DNA of 53,022 bases, taken from the IMG/VR virus record IMGVR_UViG_3300026551_000003, positions 1 to 53,022 of that record; one strand, given 5' to 3'. Below the pieces are notes generated by a model that was not told the origin of the DNA, ran no database searches, and was given only the letters and a program-made list of their open reading frames with translations. Within the stretch, counting starts at the first letter, position 1. The number at the start of each line of letters is the position of its first letter. The position numbers and the translations under genes were made by a program. This document shows positions 1 through 53,022 of the stretch, piece by piece. The stretch is from a virus.

Positions 1-232
1 CTTACGGTCCAGGCACCTGGAACATTCAGATCCCGAACCCGACGCAGGTGTTCGACATGGACACCTTCTCGTTCGACATCGACGATGTGGGTGCGGAGCA
101 GTTCCGGCTTAAGAGTACGCGCGGTGCACAGTTTGCCAGCTTCGGTGAGCGCTCGTGTCAGATGACGACGACGCGCGACTTCCTGACCAACGCCGACTAC
201 GTCAACTTCATCAGCGTGTTGGGACAGAAGAT
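1..232. repeat. Terminal overlap, left copy (circular or permuted genome)
   Basis: Bases 1-232 are repeated at 52791-53022 with a single difference at base 127 (C) versus 52917 (T). The repeat lies in the middle of the major tail protein gene, so it is the overlap of a circular assembly, not a biological terminal repeat. It implies a circularly permuted or circularly assembled genome of about 52,790 bp. Confidence 0.95.
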
Positions 233-428
233 CACTGTCCTTGCGACGAACGGTGTTAACAACAACATCCAGTTCGACCTGTTCAACGCGATCAAGGACG
301 TGTATCAGGTGCCGCTCTCTGGAGTTGGCAACCTGATACGTGCCTCGATCACCTACCAGACCGTACTCGACGGTTCCGGCAACGAGTACGACATCATTTA
401 CAAGACTCAGGAAACAATCGTTCCTTAG
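1..428 (+). CDS. Major tail tube protein, C-terminal part (continues from the window end)
   Basis: This is the 3' part of the gene that begins at 52283. The frame is open from base 3 and matches the end of the window, so on the circular genome the protein is 311 residues. It would polymerise into the tail tube around the tape measure protein. The role rests on position: it follows the tail terminator candidate and immediately precedes the overlapping chaperone pair and the tape measure gene, the canonical siphovirus order. The sequence is beta-rich without recognisable catalytic motifs. The first 232 bases are the terminal overlap; residue GCA at 126-128 is GTA in the other copy (Ala versus Val). 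Confidence 0.85.
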   Translation, partial: YGPGTWNIQIPNPTQVFDMDTFSFDIDDVGAEQFRLKSTRGAQFASFGERSCQMTTTRDFLTNADYVNFISVLGQKITVLATNGVNNNIQFDLFNAIKDVYQVPLSGVGNLIRASITYQTVLDGSGNEYDIIYKTQETIVP

Positions 429-455
429 TCCAGATGATTCTTTGAGGGAGGAATC

Positions 456-905
456 ATGCCACGTGCCACTGTGTCTACCGAACCCGAGCGATTCGATCTA
501 GCGTCGCTACCAGAGGGCTGGGTTCTGCTTCGTCGTATGTCCTACGGCGAACGCCTGCATCGTCAGGACATGGCGATGCAGATGTCCATGGAAGCCGATC
601 AGCGCAAGAAGACTGCGCAGATGAACGTCACCCCTGCTCAGACGGCGGTCGCCAACTTCGAGCTGAAGACCTGCGTCATAGATCACAATCTCGAGGACGA
701 GTCAGGACGCAAGCTCGACTTCAAGAACCCGCTCGACTGCGCTCAGCTCGACGGACGTATCGGTGAGGAAATCGCCAACTTCATCGACACGATGCACGAC
801 TGGGAGGTGCAGCTCCCAAACTCCGAAGTGAGATCCGTAAGCTCGTCTGGGCGAACCGTCCTTCAGGGGAAAGTAGTTTCGCACGATCAGGAGAAGAAGA
901 AGTAG
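456..905 (+). CDS. Tail assembly chaperone (gpG-like), zero-frame product
   Basis: This 149-residue protein sits between the major tail protein and tape measure genes. It starts at ATG 456 behind a GGGAGG ribosome site. In siphoviruses this position holds the chaperone that coats the tape measure during tail assembly. The body is acidic and helical (for example ending IDTMHDWEVQLP near residue 121), but after the slip site at 815-821 the zero frame becomes low-complexity, which fits a shared N-terminus with a longer frameshifted product. It acts in the cytoplasm and is normally absent from the virion. Sequence similarity alone would not identify it. Confidence 0.8.
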   Translation: MPRATVSTEPERFDLASLPEGWVLLRRMSYGERLHRQDMAMQMSMEADQRKKTAQMNVTPAQTAVANFELKTCVIDHNLEDESGRKLDFKNPLDCAQLDGRIGEEIANFIDTMHDWEVQLPNSEVRSVSSSGRTVLQGKVVSHDQEKKK

Positions 906-1087
906 CGCAGCAGCTAGTAGCACTGACTAATGCCTGTCGAGAGCTTCATTGTCTGCCAAGGACGGGTGGCTGGCTTGATCAGGATTGCTTCCTCGTAGAG
1001 GGAATGGATCTGGTCATCATGGAGCAGCAGGCCAAGGAGGCAGAAGAGCAGCACAAGCGGGAGCTGGAAGCGAATAGGAGGAGGTAG
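456..1087 (+). CDS. Tail assembly chaperone frameshift product (gpGT-like)
   Basis: A -1 ribosomal slip at C CCA AAC (815-821) would join residues 1-122 of the upstream frame to 88 residues read from base 821 to the stop at 1085-1087, giving 210 residues. The extension reads naturally: it begins LRSEIRKLVWANRPSGE, includes GGWLDQDCFLVEGMD, and ends in a charged helix rich in Glu, Gln and Lys (EQQAKEAEEQHKRELEANRR). The stop lies one base before the tape measure start, as in lambda G/GT and most siphoviruses. No independent start with a good ribosome site serves the extension. Seen: heptamer and open frame. Known: family mechanism. Inferred: that slippage occurs. Confidence 0.8.
815..821 (+). 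promoter_or_regulatory. Programmed -1 frameshift slippery heptamer
   Basis: CCCAAAC lies in phase as C CCA AAC relative to the gpG-like frame. This matches the X XXY YYZ rule, and both tRNAs can re-pair as CCC AAA. The -1 frame is open from here to 1087. Confidence 0.85.
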
Positions 1088-1088
1088 C

Positions 1089-4000
1089 GTGCCGCTCGGT
1101 GTACGTGAGGTCCTTCTCGTCGTCAGAGCTCAAAACATGAGCTCTGGCGTTCTTCGCAACTTGGCGGGTGACTTTAACAACCTCAACGCGTCAGCTAAGA
1201 GGGCTGCTGAACAGCAGATGCAGACGGGTTCTGCATTGATGGCTGTCGGTACAGGCATTGCTGCAGTTGGTGGTGCTGGACTACTGTTCTTGGGCAAGGC
1301 GACAGCGGCTGCAATGGAGTACAATCGTCAAGTCGCCTTGACCAAGACACAGATGTACGGAGTCAAGGCTAGCTTCGATGACGTTGCTAAAGCTGGCCTT
1401 GACGTGGCACGAAAAGTTGCCGTTCCGCTCGACCAGATTCAGCAGGGCCTATATGACATCTTCTCCTCGATGGATGTCAACATGACACAGGCCAAGTTTC
1501 TCCTGATGAACTTTGCTAAGGAGGCTGTCGCAGGCCAAGTCGATCTGAGCGTAGCTGAACGCGCTACGATCGGTGTCATGAACTCGTACCACATGAAGGT
1601 CCAGGACGTAATCAAGGTCCAGGACGTCATGTTCAACCTGGTCAAGTATGGCGTTGGTACCTACGAGAACTTTGCCAATGTAATTGGTCGCGTTACTCCG
1701 TCTGCTGTTCGTGCGAATCAGACGTTTGAAGTAACCGCAGGGATGATGGCGTTTCTCACGAGGAACGGTCTCTCCGCTGCTAACGCTGCTGCCTCTGCGG
1801 GTCGAGCCCTGGATGCTATAGGCAAGTCTCGAGACAAGATTGCTAGCCTAGGTAAGACCGTGATCGGTGCTCTCGGTCCAGACGTTGCCAAGAAGCTAGG
1901 CTTCACGGCACAGACGATGATTAAGGTCACAGACTCTGCAGGACGTCTGCTTCCTATCAACAACATCATGACGAACTTGGGCAAGGCTCTAAGTGGTCTG
2001 AATCCGACGCAGCTGAACGACGTTCTCACAGCTATGTTCAAGGGCACAGGCGGAACGATTCAGGCGATGAGGTTCTTCAACGTCGCCATTCATAACTTCG
2101 CACAGCTCAATCAGCTAACGAACGATATGTACACAAGCAGAGGCGCGCTACAGGCTGCCTACGGTATAATGGCTAACACGCCTGCAGCTAAAATCCAACT
2201 GCTCAGGAACGCCTTCAAGGCCTTCATGATTGTGCTAGGTGATCAGTTGCTGCCTGTAGTGGGGAAGGTAGCAGGAGTACTAGCGGAGTTCTTCAGACTC
2301 ATAGGGTCCTTGCCGAAGCCTGTTCTGAAAGTCATTGCTATCGTTCTAGCAGTGGTATCGGTGCTATTGGTGCTTGCAGGTATTGTCTTGATCGTCGTTG
2401 GTGCTTGGATGGTGCTCTCCGCTGTCATTGCTGCAGCGTCAATACCCTTTGCTGCGATTGCGCTTGTCATAGGCATTATCATAGCTGTCGTTGCAGCACT
2501 AGCCGTTTCTGCGTACTTCATCTACAAGTACTGGGGCCCAATTAGCAAGTGGTTCCACCAGATGTGGTTTGATATGTGGAAGTGGATAGACCATATCTGG
2601 CAGAGCATCTACAAGTCGATATACGACGCCTGGAATAAGATCAAGGGCGTCTTTCTGAGTATCCAGAAGTGGGTCTCCACCAACTTCGATAAATGGTGGA
2701 AGACTCATGGCGACTCTATCAAGCTGATCTGGAAGCAGATCTGGGATGGAGTAGCTGAGAACTTCCGCGTCGTTTGGGACGTCATCTCAGGCATCTTCAA
2801 GACCGCGTGGGCGATTATAGAGACGGTAGTGAAGGTAGGCTGGAACGTAGTTGTACTTGGCCTTAAGGTCGGCTGGAACGTTCTTGTAGGCGTCTTTAGA
2901 GCTGCTTGGGCTGTAATCGTTGCACTGTTCAAGGTCTCGTGGGCTATTGTCTCTGCCATAGTCAAGATCGGTATGGCAGGCATCGAATCAGTAGTGAAGA
3001 TATTCTGGGATGTGATCGTAGGCATCTTTAGCATCTTCCTCGACCTCATCACAGGCCATTGGCATACAGCCCTAGTTGACATGAGAAACATGGGCATTCA
3101 GGTCTGGAATGCTATCAAGCAGTTTCTCGTAGCAGTTTGGCATGCGATCTACAGCGCTGGTACACCAATCTTCAACGCACTCAAGAACGGTGTAGTTGGC
3201 GTATGGCATGCGATCTACAACACGACCCAGCAGGTCTGGGGCAGTATCAAGTCCTTCCTGTCCTCTACTTGGGGCGCGATCGTAAGTGGTACTAAGACTA
3301 CGGTGAGTGGACTAGGTAGGATCTGGCAAGGCATCGAAGGAGCCTTCAAGATTCCTGTCAACTTCGTCATCGGTACTGTTTACGATAGTGGCATTCGGGC
3401 TCTTTGGAATACAGTCGTGAATGCCATAGGCCTAAGCAACCTCGACCTTCCATTCGTGAAGACGCTGGCGTCAGGCGGCAAGATCCCTGGGTTCGGTGGC
3501 GGAGATAAGTATCCGGCGTTGCTAGAGGCAGGCGAAGCTGTCGTCGACAAGAACAGGACACGCAAGTACGCCTGGCTCTTGTCGATGATGGGCGTTCCTG
3601 GAATGGCTGCAGGTGGCGTTGTACCACTACCTGGCGGGCACGGTGGCGGAGCGCCAGGCAGAGGTGGTACAGGTATAGGTTCTATCATCAGCAGCGTCAT
3701 TAACGTTGCTGGTGCAGTTGCGAAAATGACTGCAGCCGCTGTGACAGGCAACCAGGTAGCCTTTACCAACGCCTTCGTCAGTGCCTTCCCGCATGCCGCC
3801 GGAGCAGGCGAGCTAGCTTCCATAATCGCTACACTACCTGTCGCACTCGCAAAGAAGATGATCTCGGGCCTGTGGAACACAATAGCAGGGACCGGGGGCG
3901 GTGCTGCTACATACAAGCCTGGCGCGGGTGTGGAACAGTGGCGAAGCCTTGTCGCTCGTACGCTAGGTATGGAAGGCTTGTCGGGCCAGCTTGTCGATGC

Positions 4001-5543
4001 AGTACTGTACCAGATGCAGACCGAGTCTGGTGGTAATCCTCGTGCAATCAACCTGACCGACATTAACGCTCAGCATGGCGACCCGTCAAAGGGTCTGATG
4101 CAGGTTATCATGTCTACGTTCCGGGCTTACCACTGGCCAGGTACTGCGTTTGACGTTTACAACCCACTCGCGAACATTGCAGCAGCTCTCAACTACGCGA
4201 AAGCCAACTACGGACCCGGACTTCGGAACGCCTACGGTGGTATCGGTACGGGTCACGGTTACGCTGGTGGTACCCGGGGAGCTATGCCTGGCTGGGCCTG
4301 GGTAGGAGAGCATGGACCTGAGCTAGTTCGTTTCCTTGGTGGCGAAACTGTACTTGATACAGTAACTTCGATGCTAGCGAGTTTTGGAACGCATAGGGGG
4401 TACGCTACAGGAACCAATCCTTCTCAGCAACAGATTTTGGCTTTGCGTTTGCAGTCGTATGAGTTGGAGCTGAGGCATGTTAGGACCTCTGCTGCACGCC
4501 TTCGCATTGAGGCTGAAATCCTGACTGTGCAGAGGCAACTGTATAAGCTAGCACATCCGGCAAATAGGATCGCACCCATCGCGCATCCGACTGCTGAGCA
4601 GATTACAGGAATAAGGATTGCTGACGCCTATTTCTCAGGGTTGGTAAATACCCTAAGCAAGATTCGAACTGAGCAGACGGATGCGATCAAGGCAATCCAA
4701 AGGTACTACAGCGGTGGTGCTGCGACTTGGCGCGAGCGAACTATTGACCGACAGTCGAACCAGTTGGCTAGTTTGGTCAGTAAGCTAGCGGCTCTTACCG
4801 CTCAGCATAACGCTGCAGTAGCGTATCAGTCACAAGTCGCTTCTAGCCTAGCAGGCTACGGTGCTTTGTCGAATATCACTTTGGCCTCTGGCGCTACAGC
4901 TACTGCATCAGGTGCGATTCGACCAACTGGTGCTGGTACGGTAGATACTAGTCTCCAGGGTCAGCTGCATCAGAAGCTAGCGCAGCTGAAGAAGTTTGCT
5001 GCTATTCTGATGCAGCTACGTAGGATGGGATTGTCGTCGGATCTTCTTCAGCAGGTCATAGCAATGGGACCTGATGATGGCTACACTTATGCTCTGGCGA
5101 TATTGGGAAGCGGTAGAGGTGGAATTCTCGACATCAATCGAACAGAGGCAGCGATCGTTTCCGCTGCAGGCGGTGTAGCACACAATGCTGCTGTTGCTGT
5201 GTATGGGAAGGCTGTAGTAGACGGGTTCAAGTCTCAGCAGGCAGCGCTGGAGAAGATGATGCGTCACCTTGGTCAGGTGATGGGCCAAGAAGTTGCGCTG
5301 TGGTTGAGAGTACCGAGCTCGAAGCTGCCGCACTATGCAGGTGGCTCCTGGTACGTGCCCCAGACTGGGCTTGCTCTAGTCCACGAAGGCGAGATGATCT
5401 TGAGCAGAGGAGTTGCGGGTAGAGCTCGGGCTGGTGCAGGTATAGGTGGTGCAACTCAGAACTTCTACATTACTACACAGGAAATCGATCCACGTAGGCA
5501 CGCAGCGGAACTAGGATGGGAACTAGCAAGGAGGTCTAGTTAG
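1089..5543 (+). CDS. Tape measure protein with lytic transglycosylase domain
   Basis: The 1,484-residue protein sets tail length and is ejected ahead of the DNA. It starts at GTG 1089 behind an AGGAGGAGG site that overlaps the chaperone stop. The N-terminal third is alpha-helical and resembles TP901-type tape measures. Residues about 410-480 are strongly hydrophobic, followed by a Trp-rich stretch with repeated W..I/V patterns (about 490-800). Around residues 950-1050 there is an SLT-type muramidase signature: catalytic-type Glu in QTESGG near residue 979, then GLMQVIMSTF and NPLANIAAALNYA. Short motifs of the form W-V-G-E-H-G-P-E-L and HEGEMIL recur, typical of phage tape measures. The transglycosylase probably opens peptidoglycan during entry. 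Confidence 0.95.
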   Translation: MPLGVREVLLVVRAQNMSSGVLRNLAGDFNNLNASAKRAAEQQMQTGSALMAVGTGIAAVGGAGLLFLGKATAAAMEYNRQVALTKTQMYGVKASFDDVAKAGLDVARKVAVPLDQIQQGLYDIFSSMDVNMTQAKFLLMNFAKEAVAGQVDLSVAERATIGVMNSYHMKVQDVIKVQDVMFNLVKYGVGTYENFANVIGRVTPSAVRANQTFEVTAGMMAFLTRNGLSAANAAASAGRALDAIGKSRDKIASLGKTVIGALGPDVAKKLGFTAQTMIKVTDSAGRLLPINNIMTNLGKALSGLNPTQLNDVLTAMFKGTGGTIQAMRFFNVAIHNFAQLNQLTNDMYTSRGALQAAYGIMANTPAAKIQLLRNAFKAFMIVLGDQLLPVVGKVAGVLAEFFRLIGSLPKPVLKVIAIVLAVVSVLLVLAGIVLIVVGAWMVLSAVIAAASIPFAAIALVIGIIIAVVAALAVSAYFIYKYWGPISKWFHQMWFDMWKWIDHIWQSIYKSIYDAWNKIKGVFLSIQKWVSTNFDKWWKTHGDSIKLIWKQIWDGVAENFRVVWDVISGIFKTAWAIIETVVKVGWNVVVLGLKVGWNVLVGVFRAAWAVIVALFKVSWAIVSAIVKIGMAGIESVVKIFWDVIVGIFSIFLDLITGHWHTALVDMRNMGIQVWNAIKQFLVAVWHAIYSAGTPIFNALKNGVVGVWHAIYNTTQQVWGSIKSFLSSTWGAIVSGTKTTVSGLGRIWQGIEGAFKIPVNFVIGTVYDSGIRALWNTVVNAIGLSNLDLPFVKTLASGGKIPGFGGGDKYPALLEAGEAVVDKNRTRKYAWLLSMMGVPGMAAGGVVPLPGGHGGGAPGRGGTGIGSIISSVINVAGAVAKMTAAAVTGNQVAFTNAFVSAFPHAAGAGELASIIATLPVALAKKMISGLWNTIAGTGGGAATYKPGAGVEQWRSLVARTLGMEGLSGQLVDAVLYQMQTESGGNPRAINLTDINAQHGDPSKGLMQVIMSTFRAYHWPGTAFDVYNPLANIAAALNYAKANYGPGLRNAYGGIGTGHGYAGGTRGAMPGWAWVGEHGPELVRFLGGETVLDTVTSMLASFGTHRGYATGTNPSQQQILALRLQSYELELRHVRTSAARLRIEAEILTVQRQLYKLAHPANRIAPIAHPTAEQITGIRIADAYFSGLVNTLSKIRTEQTDAIKAIQRYYSGGAATWRERTIDRQSNQLASLVSKLAALTAQHNAAVAYQSQVASSLAGYGALSNITLASGATATASGAIRPTGAGTVDTSLQGQLHQKLAQLKKFAAILMQLRRMGLSSDLLQQVIAMGPDDGYTYALAILGSGRGGILDINRTEAAIVSAAGGVAHNAAVAVYGKAVVDGFKSQQAALEKMMRHLGQVMGQEVALWLRVPSSKLPHYAGGSWYVPQTGLALVHEGEMILSRGVAGRARAGAGIGGATQNFYITTQEIDPRRHAAELGWELARRSS

Positions 5544-6404
5544 ATGCCTCCAACATTGACCGACTACACTTGGGCCTTTGGTGACAGTGGTACGGTTCTT
5601 AACACTGACAGTATTGGTTTGCCTTTTGTCGACGTCCTTAGGGTGAGCGGACTCGATACTGCACCGCTGAGAACATCGACTGATGAACATCAGGGTATGG
5701 ATGGCACGTACATTGATACACCGTTCTTGTCCTCCAGGACGATTGTTATTGAGGGCAACCTCTATGCTAATCCTAGCGACCCTGATACATTGCTAAACTC
5801 ACTTCGCGCTGACTATGCCAACAGTGCAGTGAGGCCCTTCTACATCCAGCTGCCTGGGCAGACTACTAAGTTCGTTAATTGTCAGGGTGGCGGAATAGTC
5901 TACGACGTCGGTATGGGTAGGCGCGTAGGTATGACGCCTGTGCAGATGACGTTGCTGGCTGAGGACCCGTACATCTACGACTACCCCCCGCAGCGCGTCT
6001 CTGTAGCAGTGCCTACGTTGTCCGTATTGGGTACGTCGTTCAATATGTCGTTCAACGTAGGCTTCGGTGGTGCACTCCCGAACTACGGCGCTACCGTCAG
6101 CAACAATGGTACGCATACAGCTTACCCGCTCATCACGATCACGGGGCCTGTTACCAATCCGGTTCTGACCGATAGCTACAGTGGCACTTCGATGGCACTT
6201 TCCATCTCGCTGTCGGCTGGCGATATACTGGTAATTGATACCAGACTAAAGTCGATTGTCCTGAATGGTACAGTTAGTCGTCGTACGGCGATGGCAGGTT
6301 TGAAGTGGATTAGTGTTCCGCCTGGGATTTCTGATACCATTTCATTCACTGCAGACTCGGGTACAGGGTCTTGTACCGTTACGCTTTACAACACCTACTA
6401 CTAA
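5544..6404 (+). CDS. Distal tail protein (Dit-like)
   Basis: This 286-residue protein follows the tape measure gene directly (ATG immediately after the stop, ribosome site AAGGAGG). The N-terminal half has features of the Sipho_tail/Dit fold: an HQGMDGTY segment, a region reading RTIVIEGNLY, and a following LLAEDPYIY segment, as in distal tail proteins that form the hexameric ring joining tube and baseplate. The C-terminal half is a beta-rich galectin-like domain candidate. Position immediately after the tape measure supports the call. No enzymatic motif is visible. Confidence 0.8.
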   Translation: MPPTLTDYTWAFGDSGTVLNTDSIGLPFVDVLRVSGLDTAPLRTSTDEHQGMDGTYIDTPFLSSRTIVIEGNLYANPSDPDTLLNSLRADYANSAVRPFYIQLPGQTTKFVNCQGGGIVYDVGMGRRVGMTPVQMTLLAEDPYIYDYPPQRVSVAVPTLSVLGTSFNMSFNVGFGGALPNYGATVSNNGTHTAYPLITITGPVTNPVLTDSYSGTSMALSISLSAGDILVIDTRLKSIVLNGTVSRRTAMAGLKWISVPPGISDTISFTADSGTGSCTVTLYNTYY

Positions 6405-6412
6405 GGAATAGC

Positions 6413-7429
6413 ATGGCAGCGATTGAGCCCCCGTTCGTTTGTCAGGGTCGCACGGATCACCCTGCGCAGCTGTTTCGGGTAGCGCTAGCAGGAGCGTCTG
6501 GGGCGCCTTACGCTGCAGGCGGTACTAGCCCACAGGGCGGTGTCGATCCCTACATGGGTCAAGCAATGGTCGTTACCGGTCTGGCTTCACTGAACGTACA
6601 GATCGGTACAGGCCTTGTTTTCATTCCGAACACGACGGCGTGGAACGGAATGTATGCAGGCTACAACACGGCTACCTTCAACGTCGCGATTCCTGCAGTT
6701 TCTACTACGCAGTGGCGATCGGATTACATCGTTGCGCAGTGCATTGATCCTGGCGATGCCACTGCCAACTGGAACGTGTTCGATGTCGCTGGTGTCTTCT
6801 CGTCTTCGTCCCCTGGTGCATTGCCTGCATTGCCTGCGAACTCCATTCCGCTAGCAATCATTCGAGTCGTGCCAAACATGACCGTTACCAACGGTGGTGG
6901 CACGGTTGTCGATGCACGAGTTTGGAATGGTCTCAAGGGCATCTGGCCTACGACCTCGACCGCAAGGCCTTCGTTGACCTGCCCCAACGGGACAATGTGG
7001 TACGAGGCTGATACGTTCGCTCTCGGCGTTATCATCAACGGCGCCTACGCCTATCTCAACACAGCTTCTCCCGCAGCACAAGACCCTTGGCACAACTTCA
7101 ATCCGCTAGCAGCAGGCTGGTCTGTACCAGCAGGTGGCTTCGCCAAGTACAGGAAGACCTTCGATAACGAGGTTCAGCTAACAGCGGCGATCGCTACGAC
7201 GGTAGGTACTAGCTCTACCTGGACGACGATTACCGCTTCGCCGCTGCCTGCGGGGTATCGCCCACCTAGCAACCACATCTTCGCAGCTGCCACAGATGCT
7301 GAGTCGGCTTCTCCTAGTCAGCAATCTCCCCGGGCCCAGCTGCTCACGACTGGTCATATCCAGCTTCAGTACATTTCTACTTCGGCACTGTTTGCCGAAT
7401 TCGAAGCGCGTATTCCGTTGGATGTCTGA
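6413..7429 (+). CDS. Minor tail protein
   Basis: This protein has 338 residues, counted from ATG 6413, which follows an AAGGAATAGC ribosome site just after the distal tail stop. An earlier in-frame start at 6371 would overlap the Dit gene and is less likely. The sequence is rich in Ala, Thr, Gly and Pro with beta-strand character and ends in a segment resembling receptor-binding or tip proteins (ASPLPAGYRPPSNHIF). It is probably a tail tip or baseplate component. The gene overlaps the next by one base at ATG 7429 (TGATG). The exact role cannot be read from sequence. Confidence 0.65.
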   Translation: MAAIEPPFVCQGRTDHPAQLFRVALAGASGAPYAAGGTSPQGGVDPYMGQAMVVTGLASLNVQIGTGLVFIPNTTAWNGMYAGYNTATFNVAIPAVSTTQWRSDYIVAQCIDPGDATANWNVFDVAGVFSSSSPGALPALPANSIPLAIIRVVPNMTVTNGGGTVVDARVWNGLKGIWPTTSTARPSLTCPNGTMWYEADTFALGVIINGAYAYLNTASPAAQDPWHNFNPLAAGWSVPAGGFAKYRKTFDNEVQLTAAIATTVGTSSTWTTITASPLPAGYRPPSNHIFAAATDAESASPSQQSPRAQLLTTGHIQLQYISTSALFAEFEARIPLDV

Positions 7430-8538
7430 TGACAGCACACTACACCTACCTGGCAACCGATCTGGTATCGAACAAGATACTGGGCGAGTTGCCTGTGAAC
7501 GGCGTAACGTTGGATTGCCAACTTAACAAGGCTGGCAACATGAGCGCAGGGTGTAGACTAAGTGACAAGCGAATTCCTGACGACGAGCTCATCGCTAGGA
7601 CTACGCCAGGTAAGGCTGCGTTCTGGGTCTATCGTGAGAGTCAGATTGTTTGGGGCGGAATTATTCTCAGCCGTGAGTACCAATCGAATAGCAAGGCGCT
7701 GACGCTGACTGGACAGACATTCGAGTGCTACCCCGCTAGGCGCTTTCCTCGTTACGTACTAGGTAAGACGACGCAGCAGATGACCTTTGGCCAATGCTAC
7801 GCTATCAACTACCTCTGGCTACAGCTACAGGGAGTAGCCAGAGGTAGTATTGGTGTAGCAGCTGCTAGCCTACCGGTTATTGATCCGGTTGTTCAGCTCA
7901 CTATAAACGGGTATGACTTGTCGTCATCGTACGACGACTTGATTCAGTCGATCGTGAGCCTTAGCTCGGGACCTGACTACACGATCACTTGGGCTGAGGA
8001 CGGTCAGGGGTACCCACAGAAGCAACTAGTCGTTGCTACACCTATTGGTAACCCAGTGGGACAGACTGATTTGACTGTTGACTACCCTGGTCCTGTTGTT
8101 GACTACGTTTACACAGAGAACGCATCTGCAGGCAACAACCAGTGGTGGGCGGTAGGCGATGGCGATGGTGCAGCAGCTGTCGTAGGCTCAGCAGGAGACG
8201 CTAACGCGCTCGCCTCCGGCTACCCGCTTTGGGAAGGCGTCAACAGCTACTCAGGTGTAACAGCTCAAACTACTATTAACGCACATGCAGCTTCGGATCT
8301 GCTCTCACTCGATCTTCCTCTGGTCACTCACCATGTTGACTTGGAGGGCAACGTCTTTCCGCAATTCGGTTCGTATGGTATGGGCGACTACGTCGTTGTC
8401 AATGCAACCGATCCACGCTTCCCTCGAGGTGTACGGTTCGCCGTTCGTGCAATTGGTTGGACGATACAACCTCCAGATGAAGGCCAGGGCACGGAGAAGA
8501 TTTCGCTCGTGTTCGACGAGTCCACAGGGGGTCAGTGA
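7429..8538 (+). CDS. Tail hub / baseplate protein (ReqiPepy6 Gp37-like family candidate)
   Basis: The 369-residue protein starts at ATG 7429, overlapping the preceding stop. The first 110 residues contain segments such as SAGCRLSDKRIPD and FWVYRESQIVWGGIILSREY, which resemble the Gp37-like/tail hub proteins of actinophages and the N-terminal domain of baseplate hub proteins. It likely sits at the tail tip below the distal tail ring. A later segment, TEKISLVFDEST, closes the domain. Neighbours on both sides are structural tail genes with overlapping ends. Confidence 0.65.
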   Translation: MTAHYTYLATDLVSNKILGELPVNGVTLDCQLNKAGNMSAGCRLSDKRIPDDELIARTTPGKAAFWVYRESQIVWGGIILSREYQSNSKALTLTGQTFECYPARRFPRYVLGKTTQQMTFGQCYAINYLWLQLQGVARGSIGVAAASLPVIDPVVQLTINGYDLSSSYDDLIQSIVSLSSGPDYTITWAEDGQGYPQKQLVVATPIGNPVGQTDLTVDYPGPVVDYVYTENASAGNNQWWAVGDGDGAAAVVGSAGDANALASGYPLWEGVNSYSGVTAQTTINAHAASDLLSLDLPLVTHHVDLEGNVFPQFGSYGMGDYVVVNATDPRFPRGVRFAVRAIGWTIQPPDEGQGTEKISLVFDESTGGQ

Positions 8539-9503
8539 TGCCGCGCTACCAGCAAGCTGCGACGTTTGACCTGGTAAGGTCAGTGAAGAACATTCAGGTG
8601 TCATTGAAGCAGCTTCAGATTCAGAGTCCTGGATCTGTGCGTAAGAACTTGAATCAGGTAACGGCGTCACTAGGTCAGAACGGGTACTTCTGGGGCGGCG
8701 ACACCACTGGTTGGGTAGGACTTAACGGTACGTTCGCTGTTGTAAGCGACCCTCCTGCAGGTGCAACCTACCCTCATGCCGGAATGTACGTCAACGATGG
8801 CGTTACCGTAGGCGGAGGCGCGATGGAATCAGCTAATGCGCCTTTTCCCGTTACGCCCTTGCAGCAGTATCTAGTCACAGCGCTAGTGAACTCGTCTTTG
8901 GGGTCGGTGCAGCTAGGATTTGACTGGCAGGACTCAACACACAGTTTTCTCGCAGGACCCACCAACCAGACGTTTACGGTCGTTGCTAACACGTGGACGC
9001 AGCTGTCAGCCATACAAACTGCACCTCTGACTGCAGCTTACGCATATCCTCGGGTGGGAACGCCTAATGCAGATAGCAGCACCACGTTTGCTCAGGCCGT
9101 CTCCGTTACGCCAGTATGCGTGCCAGGCCTATGGCAAGACATGCGACCACTTAGTAACTCCTTTGTCGGTACAATTACTAACGAGTTGCCTCCGCAGTAC
9201 AGACTGAACGCTGATGGTACTGTCGAGGTAGCTGGTGCTATACAGCTTCCGGCTGCCGGAGCGTATAACGGCATAACGTTCTTCACGTTCCCCGCTGGAT
9301 ATAGGAGCCTAAGGTTCTACTCGTGGCCAGTCGTCCAGGTCGGCGGAGCTATGAGTACGGACTCTAACGTAGGCTCACCGCGTTCCTACACAGACTCAAC
9401 GGGCATACTACAAGTGTTCGGTATATCGCCAGCTATCAATAGCAGCGTCGTTCGCATTGGTGGAAGGTATCCAGTCAACTCACCAGGTCTTATTACTATC
9501 TAG
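8538..9503 (+). CDS. Minor tail protein
   Basis: The 321-residue protein starts at ATG 8538, overlapping the upstream stop (GTGATG; a GTG at 8535 is also possible). The first 40 residues form a probable amphipathic helix rich in Gln and Val, followed by beta-rich sequence with the segments GYFWGGDTTGWVGLNGTF and PQYRLNADGTVEVAG. The latter resembles phage tail-fibre 'A-D-G-T-V-E' motifs. It is likely a tail tip or fibre protein contacting the host surface. I do not recognise a specific family. Confidence 0.6.
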   Translation: MPRYQQAATFDLVRSVKNIQVSLKQLQIQSPGSVRKNLNQVTASLGQNGYFWGGDTTGWVGLNGTFAVVSDPPAGATYPHAGMYVNDGVTVGGGAMESANAPFPVTPLQQYLVTALVNSSLGSVQLGFDWQDSTHSFLAGPTNQTFTVVANTWTQLSAIQTAPLTAAYAYPRVGTPNADSSTTFAQAVSVTPVCVPGLWQDMRPLSNSFVGTITNELPPQYRLNADGTVEVAGAIQLPAAGAYNGITFFTFPAGYRSLRFYSWPVVQVGGAMSTDSNVGSPRSYTDSTGILQVFGISPAINSSVVRIGGRYPVNSPGLITI

Positions 9504-9510
9504 GAAAGAT

Positions 9511-9810
9511 GTGGACGTAAATTCGCTTCTGTCGCTTGTCACTGGAGGAGCTGGTGCCGTAACTGTGCTGGTGATCTTCTTGACGTTGATTCTTTCGGAC
9601 AAGCTACACACAGATGGCGAGTTCCAACGCCTGGTAGAGGCAGATGTGAGAAAGGATGAGACTATTGAGGAGCTTACGAAAGCACTGGAGGCAGCCTCCG
9701 AGCGGGGAGATGCGGCTGTTCGTGCGTCAGAACTGATAGCAAGCGCATTCACCTCTGGACGAAGGAGAAGTCGTGCCCCTGTGGAATCGCCTACGTCTTC
9801 GGCGGGCTGA
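9511..9810 (+). CDS. Small membrane protein with coiled coil (holin-like candidate)
   Basis: This 99-residue protein is read from GTG 9511, preceded by AGGAAAGAT. Longer versions from 9457 would overlap the tail gene. One hydrophobic segment near residues 5-30 (LLSLVTGGAGAVTVLVIFLTLIL) is followed by a charged heptad-like helix to residue 85 and a basic Ser/Arg tail. Membrane anchor plus coiled coil, at the junction between tail and lysis genes, fits an accessory holin or spanin-like function, but this is inference. The end overlaps the next gene by 38 bases. Confidence 0.6.
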   Translation: MDVNSLLSLVTGGAGAVTVLVIFLTLILSDKLHTDGEFQRLVEADVRKDETIEELTKALEAASERGDAAVRASELIASAFTSGRRRSRAPVESPTSSAG

Positions 9811-9991
9811 AGGAGATAGGAAGGTCGAAGAGGCAAACGGTTCGTTGGCCGAGGCGAAGCGTGTTAGGAAGGAGCAGGAGCGTAAGTTGGAACAGGAGAA
9901 GGAGTCTGTAGTTAAGCGCTTGGATAGGCTTGCTGGGAATGACCGTATAGCGGAAACGATTATACTGCGCCTTCGGGAGGGTAGAAGATGA
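9773..9991 (+). CDS. Small charged coiled-coil protein
   Basis: This 72-residue protein begins at GTG 9773 behind AGGAGAAGTC. It is almost wholly predicted helix: Lys/Glu/Arg-rich heptads from residue 12 to 55 and a basic end. Small coiled-coil proteins of this kind often occur beside holins in actinophages. The stop at 9989-9991 overlaps the ATG at 9988 by four bases, indicating translational coupling to the next membrane protein. Function unknown. Confidence 0.6.
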   Translation: MPLWNRLRLRRAEGDRKVEEANGSLAEAKRVRKEQERKLEQEKESVVKRLDRLAGNDRIAETIILRLREGRR

Positions 9992-10320
9992 GACTAGGTC
10001 TTGAGATTGGTAGCATTGCTTCGATTGTTACCATTGCGTGTTGGATCGGAGTGTATTCCTATCTGGAACGGTGGTGGACAGGTCACGTTGGCCAGTCTCT
10101 AGTTGAGTTTGCCTTGTATGCAATGGTCACTCCGGCGTTGTTTATCCTGTCGTTGTTTTGGCATTTGAGCAGGAGTACTAACCATGTGCTAGGTTGGGTT
10201 GAGGTTGTGCTTCTATGCGTCCTCATACCCTTCGGTATGGTACGTCGAATCCGCACTTGGTGGATTGGTGCAAAGTCGGGCGACAAGGGACGTCTGCCCG
10301 CAGGAAAGAAAGACGAGTAA
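9988..10320 (+). CDS. Multi-spanning membrane protein (putative holin or holin-associated)
   Basis: The 110-residue protein has three hydrophobic segments, roughly residues 7-25, 40-60 and 68-85, and a basic cytoplasmic tail ending GDKGRLPAGKKDE. Size, topology and position directly upstream of the GH25 endolysin match phage holins, which permeabilise the membrane. A second candidate holin lies downstream of the endolysin, so the two may act as holin and antiholin. It is translationally coupled to the preceding gene (ATGA overlap). Confidence 0.6.
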   Translation: MRLGLEIGSIASIVTIACWIGVYSYLERWWTGHVGQSLVEFALYAMVTPALFILSLFWHLSRSTNHVLGWVEVVLLCVLIPFGMVRRIRTWWIGAKSGDKGRLPAGKKDE

Positions 10321-10332
10321 CAAGGAGGCGGA

Positions 10333-11202
10333 ATGACAGTACTAGTACCAGACGTAAGTGAGTTCCAGTCGCCTGCGTCAGGCAACGCACCAAACTGGTC
10401 GTTGATTAAGGATCAGAACGGAGGAGCTGCGATCATTCGCGTCGGGTATGGTAACGACCATCTCGACAGGATGCTCGTGTCGAACCGATCAACGATCAAG
10501 TCGCTCAACTACACGTTCTGCGGTCTCTACCAATACCTGCGAGCGGATCAAGATCCAGTTACGCAAGCAGGCATGTTCATCAACTGGATCGGACCAGATC
10601 TCAACAAGGGCGAGATTCCTATACTCGACCTGGAGGAGGGATCAGGAAATCAGTCACTACGAGCTGAGATCTGGTTCGGTATTATCGATGCCTTCTACGG
10701 GCTCGATCAGCTTCCACTCAACCAACGGTCGTGGCTGTACAGCTACGCAGTGTTCGTTAGCGATCACAACCTCGGTGGCATCTTCGCATCTCCAAGGCGA
10801 ACGTGGATCGCTGCATACCAGTCCACGGAGCCGACGATCGGACATACGCTCTGGCAGAGCACCGACGGACAGTTCGGCGTTAACGTCGTCAGCTGGAGTG
10901 GATGTGGAAGAGTCGACACGTCGATCTACCACGGCGACCTTCCAACCCTAGGAGCGATGGGCTGGCAACCTACTAGCCCTACTCCTACTCTGCCAACTAC
11001 ATCTAAGAAAGAGGTAGACATGCTTCACATCAAAGTCACCGCACCCGCCGGCCACGTCTGGACGGGAACGCGTACGTTCCTCTGGTCACCAGGGTCGGCA
11101 CCCTCGCACATCATCGACGGTGCTACGGAAGGTGCAGTCGAAGCAGTCATGGCCGCTGTCGTCGTGTCGTGGGGTCAGTACCTGGCCTGGGGCGGATCCT
11201 GA
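10333..11202 (+). CDS. Endolysin, GH25 muramidase
   Basis: This 289-residue lysozyme-type enzyme would cleave the MurNAc-GlcNAc bond of peptidoglycan at the end of infection. The start ATG 10333 has an AAGGAGG site. The N-terminus has the GH25 signature PDVSEFQ (residues 6-12), catalytic acidic residues in DLEEG near residue 98, and the later barrel motifs WIAAYQST and LWQSTDGQFG. After a Pro/Thr linker (about residues 215-226) comes a C-terminal domain of about 60 residues with no recognised motif, presumably a cell-wall binding module. Lack of a signal peptide implies holin-dependent export. Confidence 0.9.
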   Translation: MTVLVPDVSEFQSPASGNAPNWSLIKDQNGGAAIIRVGYGNDHLDRMLVSNRSTIKSLNYTFCGLYQYLRADQDPVTQAGMFINWIGPDLNKGEIPILDLEEGSGNQSLRAEIWFGIIDAFYGLDQLPLNQRSWLYSYAVFVSDHNLGGIFASPRRTWIAAYQSTEPTIGHTLWQSTDGQFGVNVVSWSGCGRVDTSIYHGDLPTLGAMGWQPTSPTPTLPTTSKKEVDMLHIKVTAPAGHVWTGTRTFLWSPGSAPSHIIDGATEGAVEAVMAAVVVSWGQYLAWGGS

Positions 11203-11204
11203 GC

Positions 11205-11546
11205 ATGGCAGCACGTGTCGAGACGAAGGTCACAGTTGCATCTGCTGCAACCTTCGTCTCAGGCCTGGCGCTGTGGGCGCTCGGTAAGTACGTCTTCAAG
11301 GGCGGTACGGTTCCTGACGTGCTTCAGTCGTGGATCTACGCAGCCGCACCAGCAGCTATCACGTTCCTGGCTGCCTACCGTGCACCGCACACGCACAGAC
11401 CAGATCTGCGACCACCCGAGGTACCGACGCTACCTCCGGGCTACGCTCCTCCTTCTGCAGCGCTTGCGCCGCCTAAGGAAGAGACGCTGATACCAACGGT
11501 GCCGAAGATACCAACCTCATCTCCGATAGTGCCTCCGGGCACCTAA
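11205..11546 (+). CDS. Putative holin (C-terminal Pro-rich tail)
   Basis: The 113-residue protein is read from ATG 11205, three bases after the endolysin stop. There are two hydrophobic segments, about residues 9-26 and 38-57, separated by a short polar loop (KYVFKGGTVPD). The C-terminus is an unusually Pro-rich tail (PPEVPTLPPGYAPPSAALAPP). Two-helix proteins directly after the lysin are common holins in actinobacteriophages. It is the last gene of the rightward late region and abuts a strong hairpin. Confidence 0.65.
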   Translation: MAARVETKVTVASAATFVSGLALWALGKYVFKGGTVPDVLQSWIYAAAPAAITFLAAYRAPHTHRPDLRPPEVPTLPPGYAPPSAALAPPKEETLIPTVPKIPTSSPIVPPGT

Positions 11547-11609
11547 GACTCCTAGCCGGGCCTCCGGTCGTTCCGCCACGATTGTCCCTCGAGGCCCGGC
11601 TAGGACTCT
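11546..11609. terminator. Bidirectional terminator-like hairpin between converging operons
   Basis: The arms 11550-11564 and 11591-11605 (TCCTAGCCGGGCCTC / GAGGCCCGGCTAGGA) form a perfect 15-base inverted repeat, extended after one mismatch by AGA/TCT. The loop is about 26 bases. It lies exactly where the late plus-strand genes and the early minus-strand genes meet, so termination in both directions is the natural reading. There is no T-tract. Confidence 0.75.
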
Positions 11610-12109
11610 GCTTGCTCACTAGCCTCTTTGAAGATTGCTATGAGCGGCCGACGTATGCCGGGATAATGCTCTTCGCCTTTGATTGCTATCCAGGCAACCA
11701 GGTGCCTGGATGCGTCGTTGGCATGCCTCCAGGTAGTAATTGGCGTTGCGAGGATACCTAGGAGTGACAGTTTAATGTTGGTAGTCCACTCCTTCCGGTC
11801 CGATCCCGGGAGCTCCACAGGGCAGTTGGTTATGGCGCAGTACAGCTTGACTACGCCGATATATTCACGAGCCATGATCTTGGCGAACTCGTTGTCACGA
11901 TTGTCAAAACGCTCGCATATGATACGGTCGGGTTTCTGAATGTGAAGGAAGCACCAGAGCTTGAGGTGGTGGTTGCTGTTGTTTCCTATCTGACCACATT
12001 CGAAGTGGTTCTTCAGCGCTCCTTTCCAGTAGTAGATTCCTTCGCGAACTTCGAGTTCGAAGGTAGCCCAACCAGTCGTTCCACCTGGGTCAAGAGCAAG
12101 TAGTTTCAC
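11600..12109 (-). CDS. RuvC-like Holliday junction resolvase
   Basis: This 169-residue nuclease of the RNase H-like fold resolves branched DNA before packaging. Conserved acidic positions are visible: LLALDPGGTTGW (first Asp near residue 6), IICERF (Glu near residue 66) and HANDASRHLVAW (Asp near the C-terminal helix). I chose GTG 12109 because GGAAGGGA lies just upstream; a TTG at 12124 is possible. It overlaps the upstream HNH gene by four bases (GTGA). It is the last gene of the minus-strand operon, and its stop codon lies within the terminator stem. Confidence 0.85.
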   Translation of the reverse strand: MKLLALDPGGTTGWATFELEVREGIYYWKGALKNHFECGQIGNNSNHHLKLWCFLHIQKPDRIICERFDNRDNEFAKIMAREYIGVVKLYCAITNCPVELPGSDRKEWTTNIKLSLLGILATPITTWRHANDASRHLVAWIAIKGEEHYPGIRRPLIAIFKEASEQAES

Positions 12110-12414
12110 CGATTTCCCTTCCAATTATTGCAGGGCGCACATGCTGTTTGCACATTGTACCAGCAGTGCTTGCCTCCGTTACGTACAGGTACAACGTGAT
12201 CTAGTACTATGCTAGTGAGTGCTACGTGCACCTGGCACTGCGGGCCATGAATTTGACACATACCTTCGTCGCGGCCCCAGATACATTGCCGAATTACTAT
12301 GAGCTCTCTGCACACATCGTGCTCGTGGCACAGCGCATAACCGCTGTGCATGTAGTTGCTCTTGGCTTGGTAGTCACGCCCTGTAGGTTCTAGCGCAAGG
12401 CTTATATCTATCAT
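12106..12414 (-). CDS. HNH endonuclease
   Basis: The 102-residue protein has the beta-beta-alpha-metal core: LDHVVPVRNGG (first His near residue 73), NVQTACAPCNNWKG with the Asn and Cys pair, and upstream Cys residues (CHEH, CQIHGPQC) that could bind zinc. Phage HNH proteins may be homing or packaging nucleases. This one is not next to the terminase, so its role is open. It is translationally coupled to the RuvC-like gene, suggesting joint action in DNA processing. Confidence 0.8.
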   Translation of the reverse strand: MIDISLALEPTGRDYQAKSNYMHSGYALCHEHDVCRELIVIRQCIWGRDEGMCQIHGPQCQVHVALTSIVLDHVVPVRNGGKHCWYNVQTACAPCNNWKGNR

Positions 12415-12427
12415 GGTCTACCTCAAA

Positions 12428-12517
12428 CATTCTAATAGAGTCTAAGCTAGGAAAAAAATCCTGGGGTACTACGATACTACGTGAGTAGGGTTCCATAGGT
12501 TAGACGCTATTAGAATG
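12428..12517. other. Intergenic inverted repeat around an A7/T7 mini-hairpin
   Basis: The 146-base gap between the HNH gene and the next minus-strand gene holds an interrupted inverted repeat: CATTCTAATAG..GTCTAA (12428-12445) and TTAGAC..CTATTAGAATG (12500-12517). Inside it is AGGAAAAAAATCCT (12449-12462), which on the transcribed strand gives a short stem with a T7 run. It could be a terminator, operator or origin element. The flanking bases are AT-rich. Confidence 0.5.
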
Positions 12518-12560
12518 CGATCTAAGCGCTGTCTCTTAAAACTCACTGATTTGAAAATTG

Positions 12561-12770
12561 TTAATCGCGAGGCCAGTCTGAAGGCCACTCCTCCCAACCT
12601 ATAGCGACGCTTGCTTCGCGCGCGACCATTGCTCCGTACATGGGAAAGGTTTTGAGCTTCTGCCCTGTTGTGTTGATCCAGTCGATCGCTGCTTGAGTCC
12701 TTGCAGCGTGATCTGCAGGCGTTAGTACTTCTACGTCCCTCTGTGACTCTGGCCACCTAGGCTTCTTCAT
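12561..12770 (-). CDS. Hypothetical protein, 69 residues
   Basis: ATG 12770 follows AAAGGA and overlaps the preceding coding region by 14 bases, consistent with coupling. The protein has a helical segment around DHAARTQAAIDWINTTG and a Trp-rich C-terminus (GWEEWPSDWPRD). I do not recognise a family. It ends the gene block before an intergenic inverted repeat. Confidence 0.6.
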   Translation of the reverse strand: MKKPRWPESQRDVEVLTPADHAARTQAAIDWINTTGQKLKTFPMYGAMVAREASVAIGWEEWPSDWPRD

Positions 12771-13080
12771 TTGCTAGTTCCTTTCTGATCTCGTCGGCCT
12801 CTGCTTGGAGGTCTTCTATTCTGGCTTCAATCACTGCGAGCCGTGCCTGTGGAGATTTAGCGTCTCCCCGGGTCCGGAGGACTAGGTTGGAAGGTTCCAA
12901 GTTCGAACGGTCGTTGTCTAGGAACTTGACGAACTCGTTCTTCTCCAACCTCCTACCTAGCTTCTCCTCCATAAGCAGGACGTGAGTGGCCACGAAGCCG
13001 CGATCTTCGGTCTTGGTGTGATGGTATCCGTTCTGGTTGACGAACGTAGTTCCTACTTCAGCTGCTTGTCCCCTAGGCAT
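12757..13080 (-). CDS. HNH-like protein lacking catalytic histidines, with C-terminal coiled coil
   Basis: This 107-residue protein starts at ATG 13080 after GAGGTGA. Residues about 14-70 follow the HNH_3 homing endonuclease pattern (THVLLMEEKLGRRL then FVKFLDNDRSNLEPSNLVL), where active enzymes have N-H-I-D-G-N-K-x-N-N. Here the histidine position is replaced (FVKFLD), so cleavage is doubtful and the fold may serve DNA binding only. Residues 75-107 form a charged helix (ARLAVIEARIEDLQAEADEI), likely a dimerising coiled coil. It lies just downstream of the polymerase region. Confidence 0.65.
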   Translation of the reverse strand: MPRGQAAEVGTTFVNQNGYHHTKTEDRGFVATHVLLMEEKLGRRLEKNEFVKFLDNDRSNLEPSNLVLRTRGDAKSPQARLAVIEARIEDLQAEADEIRKELANEEA

Positions 13081-13088
13081 GCTTCACC

Positions 13089-13391
13089 TCAATCCCTTCT
13101 AGAGTCTGTAGGCCAAATCACTACGTCCGAGTCGCTACGCATTGCCTTCTCGTAGACGCGTCGGACTAGCTCGTCGTCCTGTGGGATGTCGTTCATAGTC
13201 TTCTTCTTGTCGCCTGTACTCCTTGCTATTTCTTCTTCGCTGTACATTCCGGTGCTGCGGAGCCATGTAGCTACTACCTCAGGGGGTGCCTTCGGACATA
13301 CGTGACCTTGATCAGCTTCACGAGCTCCGCAGTCCTCAGTGCAGTTACATAGACCACGTGTGCCTTGGCAGTAGCCGCAGTTGTAGTTCAT
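13089..13391 (-). CDS. Small zinc-binding protein
   Basis: The 100-residue protein begins at ATG 13391, overlapping the polymerase stop by four bases (ATGA). The N-terminus is Cys-rich (CGYCQG, then C-N-C, ED-CG and a later HVC), enough for one or two zinc sites. The rest is acidic and helical (PQDDELVRRVYEKAM). Coupling to the polymerase suggests a replication accessory role, but no family is recognised. Confidence 0.65.
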   Translation of the reverse strand: MNYNCGYCQGTRGLCNCTEDCGAREADQGHVCPKAPPEVVATWLRSTGMYSEEEIARSTGDKKKTMNDIPQDDELVRRVYEKAMRSDSDVVIWPTDSRRD

Positions 13392-15757
13392 AGCTGTCCC
13401 CAATCTGTTCCTACGGTTATGTCGACGTCGATGTTGACGTAGTCTCCGACGACTTGCTGTCCGGACTTGATCATGTAGTAGCGAAGTATGTCTGCTACCT
13501 TGTCTACGTTGTCCTTATGACACTCTGCTAGGAGGCTGTCGTGAACGATGTTACGTATCTGCGCGATGCCCTTGAGTGCAGGCCGGATCCAGGTAAATGC
13601 CTGCAGACAGATGTCCGAAGCTGTCGACTGAGGTTTGAAGGCAAGAGCCTCGTTCAGGATCTCGTGTTTATTCTCCTTCGTAATCAACCAGAAGCGACGA
13701 TGCCTACCGAACACTGTCGTGAGGTCTTCTCCAGCTAGGACAGCCTTCCTTGTCTGTTCCCTGAACTCAACGATGTTCGGGATGACGCTGAAGAACGCAC
13801 GCATGCCTCGTTGTGCTTCGGTTAGTGGCAGGTCGTATTCCTCAGCAATGCTTTTCGCTTCACGTCCATATCCGAGACCGTAAAAGTAGGCCTTGACGCG
13901 AATACGTAGTTCCTTCATCTGATACTTGTCGAGGTGACTCGTATCTCCATATAGTACCGGGGTTAGTTCGTCGAACAGGTCGCGATCGGGATCGTTGAAG
14001 ATGTCGCGTAGGTAGTCTTCCTTTGCCAACCAAGTCAGGATGCGTGCTTCGATTTGCTTGTAGTCAGCGTTGACGAAGACATTGCCAGGATGTACAGGTA
14101 CGAACTGCTTGCGAAGACGTGGCCCTCGCGTGATGTTCTGTAGGTTCGGGTTACGACAAGAAGGACGACCAGTCGTGGTCCCATGCAGAAGAAAGGTTGG
14201 GAACACACGACCCTTGTAGACGCGCTGACGTATACCCTTGACATAGGTGCCATACGACTTCGCATCCAATCTGTGCTCGGCAAGGGCTCCGAGGAAGTCG
14301 TAGTACTCTCCCCAGGGCTCCTTGCATCGTTCGATGAGTGCAGCGATGACTTCCTTGTCAGTGCAAGGTCGCCATTCACCCTGCTGGTTCCTCTTCTTCG
14401 GTACCGTAATGCCGAAGTGATCTTGGAGTACTTTGACTATTTGCAGAGGTGAGTTAGGATTGAATTCGGGCCTGCGAGAGGTGACTTGCATATCGTGTCG
14501 AAGAATTCGAAGTCGCTCGAGGTAGTAAGCAGCTAGCTCGTCGTTGTACTTGAGGTCGACACCGATACCGTTCAGCTCGACGTACATGATCTCGTTCGAT
14601 ACGCGAACTAGGAAGTCATGTAGCGCACGAAGACCAGGCTCCTTCGTCATCATTTGCGTGAATAGTTCATGCAGTGCATAAGTTGCTGCACAGTCATATG
14701 CGTTGTACTGGTACAGTACATCTCGAGGAATAGCTCCGTAGCCCTTGCCTGGAGCTAGGTATCGTTTGATGTCGTCATCGTATCTCGGCACACCGAGTAG
14801 TTCCACGGCGAGGTACTTGAGGCCATGAATTCCTCGTCGCTCGTCGAGGCAGTACGAAGCCAGCATGGTATCGAACCATAGACGTACAGCCCCGATGCGA
14901 TGGTAGAGCCCTTCAAGATCGAACTTGCCGTTCTGAGCAATGATTCGATTATGAGAACGCAGGTACTCTCCGAGTCGTGACATGACAGTAGTGTCATTAG
15001 ACGCGTTCTCGCCGAACACACAAACCTTTCCGGGTGCGTATCCGATTCCCACACAGAGAAGATGATGGCGCGAGGAGTGTTCGAAGGAGACGTCTTTGTC
15101 GATGTCACTTTCAATGTCAACTGTGACGGGGCTGCTTGGCAACTCTTCGATAGCTCGCAGCGCCATACCACGTTCGTCCACGACAAGGACCTGAGGCTCT
15201 GTCCACTCACTTGACGTCCTTAGAAGCTTGCCGAAGTCGTTTACGATCGAGGGGAAGAAGGAGTCGCCTTTCGGTCGGAGACAGGCTGCGGGATGGAACG
15301 TCGGTATGACTTGAAGTCCAAGCTCCGGTACTTCTCGTGGCGGTCCGACGCGGAGCTTCGTGATACCATCTTTAGCTCCCAAGATCGATCGTGCGGCCGA
15401 GTTACCCATAGCCACAGCCGTAGTGACTCCGCGGTCTTGTAGCTCCTGAATGAGACGGGGCCGACAGCAATGTATCGCGTTCGCACTGGGCGTTGCGTTG
15501 TCCGGAGGGCGACATAGGCAAGCATTTGTGAGAAGGGTGGCCTTGCGGTCGATGTGGTAGTGCTGGAGGATCTTGTCGAGGAGCTTACCACTGACCCCCA
15601 CAAAAGGGTGTCCCAGGCGTGCTTCGTTAGCACCAGGCGCCTCGCCCACCACAGCGAGAGTCGCTCGCGGCGGTCCATCTGAGGGAACGAACCGTCCAAT
15701 GTCATACAGATCACAGTCCTCGCAAAGTGCATCCGGATGCTTCCTAGGCTTGTCCAC
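13388..15757 (-). CDS. Fused uracil-DNA glycosylase / 3'-5' exonuclease / family A DNA polymerase
   Basis: This 789-residue replicative polymerase has three parts. Residues 1-180 resemble an iron-sulfur family 4 uracil-DNA glycosylase: Cys12/Cys15, VVGEAPGANEARLGHPF (37-52), further Cys near 80-98, and HPAACLR (155-161). Residues 205-365 are a DnaQ-like exonuclease: DIE at 214-216, NGKFDLEG near Asp280, and YNAYDC near Asp355. Residues about 385-789 are the PolA domain: motif A ADYKQIEARI (Asp565), motif B with Lys622 and YGLGYG, and motif C IVHDS (739-741), where the usual HDE Glu is Ser. Start GTG 15757 follows GGAGGTG and overlaps the dpdA stop. Confidence 0.92.
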   Translation of the reverse strand: MDKPRKHPDALCEDCDLYDIGRFVPSDGPPRATLAVVGEAPGANEARLGHPFVGVSGKLLDKILQHYHIDRKATLLTNACLCRPPDNATPSANAIHCCRPRLIQELQDRGVTTAVAMGNSAARSILGAKDGITKLRVGPPREVPELGLQVIPTFHPAACLRPKGDSFFPSIVNDFGKLLRTSSEWTEPQVLVVDERGMALRAIEELPSSPVTVDIESDIDKDVSFEHSSRHHLLCVGIGYAPGKVCVFGENASNDTTVMSRLGEYLRSHNRIIAQNGKFDLEGLYHRIGAVRLWFDTMLASYCLDERRGIHGLKYLAVELLGVPRYDDDIKRYLAPGKGYGAIPRDVLYQYNAYDCAATYALHELFTQMMTKEPGLRALHDFLVRVSNEIMYVELNGIGVDLKYNDELAAYYLERLRILRHDMQVTSRRPEFNPNSPLQIVKVLQDHFGITVPKKRNQQGEWRPCTDKEVIAALIERCKEPWGEYYDFLGALAEHRLDAKSYGTYVKGIRQRVYKGRVFPTFLLHGTTTGRPSCRNPNLQNITRGPRLRKQFVPVHPGNVFVNADYKQIEARILTWLAKEDYLRDIFNDPDRDLFDELTPVLYGDTSHLDKYQMKELRIRVKAYFYGLGYGREAKSIAEEYDLPLTEAQRGMRAFFSVIPNIVEFREQTRKAVLAGEDLTTVFGRHRRFWLITKENKHEILNEALAFKPQSTASDICLQAFTWIRPALKGIAQIRNIVHDSLLAECHKDNVDKVADILRYYMIKSGQQVVGDYVNIDVDITVGTDWGQL

Positions 15758-16529
15758 TCGCCCACCTCCACAGGGTCTCGGTGTTTTGCTGAACTAGCTC
15801 AGTGTTAAGCGAGCGGGCGTCGAGGCTGAAGTAGTTGTCAGGACGCCTAGGGCCTCTTACGTTTGTATCGATATGTATGTCGTACGCTGCGTAGACGAAT
15901 GGAGCTGACGTATCGACACTGTTGATGTTCGGGTAGCTAGACGCTTGAATGATTTCCTTAGGCCACGCGTAGGACAGGCCAAGGAGGTGGATCGGATGAG
16001 GAGCATGCTCCTCAATGTACAAGGCCGTTTTAAGTCTGATGTGCGTGTCGATCTCTTCTGATAGCCACTTGGGGAGCCCGAGAATAATGGTCTGCTCGAA
16101 CTCTTCTTCCAGCTCGAGATACTTCTTAACGCATCTCCTGAGCTGGCTCTCGTCAGCACCTTGTACGACGCCCATGAACTGTATGGGCTTAGCGGTCTCG
16201 GCAACAGCGTGGTGCATCTCCCAGATGTGCATGAAGTCGCGCGACGTCTGGATGGTTTTATCCAGATCACCCATATGATCCGGCAGAACCAGGATATCTG
16301 CATCTACCTCGTACACCATCTGAATGAGTGTCTCGTGACTAAGAGGCTTACTACCCTCCGCTTCGAAGGCGCCGTTGTCCAGCATGATCGCTACGCCATC
16401 CCTCATTCCCAGGACCTTGTAGAAGTTCCTGTAGACTGGCCCTTTCAGGCCTTCTGGAATGACCATGTGCAGAGGCTGGTCTACGATCTGGTGCAGCAGG
16501 CTCGTAGGTGGAATAAGTGCTACTTTCAT
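15744..16529 (-). CDS. dpdA: DpdA-type DNA 7-deazaguanine transglycosylase (TGT superfamily)
   Basis: The 261-residue enzyme would exchange guanine in DNA for a 7-deazaguanine base (preQ0). It has the TGT barrel landmarks: a catalytic-type Asp51 in MLDNGAFE, DILVLPDHMGD (78-88), the substrate-loop motif FMGVVQG (118-124, compare GIVQG in tRNA enzymes), and NSVDTSAPF with Asp206, where TGT enzymes carry the nucleophile. Zinc ligands of tRNA-modifying TGTs are absent, as in phage DpdA. ATG 16529 has TAGGAGACACG upstream. It shares an operon with folE, queD, queE and queC, which supply its substrate. Assignment rests on motifs and context. Confidence 0.88.
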   Translation of the reverse strand: MKVALIPPTSLLHQIVDQPLHMVIPEGLKGPVYRNFYKVLGMRDGVAIMLDNGAFEAEGSKPLSHETLIQMVYEVDADILVLPDHMGDLDKTIQTSRDFMHIWEMHHAVAETAKPIQFMGVVQGADESQLRRCVKKYLELEEEFEQTIILGLPKWLSEEIDTHIRLKTALYIEEHAPHPIHLLGLSYAWPKEIIQASSYPNINSVDTSAPFVYAAYDIHIDTNVRGPRRPDNYFSLDARSLNTELVQQNTETLWRWASGQA

Positions 16530-16644
16530 CGTGTCTCCTAAACCAGTGTCGTCGGTACTTGGTTAGAGCCTTCTTGCCTCTACGCTTCCAGCGACATACT
16601 GGACAACGGATGTCCTTCTTTCTAGTGCGCAGCGGGGGCTTCAC
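16351..16644 (-). CDS. Possible zinc-finger miniprotein overlapping dpdA
   Basis: An open frame from GTG 16644 fills the 92-base gap before dpdA. Its first 45 residues look real: basic, with CPVCRWKRRGKKALTKYRRH followed by WFRRHDE, a C2H2-like finger. From about residue 46 it runs through dpdA in a second frame and loses protein-like composition, so the true 3' end is uncertain; a frame error may hide an earlier stop. No strong ribosome site is seen. It overlaps the upstream gene by 23 bases. Confidence 0.35.
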   Translation of the reverse strand: MKPPLRTRKKDIRCPVCRWKRRGKKALTKYRRHWFRRHDESSTYSTYEPAAPDRRPASAHGHSRRPERASLQELLQGPGNEGWRSDHAGQRRLRSGG

Positions 16645-16873
16645 CGTCTGCGATCTTCGCTCGCACTGCACAGTCCTTGGCTTCGATCAAGCGTGTGATC
16701 ATGTGCGCGACCTGCAGGTCGTTGCTCTTAATGAGGTGCAGCATATTCGCTGCGACGTCTTCGAACGGCCGTGCAACTACTTGCAGATGCAGAGGAAGAT
16801 GTGAGCAGTCGAGCCACCGGACCGCATCGATGACTGCACGGTGACGACCTTCGAGTAGGGACTTGTCGATCAT
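16622..16873 (-). CDS. Small helical protein, possible Acb2/Tad1-type hairpin
   Basis: The 83-residue protein starts at ATG 16873, overlapping the previous stop (ATGA) with CTGGAGG upstream. The second half reads PLHLQVVARPFEDVAANML, then a short turn, then VAHMITRLIEAKDCAVRAK. That is a helical hairpin ending in the 'T/R-x-L-x-E-A-K-x-x-A-V-R-A' pattern I associate with Acb2/Tad1 hairpin proteins, phage sponges that sequester CBASS or Thoeris nucleotide signals. The resemblance is by eye and tentative. The location in an anti-restriction operon is consistent. Otherwise a hypothetical protein. Confidence 0.6.
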   Translation of the reverse strand: MIDKSLLEGRHRAVIDAVRWLDCSHLPLHLQVVARPFEDVAANMLHLIKSNDLQVAHMITRLIEAKDCAVRAKIADGEAPAAH

Positions 16874-17424
16874 GACATTGCCTCCAGGGTAACGTGGTAG
16901 TTGTTGTTGATGATGAAGTTGGTCCAGTCGGCTGGCTCACACATGCGCTCGTCGCCTGGCGTGGGACGGTTCCAACCTACTATCGCGTACAGGTAGTCCC
17001 AGTACGAGGAACACACTACCTCGCCAGGGACGAGACCATGCGGCCAGGTCAGGTGGAAGAGCTTGACGTGAAGGGCTTCTAGAGTGTCTCCCCCGATAGC
17101 TTCCCAGTCGTATTTCGTACCGAGCATCTTCTGCGCGTCAGAAGCGACGAGGTAGCGCTGCGGATCAGTCCTGTTGGGCTGATTGCAGTTATTCCAGGCC
17201 ATCGGGTGGCCGATGTAGCTGCGCATGTCTACCCAGCCGACGCCTCCAGGCTTGCCCTCGAGTCCCCACGGAATGTCTCCATCCCAGTGGTGCATACCTG
17301 CGACGTGGTTATCGAGGTTCGGTTTGCCCTGTAGGGCTTCGCCGAGCTGGATGGCTTCCGCGGAGTCGCCTGAGGTGCGAATGACGAATACGTCACCGGG
17401 CTTGAGGATGCTCTTGGCCTGCAT
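16870..17424 (-). CDS. Papain-like NlpC/P60 (YiiX-type) cysteine hydrolase candidate
   Basis: This 184-residue protein has ATG 17424 with AAGGAG seven bases upstream. The layout resembles permuted papain-like YiiX/NlpC enzymes: an N-terminal ILKPGDVFVIRT segment, a His near residue 45 in NHVAGMHHWDG, then GTKYDWEAIGGDTL and a candidate catalytic Cys in GEVVCSSYWDYLYAIVGW (near residue 138). Such enzymes cleave amide bonds in peptidoglycan, lipids or proteins. It lies in the nucleotide-modification operon rather than with lysis genes, so wall lysis is unlikely to be its job. The substrate cannot be read from sequence. Confidence 0.65.
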   Translation of the reverse strand: MQAKSILKPGDVFVIRTSGDSAEAIQLGEALQGKPNLDNHVAGMHHWDGDIPWGLEGKPGGVGWVDMRSYIGHPMAWNNCNQPNRTDPQRYLVASDAQKMLGTKYDWEAIGGDTLEALHVKLFHLTWPHGLVPGEVVCSSYWDYLYAIVGWNRPTPGDERMCEPADWTNFIINNNYHVTLEAMS

Positions 17425-17719
17425 TGAATAGCTCCTTCAGTGGAATGAACCCCTGAGCGTCTGCTGCGGGATGTCTGTTACTGTGCTTGGTAGCTGCACG
17501 CTTTAGCAGGTACAGCTTGATGAAGGTGAAGCGTGCGTAGTTGGCAAGGTCGAGAACCTCCTGCATTGCCTCTTCGAGTGTGTCGGTGCTGAGAAACGCC
17601 ATCTCGCCGTACTTCTCCTGGCCCTTGGCGAGTCGCTCTTGGCAACGAGCGACGAACTCCTCGTCAGCCTTCTGCAGTAGTTCTGCCAAATCGCTCGACA
17701 TTGTGTGCTCGTTTGACAC
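17393..17719 (-). CDS. MazG-like all-alpha protein (second of a tandem pair)
   Basis: The 108-residue protein is read from GTG 17719, though ATG 17701 is possible; neither has a convincing ribosome site, which suggests coupling to, or fusion with, the upstream MazG frame. The core, RLAKGQEKYGEMAF followed by TLEEAMQEVLDLANYARF, matches the K-x-x-K-Y-G and E-E-x-x-E-x-x-D-x-x-N-Y pattern of MazG-like/DUF5664 nucleotide pyrophosphohydrolases of phages. The acidic residues could bind magnesium. It probably hydrolyses a non-canonical or competing (d)NTP. It overlaps the NlpC-like gene by 32 bases. Confidence 0.65.
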   Translation of the reverse strand: MSNEHTMSSDLAELLQKADEEFVARCQERLAKGQEKYGEMAFLSTDTLEEAMQEVLDLANYARFTFIKLYLLKRAATKHSNRHPAADAQGFIPLKELFNAGQEHPQAR

Positions 17720-17946
17720 GGTAAGATGTTGATGAGGTAGATAAAGGAGTCGATTGCCTCCTCTTCAACCAAGGTCTTGAGCGCCATGGCATCGTGCGTG
17801 CCTCGTATGATCTTCTTGACGAGGTTGGCTAGCTCACCAACTTCCCCTGCGAGAGCTAGGGTGAGGAAGCCCATGTCGTAGTACAGCTCGGGGAACCACT
17901 CCTTGGTGTCCTCGATGCATTGTTTCTGGATCTCTTCGAGTGTCAT
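17503..17946 (-). CDS. MazG-type nucleotide pyrophosphohydrolase, C-terminus disrupted
   Basis: From ATG 17946 (overlapping the folE stop as ATGA) the first 70 residues carry a MazG core: LEEIQKQCIEDTKEWFP, LALAGEVGELANLVKKI (E-x-x-E-L) and LVEEEAIDSFIYLINIL (E-x-x-D). After about residue 71 the frame continues to 17503 as Arg/Ser-rich text that is a shadow of the next gene, and the expected last MazG helix is missing. Either the gene is truncated, or a frameshift near 17725 joins it to the following frame. It may clean nucleotide pools around preQ0 synthesis. Confidence 0.6.
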   Translation of the reverse strand: MTLEEIQKQCIEDTKEWFPELYYDMGFLTLALAGEVGELANLVKKIIRGTHDAMALKTLVEEEAIDSFIYLINILPCQTSTQCRAIWQNYCRRLTRSSSLVAKSDSPRARRSTARWRFSAPTHSKRQCRRFSTLPTTHASPSSSCTC

Positions 17947-18506
17947 TTGCCTATCGCTCTCATGTACTCGTCCTTGGCTGTTCGCTCGTGCATTCCGAAA
18001 ACTCCACGCATAGTAGCGGTGTACGTCGTCGTCCCTGGAGCTTGCACTCCCCTGATTGTCATGCATAGATGCTCACACTCCATGACTACCGCTACATCGT
18101 CCGTCTCGAGATGCTTCTGCAAACGGTCCGCTATGTCACAGGTCAGCTCCTCCTGCACACATAGCGCACGAGCACAGTTCTGAACCAGCCTCGGTATCTT
18201 CGAAAGGCCTACAACTCTGTCCTGTGGAATGTACCCTACGTGGGCGAACCCGCGGAAGGGAACGACGTGATGAGCGCAGAGGCTAACGACAGGAATCTGC
18301 TTGACAACGACCATGTCTCGATTCTTGGTCGGGAACGTGGTGAAGTTGAAAGGGATCGGAGTCGTCATCTCCTTGAGCATCTGAACAAAGCGCTCCGGTG
18401 TACGTTTCGAGTGAGGACTGTGCATGTCCATACCCGCGATGTCCGTAAGCAGCCTCGCTGCTAGGTCGCTCATGTTCAGCTCTACTTGACTGAGATCAAG
18501 TACCAC
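17943..18506 (-). CDS. folE: GTP cyclohydrolase I
   Basis: The 187-residue enzyme converts GTP to dihydroneopterin triphosphate, the first step of the preQ0 pathway. Signature residues are visible: HSKRTPERFV, VVSLCAHHVVPF with the zinc Cys and two His (about residues 75-84), FRGFAHVGYIP, VVGLSKIPRLV and ECEHLCM with the last zinc Cys. Length matches type IA enzymes. GTG 18506 overlaps queE by 11 bases; an internal ATG at 18473 is an alternative start. It is embedded between queE and mazG with overlapping ends, so it is dedicated to the phage pathway rather than folate synthesis. Confidence 0.95.
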   Translation of the reverse strand: MVLDLSQVELNMSDLAARLLTDIAGMDMHSPHSKRTPERFVQMLKEMTTPIPFNFTTFPTKNRDMVVVKQIPVVSLCAHHVVPFRGFAHVGYIPQDRVVGLSKIPRLVQNCARALCVQEELTCDIADRLQKHLETDDVAVVMECEHLCMTIRGVQAPGTTTYTATMRGVFGMHERTAKDEYMRAIGK

Positions 18507-19215
18507 GAGTTTGCGCTCCGTAGATGAAGTTGTGTACCTGGATGTTGAGTCGCCAAGACACCTTGTGCTTCTTGATTAGGTCGACGATGTCCGTTGCGCC
18601 CCAGGCTCCTGGCTTGTCCCATACAGGACCAGCGAACACCTGGACGCCTGAGTCTTGAACGAGCGCCTCCCATACCTGAAGAGCGACGTTGAAGTCCTCC
18701 TCGTTGGCGATCGTGAACTTAACTGTACCCACACCGAAGTTAGACATGCGACGTAGGTTGCGTGAACGCTGTACTAGCCAGGTCGGCTCGCCTGAGCCTG
18801 GCAGCTTCCAGTCCATAACAGGCTCGAGACCGAGGTCGAAGAGCTTTTCGGGGATCTCGAGCGTCCCGTTGGTAAAGGCTTCCCAGTGCGCCTCCTCGTC
18901 GCGCATTAGTCGCACTGTCTCCAGAAGTGCATCGTTGTTCTGGAGGAAGGGTTCGCCACCAGTGAAGCAGACGTTAGTAGCGCCTGTCAGCTGACGGTGC
19001 TGCTTGATCTGAGCGACGAGCTCCTTAGGCCAGAATGGCTTCTGCTCCTCTCGGTACAGTTTCGGATCGATCGCGAACTGCGAGTCACATGGCCACAGTG
19101 CGCACTTCAGGTTGCAGCCGGCGAATCGTACGAACTGGGTCAGGTAGCCGACGCGAGGACCTTCTCCCTGAGTCGATACGTAGTGTTCGACTATACGGAG
19201 CGGTGTGCTTGCCAT
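18496..19215 (-). CDS. queE: 7-carboxy-7-deazaguanine synthase, radical SAM enzyme
   Basis: The 239-residue enzyme ring-contracts 6-carboxy-tetrahydropterin to 7-carboxy-7-deazaguanine. ATG 19215 follows GGAGTGAG and overlaps the queD stop (TGATG). TQGEGP (15-20) is the family's N-terminal motif. The iron-sulfur ligands are Cys34, Cys38 and Cys43 (CNLKCALWPCDS), a Cx3Cx4C spacing instead of Cx3Cx2C. CFTGGEPFLQ is the SAM-binding GGE motif. Adjacent queD and queC place it second to last in preQ0 synthesis. Confidence 0.93.
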   Translation of the reverse strand: MASTPLRIVEHYVSTQGEGPRVGYLTQFVRFAGCNLKCALWPCDSQFAIDPKLYREEQKPFWPKELVAQIKQHRQLTGATNVCFTGGEPFLQNNDALLETVRLMRDEEAHWEAFTNGTLEIPEKLFDLGLEPVMDWKLPGSGEPTWLVQRSRNLRRMSNFGVGTVKFTIANEEDFNVALQVWEALVQDSGVQVFAGPVWDKPGAWGATDIVDLIKKHKVSWRLNIQVHNFIYGAQTRGT

Positions 19216-19604
19216 CAGCTCACTCCGGCGTAGGTCGCCCACGTCTTCGGTGTCTCCGAGACGTAAATCACGAGTTCGTAGTTCTCGTGCTCCTCTCGGA
19301 TCTCTTCATCGAGTGCTACCTTGGCTCGATCCCAGAGCCACTTGGCAATGTTCTCGGCGGTTGGGTTGACGTTGAGTACGTCGTTCAGGCATCGGTGATC
19401 GAGCATGGTATCGAGTGCCGTCTTGAAGCCGTCGAGCTTGTTGTAGTCGAATACGAAGCCGACTTCGTCCACGTCGTTTGTAACGATCTCGAGCCTGATC
19501 GTGTAGTTGTGTCCATGTAGCCGAGCGCACGGGTGCGTTGGAGATAGGCCCCGCAGGTAGTGAGCTGCGGAGAGGGCGAACTCCTTCGAGATGGAGTAGG
19601 TCAT
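19215..19604 (-). CDS. queD: 6-carboxy-5,6,7,8-tetrahydropterin synthase
   Basis: The 129-residue enzyme of the PTPS family turns dihydroneopterin triphosphate into 6-carboxy-tetrahydropterin. Zinc ligands are His15 (SAAHYL), His30 and His32 (CARLHGHNY), with catalytic Cys26. GFVFDYNKL and LDHRCLND are conserved PTPS segments. It starts at ATG 19604, overlapping the upstream small gene's stop by four bases, and ends overlapping queE. Coupled translation should keep the enzymes in balance. Confidence 0.95.
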   Translation of the reverse strand: MTYSISKEFALSAAHYLRGLSPTHPCARLHGHNYTIRLEIVTNDVDEVGFVFDYNKLDGFKTALDTMLDHRCLNDVLNVNPTAENIAKWLWDRAKVALDEEIREEHENYELVIYVSETPKTWATYAGVS

Positions 19605-19729
19605 TTCTTTCCTCCCAGAGCCCGACGTAGCATAGCAAGCATGAGTCGGTTGTTTCGGTTCTTTGCCTGCTTCGCTTGCCTTATCGGACTGTTGCGAATG
19701 CGCTTCTTCAAGCGCGTACGTCTGGTCAT
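19601..19729 (-). CDS. 42-residue basic protein embedded between queC and queD
   Basis: ATG 19729 overlaps the queC stop by four bases and TGA 19601-19603 overlaps the queD start by four bases. GGTGAAGG lies upstream as a ribosome site. The peptide is highly basic (starts MTRRTRLKKRIRN and ends RRALGGKK), with a helical Gln/Ala/Lys/Asn middle. Exact nesting in the modification operon argues for a real gene. It could bind nucleic acid and guide DpdA or replication proteins; that is speculation. No family recognised. Confidence 0.75.
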   Translation of the reverse strand: MTRRTRLKKRIRNSPIRQAKQAKNRNNRLMLAMLRRALGGKK

Positions 19730-20433
19730 ACCTTCACCTGCGACTTCCAGAAGCTGTTGTCCTCGTACTCGGTCTTGTCGTCGACCTTGGCGTCATGTAG
19801 AGCCTCGAGACGCTCGACGCAAGTACCACAGCGTCCGCAGTGAACCTTACCACCCTTGTAGCAGGACCAGGTAAGGTGTACAGGCACGTCGAGTCGCTTA
19901 GCCTCGCATGCGATGTCTGTCTTGGTCCAGTGAATGAACGGAAGCTCGAACTTCCAGTCCTGCTGAATGAAGCCCTCGTTTGCCCTGCGGATGACGTCCT
20001 CGAGTAGATGCCAGAACACAGGTCGGCAGTCGGGGTAGATGGCAGCGTCCCCGTTATGCGGAGCGGCAGCGACATAGTGGCCACCCTCTCCGATGCAGAT
20101 GCCTGCGGCGATGGAGGCCATGATCATGTTCCTGTTCGGAACGACTGTCGCCTTCATGGTGTCGGAGGCGTAGTGACCCTCTGGTACGTCGACGTCAGGG
20201 TTGATGAGTGACGAGTTAGAGTCTCGCATCTCGTTTCCGACGTCGATCAGATCGATCGCTTGCCAAGGAAGACCGAAACGCTCCGCTGCCTGGTTAGCGA
20301 AGTAGAGTTCCTTGGCATGGCGCTGAGCGTAGTTGAAGCTCAGAACGTGAGGCCTGTAGTTGTGCTTGACGAGATGGTACAGCATAGTAACGCTGTCGAG
20401 TCCACCACTGACGATTGCTACTCCATCGCTCAT
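19726..20433 (-). CDS. queC: 7-cyano-7-deazaguanine (preQ0) synthase
   Basis: The 235-residue ATP-dependent enzyme converts 7-carboxy-7-deazaguanine to preQ0. It carries the PP-loop SGGLDS (residues 9-14), the family segment VVPNRNMIM, and a C-terminal zinc knot with four Cys (SCYKGGKVHCGRCGTC). Length is normal and no amidotransferase domain is fused, so the product should be preQ0 itself. It overlaps the upstream primase-helicase remnant by four bases and the 42-residue gene downstream. Confidence 0.95.
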   Translation of the reverse strand: MSDGVAIVSGGLDSVTMLYHLVKHNYRPHVLSFNYAQRHAKELYFANQAAERFGLPWQAIDLIDVGNEMRDSNSSLINPDVDVPEGHYASDTMKATVVPNRNMIMASIAAGICIGEGGHYVAAAPHNGDAAIYPDCRPVFWHLLEDVIRRANEGFIQQDWKFELPFIHWTKTDIACEAKRLDVPVHLTWSCYKGGKVHCGRCGTCVERLEALHDAKVDDKTEYEDNSFWKSQVKV

Positions 20434-20915
20434 TCGTTCTTCTCCAAGAGTGAGTTGTACGTTGTTGCTCTTCCCTCGCCACCCTTGGCAATCAGGCCTC
20501 GGGCGATGAGAGTCTTCTCGATGTCATCCATCTCTCTTGCGGTGAGATGGTAGGTCTGCATCAGCTTGGAACGGGCGAAGCTCTTACGCTTCTGAATGGC
20601 ATGTAGGATCAGCTCAATCTTGTGCTCGAGTGGTCCCTTGCCAACGTTGATGATGATGTCCTGTGCGTACCTCCTCCATACGTCGCCGTAAGCTGCTGCT
20701 CGTATAATGTCGCTTTCCTCAACGACAACAGTGCCCTCGAGACATCTTGAAGCCGCTAGTAGTATTGCAGCCTTGAGAATATTGACTGCGAGACGTACGT
20801 ACATTGGAACCATTGTGTCTCGTAGCTCAACGCCACTGTCTACTGCCAACTGTGTCAGAGTCTGCTCGACTACGTTGTACCTGGCCCACGCGCGTTCTGT
20901 CATCTTAGCGTCCAC
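20430..20915 (-). CDS. C-terminal part of DUF3987-type primase-helicase (frame-separated)
   Basis: The 161-residue fragment can start at GTG 20915, but its frame is open further upstream to about 21080. There it reads AESDVNKVRPLGPPEEE, the continuation expected after the 'ESG' that ends the upstream frame. Segments such as RLAVNILKAAILLAASR and a final winged-helix-like region (ARSKLMQTYHLTAREMDDIE) match the C-terminal part of DUF3987 helicases. It is therefore probably one gene with 21061-22563, broken by a small deletion or frameshift. If expressed separately, it lacks its own clear ribosome site. Confidence 0.7.
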   Translation of the reverse strand: MDAKMTERAWARYNVVEQTLTQLAVDSGVELRDTMVPMYVRLAVNILKAAILLAASRCLEGTVVVEESDIIRAAAYGDVWRRYAQDIIINVGKGPLEHKIELILHAIQKRKSFARSKLMQTYHLTAREMDDIEKTLIARGLIAKGGEGRATTYNSLLEKNE

Positions 20916-21060
20916 AGGAGCTGATTGTACTCCTACGACTTTGCCTTTGAACGTGATGGCCTCGGTGTGTTCATGAGCCTTGCTTATGTCTCTGAGTTCT
21001 TCTAGTATCCGATCTCGGCCCGTGCGGTTCTCTTCTTCGGGTGGTCCGAGAGGCCTAACC

Positions 21061-22563
21061 TTATTGACATCGCTCTCTGCCGGACTCGATGTCCTCGGTC
21101 GTTACGATTCGTTGCATCTTCGACTTGATACCGCCTGCGAAGAGGACGAGTCGTGGATCCTTGATGACGATCTCTTCCTTGCGCAAGAGTCGCTTTTGCG
21201 TTCTACCGTCGTACAGCTTAGTCAGGAACTCCTTAAAGCCTGACATATAGTCCTTCTTGGCCATCTGATCCATGAAGCCCGTGAACTCGTCACGAAGGAA
21301 TAGGCTTGTTCTTCCCGGCCTCGTCGACAGAGCTGTCATGAAGCCTTCGATCGATCCGTCCGTCGCTAGCAGGAGGCTGTCGTCGATTTCCAGAACTAGG
21401 TCCATCGCTAGGTCCATCGCCGTCGACTTCCGTGTCAACGTCGTGTCTGCAAGTATCATGAACCAGAGGTTCGGACAGATTGAGCCGTACCGAGTAGGCA
21501 GTTTGACAGAACCAGCAAGTAGGGTCGACAATGCTATGAAGGCGCCTGCTTCGTGATACTGGATTGCTGCGTCGCCTACTGTCTTCGCCCATTCGACATA
21601 TCTCTCTACGAACGACGGTTCCTGATCTAGTGCCTTACGTTCAGCCTTCGTGACCAAGGCCAACTCAGTTCCAGGTGGTAGAGTGGCCATCTTCGCTTGT
21701 TCTGAATGACGTGCAGATGCTCTACATACGTCCTTCCAAAGGCGTATGAAGTTGTCCCCGAACTTGTTGCAAGCTGCATCCCGACAGACTTGGAATGCTT
21801 CCGATAGCTGAAGTCCAGCTTCCAGACAGTACATTTCCAACCTGAAGAGAGCGGAGCTACGATCTGTTTCTGGGGTCCTGTGGAACAGTGTGAATGCTGC
21901 ACCGTTAATGCGGTGCCTGTACCTTTCAAGGATCTCCTCCCCTCTCTCCGGCACGAACTCTGGAAACGGTATGTCTAGGTATTCGTATCCTGCAACTTGA
22001 TCGTAACGATGATGGAACTCCTCAAGGGGATATACGTCATCGTTCCAGACCAAGACTCGTACCTTAGGCGCCTCCGCTCCTTGTCCGTACTTATAATTTC
22101 GAGTACCAGGAATCCTGAGTAGCTGCGTGAGATCCCATCCGCTTCGATCACTACCCTCGCTGGAATGGTGGTATGCCACTCGCCGTGCAGCATCTTCAGC
22201 ATCTTCTGGGTCTGCTGGTCGGTCCAGAGTCCAAAGCGCCTGGTAGTGTCCAGGACTCGTTTCATAAGCAATCGAGGGTTGTATGAGTAGATTGTTGGGG
22301 TGACAGCTATCCAGGTCAGCCCAGATACAGCCAACCGGACCCACGTTTGACTTGACACGTCTCGTCTCCTTCAGGAGCTGAGGACAGAAGTACACGTTCT
22401 CTACGAGTGCTCGAGAGCGAACTAGCTTCTCCGCCATCTTTGCGTCGTCGGGGTACGAGAAGAACTGCTCAGTGAACTTGCCTTCAGGCCTACGAGTAGC
22501 AATGCAGATATAGCCAGTCGTGTCTCCGTATGCTGTTGCGAAGAAGTCTACCAACCCTGACAT
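21061..22563 (-). CDS. Primase-polymerase / DUF3987 helicase, N-terminal and ATPase part
   Basis: The 500-residue product starts at ATG 22563. Residues about 1-190 resemble a RepB/AEP prim-pol: CIWADLDSC (D-x-D), SPGHYQALW (S-x-H) and GWDLTQLLRIPGTRN. Residues about 300-500 carry a RecA-like helicase: a degenerate Walker A (ADTTLTRKSTA, Gly replaced by Arg) and Walker B-like SLFLRDEFTGF, then VLFAGGIKSKM. It stops abruptly after EDIESG at a frame break near 21075, where family members usually continue S-G-F-x-x-R-F. It would synthesise primers and unwind the fork. Whether the break is real or an assembly artefact is unknown. Confidence 0.8.
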   Translation of the reverse strand: MSGLVDFFATAYGDTTGYICIATRRPEGKFTEQFFSYPDDAKMAEKLVRSRALVENVYFCPQLLKETRRVKSNVGPVGCIWADLDSCHPNNLLIQPSIAYETSPGHYQALWTLDRPADPEDAEDAARRVAYHHSSEGSDRSGWDLTQLLRIPGTRNYKYGQGAEAPKVRVLVWNDDVYPLEEFHHRYDQVAGYEYLDIPFPEFVPERGEEILERYRHRINGAAFTLFHRTPETDRSSALFRLEMYCLEAGLQLSEAFQVCRDAACNKFGDNFIRLWKDVCRASARHSEQAKMATLPPGTELALVTKAERKALDQEPSFVERYVEWAKTVGDAAIQYHEAGAFIALSTLLAGSVKLPTRYGSICPNLWFMILADTTLTRKSTAMDLAMDLVLEIDDSLLLATDGSIEGFMTALSTRPGRTSLFLRDEFTGFMDQMAKKDYMSGFKEFLTKLYDGRTQKRLLRKEEIVIKDPRLVLFAGGIKSKMQRIVTTEDIESGRERCQ

Positions 22564-22591
22564 AGCAGATAAGGACTCCCGCCTGTAGAGT

Positions 22592-22613
22592 GGGGCCCTC
22601 CGGAGAGGGCCCC
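22592..22613. terminator. Strong intercistronic hairpin
   Basis: GGGGCCCTC (22592-22600) pairs perfectly with GAGGGCCCC (22605-22613) around a CGGA loop. It lies between the DUF669-like gene and the primase on the minus strand, with no T-tract. It may attenuate, process or stabilise the transcript. Confidence 0.65.
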
Positions 22614-22620
22614 GATCTGG

Positions 22621-23121
22621 TTACGGAAGGACAGATGACCTGGTCTTGCTCGGTCCTGCTGCGGGAGTGCCGGACTGCTGACCCTCGCGGAAGGGTGCGA
22701 AGCCACGAACCTCGATCCACGACATCGGGTCGTCTTCGGGGTTCTCGGCCTTCGCCTTCTTGTTGACGCCGCGACGCACCATCACGTGGCGACCGATGTA
22801 CATCTCAGGCGCGTCGGGGATGTCGAGGCCCTTACCCTTGTTCGCGTCCTCGTACATGCCGAGTGCCTTGAGGAGGTTGATGATCGTGTAGAGCGCACCT
22901 TCCCAGCAGCACGCGGTCCACTTGAGTTCGCGGTCGGCGTACGGACCGTCCTGCACCGTGGCGATGAACTTCAGGAGCGGCTTGCCAGGGTTCGCTTCGG
23001 ACTGTGACTCGGCGAACTCGACCTCGGTGATGATGGTGTGATACGAGCCGGAAGGGAGATAGCCGGTGCCATCGCCCGAAGACGCTTCTCGACCTGATAC
23101 GGTATTGACTTTGATTGCCAT
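22621..23121 (-). CDS. DUF669-like / single-stranded DNA-binding candidate
   Basis: This 166-residue protein starts at ATG 23121 behind AAGGTA. It has a beta-rich core with LPSGSYHTIITEVEFAES, then GKPLLKFIATVQDGPYADREL and an acidic Asp/Pro-rich linker, closing with a Ser/Pro tail ending RSSVLP. Phage DUF669 proteins are OB-fold-like and sit beside Sak4-type recombinases, as here, where they probably bind single-stranded DNA. Function is inferred from the pattern and neighbours. Confidence 0.7.
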   Translation of the reverse strand: MAIKVNTVSGREASSGDGTGYLPSGSYHTIITEVEFAESQSEANPGKPLLKFIATVQDGPYADRELKWTACCWEGALYTIINLLKALGMYEDANKGKGLDIPDAPEMYIGRHVMVRRGVNKKAKAENPEDDPMSWIEVRGFAPFREGQQSGTPAAGPSKTRSSVLP

Positions 23122-23137
23122 GTGACTTGTACCTTGT

Positions 23138-24091
23138 CTATTTGTGGATGAGCTCGAAAATGTCGTTCATGTTTGGATTCTGCACGACGAGCGGAAGGTT
23201 GCCTGAGCGATCCTTCGTTACGTATCCCTCGAGTGCGCCCGTCAGCAGCATCCGCCGAATCTCCGTCGGCTTGGTCTCGTCTCCTGCGTCGCCCTCCTTC
23301 GTGTATAGGTACATTACCTGGTCGAACAGGCCCGCTACCTGGTTCGCCAGCTTGCCGGGCAAGTCGGGACGCTTCCACATTACGCCCTTGTTGTCCCGCT
23401 CGGTAGTCTCGTGGCACAGGAAGATGAAGTTCATCGGTAGGTCACGGAACTGCCTCAGCGTCTTCCTCATGCGGTTGGTTGACGCGCCCCAATCGTGGAG
23501 ACCTGGTACGTCGGGGTCTCGGTCGGGGTGAGCGTTGAGCGTCTTCCCCATAACCCAGTCCATGTTGATCTTCTGCAGCTCAGTGCCAGTGTCGATCACG
23601 ACTGAACGAAAGTCGGGCTTGTCCTTGGAGTTGTAGCACTGGCGATCGAGTTCATCGTAGACCTGCTCGAACTGGATCCAGGTGATTGCGCCCTGTACCT
23701 CAGGATCGGGAATGATCATGATGTTCTCTTCGGCACGGAGCTTGGTCAGTGTCGAAGCTCCTGCCTCGGCGTTGATGTACAAGAGCGGCGCGAGATGCCT
23801 CGAGGCTGCACCTGTACCTGCGAGGTGTGTCTTACCGGAACCGGGCAACCCGTAGATCATGTTGTTGACGTAGGGCTTGCTCGCCTGGACAGGAGCTATG
23901 GGGATGTTCGCGAACATCCTTCGTGGCGCAGGCGTCTCCGCTACTGGGGTTGCTACGCGTGCTTCCTTCAGCTCTGCTTGCTTCTTATCCAGCGTAGCTG
24001 TTGACGCGCCCTTCTGGAACTCGAAGTCGTCTGGTAGCGTCTCGTCGGAGTCTAGGCCCGGAGGGTGATCTGCTCCGTCTGCATCGGTCAT
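23138..24091 (-). CDS. RecA-like ATPase (Sak4/AAA_24 type) recombination protein
   Basis: The 317-residue protein starts at ATG 24091, overlapping the nuclease stop (ATGA). After a 75-residue acidic lead comes a RecA-type core: MIYGLPGSGKTHLAG (Walker A, about residues 79-93), LLYINAEAG, FRSVVIDTGTE (Walker B) and NFIFLCHE (sensor-like). Members of this family anneal or exchange single-stranded DNA in phage replication. The neighbouring Cas4/RecB-like nuclease and DUF669 protein make a typical phage recombination cassette. Confidence 0.85.
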   Translation of the reverse strand: MTDADGADHPPGLDSDETLPDDFEFQKGASTATLDKKQAELKEARVATPVAETPAPRRMFANIPIAPVQASKPYVNNMIYGLPGSGKTHLAGTGAASRHLAPLLYINAEAGASTLTKLRAEENIMIIPDPEVQGAITWIQFEQVYDELDRQCYNSKDKPDFRSVVIDTGTELQKINMDWVMGKTLNAHPDRDPDVPGLHDWGASTNRMRKTLRQFRDLPMNFIFLCHETTERDNKGVMWKRPDLPGKLANQVAGLFDQVMYLYTKEGDAGDETKPTEIRRMLLTGALEGYVTKDRSGNLPLVVQNPNMNDIFELIHK

Positions 24092-31530: not shown

Positions 31531-31720
31531 CTGCTTCCTCCTTCTCAATCACCCGTCGACCGCAGTCGCAGTGTTGAGTAGTGATCTTGCCTGATCGGAT
31601 GTAGTAGTAGATTAGTTGTGGAGCGATACCTCGTAGCTTGCCGTAGTTGACTGGTGTGATTAGCTTGGAGTCTGCTTCTTCGTCTGCTTCGACTTGTTTG
31701 AGGAATTCGTCGATGTTCAT
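31436..31720 (-). CDS. Helix-turn-helix protein (three-member phage family, copy A)
   Basis: The 94-residue protein starts at ATG 31720. Its core, LRGIAPQLIYYYIRSGKI then CGRRVIEKEEADEYL, has the pattern of MerR/excisionase-like winged helices: a helix with Pro-Gln, aromatic recognition residues, and a wing ending in a Val plus helix. The same pattern occurs at 33634-34146 and 39193-39480. It likely binds DNA to regulate phage genes. A C-x-C pair in the wing could bind metal. The C-terminal 25 residues overlap the next gene and are Pro/Gly-rich. Confidence 0.65.
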   Translation of the reverse strand: MNIDEFLKQVEADEEADSKLITPVNYGKLRGIAPQLIYYYIRSGKITTQHCDCGRRVIEKEEADEYLRSVGKLRPNSEGPSEPPAHDGAGGEGS

Positions 31721-31735
31721 GCGCTTCTCGCTGTG

Positions 31736-32080
31736 CTAGAATCCCATGGTCCTACGTGCGTCGCGTTCCGACATTTCCGGATGCGTCGACATGAAGTCCA
31801 TCAGAGCCAGCTCTTCACGTGCCTGCTGCATAACAGGCGTCGATTCACGTGGACGCTCGAATGCCTTCGGTCCCTTTTGGCCTGGAGTTGGAACCGAACC
31901 ATCCGGGTTCGTCTGCACGAGCCAGCGCTGAGCTACATATTCGCATCGCTCATTCTGGCACTCGAAGACATGGATCTTGGACCCTCTCGCCAGCCCCTGT
32001 GGACTTCGTAGACCAACCTCCTTGCCCGGCTCCTGGCAAGAGGGGCATCGCTTAGCCTCCTCGAACGTCGTGTCGGTCAT
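31736..32080 (-). CDS. Zinc-ribbon protein
   Basis: The 114-residue protein begins at ATG 32080 with AAGAGG upstream. Two C-x-x-C-like pairs, RCPSCQEPG (near residue 11) and FECQNERCEYVAQRW (near 40), form a zinc ribbon similar to TFIIS/Ogr-type domains. The C-terminal third is helical with MDFMSTHPEMSERDARR. It overlaps the preceding gene by 29 bases. A transcription or DNA-binding role is plausible, not proven. Confidence 0.7.
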   Translation of the reverse strand: MTDTTFEEAKRCPSCQEPGKEVGLRSPQGLARGSKIHVFECQNERCEYVAQRWLVQTNPDGSVPTPGQKGPKAFERPRESTPVMQQAREELALMDFMSTHPEMSERDARRTMGF

Positions 32081-32225
32081 CGTCCTCTTCTCCCAAGCAC
32101 TTCTTGCGAATGTACCGCATCGCAGCCTCGATGTTCTCTTCCGAGGTACGAGGCGCCTCCTCGTAGTGCCACTCAGGCATTGGGAGTGGCTGCCAGAGGC
32201 CTTTCGAGATCAACTCGTCAGCCAC
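32052..32225 (-). CDS. 57-residue hypothetical protein
   Basis: GTG 32225 follows GAAGGA and shares one base with the upstream stop (TAGTG). The protein is helical and acidic (GLWQPLPMPEWHYEEAPRTS then IEAAMRYIRKKCLGEEDD). Longer starts up to 32456 give poor composition because they run through other genes. Function unknown. Confidence 0.6.
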   Translation of the reverse strand: MADELISKGLWQPLPMPEWHYEEAPRTSEENIEAAMRYIRKKCLGEEDDDRHDVRGG

Positions 32226-32380
32226 TAGTCCTTCTTCCCACAGGAGATGCTGACGATACCGAACTCGAGCTCGTCGCCGTCCTTGGTAATAAGGCACATG
32301 GAGTCGGTCTCCTTGGTGTCGTCGACAACTTGCTTGGCCATCTCCTCGTCGGCGACCTCGATGTGGATGACGTAGTTCAC
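32225..32380 (-). CDS. 51-residue hypothetical protein
   Basis: GTG 32380 overlaps the upstream stop (GTGA) and the TAG at 32225-32227 overlaps the downstream GTG. The protein reads MNYVIHIEVADEEMAKQVVD at the start and is acidic alpha/beta, ending with FGIVSISCGKKD. Its start resembles the alpha/beta unit in 25360-25593 and 25907-26572. Coupling on both sides supports it. Confidence 0.65.
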   Translation of the reverse strand: MNYVIHIEVADEEMAKQVVDDTKETDSMCLITKDGDELEFGIVSISCGKKD

Positions 32381-32664
32381 CTCTGCTCCCTAGCCTTCTT
32401 CTCGATGAACTGCATGTGCTCCTCGGCCAGTTTCTCGCCGCCAGGAGTAGTAGCATAGATCATCCACCGCTCGAGGACGTTGGGAAAGGTCTCCGGTGCA
32501 CGGAAGACGACGTCGTCTCCGTAGACAGCCTTGAAGTAGCGGCTGACTTGGTCCTGGATCTTCTGGTACTGAATCGAAACATCACGGATCACGGCTTCTG
32601 CCTTTGTAGGATCGTACACATGCTCGATCGGGCTGTGCTCGTCGGGTCCGTGATGTTCTATCAT
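32377..32664 (-). CDS. Hypothetical protein, 95 residues
   Basis: ATG 32664 overlaps the upstream stop (ATGA). The sequence is helical with DPTKAEAVIRDVSIQYQKIQ and a final basic helix (EEHMQFIEKKAREQR). It has no Cys or known motif. Part of a run of coupled small genes. Confidence 0.65.
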   Translation of the reverse strand: MIEHHGPDEHSPIEHVYDPTKAEAVIRDVSIQYQKIQDQVSRYFKAVYGDDVVFRAPETFPNVLERWMIYATTPGGEKLAEEHMQFIEKKAREQR

Positions 32665-33071
32665 GATGCCTCCAGTATGCGTGCCATGGTGTCCTCGAGG
32701 TGCTGGACACGCGTGTTGAGAGATGTAACCTGTCCTTGCAGTTGACCCAGCTTGGTTGCGCCCTGAAGCCGCTTTTGCTCGGCCTCACTAAAGATGTCCC
32801 ACTCTGGGTCCCTGATGAGCTCCCAACGACTTGGTGAGTTACCGCCACCGCGTGAGAGTTGGCGAACGCACTGCATTCTGCGTAGACGCTGCATCACCGA
32901 GGTGTAGTAGGGCGTTGCAAGCTGGAGTTCGCTGAAGAGGTGGGTCAGGAAGCCCTCGTACACAAGAGCGTGCTGCCCCTCGATCTGCGTTGGGGAGGCT
33001 TCCCTCTTCATCGCTGCGAACACCGATAGGCAGTGTTCAAATAGCTTCGGAGGCGCCTCCTCAGTCATCAT
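32661..33071 (-). CDS. Possible winged-helix protein with C-terminal coiled coil
   Basis: The 136-residue protein starts at ATG 33071 (ATG 33068 also possible). Residues about 25-75 suggest a winged helix: PTQIEGQHALVYEGFLTHLF, YYTSVMQRLRRMQCVRQL, then GGGNSPSRWEL as wing. Residues 95-132 form a heptad helix (LGQLQGQVTSLNTRVQHLED), likely for dimerisation. It may be a phage transcription regulator. Confidence 0.6.
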   Translation of the reverse strand: MMTEEAPPKLFEHCLSVFAAMKREASPTQIEGQHALVYEGFLTHLFSELQLATPYYTSVMQRLRRMQCVRQLSRGGGNSPSRWELIRDPEWDIFSEAEQKRLQGATKLGQLQGQVTSLNTRVQHLEDTMARILEAS

Positions 33072-33267
33072 CGTTAGTCATCTTCTTTCTGATGCTACGT
33101 AGGTCGTTGACGATATCCCCGTAGCTTCCCGCTCTGGTAAGAAGTGCTTCCCAGCTGCGGAGCACTTCTGGTTCTAGCGTGTCTCTGTGCATCGCGTCCT
33201 CGAACGCTTCAATCTGAATGTCGAGGACGTCTCGAAGCGTTACACGTTCTCCTTGCGTCAGATCCAT
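33061..33267 (-). CDS. Hypothetical protein, 68 residues
   Basis: ATG 33267 follows AAAGGAG; a longer frame to 33402 crosses the hairpin at 33292-33331 and lacks a ribosome site. The protein is helical (GERVTLRDVLDIQIEAFEDA) and ends in Asp residues. Unknown function, coupled to the downstream regulator-like gene by overlap. Confidence 0.65.
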   Translation of the reverse strand: MDLTQGERVTLRDVLDIQIEAFEDAMHRDTLEPEVLRSWEALLTRAGSYGDIVNDLRSIRKKMTNDDD

Positions 33268-33291
33268 GTAATACTCCTTTGACTGTTTAGT

Positions 33292-33331
33292 GGAGGGCGC
33301 CTCTCGGGTGTGGGGAAAAGAGGCGCCCTCC
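33292..33331. terminator. Strong intercistronic hairpin, 13-base perfect stem
   Basis: GGAGGGCGCCTCT (33292-33304) pairs with AGAGGCGCCCTCC (33319-33331) around a 14-base loop. It precedes the ribosome site of the gene starting at 33267. No T-tract follows on either strand. Confidence 0.7.
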
Positions 33332-33402
33332 GTGTGCAGGAGCCACCAGTGCCTGGTTTGCCTAGCCGAATGTGACTCCGTCACGAAGGGCCTCGACGAC
33401 AC

Positions 33403-33589
33403 TCAGCAGCGTTGTCTCCTGCACTCGGACGAGCAGCGGTAGCGAGGGTTGTTAGCCGCTCTCCACCGGACACGCGGTGCAACGCATCTTTGTCGCTACC
33501 CGTTCGTTCGGGCTCGAACGCTGCGGCTCGCACTGCTCGTCGCTGGAGTGAGGAGCGATACGAGAGTTGGACGACACTCTCCTCGTCAC
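33403..33589 (-). pseudogene. Frame-broken zinc-finger mini-gene
   Basis: From GTG 33589 (GAGGAG upstream) a 45-codon frame ends MRCTACPVESG and a TAA at 33452-33454. Skipping one base, the next frame continues NNPRYRCSSECRRQRC to a stop at 33403-33405. Joined, the end is a typical C-x2-C...C-x3-C treble-clef zinc finger. The 366-base gap 33268-33633 holds this, a hairpin and nothing else I can support. A single-base insertion, real or from assembly, is the simplest explanation. Confidence 0.4.
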
Positions 33590-33633
33590 CGCATCGCTCC
33601 TCACGTCTATTCAGTTGTAGTGGGACTGGGAGG

Positions 33634-34146
33634 CTACTCGGCCTCTTCGAACTCCTCAGCGTCCTCGTTGTCGATCTCGTCAGCTGAACGGTGCTGCGCG
33701 TCGTTCGGTGGTGCCTGGCCTTGTGGCTTGCCCGAGCTCCCGGGCTTACCTGAGGTCCCGCCGCGCTGCTTGCGACGCAGAAACCACTCGACGCCCTCTT
33801 CGAGGTCGAGCCCCGGACGCGTCCAGGCGCGCGTCTCACCGTCGTTGACCTGTGCTTCGTCGTACTCGATGCCGTCCTCGTCGTAGTGCTTGACGGGGAA
33901 CGGGTCCTGCTTGCCGGGGTTTCTGACGAACGTGTAGAACTGCTGCGGCTTGATGTCCTTCGGCGCGTGGCCCCGCTTCACCAGCTCGTTCTTGAGCTGG
34001 ATCGGCGTCACCTTGCCCTCGGGCAGGTTGAACCGCTGCGTGCCTCCGCCGTTGCTCGTCGACTCGGTGGTTTCGTCGGCCGTCTCGTCCGCCGCCCCGG
34101 TGCTATCCGGGGTCTCGGTCTCGGTCGCGGTGGTGTGCCTGGCCAT
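33634..34146 (-). CDS. Helix-turn-helix-like protein (three-member family, copy B), acidic tails
   Basis: The 170-residue protein starts at ATG 34146 after GAGGGAGTGAC. A Thr/Glu-rich N-terminal 35 residues precede VTPIQLKNELVKRGHAP and IKPQQFYTFVRNP, the same T-P...L-K..G...I-x-P-Q-x-Y pattern as in 39193-39480. The C-terminal 40 residues are acidic and disordered (ADEIDNEDAEEFEEAE). Its own promoter lies at 34189-34218 and a strong hairpin follows, so it may be made in quantity. Resembles Lsr2-like phage DNA-binding proteins only in general layout. Confidence 0.65.
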   Translation of the reverse strand: MARHTTATETETPDSTGAADETADETTESTSNGGGTQRFNLPEGKVTPIQLKNELVKRGHAPKDIKPQQFYTFVRNPGKQDPFPVKHYDEDGIEYDEAQVNDGETRAWTRPGLDLEEGVEWFLRRKQRGGTSGKPGSSGKPQGQAPPNDAQHRSADEIDNEDAEEFEEAE

Positions 34147-34188
34147 GTCACTCCCTCTAGATTGGCCTGTGCTTTTGCTTCTAATCTA

Positions 34189-34218
34189 ATTATAGCGCGG
34201 ACCTTATTGGAAGCACAA
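34189..34218 (-). promoter_or_regulatory. Promoter for the copy B helix-turn-helix gene
   Basis: On the minus strand TTGTGC (34213-34218) and a perfect TATAAT (34189-34194) are spaced 18 bases apart, about 43 bases upstream of ATG 34146, within an AT-rich 124-base gap. This is a good sigma70-like match. Confidence 0.65.
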
Positions 34219-34270
34219 GTGGTTTCCAAAGATTTCTTTGGATTATTTTTTGCCACATTGTGCTACTAGG

Positions 34271-34651
34271 TCAGTCGCCTGCTCCGATCACGTACGGCTT
34301 TGCGTCGGTAGCCTTCTTGTCGTCCTGCTTCTCCTTCCAGTTCGCCGTTGAACGACGCTGGCACTCGTTGTCGAGGACGGTCTGTTCGAGCTGCTCGCGC
34401 GTCTTGTTCTGCCTGATCTCCAGGCCATTGTAGCGGTGGCAGAAGATACGAACCTCCTGCTCGCCGTCCATCCACTGCTTGGCGAGCTGGGCGAACTCGT
34501 AGACCTGCTCCGGCTTCCAGCCGTCGCCGTGGAGCTGCGCGATGGAATTCATCGAGCCGTCGGGATCAAGCGCCTGCACGCGTCTGTCGATCTCCTCGAT
34601 ACCGAGCTCTTCCCTGACGTAGTCGTGAGTCATTTCCTCGTTGGTGTACAT
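34271..34651 (-). CDS. Hypothetical protein, 126 residues
   Basis: ATG 34651 follows AAGGAGA. The protein contains helical segments (YVREELGIEEIDRRVQALDP, WKPEQVYEFAQLAKQWMDGE) and a basic C-terminal part (RSTANWKEKQDDKKATD). It lies just upstream of the promoter of the copy B helix-turn-helix gene. No family recognised. Confidence 0.65.
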   Translation of the reverse strand: MYTNEEMTHDYVREELGIEEIDRRVQALDPDGSMNSIAQLHGDGWKPEQVYEFAQLAKQWMDGEQEVRIFCHRYNGLEIRQNKTREQLEQTVLDNECQRRSTANWKEKQDDKKATDAKPYVIGAGD

Positions 34652-34898
34652 TCTTTCTCCTTGCCTTTGTTACGAGCATCTGACTAGCAACACGCTCGTT
34701 TACCAGTTTGGTAAAGTAGTCCTTAAGCGGTCGGCACCCAGCTAGCAGTAGCGGAATACCGATGGGTGCGCCAATAATCGACGCAATGAGCGGAAGCGCA
34801 ATGGCTGTGCTAGCCATTGCGACAGCGAACCTCCAGAGAAGGCTACCGTCGAACCTTCTTGAGCGGGAGGAGTCTGTTGGTTGAGAACTCTGTGCCAT
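34566..34898 (-). CDS. Membrane protein, 110 residues
   Basis: The frame from ATG 34898 holds a long hydrophobic stretch at residues 22-55 (WRFAVAMASTAIALPLIASI, then GAPIGIPLLLAG) that can span the membrane once or twice. The last 25 residues overlap the gene at 34271-34651 and are Arg-rich, so the true C-terminus is uncertain. The overlap with the upstream gene is 56 bases. Topology suggests an inner-membrane function. Confidence 0.5.
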   Translation of the reverse strand: MAQSSQPTDSSRSRRFDGSLLWRFAVAMASTAIALPLIASIIGAPIGIPLLLAGCRPLKDYFTKLVNERVASQMLVTKARRKNVHQRGNDSRLRQGRARYRGDRQTRAGA

Positions 34899-35052
34899 CT
34901 TCGGTCCTGACGTCGTATCGGAGCAGGCCTAGCCTGCGAATCCTTACGACCTCTACAGGAATCCTCGTTGCCCAGATTCTGCGCAAATCGACGACACTGC
35001 CCGAGTCCTTCGTAGGGTCTATGGTTAGGTATTTCTTACCCACCTTTATCAT
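34843..35052 (-). CDS. Hypothetical basic protein, 69 residues
   Basis: ATG 35052 is preceded by GGAGGTGAGACAG, better than the longer frame to 35157. The protein starts MIKVGKKYLTIDPTKDSGSV and is beta-rich and basic (IRRLGLLRYDVRTEDG, ending LLPLKKVRR), suggesting a small nucleic-acid-binding barrel of SH3/KOW type. No family proven. Confidence 0.6.
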   Translation of the reverse strand: MIKVGKKYLTIDPTKDSGSVVDLRRIWATRIPVEVVRIRRLGLLRYDVRTEDGTEFSTNRLLPLKKVRR

Positions 35053-35206
35053 CTGTCTCACCTCCTCTCCTGAGGTTGTCACGCGCTGGCTCCCAACGCA
35101 CAGCACGTTCAGGGTGTTTCTCTTCGTACCTCTTGTTGCGTGCTTGGCCCTTGGCACTCCTGTTGTATCGGAAGTGGCGTGCCAGGTACTTCTCGCGTGA
35201 TATCAA
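35036..35206 (-). CDS. Basic 56-residue protein in a third frame
   Basis: A TTG at 35206 opens a frame ending at 35036-35038. The sequence has convincing composition: SREKYLARHFRYNRSAKGQA, then RNKRYEEKHPERAVRWEPAR. It overlaps 35109-35315, whose C-terminal 30 residues look like a shadow of it. A +1 shift near 35210 would join the two into one protein of about 93 residues. Start codon and ribosome site are weak, so a split gene is the better reading. Confidence 0.5.
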   Translation of the reverse strand: MISREKYLARHFRYNRSAKGQARNKRYEEKHPERAVRWEPARDNLRRGGETDDKGG

Positions 35207-35315
35207 GTTCCTGCTGCACCTTCTTCTTATCTAGCTGCCCGTCGTGGGTGAGCGAGTGGTCTGCGTACTCGGCCCACGACTCGTGATGGAGTTCGTTACC
35301 TTGCAGCTTCTCCAT
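35109..35315 (-). CDS. Hypothetical protein, 68 residues (may be the N-terminal half of a split gene)
   Basis: ATG 35315 follows AGAAGGA and overlaps the upstream stop (TGATG). The first 38 residues look natural (NELHHESWAEYADHSLTHDG); the rest (VPGTPLPIQQECQGPSTQQE) is Pro/Gln-rich and coincides with a better frame at 35036-35206. Function unknown. Confidence 0.55.
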   Translation of the reverse strand: MEKLQGNELHHESWAEYADHSLTHDGQLDKKKVQQELDITREVPGTPLPIQQECQGPSTQQEVRRETP

Positions 35316-35572
35316 CAGATCCTTCTCACTTCGTAGGCGACCGTCGAGCCATCCGATGCAGCCCAACGGTAGCCCTTGTCGATTTCCTCGAGCTCGCTAG
35401 CTGCGAAGTAGAAGCCGAGGGATTCGAAACCGTGTGTTATCCGCCAGTACCTTCGGCGTTGAGCTGCGAGTATGAAGGCGTGCTTCTCGTCCCTTGCCTT
35501 CTTCACGATCGTATGGTACGAGATGTGTTCTTCGCCACTCGGTCCCTGCTTGTGCTCTTCAACGAGATACAT
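35315..35572 (-). CDS. Hypothetical protein, 85 residues
   Basis: ATG 35572 overlaps the upstream stop (TGATG). Sequence is alpha/beta with KARDEKHAFILAAQRRRYWR and SLGFYFAASELEEIDKG. Similar small proteins that begin with a membrane-free alpha/beta unit are common in actinophage early regions. No function known. Confidence 0.65.
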   Translation of the reverse strand: MYLVEEHKQGPSGEEHISYHTIVKKARDEKHAFILAAQRRRYWRITHGFESLGFYFAASELEEIDKGYRWAASDGSTVAYEVRRI

Positions 35573-35877
35573 CAGTAGTCACCCCAGACTCGGATGTCGA
35601 GATTGAGTGCGCCCTTCTTGTTGAGAACGACGGTAACGCGGAGCTCTCCTGCCTCGTGACCGTTGACTGGGTAGACTCGGGCTGCATACACCTTCGTACC
35701 GAAGTTGTCCTTCTCCTTCGTCCAGCCTTCCCAGCTCTCGAGTTCCGCGATGGTGTACTCAGGGTCCTGGTCGTTCTGCGCGTCCGAGTACGCCTGGTCG
35801 ACGTCGTTAAGCGATCCTCGTAGGAACTCGAGGATCTCCTCGTTCAGTACTAGGTGTGCGCCCTTCATAGGTTTCAT
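35572..35877 (-). CDS. Hypothetical protein, 101 residues
   Basis: ATG 35877 follows AGGAAGTAGAA. Residues 1-40 are an acidic helix (NEEILEFLRGSLNDVDQAYS); residues 50-101 are beta-rich (KVYAARVYPVNGHEAGELRV, ending LDIRVWGDY). Both ends are coupled to neighbours. No family recognised. Confidence 0.65.
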   Translation of the reverse strand: MKPMKGAHLVLNEEILEFLRGSLNDVDQAYSDAQNDQDPEYTIAELESWEGWTKEKDNFGTKVYAARVYPVNGHEAGELRVTVVLNKKGALNLDIRVWGDY

Positions 35878-35879
35878 TT

Positions 35880-36020
35880 CTACTTCCTTTCTAGGAGTGC
35901 AACGAGTTGGCTTCTGCCTATTTCGTTGAAGTGGTCCTTCAGCACGTCGACAATGTCTTCAGCGTTGAGCTGGTTGACTAGCCGTCCTAGTGCCACCTTC
36001 AACACTTCTCTCTCGTCCAT
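35880..36020 (-). CDS. 46-residue hypothetical helical protein
   Basis: ATG 36020 follows AAAGGAGG. The protein is one or two helices: MDEREVLKVALGRLVNQLNA then a second amphipathic run ending GRSQLVALLERK. The pattern resembles a small dimerisation hairpin. The structured element 3 ends just before its ribosome site. Confidence 0.65.
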   Translation of the reverse strand: MDEREVLKVALGRLVNQLNAEDIVDVLKDHFNEIGRSQLVALLERK

Positions 36021-36039
36021 TGCTACCTCCTTTCCAGAA

Positions 36040-36131
36040 GGGCCTCAAGGGGAAACGGAACGCTCCGAAGAGTCGCACTATACCGGCTTGCCAGGCCGAT
36101 CCGCTACCTTTCACACTGTCCCTTGAGGCCC
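36040..36131 (-). ncRNA. Intercistronic structured element 3 (multibranch hairpin)
   Basis: A perfect 12-base stem (GGGCCTCAAGGG at 36040-36051 with CCCTTGAGGCCC at 36120-36131) closes a 68-base loop that holds CGGC/GCCG around a 7-base loop and a CTC-TTCG-GAG tetraloop hairpin. It lies between the stop at 36148 and the ribosome site of the gene at 36020. It shares general layout, not sequence, with elements 1 and 2. Confidence 0.6.
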
Positions 36132-36147
36132 ATCTGCACTGGAGGTG

Positions 36148-36327
36148 CTAGTCGAGCGTGGTGCCACGCTGGAACGTTACTAGACCGTTAACAACGTCGT
36201 TCAGATCGTCAGGGTCGAGCTGCTTCAGCTGGTCAACGATGTACTGAGGCGCCATCGCTTCGTCAGCAGCCTGCTCGAGGCCGGCATCCTCGTCGTCACC
36301 TAGGACGATCTGCTTAACGTACTTCAT
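36148..36327 (-). CDS. 59-residue acidic protein
   Basis: ATG 36327 follows GGAGAAAC. The protein starts MKYVKQIVLGDDEDAGLEQA and continues with a helix (PQYIVDQLKQLDPDDLNDVV). The acidic helical composition may mimic DNA, a feature of some anti-restriction proteins, but that is only a possibility. It overlaps the upstream gene by 14 bases. Confidence 0.65.
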   Translation of the reverse strand: MKYVKQIVLGDDEDAGLEQAADEAMAPQYIVDQLKQLDPDDLNDVVNGLVTFQRGTTLD

Positions 36328-36538
36328 GTTTCTCCTTCGTAATGTTGAGGACGATTACTTCGCCGTCCTCGTCTGCGTGGAGCGTGATTCGGTCCACGAC
36401 GTATGTTATCCCGTCGAGTTCAACTCGGACGAGAATGTTCTCCGGAGGCATACCTTGCGGCCATGCCTCGTCGAGGTCGCTCACGACGCTTAGTAGCGTT
36501 CCCTCTCGCCTTACCGCTCGCTCTTCGGTAGTCGTCAT
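36314..36538 (-). CDS. Hypothetical protein, 74 residues
   Basis: ATG 36538 overlaps the upstream stop (ATGA). Predicted beta-strands (ENILVRVELDGITYVVDRIT, then GEVIVLNITKEK) suggest a small barrel. Unknown function; co-translated with neighbours. Confidence 0.65.
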   Translation of the reverse strand: MTTTEERAVRREGTLLSVVSDLDEAWPQGMPPENILVRVELDGITYVVDRITLHADEDGEVIVLNITKEKHEVR

Positions 36539-36771
36539 CGCTCCTCCTCAGCGAACATCGAGTCCCAGCAGGGTCCGTGCGTGCCTGTCATGATCTGCTC
36601 TCGACCAGCCGAGTCGACGCTCTTCAGCGCGTCCTGTATGAACGGCCGCGCTGGAGACTGGTACGCCTCCCACTCAGCCTCCGGAACGACTACCTCGCCC
36701 GTCTTGTTGCACACTATGCAGCGCGGTGTGTGTACGGTAATCGTTCCGTTACCATTGTACATGACTATCAT
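36535..36771 (-). CDS. Small zinc-binding protein, 78 residues
   Basis: ATG 36771 begins the protein one base after the upstream stop. It carries PRCIVCNKTGEVVVPEAEWE (C-x-x-C followed by G-E-V-x-V), a pattern frequent in actinophage small proteins, and ends with HGPCWDSMFAEEER, giving a third Cys plus His. Probably one zinc ribbon. No known role. Confidence 0.7.
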   Translation of the reverse strand: MIVMYNGNGTITVHTPRCIVCNKTGEVVVPEAEWEAYQSPARPFIQDALKSVDSAGREQIMTGTHGPCWDSMFAEEER

Positions 36772-36772
36772 G

Positions 36773-36928
36773 TCACACTCCTAGCCAGTTTCGTACGATC
36801 TGACGTACTCGCTGTTTCAGATCCAGCTCCCTTGGCCGAGGCATCGCAGAAAGCTGGTACGTCTCGAACGTCTGCCTAATCTCGTCCATTAGCTGGTCGG
36901 TCACGTGGTTGGCGTCGTCGCTGTTCAT
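36773..36928 (-). CDS. 51-residue hypothetical protein
   Basis: ATG 36928 overlaps the upstream stop (ATGA). Helical with DDANHVTDQLMDEIRQTFET and basic C-terminal DLKQRVRQIVRNWLGV. Co-translated in the early gene string. No family recognised. Confidence 0.65.
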   Translation of the reverse strand: MNSDDANHVTDQLMDEIRQTFETYQLSAMPRPRELDLKQRVRQIVRNWLGV

Positions 36929-37101
36929 GCTCCCGCATCCCAGGTGAGAATGCGATCCATCTCACCAATCATGTGCGCCAACCACTCGTCTTCAGGGTCG
37001 ACTTTCGCAGTTCCGCCATTGTCCTCGATGAGAACGGTTCTGACTTCGTTCGCGGCCTCGAATAGTGCCTTCCAGGCCGCGTCACGTCTCGCTTGCTCCA
37101 T
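36925..37101 (-). CDS. 58-residue hypothetical protein
   Basis: ATG 37101 follows AGGAGCAGC. It is mostly helical (MEQARRDAAWKALFEAANEV) with an acidic C-terminal half (DPEDEWLAHMIGEMDRIL). No motif. The start lies eight bases after the preceding stop. Confidence 0.65.
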   Translation of the reverse strand: MEQARRDAAWKALFEAANEVRTVLIEDNGGTAKVDPEDEWLAHMIGEMDRILTWDAGA

Positions 37102-37108
37102 GCTGCTC

Positions 37109-37255
37109 CTAGTTCATCGACGAGTAGGCACCGTAGATGACCGCGAGCGTGCTTTTCGGGTGGTCCTCCCACAGGGGGAACTCGTTCATGACTTCCACAG
37201 GGCGAGTGGTTGTCGACTTCATGATAATTGCCATTATGGCTGTCGCTTCGGACAT
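37109..37255 (-). CDS. 48-residue hypothetical protein
   Basis: ATG 37255 follows GGAGCGTA. The peptide begins MSEATAIMAIIMKSTTTRPV, with a short hydrophobic start, and ends AVIYGAYSSMN. It is the first gene behind the near-consensus promoter at 37294-37322. Unknown function. Confidence 0.6.
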   Translation of the reverse strand: MSEATAIMAIIMKSTTTRPVEVMNEFPLWEDHPKSTLAVIYGAYSSMN

Positions 37256-37293
37256 TACGCTCCTTCTCGACGCTTGATTTTGGCTTTCAATTA

Positions 37294-37322
37294 ATTGTAC
37301 TTGGTTTTTTGAGGTTTTTCAA
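37294..37322 (-). promoter_or_regulatory. Near-consensus sigma70-like promoter
   Basis: Minus strand: TTGAAA (37317-37322), 17-base spacer, TACAAT (37294-37299). It lies 39 bases upstream of ATG 37255, in an AT-rich 63-base gap. It should drive the string of small genes from 37255 leftwards. Confidence 0.7.
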
Positions 37323-37582
37323 GTCCTTCTTTTGGTCACTTGATCCAGAAGGCCTTGGGCTAGCCTCTCTAGGTCTACGTTCGTGTCTACTCCAACTTCC
37401 CTAGCGCTAGCGGCGCGTGTCTCGTGTACTTGGTGAAATAGGTACTGCTCTGCGCCGTTGTTGTCGAGTATAGGAGACCCTTGTGGACCCTGAACCTTGA
37501 TGCAGTAGTGCCACTTCTCTTGCAGACACCAGTCGCAGGCAACAGCCTGTCGAATGTAGTCTTCACGCGTCTTACGAAACAT
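37319..37582 (-). CDS. Small zinc-binding protein, 87 residues
   Basis: The protein starts at ATG 37582. ACDWCLQEKWHYCIKVQG supplies C-x-x-C plus His and Cys near residue 20. A central helix (HQVHETRAASAREVGVD) follows. It overlaps the next gene by 11 bases. Its 3' end touches the promoter at 37294-37322. No family recognised. Confidence 0.65.
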   Translation of the reverse strand: MFRKTREDYIRQAVACDWCLQEKWHYCIKVQGPQGSPILDNNGAEQYLFHQVHETRAASAREVGVDTNVDLERLAQGLLDQVTKRRT

Positions 37583-37850
37583 TGCGATCAGGTAGGTCGA
37601 GGTCGTCCTCCAGGTAGAAGGTGAACATCAGCCCTTGTCCGTGGCCGACTATCTCCGTAGATACGCGTCCGCTATGCCTTCTCGCTGCCTTGTTAACCTG
37701 GATGCGAAAGTTCTCGGTCGAGATGTCGTAATGCTGGCCCCTGGTGACTCTGATGGTCTGTCCGTGCTTGAACCACTCATTCCACGGATACTTTGCCGGT
37801 CGGCCCGGTCCACGCGGCGGAAGAGCGTGTTCTTCCGACATAATCGTCAT
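37572..37850 (-). CDS. Small protein with AT-hook-like segment
   Basis: ATG 37850 follows GGGAGAACA (a second ATG at 37841 is possible). Near the start, PPRGPGRPAKYPWNEW contains an R-G-P-G-R-P-A-K core like AT-hooks. The rest is strand-rich (GQTIRVTRGQHYDISTENFR) with a final acidic end. A DNA-binding role is suggested by the hook and by its position next to the AT-rich region 37851-38270. Confidence 0.65.
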   Translation of the reverse strand: MTIMSEEHALPPRGPGRPAKYPWNEWFKHGQTIRVTRGQHYDISTENFRIQVNKAARRHSGRVSTEIVGHGQGLMFTFYLEDDLDLPDRNVS

Positions 37851-38270
37851 TGTTCTCCCTCTTTTGGGCTTTGAGGCTCTCGTGTTACCCGAGAACGTCT
37901 CCTGCCGTTTTTGCGCGATTGGGTCAACACTGCAAGATAGTGAACAATCTTACATTAATTATATCGGGTTTCTCTTAGGAACTCACGATCCAAGTAATAC
38001 ACGTGCCTCAAATGGAGCCTTGCAGTAAAGGTCAAAACGACTGTTCCTTTCGCGCACGAAAGAAGGTTCTAGCGCCAAAAGAAGAACCCAAAGGTAGATC
38101 GATGGTTGGTCCATAGTTCGATCACTGCTCGCCAAATTACTATGCTATTATAAAATATACCGTATATATTACTTGTATGAGACCAATTCCTTCGAATTTC
38201 CACTCCCGATAATATAAGAGACGGACTCAAAACAGTGAAGATTGTTTTTAATCCGCTAAGGTTCCAGATG
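37851..38270. other. Largest gene-free region: AT-rich regulatory or origin candidate
   Basis: This 420-base stretch holds no gene I can support. It has AT-rich tracts (38135-38200) with a TATAC-CG-TATA palindrome, several TATAAT-like boxes on the minus strand (for example the GATATAATTAATG at about 37955-37967), and low GC unlike the rest. It separates two blocks of early genes. A replication origin or a promoter cluster are the likely uses. A minus-strand frame without stops spans about 95 codons here but lacks a good start. Confidence 0.5.
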
Positions 38271-38564
38271 TTAACCTGGGTTCCTTGAGGTTGTAGTTTT
38301 ACTCGAATAATACGTCTTCGGCTCGCAATTCCCGCCGAGATTCAGCGTCCCTTTCCACGTCTCGGGCTTGGTCGGCGTCGAATTGTAGACACTTTCAGGG
38401 GAATACGCGGCCCTCACGAAGTTTGACGTTTGAGTTGACACGCGCAGCATACGCTTTGAGGACATACGCGTAACACGCGGTTGCCTTCTCCTCGTTGGCG
38501 AATCCGTCTTCTTGATGTCGCGCTCCGCCTTTGCGAGGTACTCTTCCCACGACTTAGGTAGCAT
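38271..38564 (-). CDS. Hypothetical protein, 97 residues
   Basis: ATG 38564 overlaps the upstream stop (TAATG); ATG 38570 would give two more residues. N-terminal helix (PKSWEEYLAKAERDIKKTD), then a basic Arg/Ser/Thr-rich body (RRRQPRVTRMSSKRMLRVST). The C-terminal part is polar. The basic composition suggests nucleic acid binding; no family. Confidence 0.5.
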   Translation of the reverse strand: MLPKSWEEYLAKAERDIKKTDSPTRRRQPRVTRMSSKRMLRVSTQTSNFVRAAYSPESVYNSTPTKPETWKGTLNLGGNCEPKTYYSSKTTTSRNPG

Positions 38565-38698
38565 TAGCATCCGTCCATGTACCAGCCAGTGGGGAGCTGT
38601 GCCGCGAGGTCCGCGATTTGCTCTTCGGTCAGCTCCATCGGGTCGCCTTCCTTCTGGTCCGCGTCATTAAAGACCTGGACGAGGGTCGTGTTCTTCAT
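38564..38698 (-). CDS. 44-residue hypothetical protein
   Basis: ATG 38698 follows CTAGGAGGAACG, a strong site. The peptide reads MKNTTLVQVFNDADQKEGDP then an acidic helix (TEEQIADLAAQLP) and a short end (GWYMDGC). Coupled to the next gene by TAATG. Unknown. Confidence 0.65.
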   Translation of the reverse strand: MKNTTLVQVFNDADQKEGDPMELTEEQIADLAAQLPTGWYMDGC

Positions 38699-38706
38699 CG
38701 TTCCTC

Positions 38707-38778
38707 CTAGTGGCCGTGCTTAGGGCACGTACGGTCGTGGGGCTGAGTACCCTGGGGGTATGTCTTGCACTGGCACAT
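38707..38778 (-). CDS. 23-residue zinc-knuckle-like miniprotein
   Basis: ATG 38778 has AAAGAGG upstream. All 23 residues suit a tiny metal-binding knuckle: MCQCKTYPQG, then HDRTCPKHGH, with three Cys and three His. Stop codon TAG 38707-38709 precedes the next ribosome site. Very small, but the start, coupling and composition are all favourable. Confidence 0.5.
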   Translation of the reverse strand: MCQCKTYPQGTQPHDRTCPKHGH

Positions 38779-38805
38779 GACGCCTCTTTTCCTAGCTGGT
38801 CAATC

Positions 38806-38831
38806 GGGGGCTCTCAAGCGAGAGAGCCCCC
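38806..38831. terminator. Strong hairpin after the secreted-protein gene
   Basis: GGGGGCTCTC (38806-38815) pairs with GAGAGCCCCC (38822-38831) over 10 bases with a six-base loop. It lies ten bases downstream of the stop of the gene at 38841-39092. No T-tract. Confidence 0.7.
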
Positions 38832-38840
38832 TGTTGAGAT

Positions 38841-39092
38841 CTAGGCGTGGCAGTGCGTCGACGTAGTCGTCGTGGTCTTGACTGCCGGATACGCGACGTA
38901 TCGGCCAGCGGCCTTCGAGTAGTGGAACCACGAACGGGTCACCTGGTGCTCGTAGTAGCACTTCGCCGAAATCAGGGTCTCGACACGCGAAGTCGTCGAA
39001 AGCGTGGCCGTCGAGGCCTGGGCTGCTATGGCGCCTCCGGCTCCGAAAGCGAGACTGCACGCAACGAGACCGGCAGTAACGAGCTTGCGCAT
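38841..39092 (-). CDS. Small secreted protein, 83 residues
   Basis: ATG 39092 follows AGGAGGACCT. N-terminal signal peptide: MRKLVTAGLVACSLAFGAGG, cleavage expected after AIAAQA (near residue 26). The mature part is about 57 residues with two Cys (SAKCYYEHQ and a C-terminal HCHA) and a Thr-rich end. It is one of three exported proteins in the early region. Flanked on both sides by strong hairpins, so it is a separate transcription module. Confidence 0.75.
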   Translation of the reverse strand: MRKLVTAGLVACSLAFGAGGAIAAQASTATLSTTSRVETLISAKCYYEHQVTRSWFHYSKAAGRYVAYPAVKTTTTTSTHCHA

Positions 39093-39160
39093 AGGTCCTC
39101 CTATGTCGTAACGAACGTAGACACGGTCGTATCTACGCACGTATGTACACAGGCCCTTAC

Positions 39161-39184
39161 GGGGGGCTCCCGTAGGAGCCCCCC
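39161..39184. terminator. Strong hairpin after copy C helix-turn-helix gene
   Basis: GGGGGGCTCC (39161-39170) and GGAGCCCCCC (39175-39184) pair perfectly around CGTA. It lies immediately after the stop at 39193. No T-tract. Confidence 0.7.
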
Positions 39185-39192
39185 TCTCGGGT

Positions 39193-39480
39193 CTAGCTGT
39201 ACTGCTCGGCGAGCTTGTCGTAGTCCGTACCCGAACCGGTCTGACCGTTCTGGACCTTGCTGACGTACGAGTCCAGCCAGGTCTTGAAGGCGTCTCCGTC
39301 GAACAGGACCTTCTGGCCGTCCTTGCGCGTGTCGTAGTTGCTGGCGACCGTACCCTTACGGGCGTACGAGTACAGCATCTGCGGACGGACCTCCAGGTCC
39401 TCGATGCCATTCGCCTTCAGGACCCTGTTGGTGACCTGGGCTGCAGCGAATGGGGTGATGTCGGCATACTTCTCGGACAT
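39193..39480 (-). CDS. Helix-turn-helix protein (three-member family, copy C)
   Basis: The 95-residue protein starts at ATG 39480 after AAGGAGGACATC. It reads ITPFAAAQVTNRVLKANGIE, then VRPQMLYSYARKGTVASNY and GQKVLFDGDAFKTWLDSY, a full wing plus helix pattern shared with 31436-31720 and 33634-34146. It is the first clear regulator of the leftward operon and lies directly behind an inverted-repeat operator candidate, so autoregulation is likely. A strong hairpin follows its stop. Confidence 0.75.
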   Translation of the reverse strand: MSEKYADITPFAAAQVTNRVLKANGIEDLEVRPQMLYSYARKGTVASNYDTRKDGQKVLFDGDAFKTWLDSYVSKVQNGQTGSGTDYDKLAEQYS

Positions 39481-39505
39481 GATGTCCTCCTTCGTATTAC
39501 GGTAC

Positions 39506-39546
39506 CTATCTGGTACTAGATAGTACTCTCATCGAAAGTACTATCT
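39506..39546. promoter_or_regulatory. Operator-like inverted repeats upstream of the copy C regulator
   Basis: AGATAGTACT (39518-39527) and AGTACTATCT (39537-39546) are a perfect 10-base inverted repeat with a nine-base spacer. CTATCT (39506-39511) pairs in the same way with AGATAG at 39518-39523. The sites sit 26-66 bases upstream of ATG 39480, ideal for a dimeric repressor. GGTACC/GGTACT repeats lie within. Confidence 0.6.
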
Positions 39547-39550
39547 ACTC

Positions 39551-39775
39551 TCAGCAGCTACAAGATCCGTTGACTGATCTATACTCGTTACAGTCCGGAC
39601 AGAGATTCTTCTTCGAGAGATTGTAACGTCCGGAGAACTTCCGATCTGCTTCTACATCAGCTGCTGCTGAGTTGAAGAACTTTCGATCTGAACGTAGATG
39701 TACGAGATGTTGAGTATTGTTGTTATGATGAGTTGTTGAGTATTGATTACGTACTGAATCTTGAATTGTTCTCAT
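39551..39775 (-). CDS. First minus-strand gene: small basic zinc protein
   Basis: ATG 39775 follows AAAAGAG. The 74-residue protein has a polar, Asn/His-rich start (NQYSTTHHNNNTQHLVHLRS), a middle segment and a C-terminal LCPDCNEYRSVNGSCSC, four Cys forming a zinc ribbon. It is the first gene of the leftward early cluster. It may be an early regulator; no family recognised. Confidence 0.6.
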   Translation of the reverse strand: MRTIQDSVRNQYSTTHHNNNTQHLVHLRSDRKFFNSAAADVEADRKFSGRYNLSKKNLCPDCNEYRSVNGSCSC

Positions 39776-39997
39776 CTCTTTTCTGAAGTTGTTGTTTGTT
39801 GTTGTTGTTGTTTTTTGCTTATAACTATATTATAGTATGGAACAAATCAGAACACACTACCCGTAGGGCTTACTGTAGGAAGGCATGAAACTCGAGTGTT
39901 ACCATGATATCGTATCAATCCATTACCGTGTTAACCAAGCCTCGTGTGAGCTCCGGTTGTTTCCTGATATAATAGAAAGCAGTCCTAGGAGGCCTAG
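39776..39997. promoter_or_regulatory. Divergent promoter region between early and late gene blocks
   Basis: This 222-base gap contains a TTG-repeat tract (39791-39816), TATAAT on the minus strand (39829-39834; -35 weak) aimed at the gene starting at 39775, and TATAAT on the plus strand at 39968-39973 for the terminase block. It is the only place in the window where the two strands diverge, so it should be a main control site. Confidence 0.6.
39968..39973 (+). promoter_or_regulatory. Extended -10 promoter for the terminase/portal block
   Basis: TGATATAAT with the core TATAAT at 39968-39973 has the TG of an extended -10. The 25-base string GTTTCCTGATATAATAGAAAGCAGT is nearly identical to that at 46835, differing at two bases. 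AGGAGG follows at 39986-39992 and ATG at 39998. Confidence 0.7.
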
Positions 39998-40264
39998 ATG
40001 GGTATAAACAAGGAACTAGAGGACATATACGCTGGCGAGGAGAACCCTCGTGAGCGTGCGACGCGTGTATTCGAGGAGAACGCACCGTTTGCCGCGGCGG
40101 CAATTATCGATCTGGTCCACAACGCCGCGAACGACAACACAAAGCTCCGGGCGGCGCAGTACGTCGTGGATCGGGTGCTTGGACCTGTCGGCAAGGAAGA
40201 GCAGACTGATGCGCTCGACGAGTTCCTCAAGGGGATTGAGAAGCTGGCTAACGGCTCCAGGTAA
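39998..40264 (+). CDS. Terminase small subunit (helix-turn-helix, likely)
   Basis: The 88-residue protein starts at ATG 39998 behind AGGAGG. Helices: NPRERATRVFEENAPFAAAA, then DLVHNAANDNTKLRAAQYVV, then VDRVLGPVG, the pattern of small terminase or phage N-terminal recognition domains (N-x-K-L-R-A-A-x-x-V-L). It lies 42 bases before the large subunit. It would recognise packaging sites. The rest is a short acidic helix. Lengths of 80-180 are usual. Confidence 0.75.
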   Translation: MGINKELEDIYAGEENPRERATRVFEENAPFAAAAIIDLVHNAANDNTKLRAAQYVVDRVLGPVGKEEQTDALDEFLKGIEKLANGSR

Positions 40265-40306
40265 TTCGCCTGCCAATCTCGGGCCTGTGGATCTTAAGAG
40301 GAGAAG

Positions 40307-41782
40307 ATGGACCGGTTGACAGAGGCGTTCTGGCAAAGGGTCGGCTATAAGCCGCATCCGAGTCAGCTTCTGTACCACGAATCTCGAGCTAGATTTAGAG
40401 TTCCGTGCTGTGGACGTCGATTTGGGAAAAGCACGATGGCTGCACGGGATGTGTCCCCTAAGCACCTTCTGCGTCCTAACCAGATGGTCTGGATTGTCGG
40501 TCCGACTTACGACCTGGCAGAGAAGGAGTTCCGGATTATTTGGAACGACCTGATCGTCTCCCAAAAGCTAGGACGGGATAAGCGTGTCAAGCGAGCCTAC
40601 TCCAAGCGATCCGGAGACATGTTCATTCAGTTCCCGTGGGGTACACGAGTTGAATGTCGCTCTGCTGAGCACCCTGAGTACCTCGTTGGGGAAGCGCTTG
40701 ACCATGTCATCATGTCTGAAGCCGCCAAGCACAAGCGTGAAACCTGGGAAAGGTATATACGGCCTGCACTCGCTGACCGAAGAGGAGGAGCCGACTTTCC
40801 CACAACGCCGGAGGGGTTTAACTGGCTACACGACCTCTGGCAATTGTCAAGACGGGATAAGTACAAGGGCATTTTTGAGTCCTGGCGCTTCCCCTCCTGG
40901 AGCAACCCGGTAGTGTACCCTGGGGGTCGAAACGACCCAGAGATCGCCCTCCTAGAGGACACAACGGAGCCGGAGTGGTTCCTGCAGGAAATTGGTGCGG
41001 ACTTTGCCTCGTTCGTAGGCAAGATTTTTCCCTCGTGGGACGAAACCTCCGGCGTTATGACGGAGGACTATAAGTTCATTCCTGGTTGGCCGAACTTCAT
41101 GGCGATCGACTGGGGCTACACGAACCCGCTAGCCGCCGTCGAGTTCCAAATCAGCCCACAGGACGAGATTTTTGTCTGGCGTGAGTACTACAAGAAGTAC
41201 AAGACTCTGCCCAGTGTCGCCTCCGAGCTTCTCGACCGCCCTAACCCTCCAGGCTACCACCTCGACCTTATCATAGGAGACCCTGCCGACCCTGAGGCTG
41301 CCTCGTCCCTCGGCACGCTGATGAACAAGGGGTGCTGGGCGCCGAAGGAACTGAAAACGGACTACACCTGGCGAGATGGCATCGACCTGATGTCAGAGTT
41401 CATGCATCCCATTCAGATTAGCGAGGACAAGTGGGGTGCTCCGATTGAGGCTCCTCGTTACCACGTCGCCTGGGACTGTAAGAACCACATTCGAGAGCTC
41501 AACAACTACCGCTCCACTGAGCCGGTCAAGGGCCGCAACGTACCAGAGCTTAGTAACAAGGTCGAAGACCACACGATCGACGCTATGCGTTACGCGCTGC
41601 TAGCTACGTTCAAAATGGGAGCTCGCGGTCAGCACCTAACGTCCGACATGGTCAACGCTGCCCCTGTGGAATCTTCTCCACGAGAGAGGGCCGCGCGCAG
41701 GACGCTGCAGAATGACTTTGCAGATATGATGGCTGGGACCTCGGGGTCCTCAGGCTTTTTCCAGATGGGAGGCGAGTTTTGA
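40307..41782 (+). CDS. terL: Terminase large subunit
   Basis: The 491-residue packaging motor starts at ATG 40307 after AAGAGGAGAAG. Walker A is CCGRRFGKSTMA (residues about 34-45). The Walker B-like HVIMSEAAKHK has Ser where Asp is usual, with Glu retained. The adenine-binding Q is near SQLLYHES. The nuclease half shows MAIDWGYTNP (Asp near 268), LIIGDPADPEAASS, and DHTIDAMRYAL (late Asp). Terminase type (headful or cohesive) cannot be read, but the 232-base overlap suits circular permutation. Confidence 0.93.
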   Translation: MDRLTEAFWQRVGYKPHPSQLLYHESRARFRVPCCGRRFGKSTMAARDVSPKHLLRPNQMVWIVGPTYDLAEKEFRIIWNDLIVSQKLGRDKRVKRAYSKRSGDMFIQFPWGTRVECRSAEHPEYLVGEALDHVIMSEAAKHKRETWERYIRPALADRRGGADFPTTPEGFNWLHDLWQLSRRDKYKGIFESWRFPSWSNPVVYPGGRNDPEIALLEDTTEPEWFLQEIGADFASFVGKIFPSWDETSGVMTEDYKFIPGWPNFMAIDWGYTNPLAAVEFQISPQDEIFVWREYYKKYKTLPSVASELLDRPNPPGYHLDLIIGDPADPEAASSLGTLMNKGCWAPKELKTDYTWRDGIDLMSEFMHPIQISEDKWGAPIEAPRYHVAWDCKNHIRELNNYRSTEPVKGRNVPELSNKVEDHTIDAMRYALLATFKMGARGQHLTSDMVNAAPVESSPRERAARRTLQNDFADMMAGTSGSSGFFQMGGEF

Positions 41783-41904
41783 CCTTCGTAATTTGGCTGA
41801 TAGTGGGTGGCTGGGTCATTTTTGTGACCACTCTTTGGGTTGCCTTCACTCTGCTGTATTGGGCTGTAGTCGCTGTTGCTGCCATTATAAGGGGACTTAG
41901 GTGA
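41779..41904 (+). CDS. 41-residue membrane protein between terminase and portal
   Basis: TTG 41779 lies six bases after GGGAGG and overlaps the terminase stop by four bases; its TGA 41902-41904 overlaps the portal GTG. The peptide is almost wholly hydrophobic: WLIVGGWVIFVTTLWVAFTL, then YWAVVAVAAIIRGLR. It forms one or two membrane helices with a basic end. Coupling on both sides supports a real gene. A role at the membrane during head assembly is a guess. Confidence 0.7.
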   Translation: MTFVIWLIVGGWVIFVTTLWVAFTLLYWAVVAVAAIIRGLR

Positions 41905-43766
41905 ACCTTGAAGACCTGCCTCGTGTCGATCTCGACGAGATGCTCGCTTCGGGGTACGCTCCTGTTGCTGTTGGTCAGGAGCCTGGCAATCAGTACATTG
42001 TTATTGCTCCTGAGGGCGCAGAGTTGCCGTTCCAGACCGAGGCACCCAAGACCACGATGTCAGTAGAAGAGCATTCGCAGATGCTCCACGAACGTACGTT
42101 CGCAGCGCCGCTGCGAACGAGGGTACAGGGAATTGCTGAACGTGGTCGTCCTGGACAACAGATTCGTAACGTACCTGTCGACCCGACGCCTGGCACGCAG
42201 GTTGGTATTGGGCGCAACACTGGCGAGATTCGTGTTCAGCGCCGAGTAGACATTGCGACTGGACAAGGAGTGGGTCCCGATGGTCCTGTTGATGCTCTGA
42301 ACTCTGAGCTTGGTAGCTCTTCTCCCAGTCCATTTACCTCCTGGATGCGTCAGGAGTACAATAGCGACCTGATGGGACAGAAAGGCCTACGCATCTACGA
42401 TAAGATGCGAAAGAGTGATGGTACTGTTCGGGGAACGCTAAGGCTGGGGAAGACGCCTGTACTAGCTGGGCAGTGGTCGATGAAGCCAGCTAGCTCCAAC
42501 TCTCGTGACCAGAAGATTGCGAACTTCTGTTGGAAGAACATGACGGAGTGGATGACAACTAGTTGGCCACAGACACTTACTGAGTCGCTGTTGATGCTCG
42601 ACTTCGGGTACTACATGTTCGAAGAGGTCTTCGAGCCTGGCGAGATGGTGACTAACGACCCTGATGCTCGTGGCAAGATTTGCTGGAAGAAGTGGGCGCC
42701 TCGTCACCCGATGGATGTCAGGGAGTGGTTCTTCGACCTCAACGGAGGCCCTCTATCGGTGGACATATGGTCTTCGCCGACCTATGTTCCGACGCTTGAA
42801 GGGGGAACTGTCCTAGGCAGCTTCCTTCAGTACACTAACATTCCGATTTCGAAGTTGCTAGTCTTCTCGTTCGATAAGGAAGCTGGGAACATTGAGGGAA
42901 TCAGCCTTCTCCGTTCGGCTTACAAGCACTGGTACTACAAAGACAACCTGTACAAGATTGACGCGATCCAGAAAGAGCGGCACGGTATCGGTGTACCTGT
43001 CATTACGCTTCCTCAAGGGTACAACGCCGACGACTTGCAGTTGGCAGACGCTCTCGGCAGGAACTTGCGCACTAACGATCGGGCACACGTAGTACTACCT
43101 CCGAATTGGACACTTACCTTCGCTGAGCTCCGTGGGCAGCCTGTCAACTGTATTCAGTCGATAGAGCACCACGATCAGCAGATTGAGAAGCAGATCCTAG
43201 GTAATTTCCTCTCCAAGAACATCAAGACTGATGAGCAAGACCATACGCTGTTTCTGAAGGCGACACGGTTTACGGCTGACATTGTTACCGACGTGATCAA
43301 CTGCTATGGCGTGCCGCAGCTTGTCAATATGAACTGGGCAGGCGCTCGGTATCCGAAGCTGATAGTCAAACGAATTGGTGAGCAGGAGGATTGGCGTACA
43401 GCCTCGTTCACGATTCGTAACTACGTCGGTGCAGGCGTTATTGTTCCTGACCAGCCGCTCGAGGATCACCTTCGTGACGAGATGGGTCTGCCTCCCTCCG
43501 ACCCAGCGACCTCTCGTCTTGTGCATGAGGCCTTCAACAAGCAGATTACGCAGCCTCCGCCTCCTGAGCTTCCTGGTACACCCGAGGACATGATAGCTGC
43601 ACTCAAGTCGGGTGACGTTACGATCGAGCAGCTGCAGCAGATGCAGAACGCTCCTCAGCAGCAGGGTGCGAAGGCAGGAATGCCTAGGCAAGGACCTCCC
43701 AGTGCTACTCCGCCTTCGACTGGACAGGGTGACAACTCAGGTACCTCTGGGCGGCGTGGTCAGTGA
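41901..43766 (+). CDS. Portal protein (Mu gp29/DUF935-like)
   Basis: The 621-residue protein starts at GTG 41901, overlapping the small membrane gene. After a 130-residue polar lead come portal segments SPFTSWMRQEYNSD, LRIYDKMRKSDGTVRGTL and LTESLLMLDFGYYMFEEVFE, as in DUF935 portals. The C-terminal 90 residues are a disordered Gln/Pro/Gly-rich tail. It forms the dodecameric ring at one vertex through which DNA enters. Position after terL supports it. Confidence 0.88.
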   Translation: MNLEDLPRVDLDEMLASGYAPVAVGQEPGNQYIVIAPEGAELPFQTEAPKTTMSVEEHSQMLHERTFAAPLRTRVQGIAERGRPGQQIRNVPVDPTPGTQVGIGRNTGEIRVQRRVDIATGQGVGPDGPVDALNSELGSSSPSPFTSWMRQEYNSDLMGQKGLRIYDKMRKSDGTVRGTLRLGKTPVLAGQWSMKPASSNSRDQKIANFCWKNMTEWMTTSWPQTLTESLLMLDFGYYMFEEVFEPGEMVTNDPDARGKICWKKWAPRHPMDVREWFFDLNGGPLSVDIWSSPTYVPTLEGGTVLGSFLQYTNIPISKLLVFSFDKEAGNIEGISLLRSAYKHWYYKDNLYKIDAIQKERHGIGVPVITLPQGYNADDLQLADALGRNLRTNDRAHVVLPPNWTLTFAELRGQPVNCIQSIEHHDQQIEKQILGNFLSKNIKTDEQDHTLFLKATRFTADIVTDVINCYGVPQLVNMNWAGARYPKLIVKRIGEQEDWRTASFTIRNYVGAGVIVPDQPLEDHLRDEMGLPPSDPATSRLVHEAFNKQITQPPPPELPGTPEDMIAALKSGDVTIEQLQQMQNAPQQQGAKAGMPRQGPPSATPPSTGQGDNSGTSGRRGQ

Positions 43767-44503
43767 CATTCACTCTACGTGGCAACGGAACCATAGCCAA
43801 TGGTACTGTTAGTCCACTAACTATTACCATTAACGCTGGTGGTACAGCATCGGGCAATCTGTGCGTAGTCTGGCTATCTATGCCAGGATACACAGCGGCT
43901 CCGACGTTTACCTTCCCTGCGAACTGGGTTCAGGGACCTATTGACGCGAACGGCGCCGGTGCCTGCGCGCAGATCTGGTACCTGGAAGGGCCAAACAACC
44001 CTGGTGGCATTACTACCATTTCCGTTTCGTTTACGGGCGGCACCACGAGTACGGGCGCGACGATCGCTTATCTGGGCGGAGAGTTCCCCGGGAACCTGAC
44101 GCCAACAGCGTTCGACGTATCCGGGCACGGGCATGGCACCACCAACCTGACCTACTCCGAGCTCACGTCCGCTGTCACGACCGGAGCAGATGAGCTGGCT
44201 GTCGCTGTCACAGCCGTCTACAACTCTGCCCTCACCACCCAGACTCTTGGTCCTGGAACAGGGTTCACACAACTGGCTGCCCTGAACTCAGGATCTAGCT
44301 CTCGCGTACACGCCGGTATGGATTATCAACTGGACACAGGCGCGTCAGGTCAGACCATCACCGACTCGGAGACCGTTACTGTGAACGCGACCGCGTTTGC
44401 CTGGGCGATCGCTACGTTCAAGGAAGCTGCAGTGGTCGCAGGTGCGACTCCTGCACCGATCGTAAGTCCATCTACTGCTGTTGTGCAAGCAGCAAACTGG
44501 TAA
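43763..44503 (+). CDS. Virion structural protein, beta-rich
   Basis: The 246-residue protein starts at GTG 43763, overlapping the portal stop. Composition is Thr/Ser/Gly/Ala-rich with alternating strands (GTVSPLTITINAGGTASGNL, AGDELAVAVTAVYNS), like phage decoration or fibre domains. No catalytic motif. The gene lies between portal and protease, where accessory surface proteins are often found. Possibly a Hoc-like immunoglobulin fold. Confidence 0.6.
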   Translation: MTFTLRGNGTIANGTVSPLTITINAGGTASGNLCVVWLSMPGYTAAPTFTFPANWVQGPIDANGAGACAQIWYLEGPNNPGGITTISVSFTGGTTSTGATIAYLGGEFPGNLTPTAFDVSGHGHGTTNLTYSELTSAVTTGADELAVAVTAVYNSALTTQTLGPGTGFTQLAALNSGSSSRVHAGMDYQLDTGASGQTITDSETVTVNATAFAWAIATFKEAAVVAGATPAPIVSPSTAVVQAANW

Positions 44504-44511
44504 GGAGAAAC

Positions 44512-44988
44512 ATGGCAAAGGCAGGATACACTATCCAGTCAGGCGCCGCAGTTGCTCTCGTCGCCACGGTAGCCAAGACGGCACTGTTCGTCGTTTCAGG
44601 TGCTCAGTTCGGTCTGGACCTGAAGAAGTTCCGTATCGGTTTCGACGGCGTCACGGCCTCTGCGATCCCGGTCTTCTGGGAGGTGAACTACTCTACAGCG
44701 GCTACCAACTCGACTGCAGGTACAGGTAACACGACAGCGACGATCAACCAGGTCTATGGCAGGGCGATCGCCTCGACGGGCATCTCTGCAGGTTACGCCT
44801 GCACGGCAGAGCCAACGGTCCAGACCGGTATCGACGCCGACCTCCTGACGCCAAACGGAGGTTTGCTGGTCTATGACTTCCCACTCGGCGACGTTCCTGA
44901 CTGCGCTGTGAGTCAGGGCTACTGTATCAGACTCACGGCTCCAGCAGCAGTCAACGTTCGCGTCAGCATGTCCCTTGAGAGGCTGTAA
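44512..44988 (+). CDS. Virion structural protein, 158 residues
   Basis: ATG 44512 is preceded by AAGGAGAAAC. The sequence is alternating strand/turn (VALVATVAKTALFVVSGAQF, then GFDGVTASAIPVFWEVNYS) with four Cys in the C-terminal half. It resembles small phage decoration proteins and is followed by a 69-residue gene with an overlap. Function inferred from location. Confidence 0.6.
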   Translation: MAKAGYTIQSGAAVALVATVAKTALFVVSGAQFGLDLKKFRIGFDGVTASAIPVFWEVNYSTAATNSTAGTGNTTATINQVYGRAIASTGISAGYACTAEPTVQTGIDADLLTPNGGLLVYDFPLGDVPDCAVSQGYCIRLTAPAAVNVRVSMSLERL

Positions 44989-45197
44989 TGGCGATCTTCT
45001 ACAACGAGGACGACATCAACGTCGGCACTCGCAGCCCCCAGACCGCAGGCGACCTCGGCGCAGTCTTGGGCATGACCAGGCCCGAGACCAAGCTGGTGGT
45101 CAACGTCAATGGCAGTCCTGTGACTGTCAATACGGCCGGCATCGTTCTCGACGAGGAAGGCGCACACGCGTCTTTCGAGATCAACTGCACGTCGTAG
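44988..45197 (+). CDS. Small protein, 69 residues
   Basis: ATG 44988 overlaps the preceding stop by one base (TAATG). It starts MAIFYNEDDINVGTRSPQTA and is beta-rich (KLVVNVNGSPVTVNTAGIVL). A possible role is a capsid accessory. The beginning Met-Ala-Ile-aromatic resembles the capsid start at 48848 only loosely. Confidence 0.6.
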   Translation: MAIFYNEDDINVGTRSPQTAGDLGAVLGMTRPETKLVVNVNGSPVTVNTAGIVLDEEGAHASFEINCTS

Positions 45198-45212
45198 TAA
45201 CCGGGAGACGAT

Positions 45213-46790
45213 ATGCCTGTACTTGGTAGGAGTCTGCCAAATCAGGCTATCGTCATCCGCGGCTCTCTAGAGGACTCTGCGGACTTTGATTCTAGATCCC
45301 AGACCGTAGTTGTAACTGCTCAACCCGATCGTAGTTACGGTCGAGGCTTCATCCAGAGTCTGCGTAGCACGCTTCAAGATCCGCCTGTGCTAACGACAGT
45401 TCCACCTGTTGTCGTTACGGGTCCGCTATCTTCTTATTTCAATCCTACTGTAACTACGATCCTGCGAAACACTTTGCAGGATCCTCCTGTTCTCACTACT
45501 CCCCAGCCTCTAGTCGTTGTCGACGGTCGAGGTCTGAACTCCTGGTTCGGTGTTAACACTCCGATCGTTATAGTACCTCAGGCACCCGTTGCTGCTGCTC
45601 CAGCTGCTACTACTCCCCAGCCTGTAGTCATTAATCAGCCGTACGCACAGCAGTGGTTTAATACTAATCCCGTTCAGGTTAGTACCGCTCCGCTTCCTCC
45701 TCAGCCTCCAGCTCAACCTCTCGTTCAAGCGCCTCCGACGCCTAGTCAGTGGTTCAGTTCTAACACACCACAGGTTGTCAGGAGTACGCTTCAAGATCCC
45801 CCAGTACTGACAACGCCTCTTCCAGTTGTCGAAACGTCACAGCCTGCTAGTGCGTACTACAAGACGCAAGGTCCGCAGGTTCTTGCTCCTCCTGCTCAAC
45901 CTGTTGTTGCTCCTACCGCCGCTACTCCCTCTCCTATCGTAGTTGCTGCAGCTGCCGATCTTAGGTGGTTCGCAGTCGAGCCACCTCAGAACTTCCGTAA
46001 CACAACTCAAGATCCACCTGTACTAACGACAGCTAGTCCGATCGTCGTTGCTAGTCCAACACCTCAAGCATTTCTAAAGCCTCAGCTACCAACGATCATC
46101 AGTAGTCCGCAGGCACCTGTAGTCACTCCGACTTTGACTCCCCAGCCTGTGGTTGTTTCGTCTTCTATGTCTGCGCACTTCCAGGTTCGCCAAGCGATTA
46201 TTGTGCTTGGCAGAGGAGTCGTTGTACGTCCGCCGCTACACTTGGGTGGTACTGTAACTGAGACGAACCTGCTCGGTGGTACTGTCGTAAAGACTTCCAT
46301 TGTTCTAGCTGGTACTGTTGTAGATGGGAACGTGCTCGGTGGTACCGTAGTTGATGGTAACGCTCTGGTTGGCACGGTTACTAACACTAAGGCCTTTGGT
46401 GGTACGGCCATTGTCATTGATGTTGCAGATACCTCGTTGGATAGGTGGACAATGATAGAAGTCGATATTACGCTAGCGGAGTTTAACGACGAGACTCTTG
46501 CGCTCACGATCACATCTGGTGGCAACCCCTACAACATTACTGGCTTGACTCTGGAGATGTATCTCAAGCAGTCAGCGGGCGAGCTTGATACCGATCCTAA
46601 CGTAGTCAAGCTGTCTACTGTAACGGGTGAGATCACTATTACCAACGGTGCTGGTGGTCTAGCGTCCGTTGCTATTGCTAGTGCTAACCTAGCAGCGAGC
46701 AAGACGTACGGTTGGTATCGCGTTGATATCATCAACGCAGGTAAGCGGAACACTGCGCTATTCGGAAAGGTAGGCGTTACGCAGTTGTAA
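45213..46790 (+). CDS. 525-residue fibre-like repeat protein
   Basis: The protein starts at ATG 45213. Residues about 50-330 hold at least four copies of the motif (S/N)T(L/T)QDPPVLTT followed by P/V-rich text, with looser copies (TAATPSPIVV, PTLTPQPVVV) and W-F doublets between, indicating an extended proline-rich stalk. Residues about 345-405 contain six GGTVV-like repeats (LGGTVVDGN and variants), suggesting a beta-solenoid. The last 110 residues resemble a BppU-type or immunoglobulin domain (DITLAEFNDETLALTITSGG). It is likely a head-attached fibre. Position, between portal and protease, is unusual for a tail fibre. Confidence 0.6.
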   Translation: MPVLGRSLPNQAIVIRGSLEDSADFDSRSQTVVVTAQPDRSYGRGFIQSLRSTLQDPPVLTTVPPVVVTGPLSSYFNPTVTTILRNTLQDPPVLTTPQPLVVVDGRGLNSWFGVNTPIVIVPQAPVAAAPAATTPQPVVINQPYAQQWFNTNPVQVSTAPLPPQPPAQPLVQAPPTPSQWFSSNTPQVVRSTLQDPPVLTTPLPVVETSQPASAYYKTQGPQVLAPPAQPVVAPTAATPSPIVVAAAADLRWFAVEPPQNFRNTTQDPPVLTTASPIVVASPTPQAFLKPQLPTIISSPQAPVVTPTLTPQPVVVSSSMSAHFQVRQAIIVLGRGVVVRPPLHLGGTVTETNLLGGTVVKTSIVLAGTVVDGNVLGGTVVDGNALVGTVTNTKAFGGTAIVIDVADTSLDRWTMIEVDITLAEFNDETLALTITSGGNPYNITGLTLEMYLKQSAGELDTDPNVVKLSTVTGEITITNGAGGLASVAIASANLAASKTYGWYRVDIINAGKRNTALFGKVGVTQL

Positions 46791-46834
46791 CACAAGGGAA
46801 CAGAAGGCCCTGGTAGCCTCCTTAGGTTTCCCGA

Positions 46835-46840
46835 TATAAT
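46835..46840 (+). promoter_or_regulatory. Second late promoter, upstream of the head gene block
   Basis: TATAAT at 46835-46840 lies in GTTTCCCGATATAATAGAAAACAGT, which differs at only two bases from the string at 39968. TAGGAG and GTG 46864 follow. The copied promoter would boost protease, decoration and capsid genes. Confidence 0.7.
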
Positions 46841-46863
46841 AGAAAACAGTCGTAGGAGCCAAA

Positions 46864-47193
46864 GTGTCAGTGTACAACCCTAGTGGGTCGGGAAACGTTC
46901 ACGTCGACCGCATCATGGGAACCGGAGGTAAGCGCGTGGCAGCTAAGGTCGGTAAGGCCAAGGCGCCTGCCAAGAAGGGCATGGGCTTCAAGGCAGCCGC
47001 TGCTAGCGCTGCCAAGTCTGCAGGAGTGTCGCCGAAGGCAGGTGCAGCGATGGTCGCTGCTGCCTCGCAGAAGGCCGGCCCTGGGGCGAAGAAGGCCAAT
47101 CCCAATCTTGCCAAGGTGGCTCGGAAGGGTACCACTAAGGGTGCAGGGGGCAAGTTCGTTAAGAAGGCTGCACCCAAGAAGGGTGGCAAGTAG
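46864..47193 (+). CDS. Histone H1-like basic protein with capsid-like N-terminus
   Basis: The 109-residue protein starts at GTG 46864 after TAGGAG. The first 17 residues (MSVYNPSGSGNVHVDRI) match the capsid start (MAIYNPTGSGNVHIDVV) closely. The rest is Lys/Ala/Gly-rich with KVGKAKAPAKKG repeats, typical of H1-like tails. It is the first gene of the head block. It could be an internal DNA-condensing head protein whose N-terminus binds the same partner as the capsid. No enzyme motif. The stop overlaps the protease start (TAGTG). Confidence 0.7.
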   Translation: MSVYNPSGSGNVHVDRIMGTGGKRVAAKVGKAKAPAKKGMGFKAAAASAAKSAGVSPKAGAAMVAAASQKAGPGAKKANPNLAKVARKGTTKGAGGKFVKKAAPKKGGK

Positions 47194-48335
47194 TGAGCAG
47201 ATTCGGCTACTGGGTCGATCTAGGTCACAAGGCGTTTGAGGAGGGTTGGATTCAGGCGCTACCAGTTGGTGACTTTGACCATCCCGTGTACGGCACGCTC
47301 AACTTCACGCCTGAACGCATTCAGAAGTTCGCTGCGAACATCAAGAGCAGAGTTCGTGGCATCGATCCCGATGTGGACTTCGACCATAAGGAGTTCTCGG
47401 GCAAGGCTGCAGGTTGGATCAAGGACGCAGTTGCAAGGCCTGAGGGTCTCTTTGTCAAAGTCGACTGGACTGAGCAGGGCGCGCAGGCAATCAAGGCAGG
47501 CGAGTACAGGTACTTCAGTCCGGAGTTCGACGACGAGTGGACCGACGCAGCAGGCGTGAAGCATACTGACGTTCTGTTTGGTGGTGCGCTTACCAATCGG
47601 CCCTTCCTGAAGGACCTCCTGCCCGTCAACTTGTCGGAGATCATCACAACCAAGAAGGCAAACGAAGGAGGTCAGATGGGGCCTGAGCAGATCAGGGAGT
47701 TGCTCGGTCTCGGGAAGGACGCCACGGACGACCAGGTCAAGGCGAAGATCGAGGAACTGAAGGCTCCGAGTCCGCCGGCGCCTCCCACTCCTCCGACGCC
47801 ACCTGCTCCTCCGACGCCCACTCCGGAACCGGCACTCACAGGTGCCGCCCTCAGCGAGGCTATCACCAAGGCTCTCGCTGGGCACCCGATGCTGAAGGAT
47901 CTCGAAGAGATCAAGCGCAAGATGGGCGAGACTGAGCGCGCGCAGCAGTTCGCTGAGACCAGGCAACGTCTGGAGCGCATCAGCGCGACGTCGAACGGCA
48001 GACAGTACGTTCTCCCGCCAGCGGTCATCGACGCGGTTGCCGAAGGGTCGGCGCTTTCCGACCCTTCAGCGATGGCGAAGAAGTTCGTCGACGCCATCGA
48101 GTCGTTCGGCAAGGTCGGGTTCGTCGAACTCGGTGAGCGCGGCCGGACGCGGAATGGTCAGGAGAAGTCGGCGACGCAGCAGCTGTCGGAGCTCGTGTCA
48201 GCGACGCAAGCACGTCACCTCCAGACGACGGGCAAGGCTCTGTCGAACACCGACGCGATCCAGCAGGTCGTTCGAACCAACCCCGAGCTGTACCTGGCCT
48301 ATCGGCAGGACTCGTACGCAGGGAAGGAGGAGTAA
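47193..48335 (+). CDS. Head maturation protease / scaffold (Mu gpI-like)
   Basis: The 380-residue protein starts at GTG 47193. Residues about 20-145 match the Mu-like gpI protease: DHPVYGTLNFTPERIQKF, DPDVDFDHKEFSGKAAGWIK and RYFSPEFDDEW, including the His/Ser-type region. A Pro-rich linker (residues about 190-215) is followed by a coiled-coil scaffold-like segment (LKDLEEIKRKMGETERAQQF) and a C-terminal helix. It should direct capsid assembly and be cut on maturation. Next gene is decoration, then capsid, the usual order. Confidence 0.82.
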   Translation: MSRFGYWVDLGHKAFEEGWIQALPVGDFDHPVYGTLNFTPERIQKFAANIKSRVRGIDPDVDFDHKEFSGKAAGWIKDAVARPEGLFVKVDWTEQGAQAIKAGEYRYFSPEFDDEWTDAAGVKHTDVLFGGALTNRPFLKDLLPVNLSEIITTKKANEGGQMGPEQIRELLGLGKDATDDQVKAKIEELKAPSPPAPPTPPTPPAPPTPTPEPALTGAALSEAITKALAGHPMLKDLEEIKRKMGETERAQQFAETRQRLERISATSNGRQYVLPPAVIDAVAEGSALSDPSAMAKKFVDAIESFGKVGFVELGERGRTRNGQEKSATQQLSELVSATQARHLQTTGKALSNTDAIQQVVRTNPELYLAYRQDSYAGKEE

Positions 48336-48338
48336 CCC

Positions 48339-48848
48339 ATGCCGGGTACGGATCATGTACTCTCCAAGGCCTTCCTTGCGACGGGTGGTTCGGTTGCCTA
48401 TCCGCAGTGGAGCGTCGTTCAGCAGGTTGCAGCTGTCGGAGTCGTTCCTGCAGCTGTAGCGCTCGCGCCGACTTCACTCGGTGTCGCGGCTGCGGCTGCG
48501 CCTCTGGGCGTGAGCGTGGACGCTCTCGACGCTGTCAAGACGGTAACAGGCAAGGCGTTCATCAACATCGCGCTCGACGGGAACGTCAAGTGCATCTGGG
48601 ACGGTACGACCGGTGGTATTACGCCGTGGGCGACCGTTGGTATCGCACCTGCGCTCGGCGCGCTCGTCGTGGCGTCGGCTACGGTCGCTGGCAGGGTGAA
48701 GTTCATTCCCGCTACGGCGCCGTTCCTCGGTTGGGCCGTGATCGGTACGCTGATCGCGCTGCCTGGTAATCCGCTACCGACGTTCGGAGCGAGCGCAGCT
48801 GCTGGTGACTGGTTCGATGTCGCACTCACTCTGGGGGCGAGGGCCTAA
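48339..48848 (+). CDS. Head decoration protein
   Basis: The 169-residue protein starts at ATG 48339 behind GGAGGAGTAACCC. Ala/Val/Gly-rich alternating strands (AAVGVVPAAVALAPTSLGVA, then GRVKFIPATAPFLGWAVIGT) resemble DUF2190 capsid decoration proteins. It lies between the protease and the capsid and overlaps the capsid ATG by one base. It would stabilise the expanded head. Confidence 0.72.
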   Translation: MPGTDHVLSKAFLATGGSVAYPQWSVVQQVAAVGVVPAAVALAPTSLGVAAAAAPLGVSVDALDAVKTVTGKAFINIALDGNVKCIWDGTTGGITPWATVGIAPALGALVVASATVAGRVKFIPATAPFLGWAVIGTLIALPGNPLPTFGASAAAGDWFDVALTLGARA

Positions 48849-50002
48849 TGGCTATCTACAACCCAACAGGCTCTGGCAACGTCCACATCGACGTTGTCCT
48901 CACGCAGATCAGCGTCGCGTGGCCGAACGAGGGACTGGTTGGCAACGTCCTCTTCCCGTCGGTTCCTGTTCAGAAGCAGTCGAACAAGTACTACATCTTC
49001 CAAGGTCGCGAGGGTTGGTACCCAGCTCTCGATGACGCCAGGGCGCCTGGTACGGAGGCCAACGAGGTTCCGGGTCTGACCGTCAGCGTCGGCTCGTACT
49101 ACGCTCAGGAGCATGCGCTCCAGATCGCAGTCACCGACGAGGAGCGGGAGAACGCAGACAGCCCGCTGTCGCCTGACGTCGACGGTACGGAGATGCTCGC
49201 GTCCAGGATCGCGCTGGGCAAGGAGTACCGCATCTACAACCTGGTCACGACGGCAGCGAACTTCAACTCCGCTCTTACCGATGCACTCGGAGACGCGGCG
49301 GCTGCTGGTTATGGTCCTCACTGGGACGGTCTGACCAACGCTGGCGCAGCTACGGCGACGGCTCCGACGCCTGTGAAGGACATCAGGACGGCGATGCGTC
49401 AGGTTCACAAGCTGGCGTTTCTTCAGCCTAACCAGGCGATCATTCCCTACAAGGTCATGTCCGCGCTCGAGGACGCGACGGACTTCATCACGCGCATCCA
49501 GTACGTTGAGCGTGCCATTCTGACACCTGATCTCGTCGCGGCCTGTCTCAGCCTGGACAACGTTGTCGTTCCCGGCTTCGGCATCGCAACGAACAACCCC
49601 GGTCAGGTGCTAGCGCTGTCGTACCTCTGGAACGTTGAGGTGCTACTCGCCTACACGCCGCCGCGGCCTGGGCTCAAGGTTCCTGCGTTTGCCTACCAGT
49701 TCACCTGGGGCTTCGCAGGCGGCGGGGCTGGCGGCATGGGTTTTGGCTCCGGTGCGTTCTCAGGCGAAGGTATCGACCCTACGCCCCCGAGCACTCTCAA
49801 CCCGTCTTCGGAGGCTGGTGGCGGTCGTGCGAGCAACCTTGTTGGTGGCATCGTCGATCGCTGGCGGGAAGAGCGTCGCGCGTCCGACATCATTCGGTTC
49901 CGTCAGCGGTACGACCTCGAGCTGATCGGGCTCGACACGAACAACAAGGCCATCTGCGGCTTCCTGTTCACCACCGCTCTGTCCACGGCGTTCACGGGTT
50001 AG
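48848..50002 (+). CDS. Major capsid protein
   Basis: The 384-residue protein starts at ATG 48848. It shares its N-terminal 17 residues with the gene at 46864. Body: TLGNVLFPSVPV-like opening (LVGNVLFPSVPVQKQSNKYY), a mid segment with MRQVHKLAFLQPNQAIIPY, and SYLWNVEVLLAYTPPRPGLK near the end. This is the layout of Mu gpT/P2 gpN-like HK97 capsids with the phrase 'N-x-x-K-x-Y-x-x'. Position after decoration protein confirms it. Confidence 0.88.
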   Translation: MAIYNPTGSGNVHIDVVLTQISVAWPNEGLVGNVLFPSVPVQKQSNKYYIFQGREGWYPALDDARAPGTEANEVPGLTVSVGSYYAQEHALQIAVTDEERENADSPLSPDVDGTEMLASRIALGKEYRIYNLVTTAANFNSALTDALGDAAAAGYGPHWDGLTNAGAATATAPTPVKDIRTAMRQVHKLAFLQPNQAIIPYKVMSALEDATDFITRIQYVERAILTPDLVAACLSLDNVVVPGFGIATNNPGQVLALSYLWNVEVLLAYTPPRPGLKVPAFAYQFTWGFAGGGAGGMGFGSGAFSGEGIDPTPPSTLNPSSEAGGGRASNLVGGIVDRWREERRASDIIRFRQRYDLELIGLDTNNKAICGFLFTTALSTAFTG

Positions 50003-50009
50003 GAGACCC

Positions 50010-50387
50010 ATGCCCAGCTACGTCGCATACACCAACGGTCTCGGTACCGACGAGAGTCCCGTCAATCCTGGGGACGCTGTCAGTCGTACCGACTTCGACT
50101 CGGATTTGTGGGACTATCACATTCAGCACGGGAACATCGTTCGCGCTGGTGGGCCACACGATCCCAACGTGCTCGCCGCTCAGCTCGAGGACGAGATCCC
50201 TGAGGACCCGAAGGACAGGCGCATCGCGGAGCTCGAGGCGTCGCTCGCACTCTTCACCGGTCGCCAACCAACGCCCGCTCCTGCAACGCACCTCAGCGAC
50301 CTCTCCGACGCTGCTGTTGAGGAGTCAGCTAGCTCGGCGAAGCAGGTTAAGTCGACGAGGGCGGCTCCGTCTTCAGCGAGCGCGTAG
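50010..50387 (+). CDS. Hypothetical head protein, 125 residues
   Basis: ATG 50010 lies eight bases after the capsid stop, with AGGAGA upstream. The N-terminal 40 residues are strand-rich (PSYVAYTNGLGTDESPVNPG), followed by an acidic helix (DEIPEDPKDRRIAELEASLA) and a Ser/Ala tail. Position fits a head completion or capsid accessory protein. No family recognised. Confidence 0.6.
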   Translation: MPSYVAYTNGLGTDESPVNPGDAVSRTDFDSDLWDYHIQHGNIVRAGGPHDPNVLAAQLEDEIPEDPKDRRIAELEASLALFTGRQPTPAPATHLSDLSDAAVEESASSAKQVKSTRAAPSSASA

Positions 50388-50405
50388 GGAGAGGAGGGGA
50401 GCTTA

Positions 50406-50888
50406 GTGGTCGCGCACATTACGACGTCAGATGTTCAAACCTGGCTCGAGACCACTAAGCTCACCATCGCTTCGATCGAGGTCAACCTAGAGGCTTCGGT
50501 CTCCTCTGAGGTCATAGGTCGCCTCGCTGAGACATATATTCAGTTTACGCCTCTTTGGATCGACTCGACTAGTACGCCGCAGGTTGTCAAGCAGGTCATT
50601 GCGATGTACTACGCTAGCTGGCTCTTTGACCGTGCGTACTCTGAGGTAGTTACCAACGAGTCGCAAGTCAGCTACGGTGCGACGCTCCGATTGTGGGCAA
50701 CGACACTGCTTGCGGATATTAGTCGCGGTGCTGTTGCCATTGCTGAAATCGCACCTAACCAGCCCGCTATTGCGCCCAAGTTCTATCCGACTGATACAAG
50801 TTCGACTTGGGACGCCTGGAACGCTAACACAGACCTTAACGACAACTCTCTTGGTCCTGCCAAGTTTGGGATGGGCCAGGTGTTTTGA
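50406..50888 (+). CDS. Head-tail connector candidate
   Basis: The 160-residue protein starts at GTG 50406 after GGGGAGCTTA. It is helical (SSEVIGRLAETYIQFTPLWI, then QVIAMYYASWLFDRAYSEVV), like gp6-type connectors. It lies between the capsid and the gp10-like gene. It would form a ring between portal and tail. Confidence 0.65.
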   Translation: MVAHITTSDVQTWLETTKLTIASIEVNLEASVSSEVIGRLAETYIQFTPLWIDSTSTPQVVKQVIAMYYASWLFDRAYSEVVTNESQVSYGATLRLWATTLLADISRGAVAIAEIAPNQPAIAPKFYPTDTSSTWDAWNANTDLNDNSLGPAKFGMGQVF

Positions 50889-50889
50889 G

Positions 50890-51513
50890 ATGCCTCCTGT
50901 CGCGCGGAACGGGCTGAGATTCGACAACATGGTCAATCTCGGCTTCTCGTTCACCCCTTCGTTGGCTATGTCCGCGAAGGCCTTCGACAAGATGGGTATC
51001 GATATCCGTTCCTTCCGGGAGCCGCTGAAGCGCAGCATTCAACAAGTCATCGCTCCTTCGATTGGTCAGAACTTCATTTCGCATGGTCGTCCCGATACTT
51101 GGGTTCCCTATGCGAACAATACCGTCGCGATGAAGGCCAGAGACCCCAAGAACAAGTACGGGCCCCAGGACCTACTCAGGCGCTCTGGGCTTCTGTGGAA
51201 GACAATGCAGCAGTACAACATTTGGACCGTGACGACGACGCAGGCTGCCATTCTCGATCTGCCACCGAAGATTTGGTACGGTGCACTTCATCAAGCAGGC
51301 TACGGTACGAGTGCCTCTGCCGTTCATCCTGCCAAGGGCATGTTCGCTTCGCCTGAGGAGCTAAGGGCAATGGGGGGAGCAGCCAAGGTCTCCATTCCAG
51401 CTCGTCCGTTCGCTATGTTCCAGGTGCAGGACCTTGACAAGATTCAAGAGGTCTTCGGCAAGTGGATTGAGGAGAGAGCTGTCAGAGCAGGGGTGGTAGC
51501 CTCATGGCGCTGA
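50890..51513 (+). CDS. Neck / virion morphogenesis protein (gp10-like)
   Basis: ATG 50890 lies one base after the preceding stop. A longer frame to 50677 passes through the other gene and is less likely. The 207-residue protein has segments LLRRSGLLWKTMQQYNIW and VSIPARPFAMFQVQDLDKIQ, typical of Phage_tail_S/HK97 gp10-like proteins (the R-P-F-x-x-x-x-x-x-D motif). It completes the head-tail junction. Confidence 0.72.
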   Translation: MPPVARNGLRFDNMVNLGFSFTPSLAMSAKAFDKMGIDIRSFREPLKRSIQQVIAPSIGQNFISHGRPDTWVPYANNTVAMKARDPKNKYGPQDLLRRSGLLWKTMQQYNIWTVTTTQAAILDLPPKIWYGALHQAGYGTSASAVHPAKGMFASPEELRAMGGAAKVSIPARPFAMFQVQDLDKIQEVFGKWIEERAVRAGVVASWR

Positions 51514-51938
51514 CAGCGAGTTCTGAAGTTGTTGCTAGCGCTGTCCTCGTAGCCATTCAGGCACAGGCCGTTGCTCAAGGAATTAACGAGACCTTCTACG
51601 GCGATCAGACGCAGATCAACAAGACGCCTGCTGTTTGCGTAACGCCCGGTAACAAGACGCGTGAGTTTCAAGGCGCGTCGTTGATGACACTGAACACGTT
51701 TGAGACCTACGTGTTTGTGTACTACGGCAAGATTCAAGACGTGCAGCAGAACCTTCACGGTGCGCAGACTCTTGCTGATGCCCTCGAGGGCGTAGTGCAG
51801 ACGGACATTACGCTAGGTGGCATTGTCACGGCTACGCTGTGTATACAGAACGAGCCTGGCATGATCAACAAGATGGGTAGCCTGATGATGGGCAACCGTA
51901 TGACGTTCCAGTCCTTTAGTAAGACGAGACTCCCGTAA
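51504..51938 (+). CDS. Tail terminator-like protein
   Basis: ATG 51504 overlaps the previous gene by ten bases. The 144-residue protein has alternating helix and strand (SSEVVASAVLVAIQAQAVAQ; FETYVFVYYGKIQDVQQNLH). Size and position (after neck proteins, before major tail protein) match tail terminators that cap the tail tube. Sequence alone is not diagnostic. Confidence 0.65.
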   Translation: MALTASSEVVASAVLVAIQAQAVAQGINETFYGDQTQINKTPAVCVTPGNKTREFQGASLMTLNTFETYVFVYYGKIQDVQQNLHGAQTLADALEGVVQTDITLGGIVTATLCIQNEPGMINKMGSLMMGNRMTFQSFSKTRLP

Positions 51939-51947
51939 GGAGGACAG

Positions 51948-52283
51948 TTGCCCTACAAAGTGAAGGTTGACCACCCGACCGCGGGAGAGCAGGAGATTTA
52001 CATCCACGGGCTGGGCACGTTCATGAACGGTACCGAGACCGAGGTCGACGACGAGCAGGCTGAGCGCTACCGTGCAATCAACGCTGTGCAGAAGCAGGAG
52101 CACACAGAAGACGGTGGTCTTATCACTGAGGTCGAGTTGGCACCCGAAATCGATCAGCTCGAGATCCCCGGAGTCACGATCACCAAGGTCGGCGGGTCTT
52201 CGCAGGAGACGGTCTCAGCGCCTGTTGAGGAGCCTGAAGCAACTGAGACGGCAACTGACGCACAGCCTGAGGGAGGTATGTAG
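51948..52283 (+). CDS. Hypothetical tail-region protein, 111 residues
   Basis: TTG 51948 follows AAGGAGGACAG, a strong site with a rare start. The N-terminus is compact (MPYKVKVDHPTAGEQEIYIH); the C-terminal half is acidic and disordered (PVEEPEATETATDAQPEGGM). Such acidic-tailed proteins occur beside major tail proteins. Its stop overlaps the next GTG (TAGTG). Function unknown. Confidence 0.6.
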   Translation: MPYKVKVDHPTAGEQEIYIHGLGTFMNGTETEVDDEQAERYRAINAVQKQEHTEDGGLITEVELAPEIDQLEIPGVTITKVGGSSQETVSAPVEEPEATETATDAQPEGGM

Positions 52284-53022
52284 TGCCTTATGGAATGGGT
52301 GCAGGCGGCCTTGTGGGTGTCGCCTTCGAAACCGTATCTGGGACCTATACGGCTCCGACCAAGTTCGTTCCAATCCTCTCTGAGTCTCTCGAGCTCAAAG
52401 AGACCAACATCTACCGTACGCCGATTCGTCAGTCGGCGGCGCGGATCGGTGTCGTGCCTGGCGACTTTAGCGTTCAGGGCACGATCACGATGGAGGCGCT
52501 CGAGGACACGTGCCTCTACTTCACCGAGTGCAGTCGTGCTACTGGCGTCAAGACCGGTACGACGCCGAACTGGGTCTACACCTACACGCCTAACTCGAAC
52601 GCTGTTCCGAACAAGACGATGTCGATCACAGTAGTTCGGAACGGTGTCATCTTCGGCTACGTCGGCTGTGTCGTTGGCAAGCAGACCTTCTCAGTCAACA
52701 ACAACGTCCTCGAGTACTCCTGTGACATCTTCGGCCTCTCCGACGCTCAGCCGTCGCCTGCTCTGACGCCTGTCTGGCCGACCTCCGTGCCTTACGGTCC
52801 AGGCACCTGGAACATTCAGATCCCGAACCCGACGCAGGTGTTCGACATGGACACCTTCTCGTTCGACATCGACGATGTGGGTGCGGAGCAGTTCCGGCTT
52901 AAGAGTACGCGCGGTGTACAGTTTGCCAGCTTCGGTGAGCGCTCGTGTCAGATGACGACGACGCGCGACTTCCTGACCAACGCCGACTACGTCAACTTCA
53001 TCAGCGTGTTGGGACAGAAGAT
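52283..53022 (+). CDS. Major tail tube protein, N-terminal part (continues at window start)
   Basis: GTG 52283 overlaps the preceding stop (TAGTG), with GGGAGG upstream. The frame reads through to the window end and continues in the same phase at base 3, giving 311 residues on the circle. The start (PYGMGAGGLVGVAFETVSGT) and segments ESLELKETNIYRTPIRQSAA and GDFSVQGTITMEALEDTCL have the strand pattern of siphovirus tail tubes. Bases 52791-53022 duplicate 1-232; base 52917 is T here, C at 127. Confidence 0.85.
   Translation, partial: MPYGMGAGGLVGVAFETVSGTYTAPTKFVPILSESLELKETNIYRTPIRQSAARIGVVPGDFSVQGTITMEALEDTCLYFTECSRATGVKTGTTPNWVYTYTPNSNAVPNKTMSITVVRNGVIFGYVGCVVGKQTFSVNNNVLEYSCDIFGLSDAQPSPALTPVWPTSVPYGPGTWNIQIPNPTQVFDMDTFSFDIDDVGAEQFRLKSTRGVQFASFGERSCQMTTTRDFLTNADYVNFISVLGQK
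52791..53022. repeat. Terminal overlap, right copy
   Basis: Right copy of the 232-base overlap with 1-232, one mismatch (T52917 versus C127). Confidence 0.95.

Follow-up and report, generated by a model that had tools for sequence, protein, structure and literature searches.

Phages that encode the preQ0 enzymes and DpdA but no amidotransferase were classed as group 2 in a 2019 survey, and dPreQ0 takes the place of 28-32% of G in the members that were tested (PMC6884629). In phage CAjan, dpdA is needed for the modification, and 7-deazaguanines protect the DNA (PMC6884629). CAjan and 9g combine folE, queD, queE and queC with a DpdA that adjoins the replication genes. Their DpdA belongs to the DpdA1 subfamily; 9g has a Gat-QueC, and the QueC motifs of CAjan are canonical.

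Another system is found in the Campylobacter phages CP220 and CPt10 (Firehammervirus), in which 100% of dG is replaced by dADG (PMC8306585). The 2019 survey lists Campylobacter phages as being without DpdA (PMC6884629). The dADG system of these phages comprises gp056 and an unfused QueC, gp114. The CP220 genome, of 177 kb, has contractile-tail genes and a family B polymerase, and its dpdA and queC are widely separated. We take gp056 itself to be the enzyme that modifies CP220 DNA, and its branch of the DpdA family to be the one named DpdA3. This CP220-type branch is little studied, and is found in Campylobacter phages with guanine completely replaced.

Organization of the operon

The window analysed here is the whole 53,022-nt record IMGVR_UViG_3300026551_000003, which is a complete record of an uncultured tailed phage with a 232-bp terminal repeat. 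Its genes for FolE, QueD, QueE, QueC and a transglycosylase are co-directional (15744-20433, minus strand) and lie directly before a polymerase gene (Table 1). The order of transcription is queC, queD, queE, folE, mazG1, the genes for the 108-aa helical, 184-aa and 83-aa proteins, dpdA and the UDG-exo-PolA gene. Overlaps of 4-32 nt occur at most junctions, including one of 14 nt between dpdA and the polymerase gene, and mazG1 runs 217 nt into the gene that follows it. The first-pass annotation had described a tightly overlapping minus-strand operon with folE, queD, queE, queC and DpdA that also carries the replicative polymerase. All of these genes, their order and most of the overlaps were confirmed, but gaps separate queC from queD (121 nt) and the 83-aa gene from dpdA (92 nt). 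Scanning the operon for promoters and terminators gave sites no more numerous than in shuffled sequence.

Table 1. Predicted genes of the 7-deazaguanine operon and its flanks, in order of position.
Feature	Coordinates	Strand	Basis or remark
Replicative polymerase: family-4-type UDG domain, 3'-5' exonuclease, PolA	13388..15757	-	Pfam
dpdA, 261 aa, predicted DNA-guanine transglycosylase, CP220/immuto/BSP7 branch	15744..16529	-	Family profiles and fold
83-aa accessory helical protein (earlier "nucleotide sponge")	16622..16873	-	PHROG_5120, unknown function
184-aa accessory protein (earlier "papain-like")	16870..17424	-	Also in relatives L017 and L005
108-aa conserved helical protein ("mazG2")	17393..17719	-	Kept in relatives' operons; conserved G..YG, E..D..NY
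mazG1, MazG-family pyrophosphohydrolase	17503..17946	-	Family profile, alignment
folE, 187 aa, GTP cyclohydrolase I	17943..18506	-	Pfam 2.9e-52
queE, 248 aa, radical-SAM	18496..19242	-	PHROG_2076 2.3e-28; TIGR03963 8.4e-33
queD, 129 aa, 6-carboxytetrahydropterin synthase type	19215..19604	-	Pfam PTPS 1.7e-28
queC, 235 aa, without fused amidotransferase domain	19726..20433	-	Pfam PF06508 5.6e-49
RepB-primase/DUF3987 protein	20430..22563	-	Upstream of queC; Pfam

Relatives in IMG/VR were gathered with the polymerase and QueC as queries. About 60 other IMG/VR contigs keep the same core gene order, as do cultured Bacillus and Weizmannia phages; because it is conserved in these ~60 contigs the order is not due to chance, and the 7-deazaguanine operon is real. 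DpdA alone, which is too divergent for this purpose, found no match in IMG/VR, nor did the DpdA protein of one relative in bacterial genomes (genome_contigs); the DpdA alignment of 48 sequences varied too much to yield a search pattern for such genomes. A megablast search of phage records returned no close DNA relative, and the terminase and capsid proteins are closest to those of phages of Arthrobacter, Gordonia, Microbacterium and Rhizobium, with ~30-36% identity.

The polymerase has Pfam matches to UDG (5.8e-26), exonuclease (1.3e-11) and DNA_pol_A (4.8e-57) domains, and its UDG motifs are conserved in relatives. A deletion near 21,070 disrupts the frame of the RepB-primase/DUF3987 gene and splits it into ORFs 21061-22563 and 20430-20915; in relatives the gene is a single continuous reading frame.

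Pathway enzymes

All four enzymes of the preQ0 pathway are encoded. FolE, QueD and QueC pass their Pfam cut-offs, and QueE was called from PHROG_2076. QueD matches the TIGR03367 QueD model at 6.6e-24, slightly under the cut-off of that model. The cluster motif of QueE, CNLKCALWPC, is CX3CX4C rather than CX3CX2C, a form common to most clade members. QueC has a PP-loop (SGGLDS), HNGD...YPDCR, SCYKGG and a Cys cluster (CGRCGTC). Its HxGD...PDCR and SCYKGG motifs are common to CP220 QueC, whereas CAjan (a dPreQ0 phage) and E. coli have ETD[YF]SGYPDCR and TCYNG. Phylogeny was also considered as proof of an ADG product and was set aside: the QueC of the clade stands apart from that of CP220 in the tree, which leaves the motif likeness, a correlation only. 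Among the 20 proteins scanned there is no Gat domain, Gat-QueC, ArcS or QueF(-like) protein.

The DpdA-like protein

Taken alone, the 261-aa protein scores 18.7 bits against Pfam TGT (PF01702), under the cut-off of 26.3, so it was identified through family profiles and fold instead. Of 48 clade members, 2 match PF01702 or TIGR00449 at E 0.01 or better, and the protein falls outside both families. Its AlphaFold model (pLDDT 95) is a TIM-barrel TGT fold with a VIA Z of ~17 to the TGT family over ~230 residues, which makes it, as modelled, a TGT-superfamily enzyme. The best Foldseek match is the DNA enzyme DpdA 7UI4 (2.4e-6), followed by many tRNA TGTs; such a fold alone cannot tell a DNA from a tRNA substrate. 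Run against PDB sequences, the family profile recovers 7UI4 (E 0.0045) and no other TGT-family chain, with no tRNA TGT at E<=10; the clade profile gives E. coli TGT a score of -2.5 bits. The first-pass call of a DpdA rather than a tRNA TGT therefore held.

Residues D51, N52, E56, D84, H181, G184, D206 and P210 are invariant (D51, D84, H181, G184 and D206 as judged over 48-59 sequences). D51, H181 and D206 fall on D72, H196 and D215 of 9g in a low-probability alignment to the DpdA1 profile (hhalign probability 3.6%). H196 is the conserved His196 of DpdA1, and its match to H181 points to kinship within the superfamily, not to membership of DpdA1.

The clade profile, built without reference sequences and with CP220 excluded, finds CP220 gp056 at 8.2e-20 (E 8e-20 for the CP220/CPt10 DpdA), Flavobacterium immuto DpdA at 4.4e-28, the Brevundimonas phages StAshley (2.8e-27) and MaInes at ~1e-27, and the Bacillus phages BSP7 (2.1e-39) and BSTP5/8/10/12 with Weizmannia Youna2 (8.4e-39) at ~1e-39. 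Against 9g, CAjan, nt-1, Dp-1, phiSM and E. coli TGT it gives ~2 bits or below in each case. The DpdA of 9g and CAjan is below reporting at E 100 in the profile search. Vibrio nt-1 DpdA2 scores -1.0 bits, and the His196 equivalent present here is absent from DpdA2. By these profiles, the 261-aa DpdA belongs to the CP220-type branch and is neither a 9g DpdA1 nor an nt-1 DpdA2. Since there is no significant similarity to the characterised DpdA1 and DpdA2, the link to them runs through the fold and the CP220 branch.

Comparison with cultured phages

The kind of system is already known, but the DpdA here is of the CP220-type branch. BSP7 and Youna2 share the gene order of the phage described here: primase, queC, queD, queE, folE, further genes, a dpdA-like gene and a PolA gene with a UDG-like N-terminus. 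The Bacillus and Weizmannia phages have genomes of 53-55 kb; unlike this phage, they lack mazG homologues in that interval, carry a P-loop, kinase-like protein before dpdA and have their polymerase gene split in two. Another example is the queC-queD-queE-x-dpdA-polymerase block, with a UDG domain, of StAshley and MaInes. Here the genome is larger, and in StAshley several kb that include ribonucleotide reductase genes separate folE from the block. The operon also contrasts with the distant dpdA and queC of CP220, whose DpdA is ~27% identical. No published DNA chemistry was found for clade members, the Bacillus and Weizmannia phages included. Isolates among the Bacillus phages already grow on laboratory B. 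subtilis; their records give DpdA as a hypothetical protein (BSP7_057 in BSP7) or under a wrong name.

MazG and accessory proteins

Two MazG-like proteins had been proposed. The mazG1 product is a genuine, truncated MazG: its family profile finds dCTP pyrophosphatase 1 in the PDB (2.3e-9), and in alignment it keeps the GEVGE and EE..D motifs, without the ..KR.N..RF C-terminal part present in relatives. Pfam MazG is found in 6 of 7 family members, not in the phage's own copy. The proposal was not supported for the 108-aa protein, which matched no MazG profile or structure and has no recognisable fold (model pLDDT only 73). It is somewhat unlikely that the two proteins act in the nucleotide pool as an integral part of the modification system. 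Both genes are kept in most clade operons, immuto has a pyrophosphohydrolase-type gene (gp208, PRA-PH 3.1e-10) just before dpdA, and relative L056 has a PRA-PH gene between folE and dpdA; however, mazG1 was not detected in L001, L011 and L018, a MazG match is absent from CP220 and StAshley, and the truncation here and the lack of a recognisable fold also count against such a role.

The 184-aa protein, formerly read as a papain-like hydrolase, gave chance matches only (E 0.15 and above) and no PHROG or phage match. Database support was likewise lacking for the 83-aa protein as a nucleotide sponge: no solved sponge protein (Acb2) is among its sequence-profile matches at E 10 or below, which are just unrelated helical proteins. 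Both genes are sporadic among relatives; they are accessory and not supported as components of the modification system.

Mechanism and product

A DNA 7-deazaguanine system with DpdA is strongly supported. FolE, QueD and QueE would convert GTP to CDG, from which QueC would form ADG and/or preQ0. After replication, the DpdA, with its TGT fold and the two aspartates D51 and D206, would cut guanine from phage DNA and insert the 7-deazaguanine base. By analogy with other DpdA phages, the modified base would probably protect the DNA against restriction endonucleases. With good confidence, then, the operon is predicted to make a 7-deazaguanine base that its CP220-branch DpdA exchanges into DNA, likely as dADG or dPreQ0, protecting it against restriction. 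The same pathway chemistry could serve a transglycosylase acting on tRNA, boosting queuosine or archaeosine-like modification in the host, and tRNA TGTs are among the best structural matches. This is very improbable, given the profile result, the absence of the zinc site of tRNA TGTs (CxCxxC plus His; the whole protein has one Cys) and the position of dpdA, which throughout the clade is next to the gene for the replicative polymerase.

The first-pass annotation saw no QueF-like, ArcS-like or amidotransferase-fused QueC protein and took 7-cyano-7-deazaguanine as the simplest product. That step is unsafe: CP220 QueC (219 aa) is also unfused, yet its dG is reported as 100% dADG. Both dADG and dPreQ0 therefore have to be weighed as products, and substitution may be very high. 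In a 9g/CAjan-like system, dPreQ0 would occupy only part of the guanines (~30%, the level in CAjan and Rosebush); in favour of this are the genes encoded, which are those of group 2 in PMC6884629, and the absence of QueF, ArcS and Gat domains among the proteins scanned. A 9g/CAjan-like outcome is rather doubtful, because the DpdA lies in another subfamily, the one shared with CP220, and the QueC motifs are those of CP220. These points, the unfused QueC of CP220 and the CP220 and CPt10 chemistry favour dADG in place of all or nearly all G, a credible reading though one short of being probable. The DpdA identity to CP220 is low, the clade's QueC stands apart from that of CP220 in the tree, and immuto, which is closest to CP220, has a QueF gene as well, so products may vary inside the branch; dpdA is moreover the fastest-diverging gene among those tested in the operon region, which could mean a changing site preference. 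Overall, the product in virion DNA would most likely be dADG or dPreQ0, probably at high and perhaps near-complete G replacement.

Significance

The subfamily assignment shifts the operon, together with the cultured Bacillus and Brevundimonas phages that share its block, from the class with dPreQ0 at some sites to a branch linked to total guanine replacement, and the base made is not predictable from the absence of a fused amidotransferase. Tentatively, these 50-55 kb uncultured siphoviruses (~60 contigs, with cultured Bacillus and Weizmannia relatives) may form a widespread and so far unrecognised lineage that replaces all or nearly all guanine through a CP220-type DpdA coupled to a UDG-PolA gene. 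If so, G-free DNA would be far commoner than is suggested by the few phages for which measurements exist.

Relationship of the window DpdA to known transglycosylases

The 261-residue DpdA of the window is a marginal transglycosylase when searched singly (18.7 bits against the Pfam TGT cut-off of 26.3; E 0.0015 with the NCBIfam bacterial DpdA model), but appears clearly as one when taken as a family. Across an alignment of 48 relatives, residues D51, N52, G53, E56, D84, R165, H181, G184, D206, P210 and N249 are invariant. The AlphaFold model built on this alignment (pLDDT 95) retrieves with Foldseek first the DNA preQ0 insertase DpdA 7UI4 (2.4e-6), followed by tRNA TGTs, and aligns to TGT-family chains with Z of about 17 in VIA-align; the TGT fold of the model is therefore certain, and it does not discriminate a DNA from a tRNA substrate. 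For the sequence profile, 7UI4, a "DNA-guanine transglycosylase", is the sole TGT-family match in the PDB (E 0.0045), and the tRNA TGT chains go unmatched though many are deposited there, which favors the DpdA-type enzyme of the first-pass annotation over a tRNA TGT. With its single cysteine, the protein lacks the zinc site that tRNA TGTs have.

A profile built from 59 DpdA sequences of the clade (relatives sharing the queC to dpdA-polymerase block), with all reference proteins excluded, finds homologs in Bacillus phage BSP7 (2.1e-39), Weizmannia phage Youna2 (8.4e-39), Flavobacterium phage immuto (DpdA, 4.4e-28), Brevundimonas phage StAshley (2.8e-27) and Campylobacter phage CP220 (gp056, 8.2e-20). 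9g, CAjan, Dp-1, phiSM, nt-1 DpdA2 and E. coli TGT all score about 2 bits or less. By profile, these matches and misses establish the window DpdA as a member of the Campylobacter-phage (CP220) branch. This branch was reportedly named DpdA3, and tied to complete replacement, by Cui et al. in Nucleic Acids Res. in 2023. An alignment to a small profile of DpdA1, with a probability of only 3.6%, places D51, H181 and D206 on D72, H196 and D215 of 9g, H196 being the histidine absent from DpdA2 (PMC6884629). Campylobacter phages were listed as lacking DpdA in 2019 (PMC6884629).

Operon and conservation of the locus

The window looks like a complete virus record of 53,022 bases, with identical 232-bp direct repeats at its two ends. 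It encodes a tape-measure-like protein of 1,484 residues as well as large terminase, portal and capsid ORFs, as would suit a siphovirus. The minus-strand operon of the first-pass annotation is present in the position it was assigned: FolE, QueD and QueC exceed Pfam cut-offs, QueE is identified by PHROGs and NCBIfam profiles, and most junctions overlap, the exceptions being 121 nt between queC and queD and 92 nt between the 83-aa gene and dpdA.

Gene order and conservation are likewise established. queC and this dpdA lie upstream of the polymerase in at least 65 loci, window included (three are repeat copies of the same contig), and in at least about 61 contigs besides the window, a count resting on 80 of 227 QueC matches. 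The core order is queC-queD-queE-folE-(mazG1)-(108-aa gene)-dpdA-polA. BSP7 and Youna2, both cultured, share it, as does StAshley, but with folE apart. In these phages dpdA is annotated as hypothetical or otherwise; modification goes unmentioned in the Youna2 paper.

Coordinates of operon genes and associated features
Feature	Sequence	Coordinates	Strand
UDG-PolA polymerase	window	13388-15757	-
dpdA	window	15744-16529	-
83-aa gene	window	16622-16873	-
184-aa gene	window	16870-17424	-
108-aa gene	window	17393-17719	-
mazG1	window	17503-17946	-
QueE	window	18496-19242	-
161-aa ORF	window	20430-20915	-
Broken RepB-primase/DUF3987 frame	window	20915-21075	-
LAGLIDADG endonuclease-like ORF	L018	10693-11118	
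DUF6884 protein	L044	11693-12259	
DUF6884 protein	L045	4380-4946	
DJ-1/PfpI-family protein	L062	12122-12784	
DJ-1/PfpI-family protein	L059	11174-11818	

Several relatives carry insertions. The que operon of L018 has two LAGLIDADG endonuclease-like ORFs, the second copy after folE. Between their queC and queE genes, L044 and L045 encode a DUF6884 protein (1.8e-22) and an unassigned one of 292 aa, which may be additional enzymes of base modification; L062 and L059 encode a DJ-1/PfpI-family protein (1.5e-10) between queC and queD.

The RepB-primase/DUF3987 protein is a single reading frame in L001, L011 and L013. In the window, some 29 nt appear to have been deleted after ...EDIESG, which breaks the frame and leaves the C-terminal part as a separate ORF of 161 aa; this is either a true lesion in a gene for replication or a fault of assembly.

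Accessory genes

The two MazG-like proteins proposed earlier fared differently. mazG1 is a member of the MazG/dCTP-pyrophosphatase family (2.3e-9), while the 108-aa protein matches no profile or fold. The window mazG1 lacks the conserved KR.N..RF end (about 24 C-terminal residues) and continues into the next gene, as if about 70 nt had been deleted just before it; no mazG1 was detected in L001, L011 or L018. PRA-PH-type pyrophosphohydrolases near dpdA in immuto and L056 point to a possible nucleotide-pool role alongside this branch. The "papain-like" 184-aa gene (window, L017 and L005) and the "nucleotide sponge" 83-aa gene (six of the at least 65 loci) were offered as possible system parts; being present in few loci, they are passengers or accessories.

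The window QueE has a radical-SAM cluster motif CX3CX4C (GCNLKCALWPCD) rather than CX3CX2C, a spacing shared by most of the clade (two patterns give 36-46 of 62 members); spacings in phiSM and immuto are longer still. The window polymerase fuses a family-4-type UDG domain to PolA, an arrangement found across the clade, with Cys 12, 15, 82 and 98 and the GEAPG/HPA motifs conserved. BSP7, Youna2 and StAshley, all with a DpdA of this branch, likewise have a UDG-like domain ahead of PolA; immuto and CP220 do not.

Probable identity of the proposed modified base

Exchange of a base in DNA and protection from restriction would carry over by analogy with established DpdA work (PMC6884629). In line with the first-pass annotation, a scan of 20 window proteins turned up no QueF, ArcS or amidotransferase (Gat) domain. 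That annotation's step from an unfused QueC to preQ0 fails for this branch, because CP220 has a plain 219-aa QueC with no amidotransferase domain, yet in CP220 and CPt10 100% of dG is replaced by dADG (PMC8306585). The motifs HxGD...YPDCR and SCY occur in 64/64 clade QueCs compared and resemble those of CP220 (HSGD...FPDCR, SCYKGG), unlike those of E. coli and of CAjan, a phage with dPreQ0 (ETD[FY]SGYPDCR, TCYNG). This likeness is a correlation only, and clade sequences do not cluster with CP220 QueC in a tree. dADG seems a somewhat more likely product than dPreQ0.

Among nine operon-region genes compared, dpdA diverges fastest: where polymerase identity is 80-95% (mean 83%), its mean identity is 53.5%, against 70-73% for queC, queE and folE. 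Because this divergence tracks that of the polymerase (r 0.75), it looks like rapid descent rather than gene swapping. Such divergence would be expected if site preference were under selection, and would go unexplained if every guanine were replaced.
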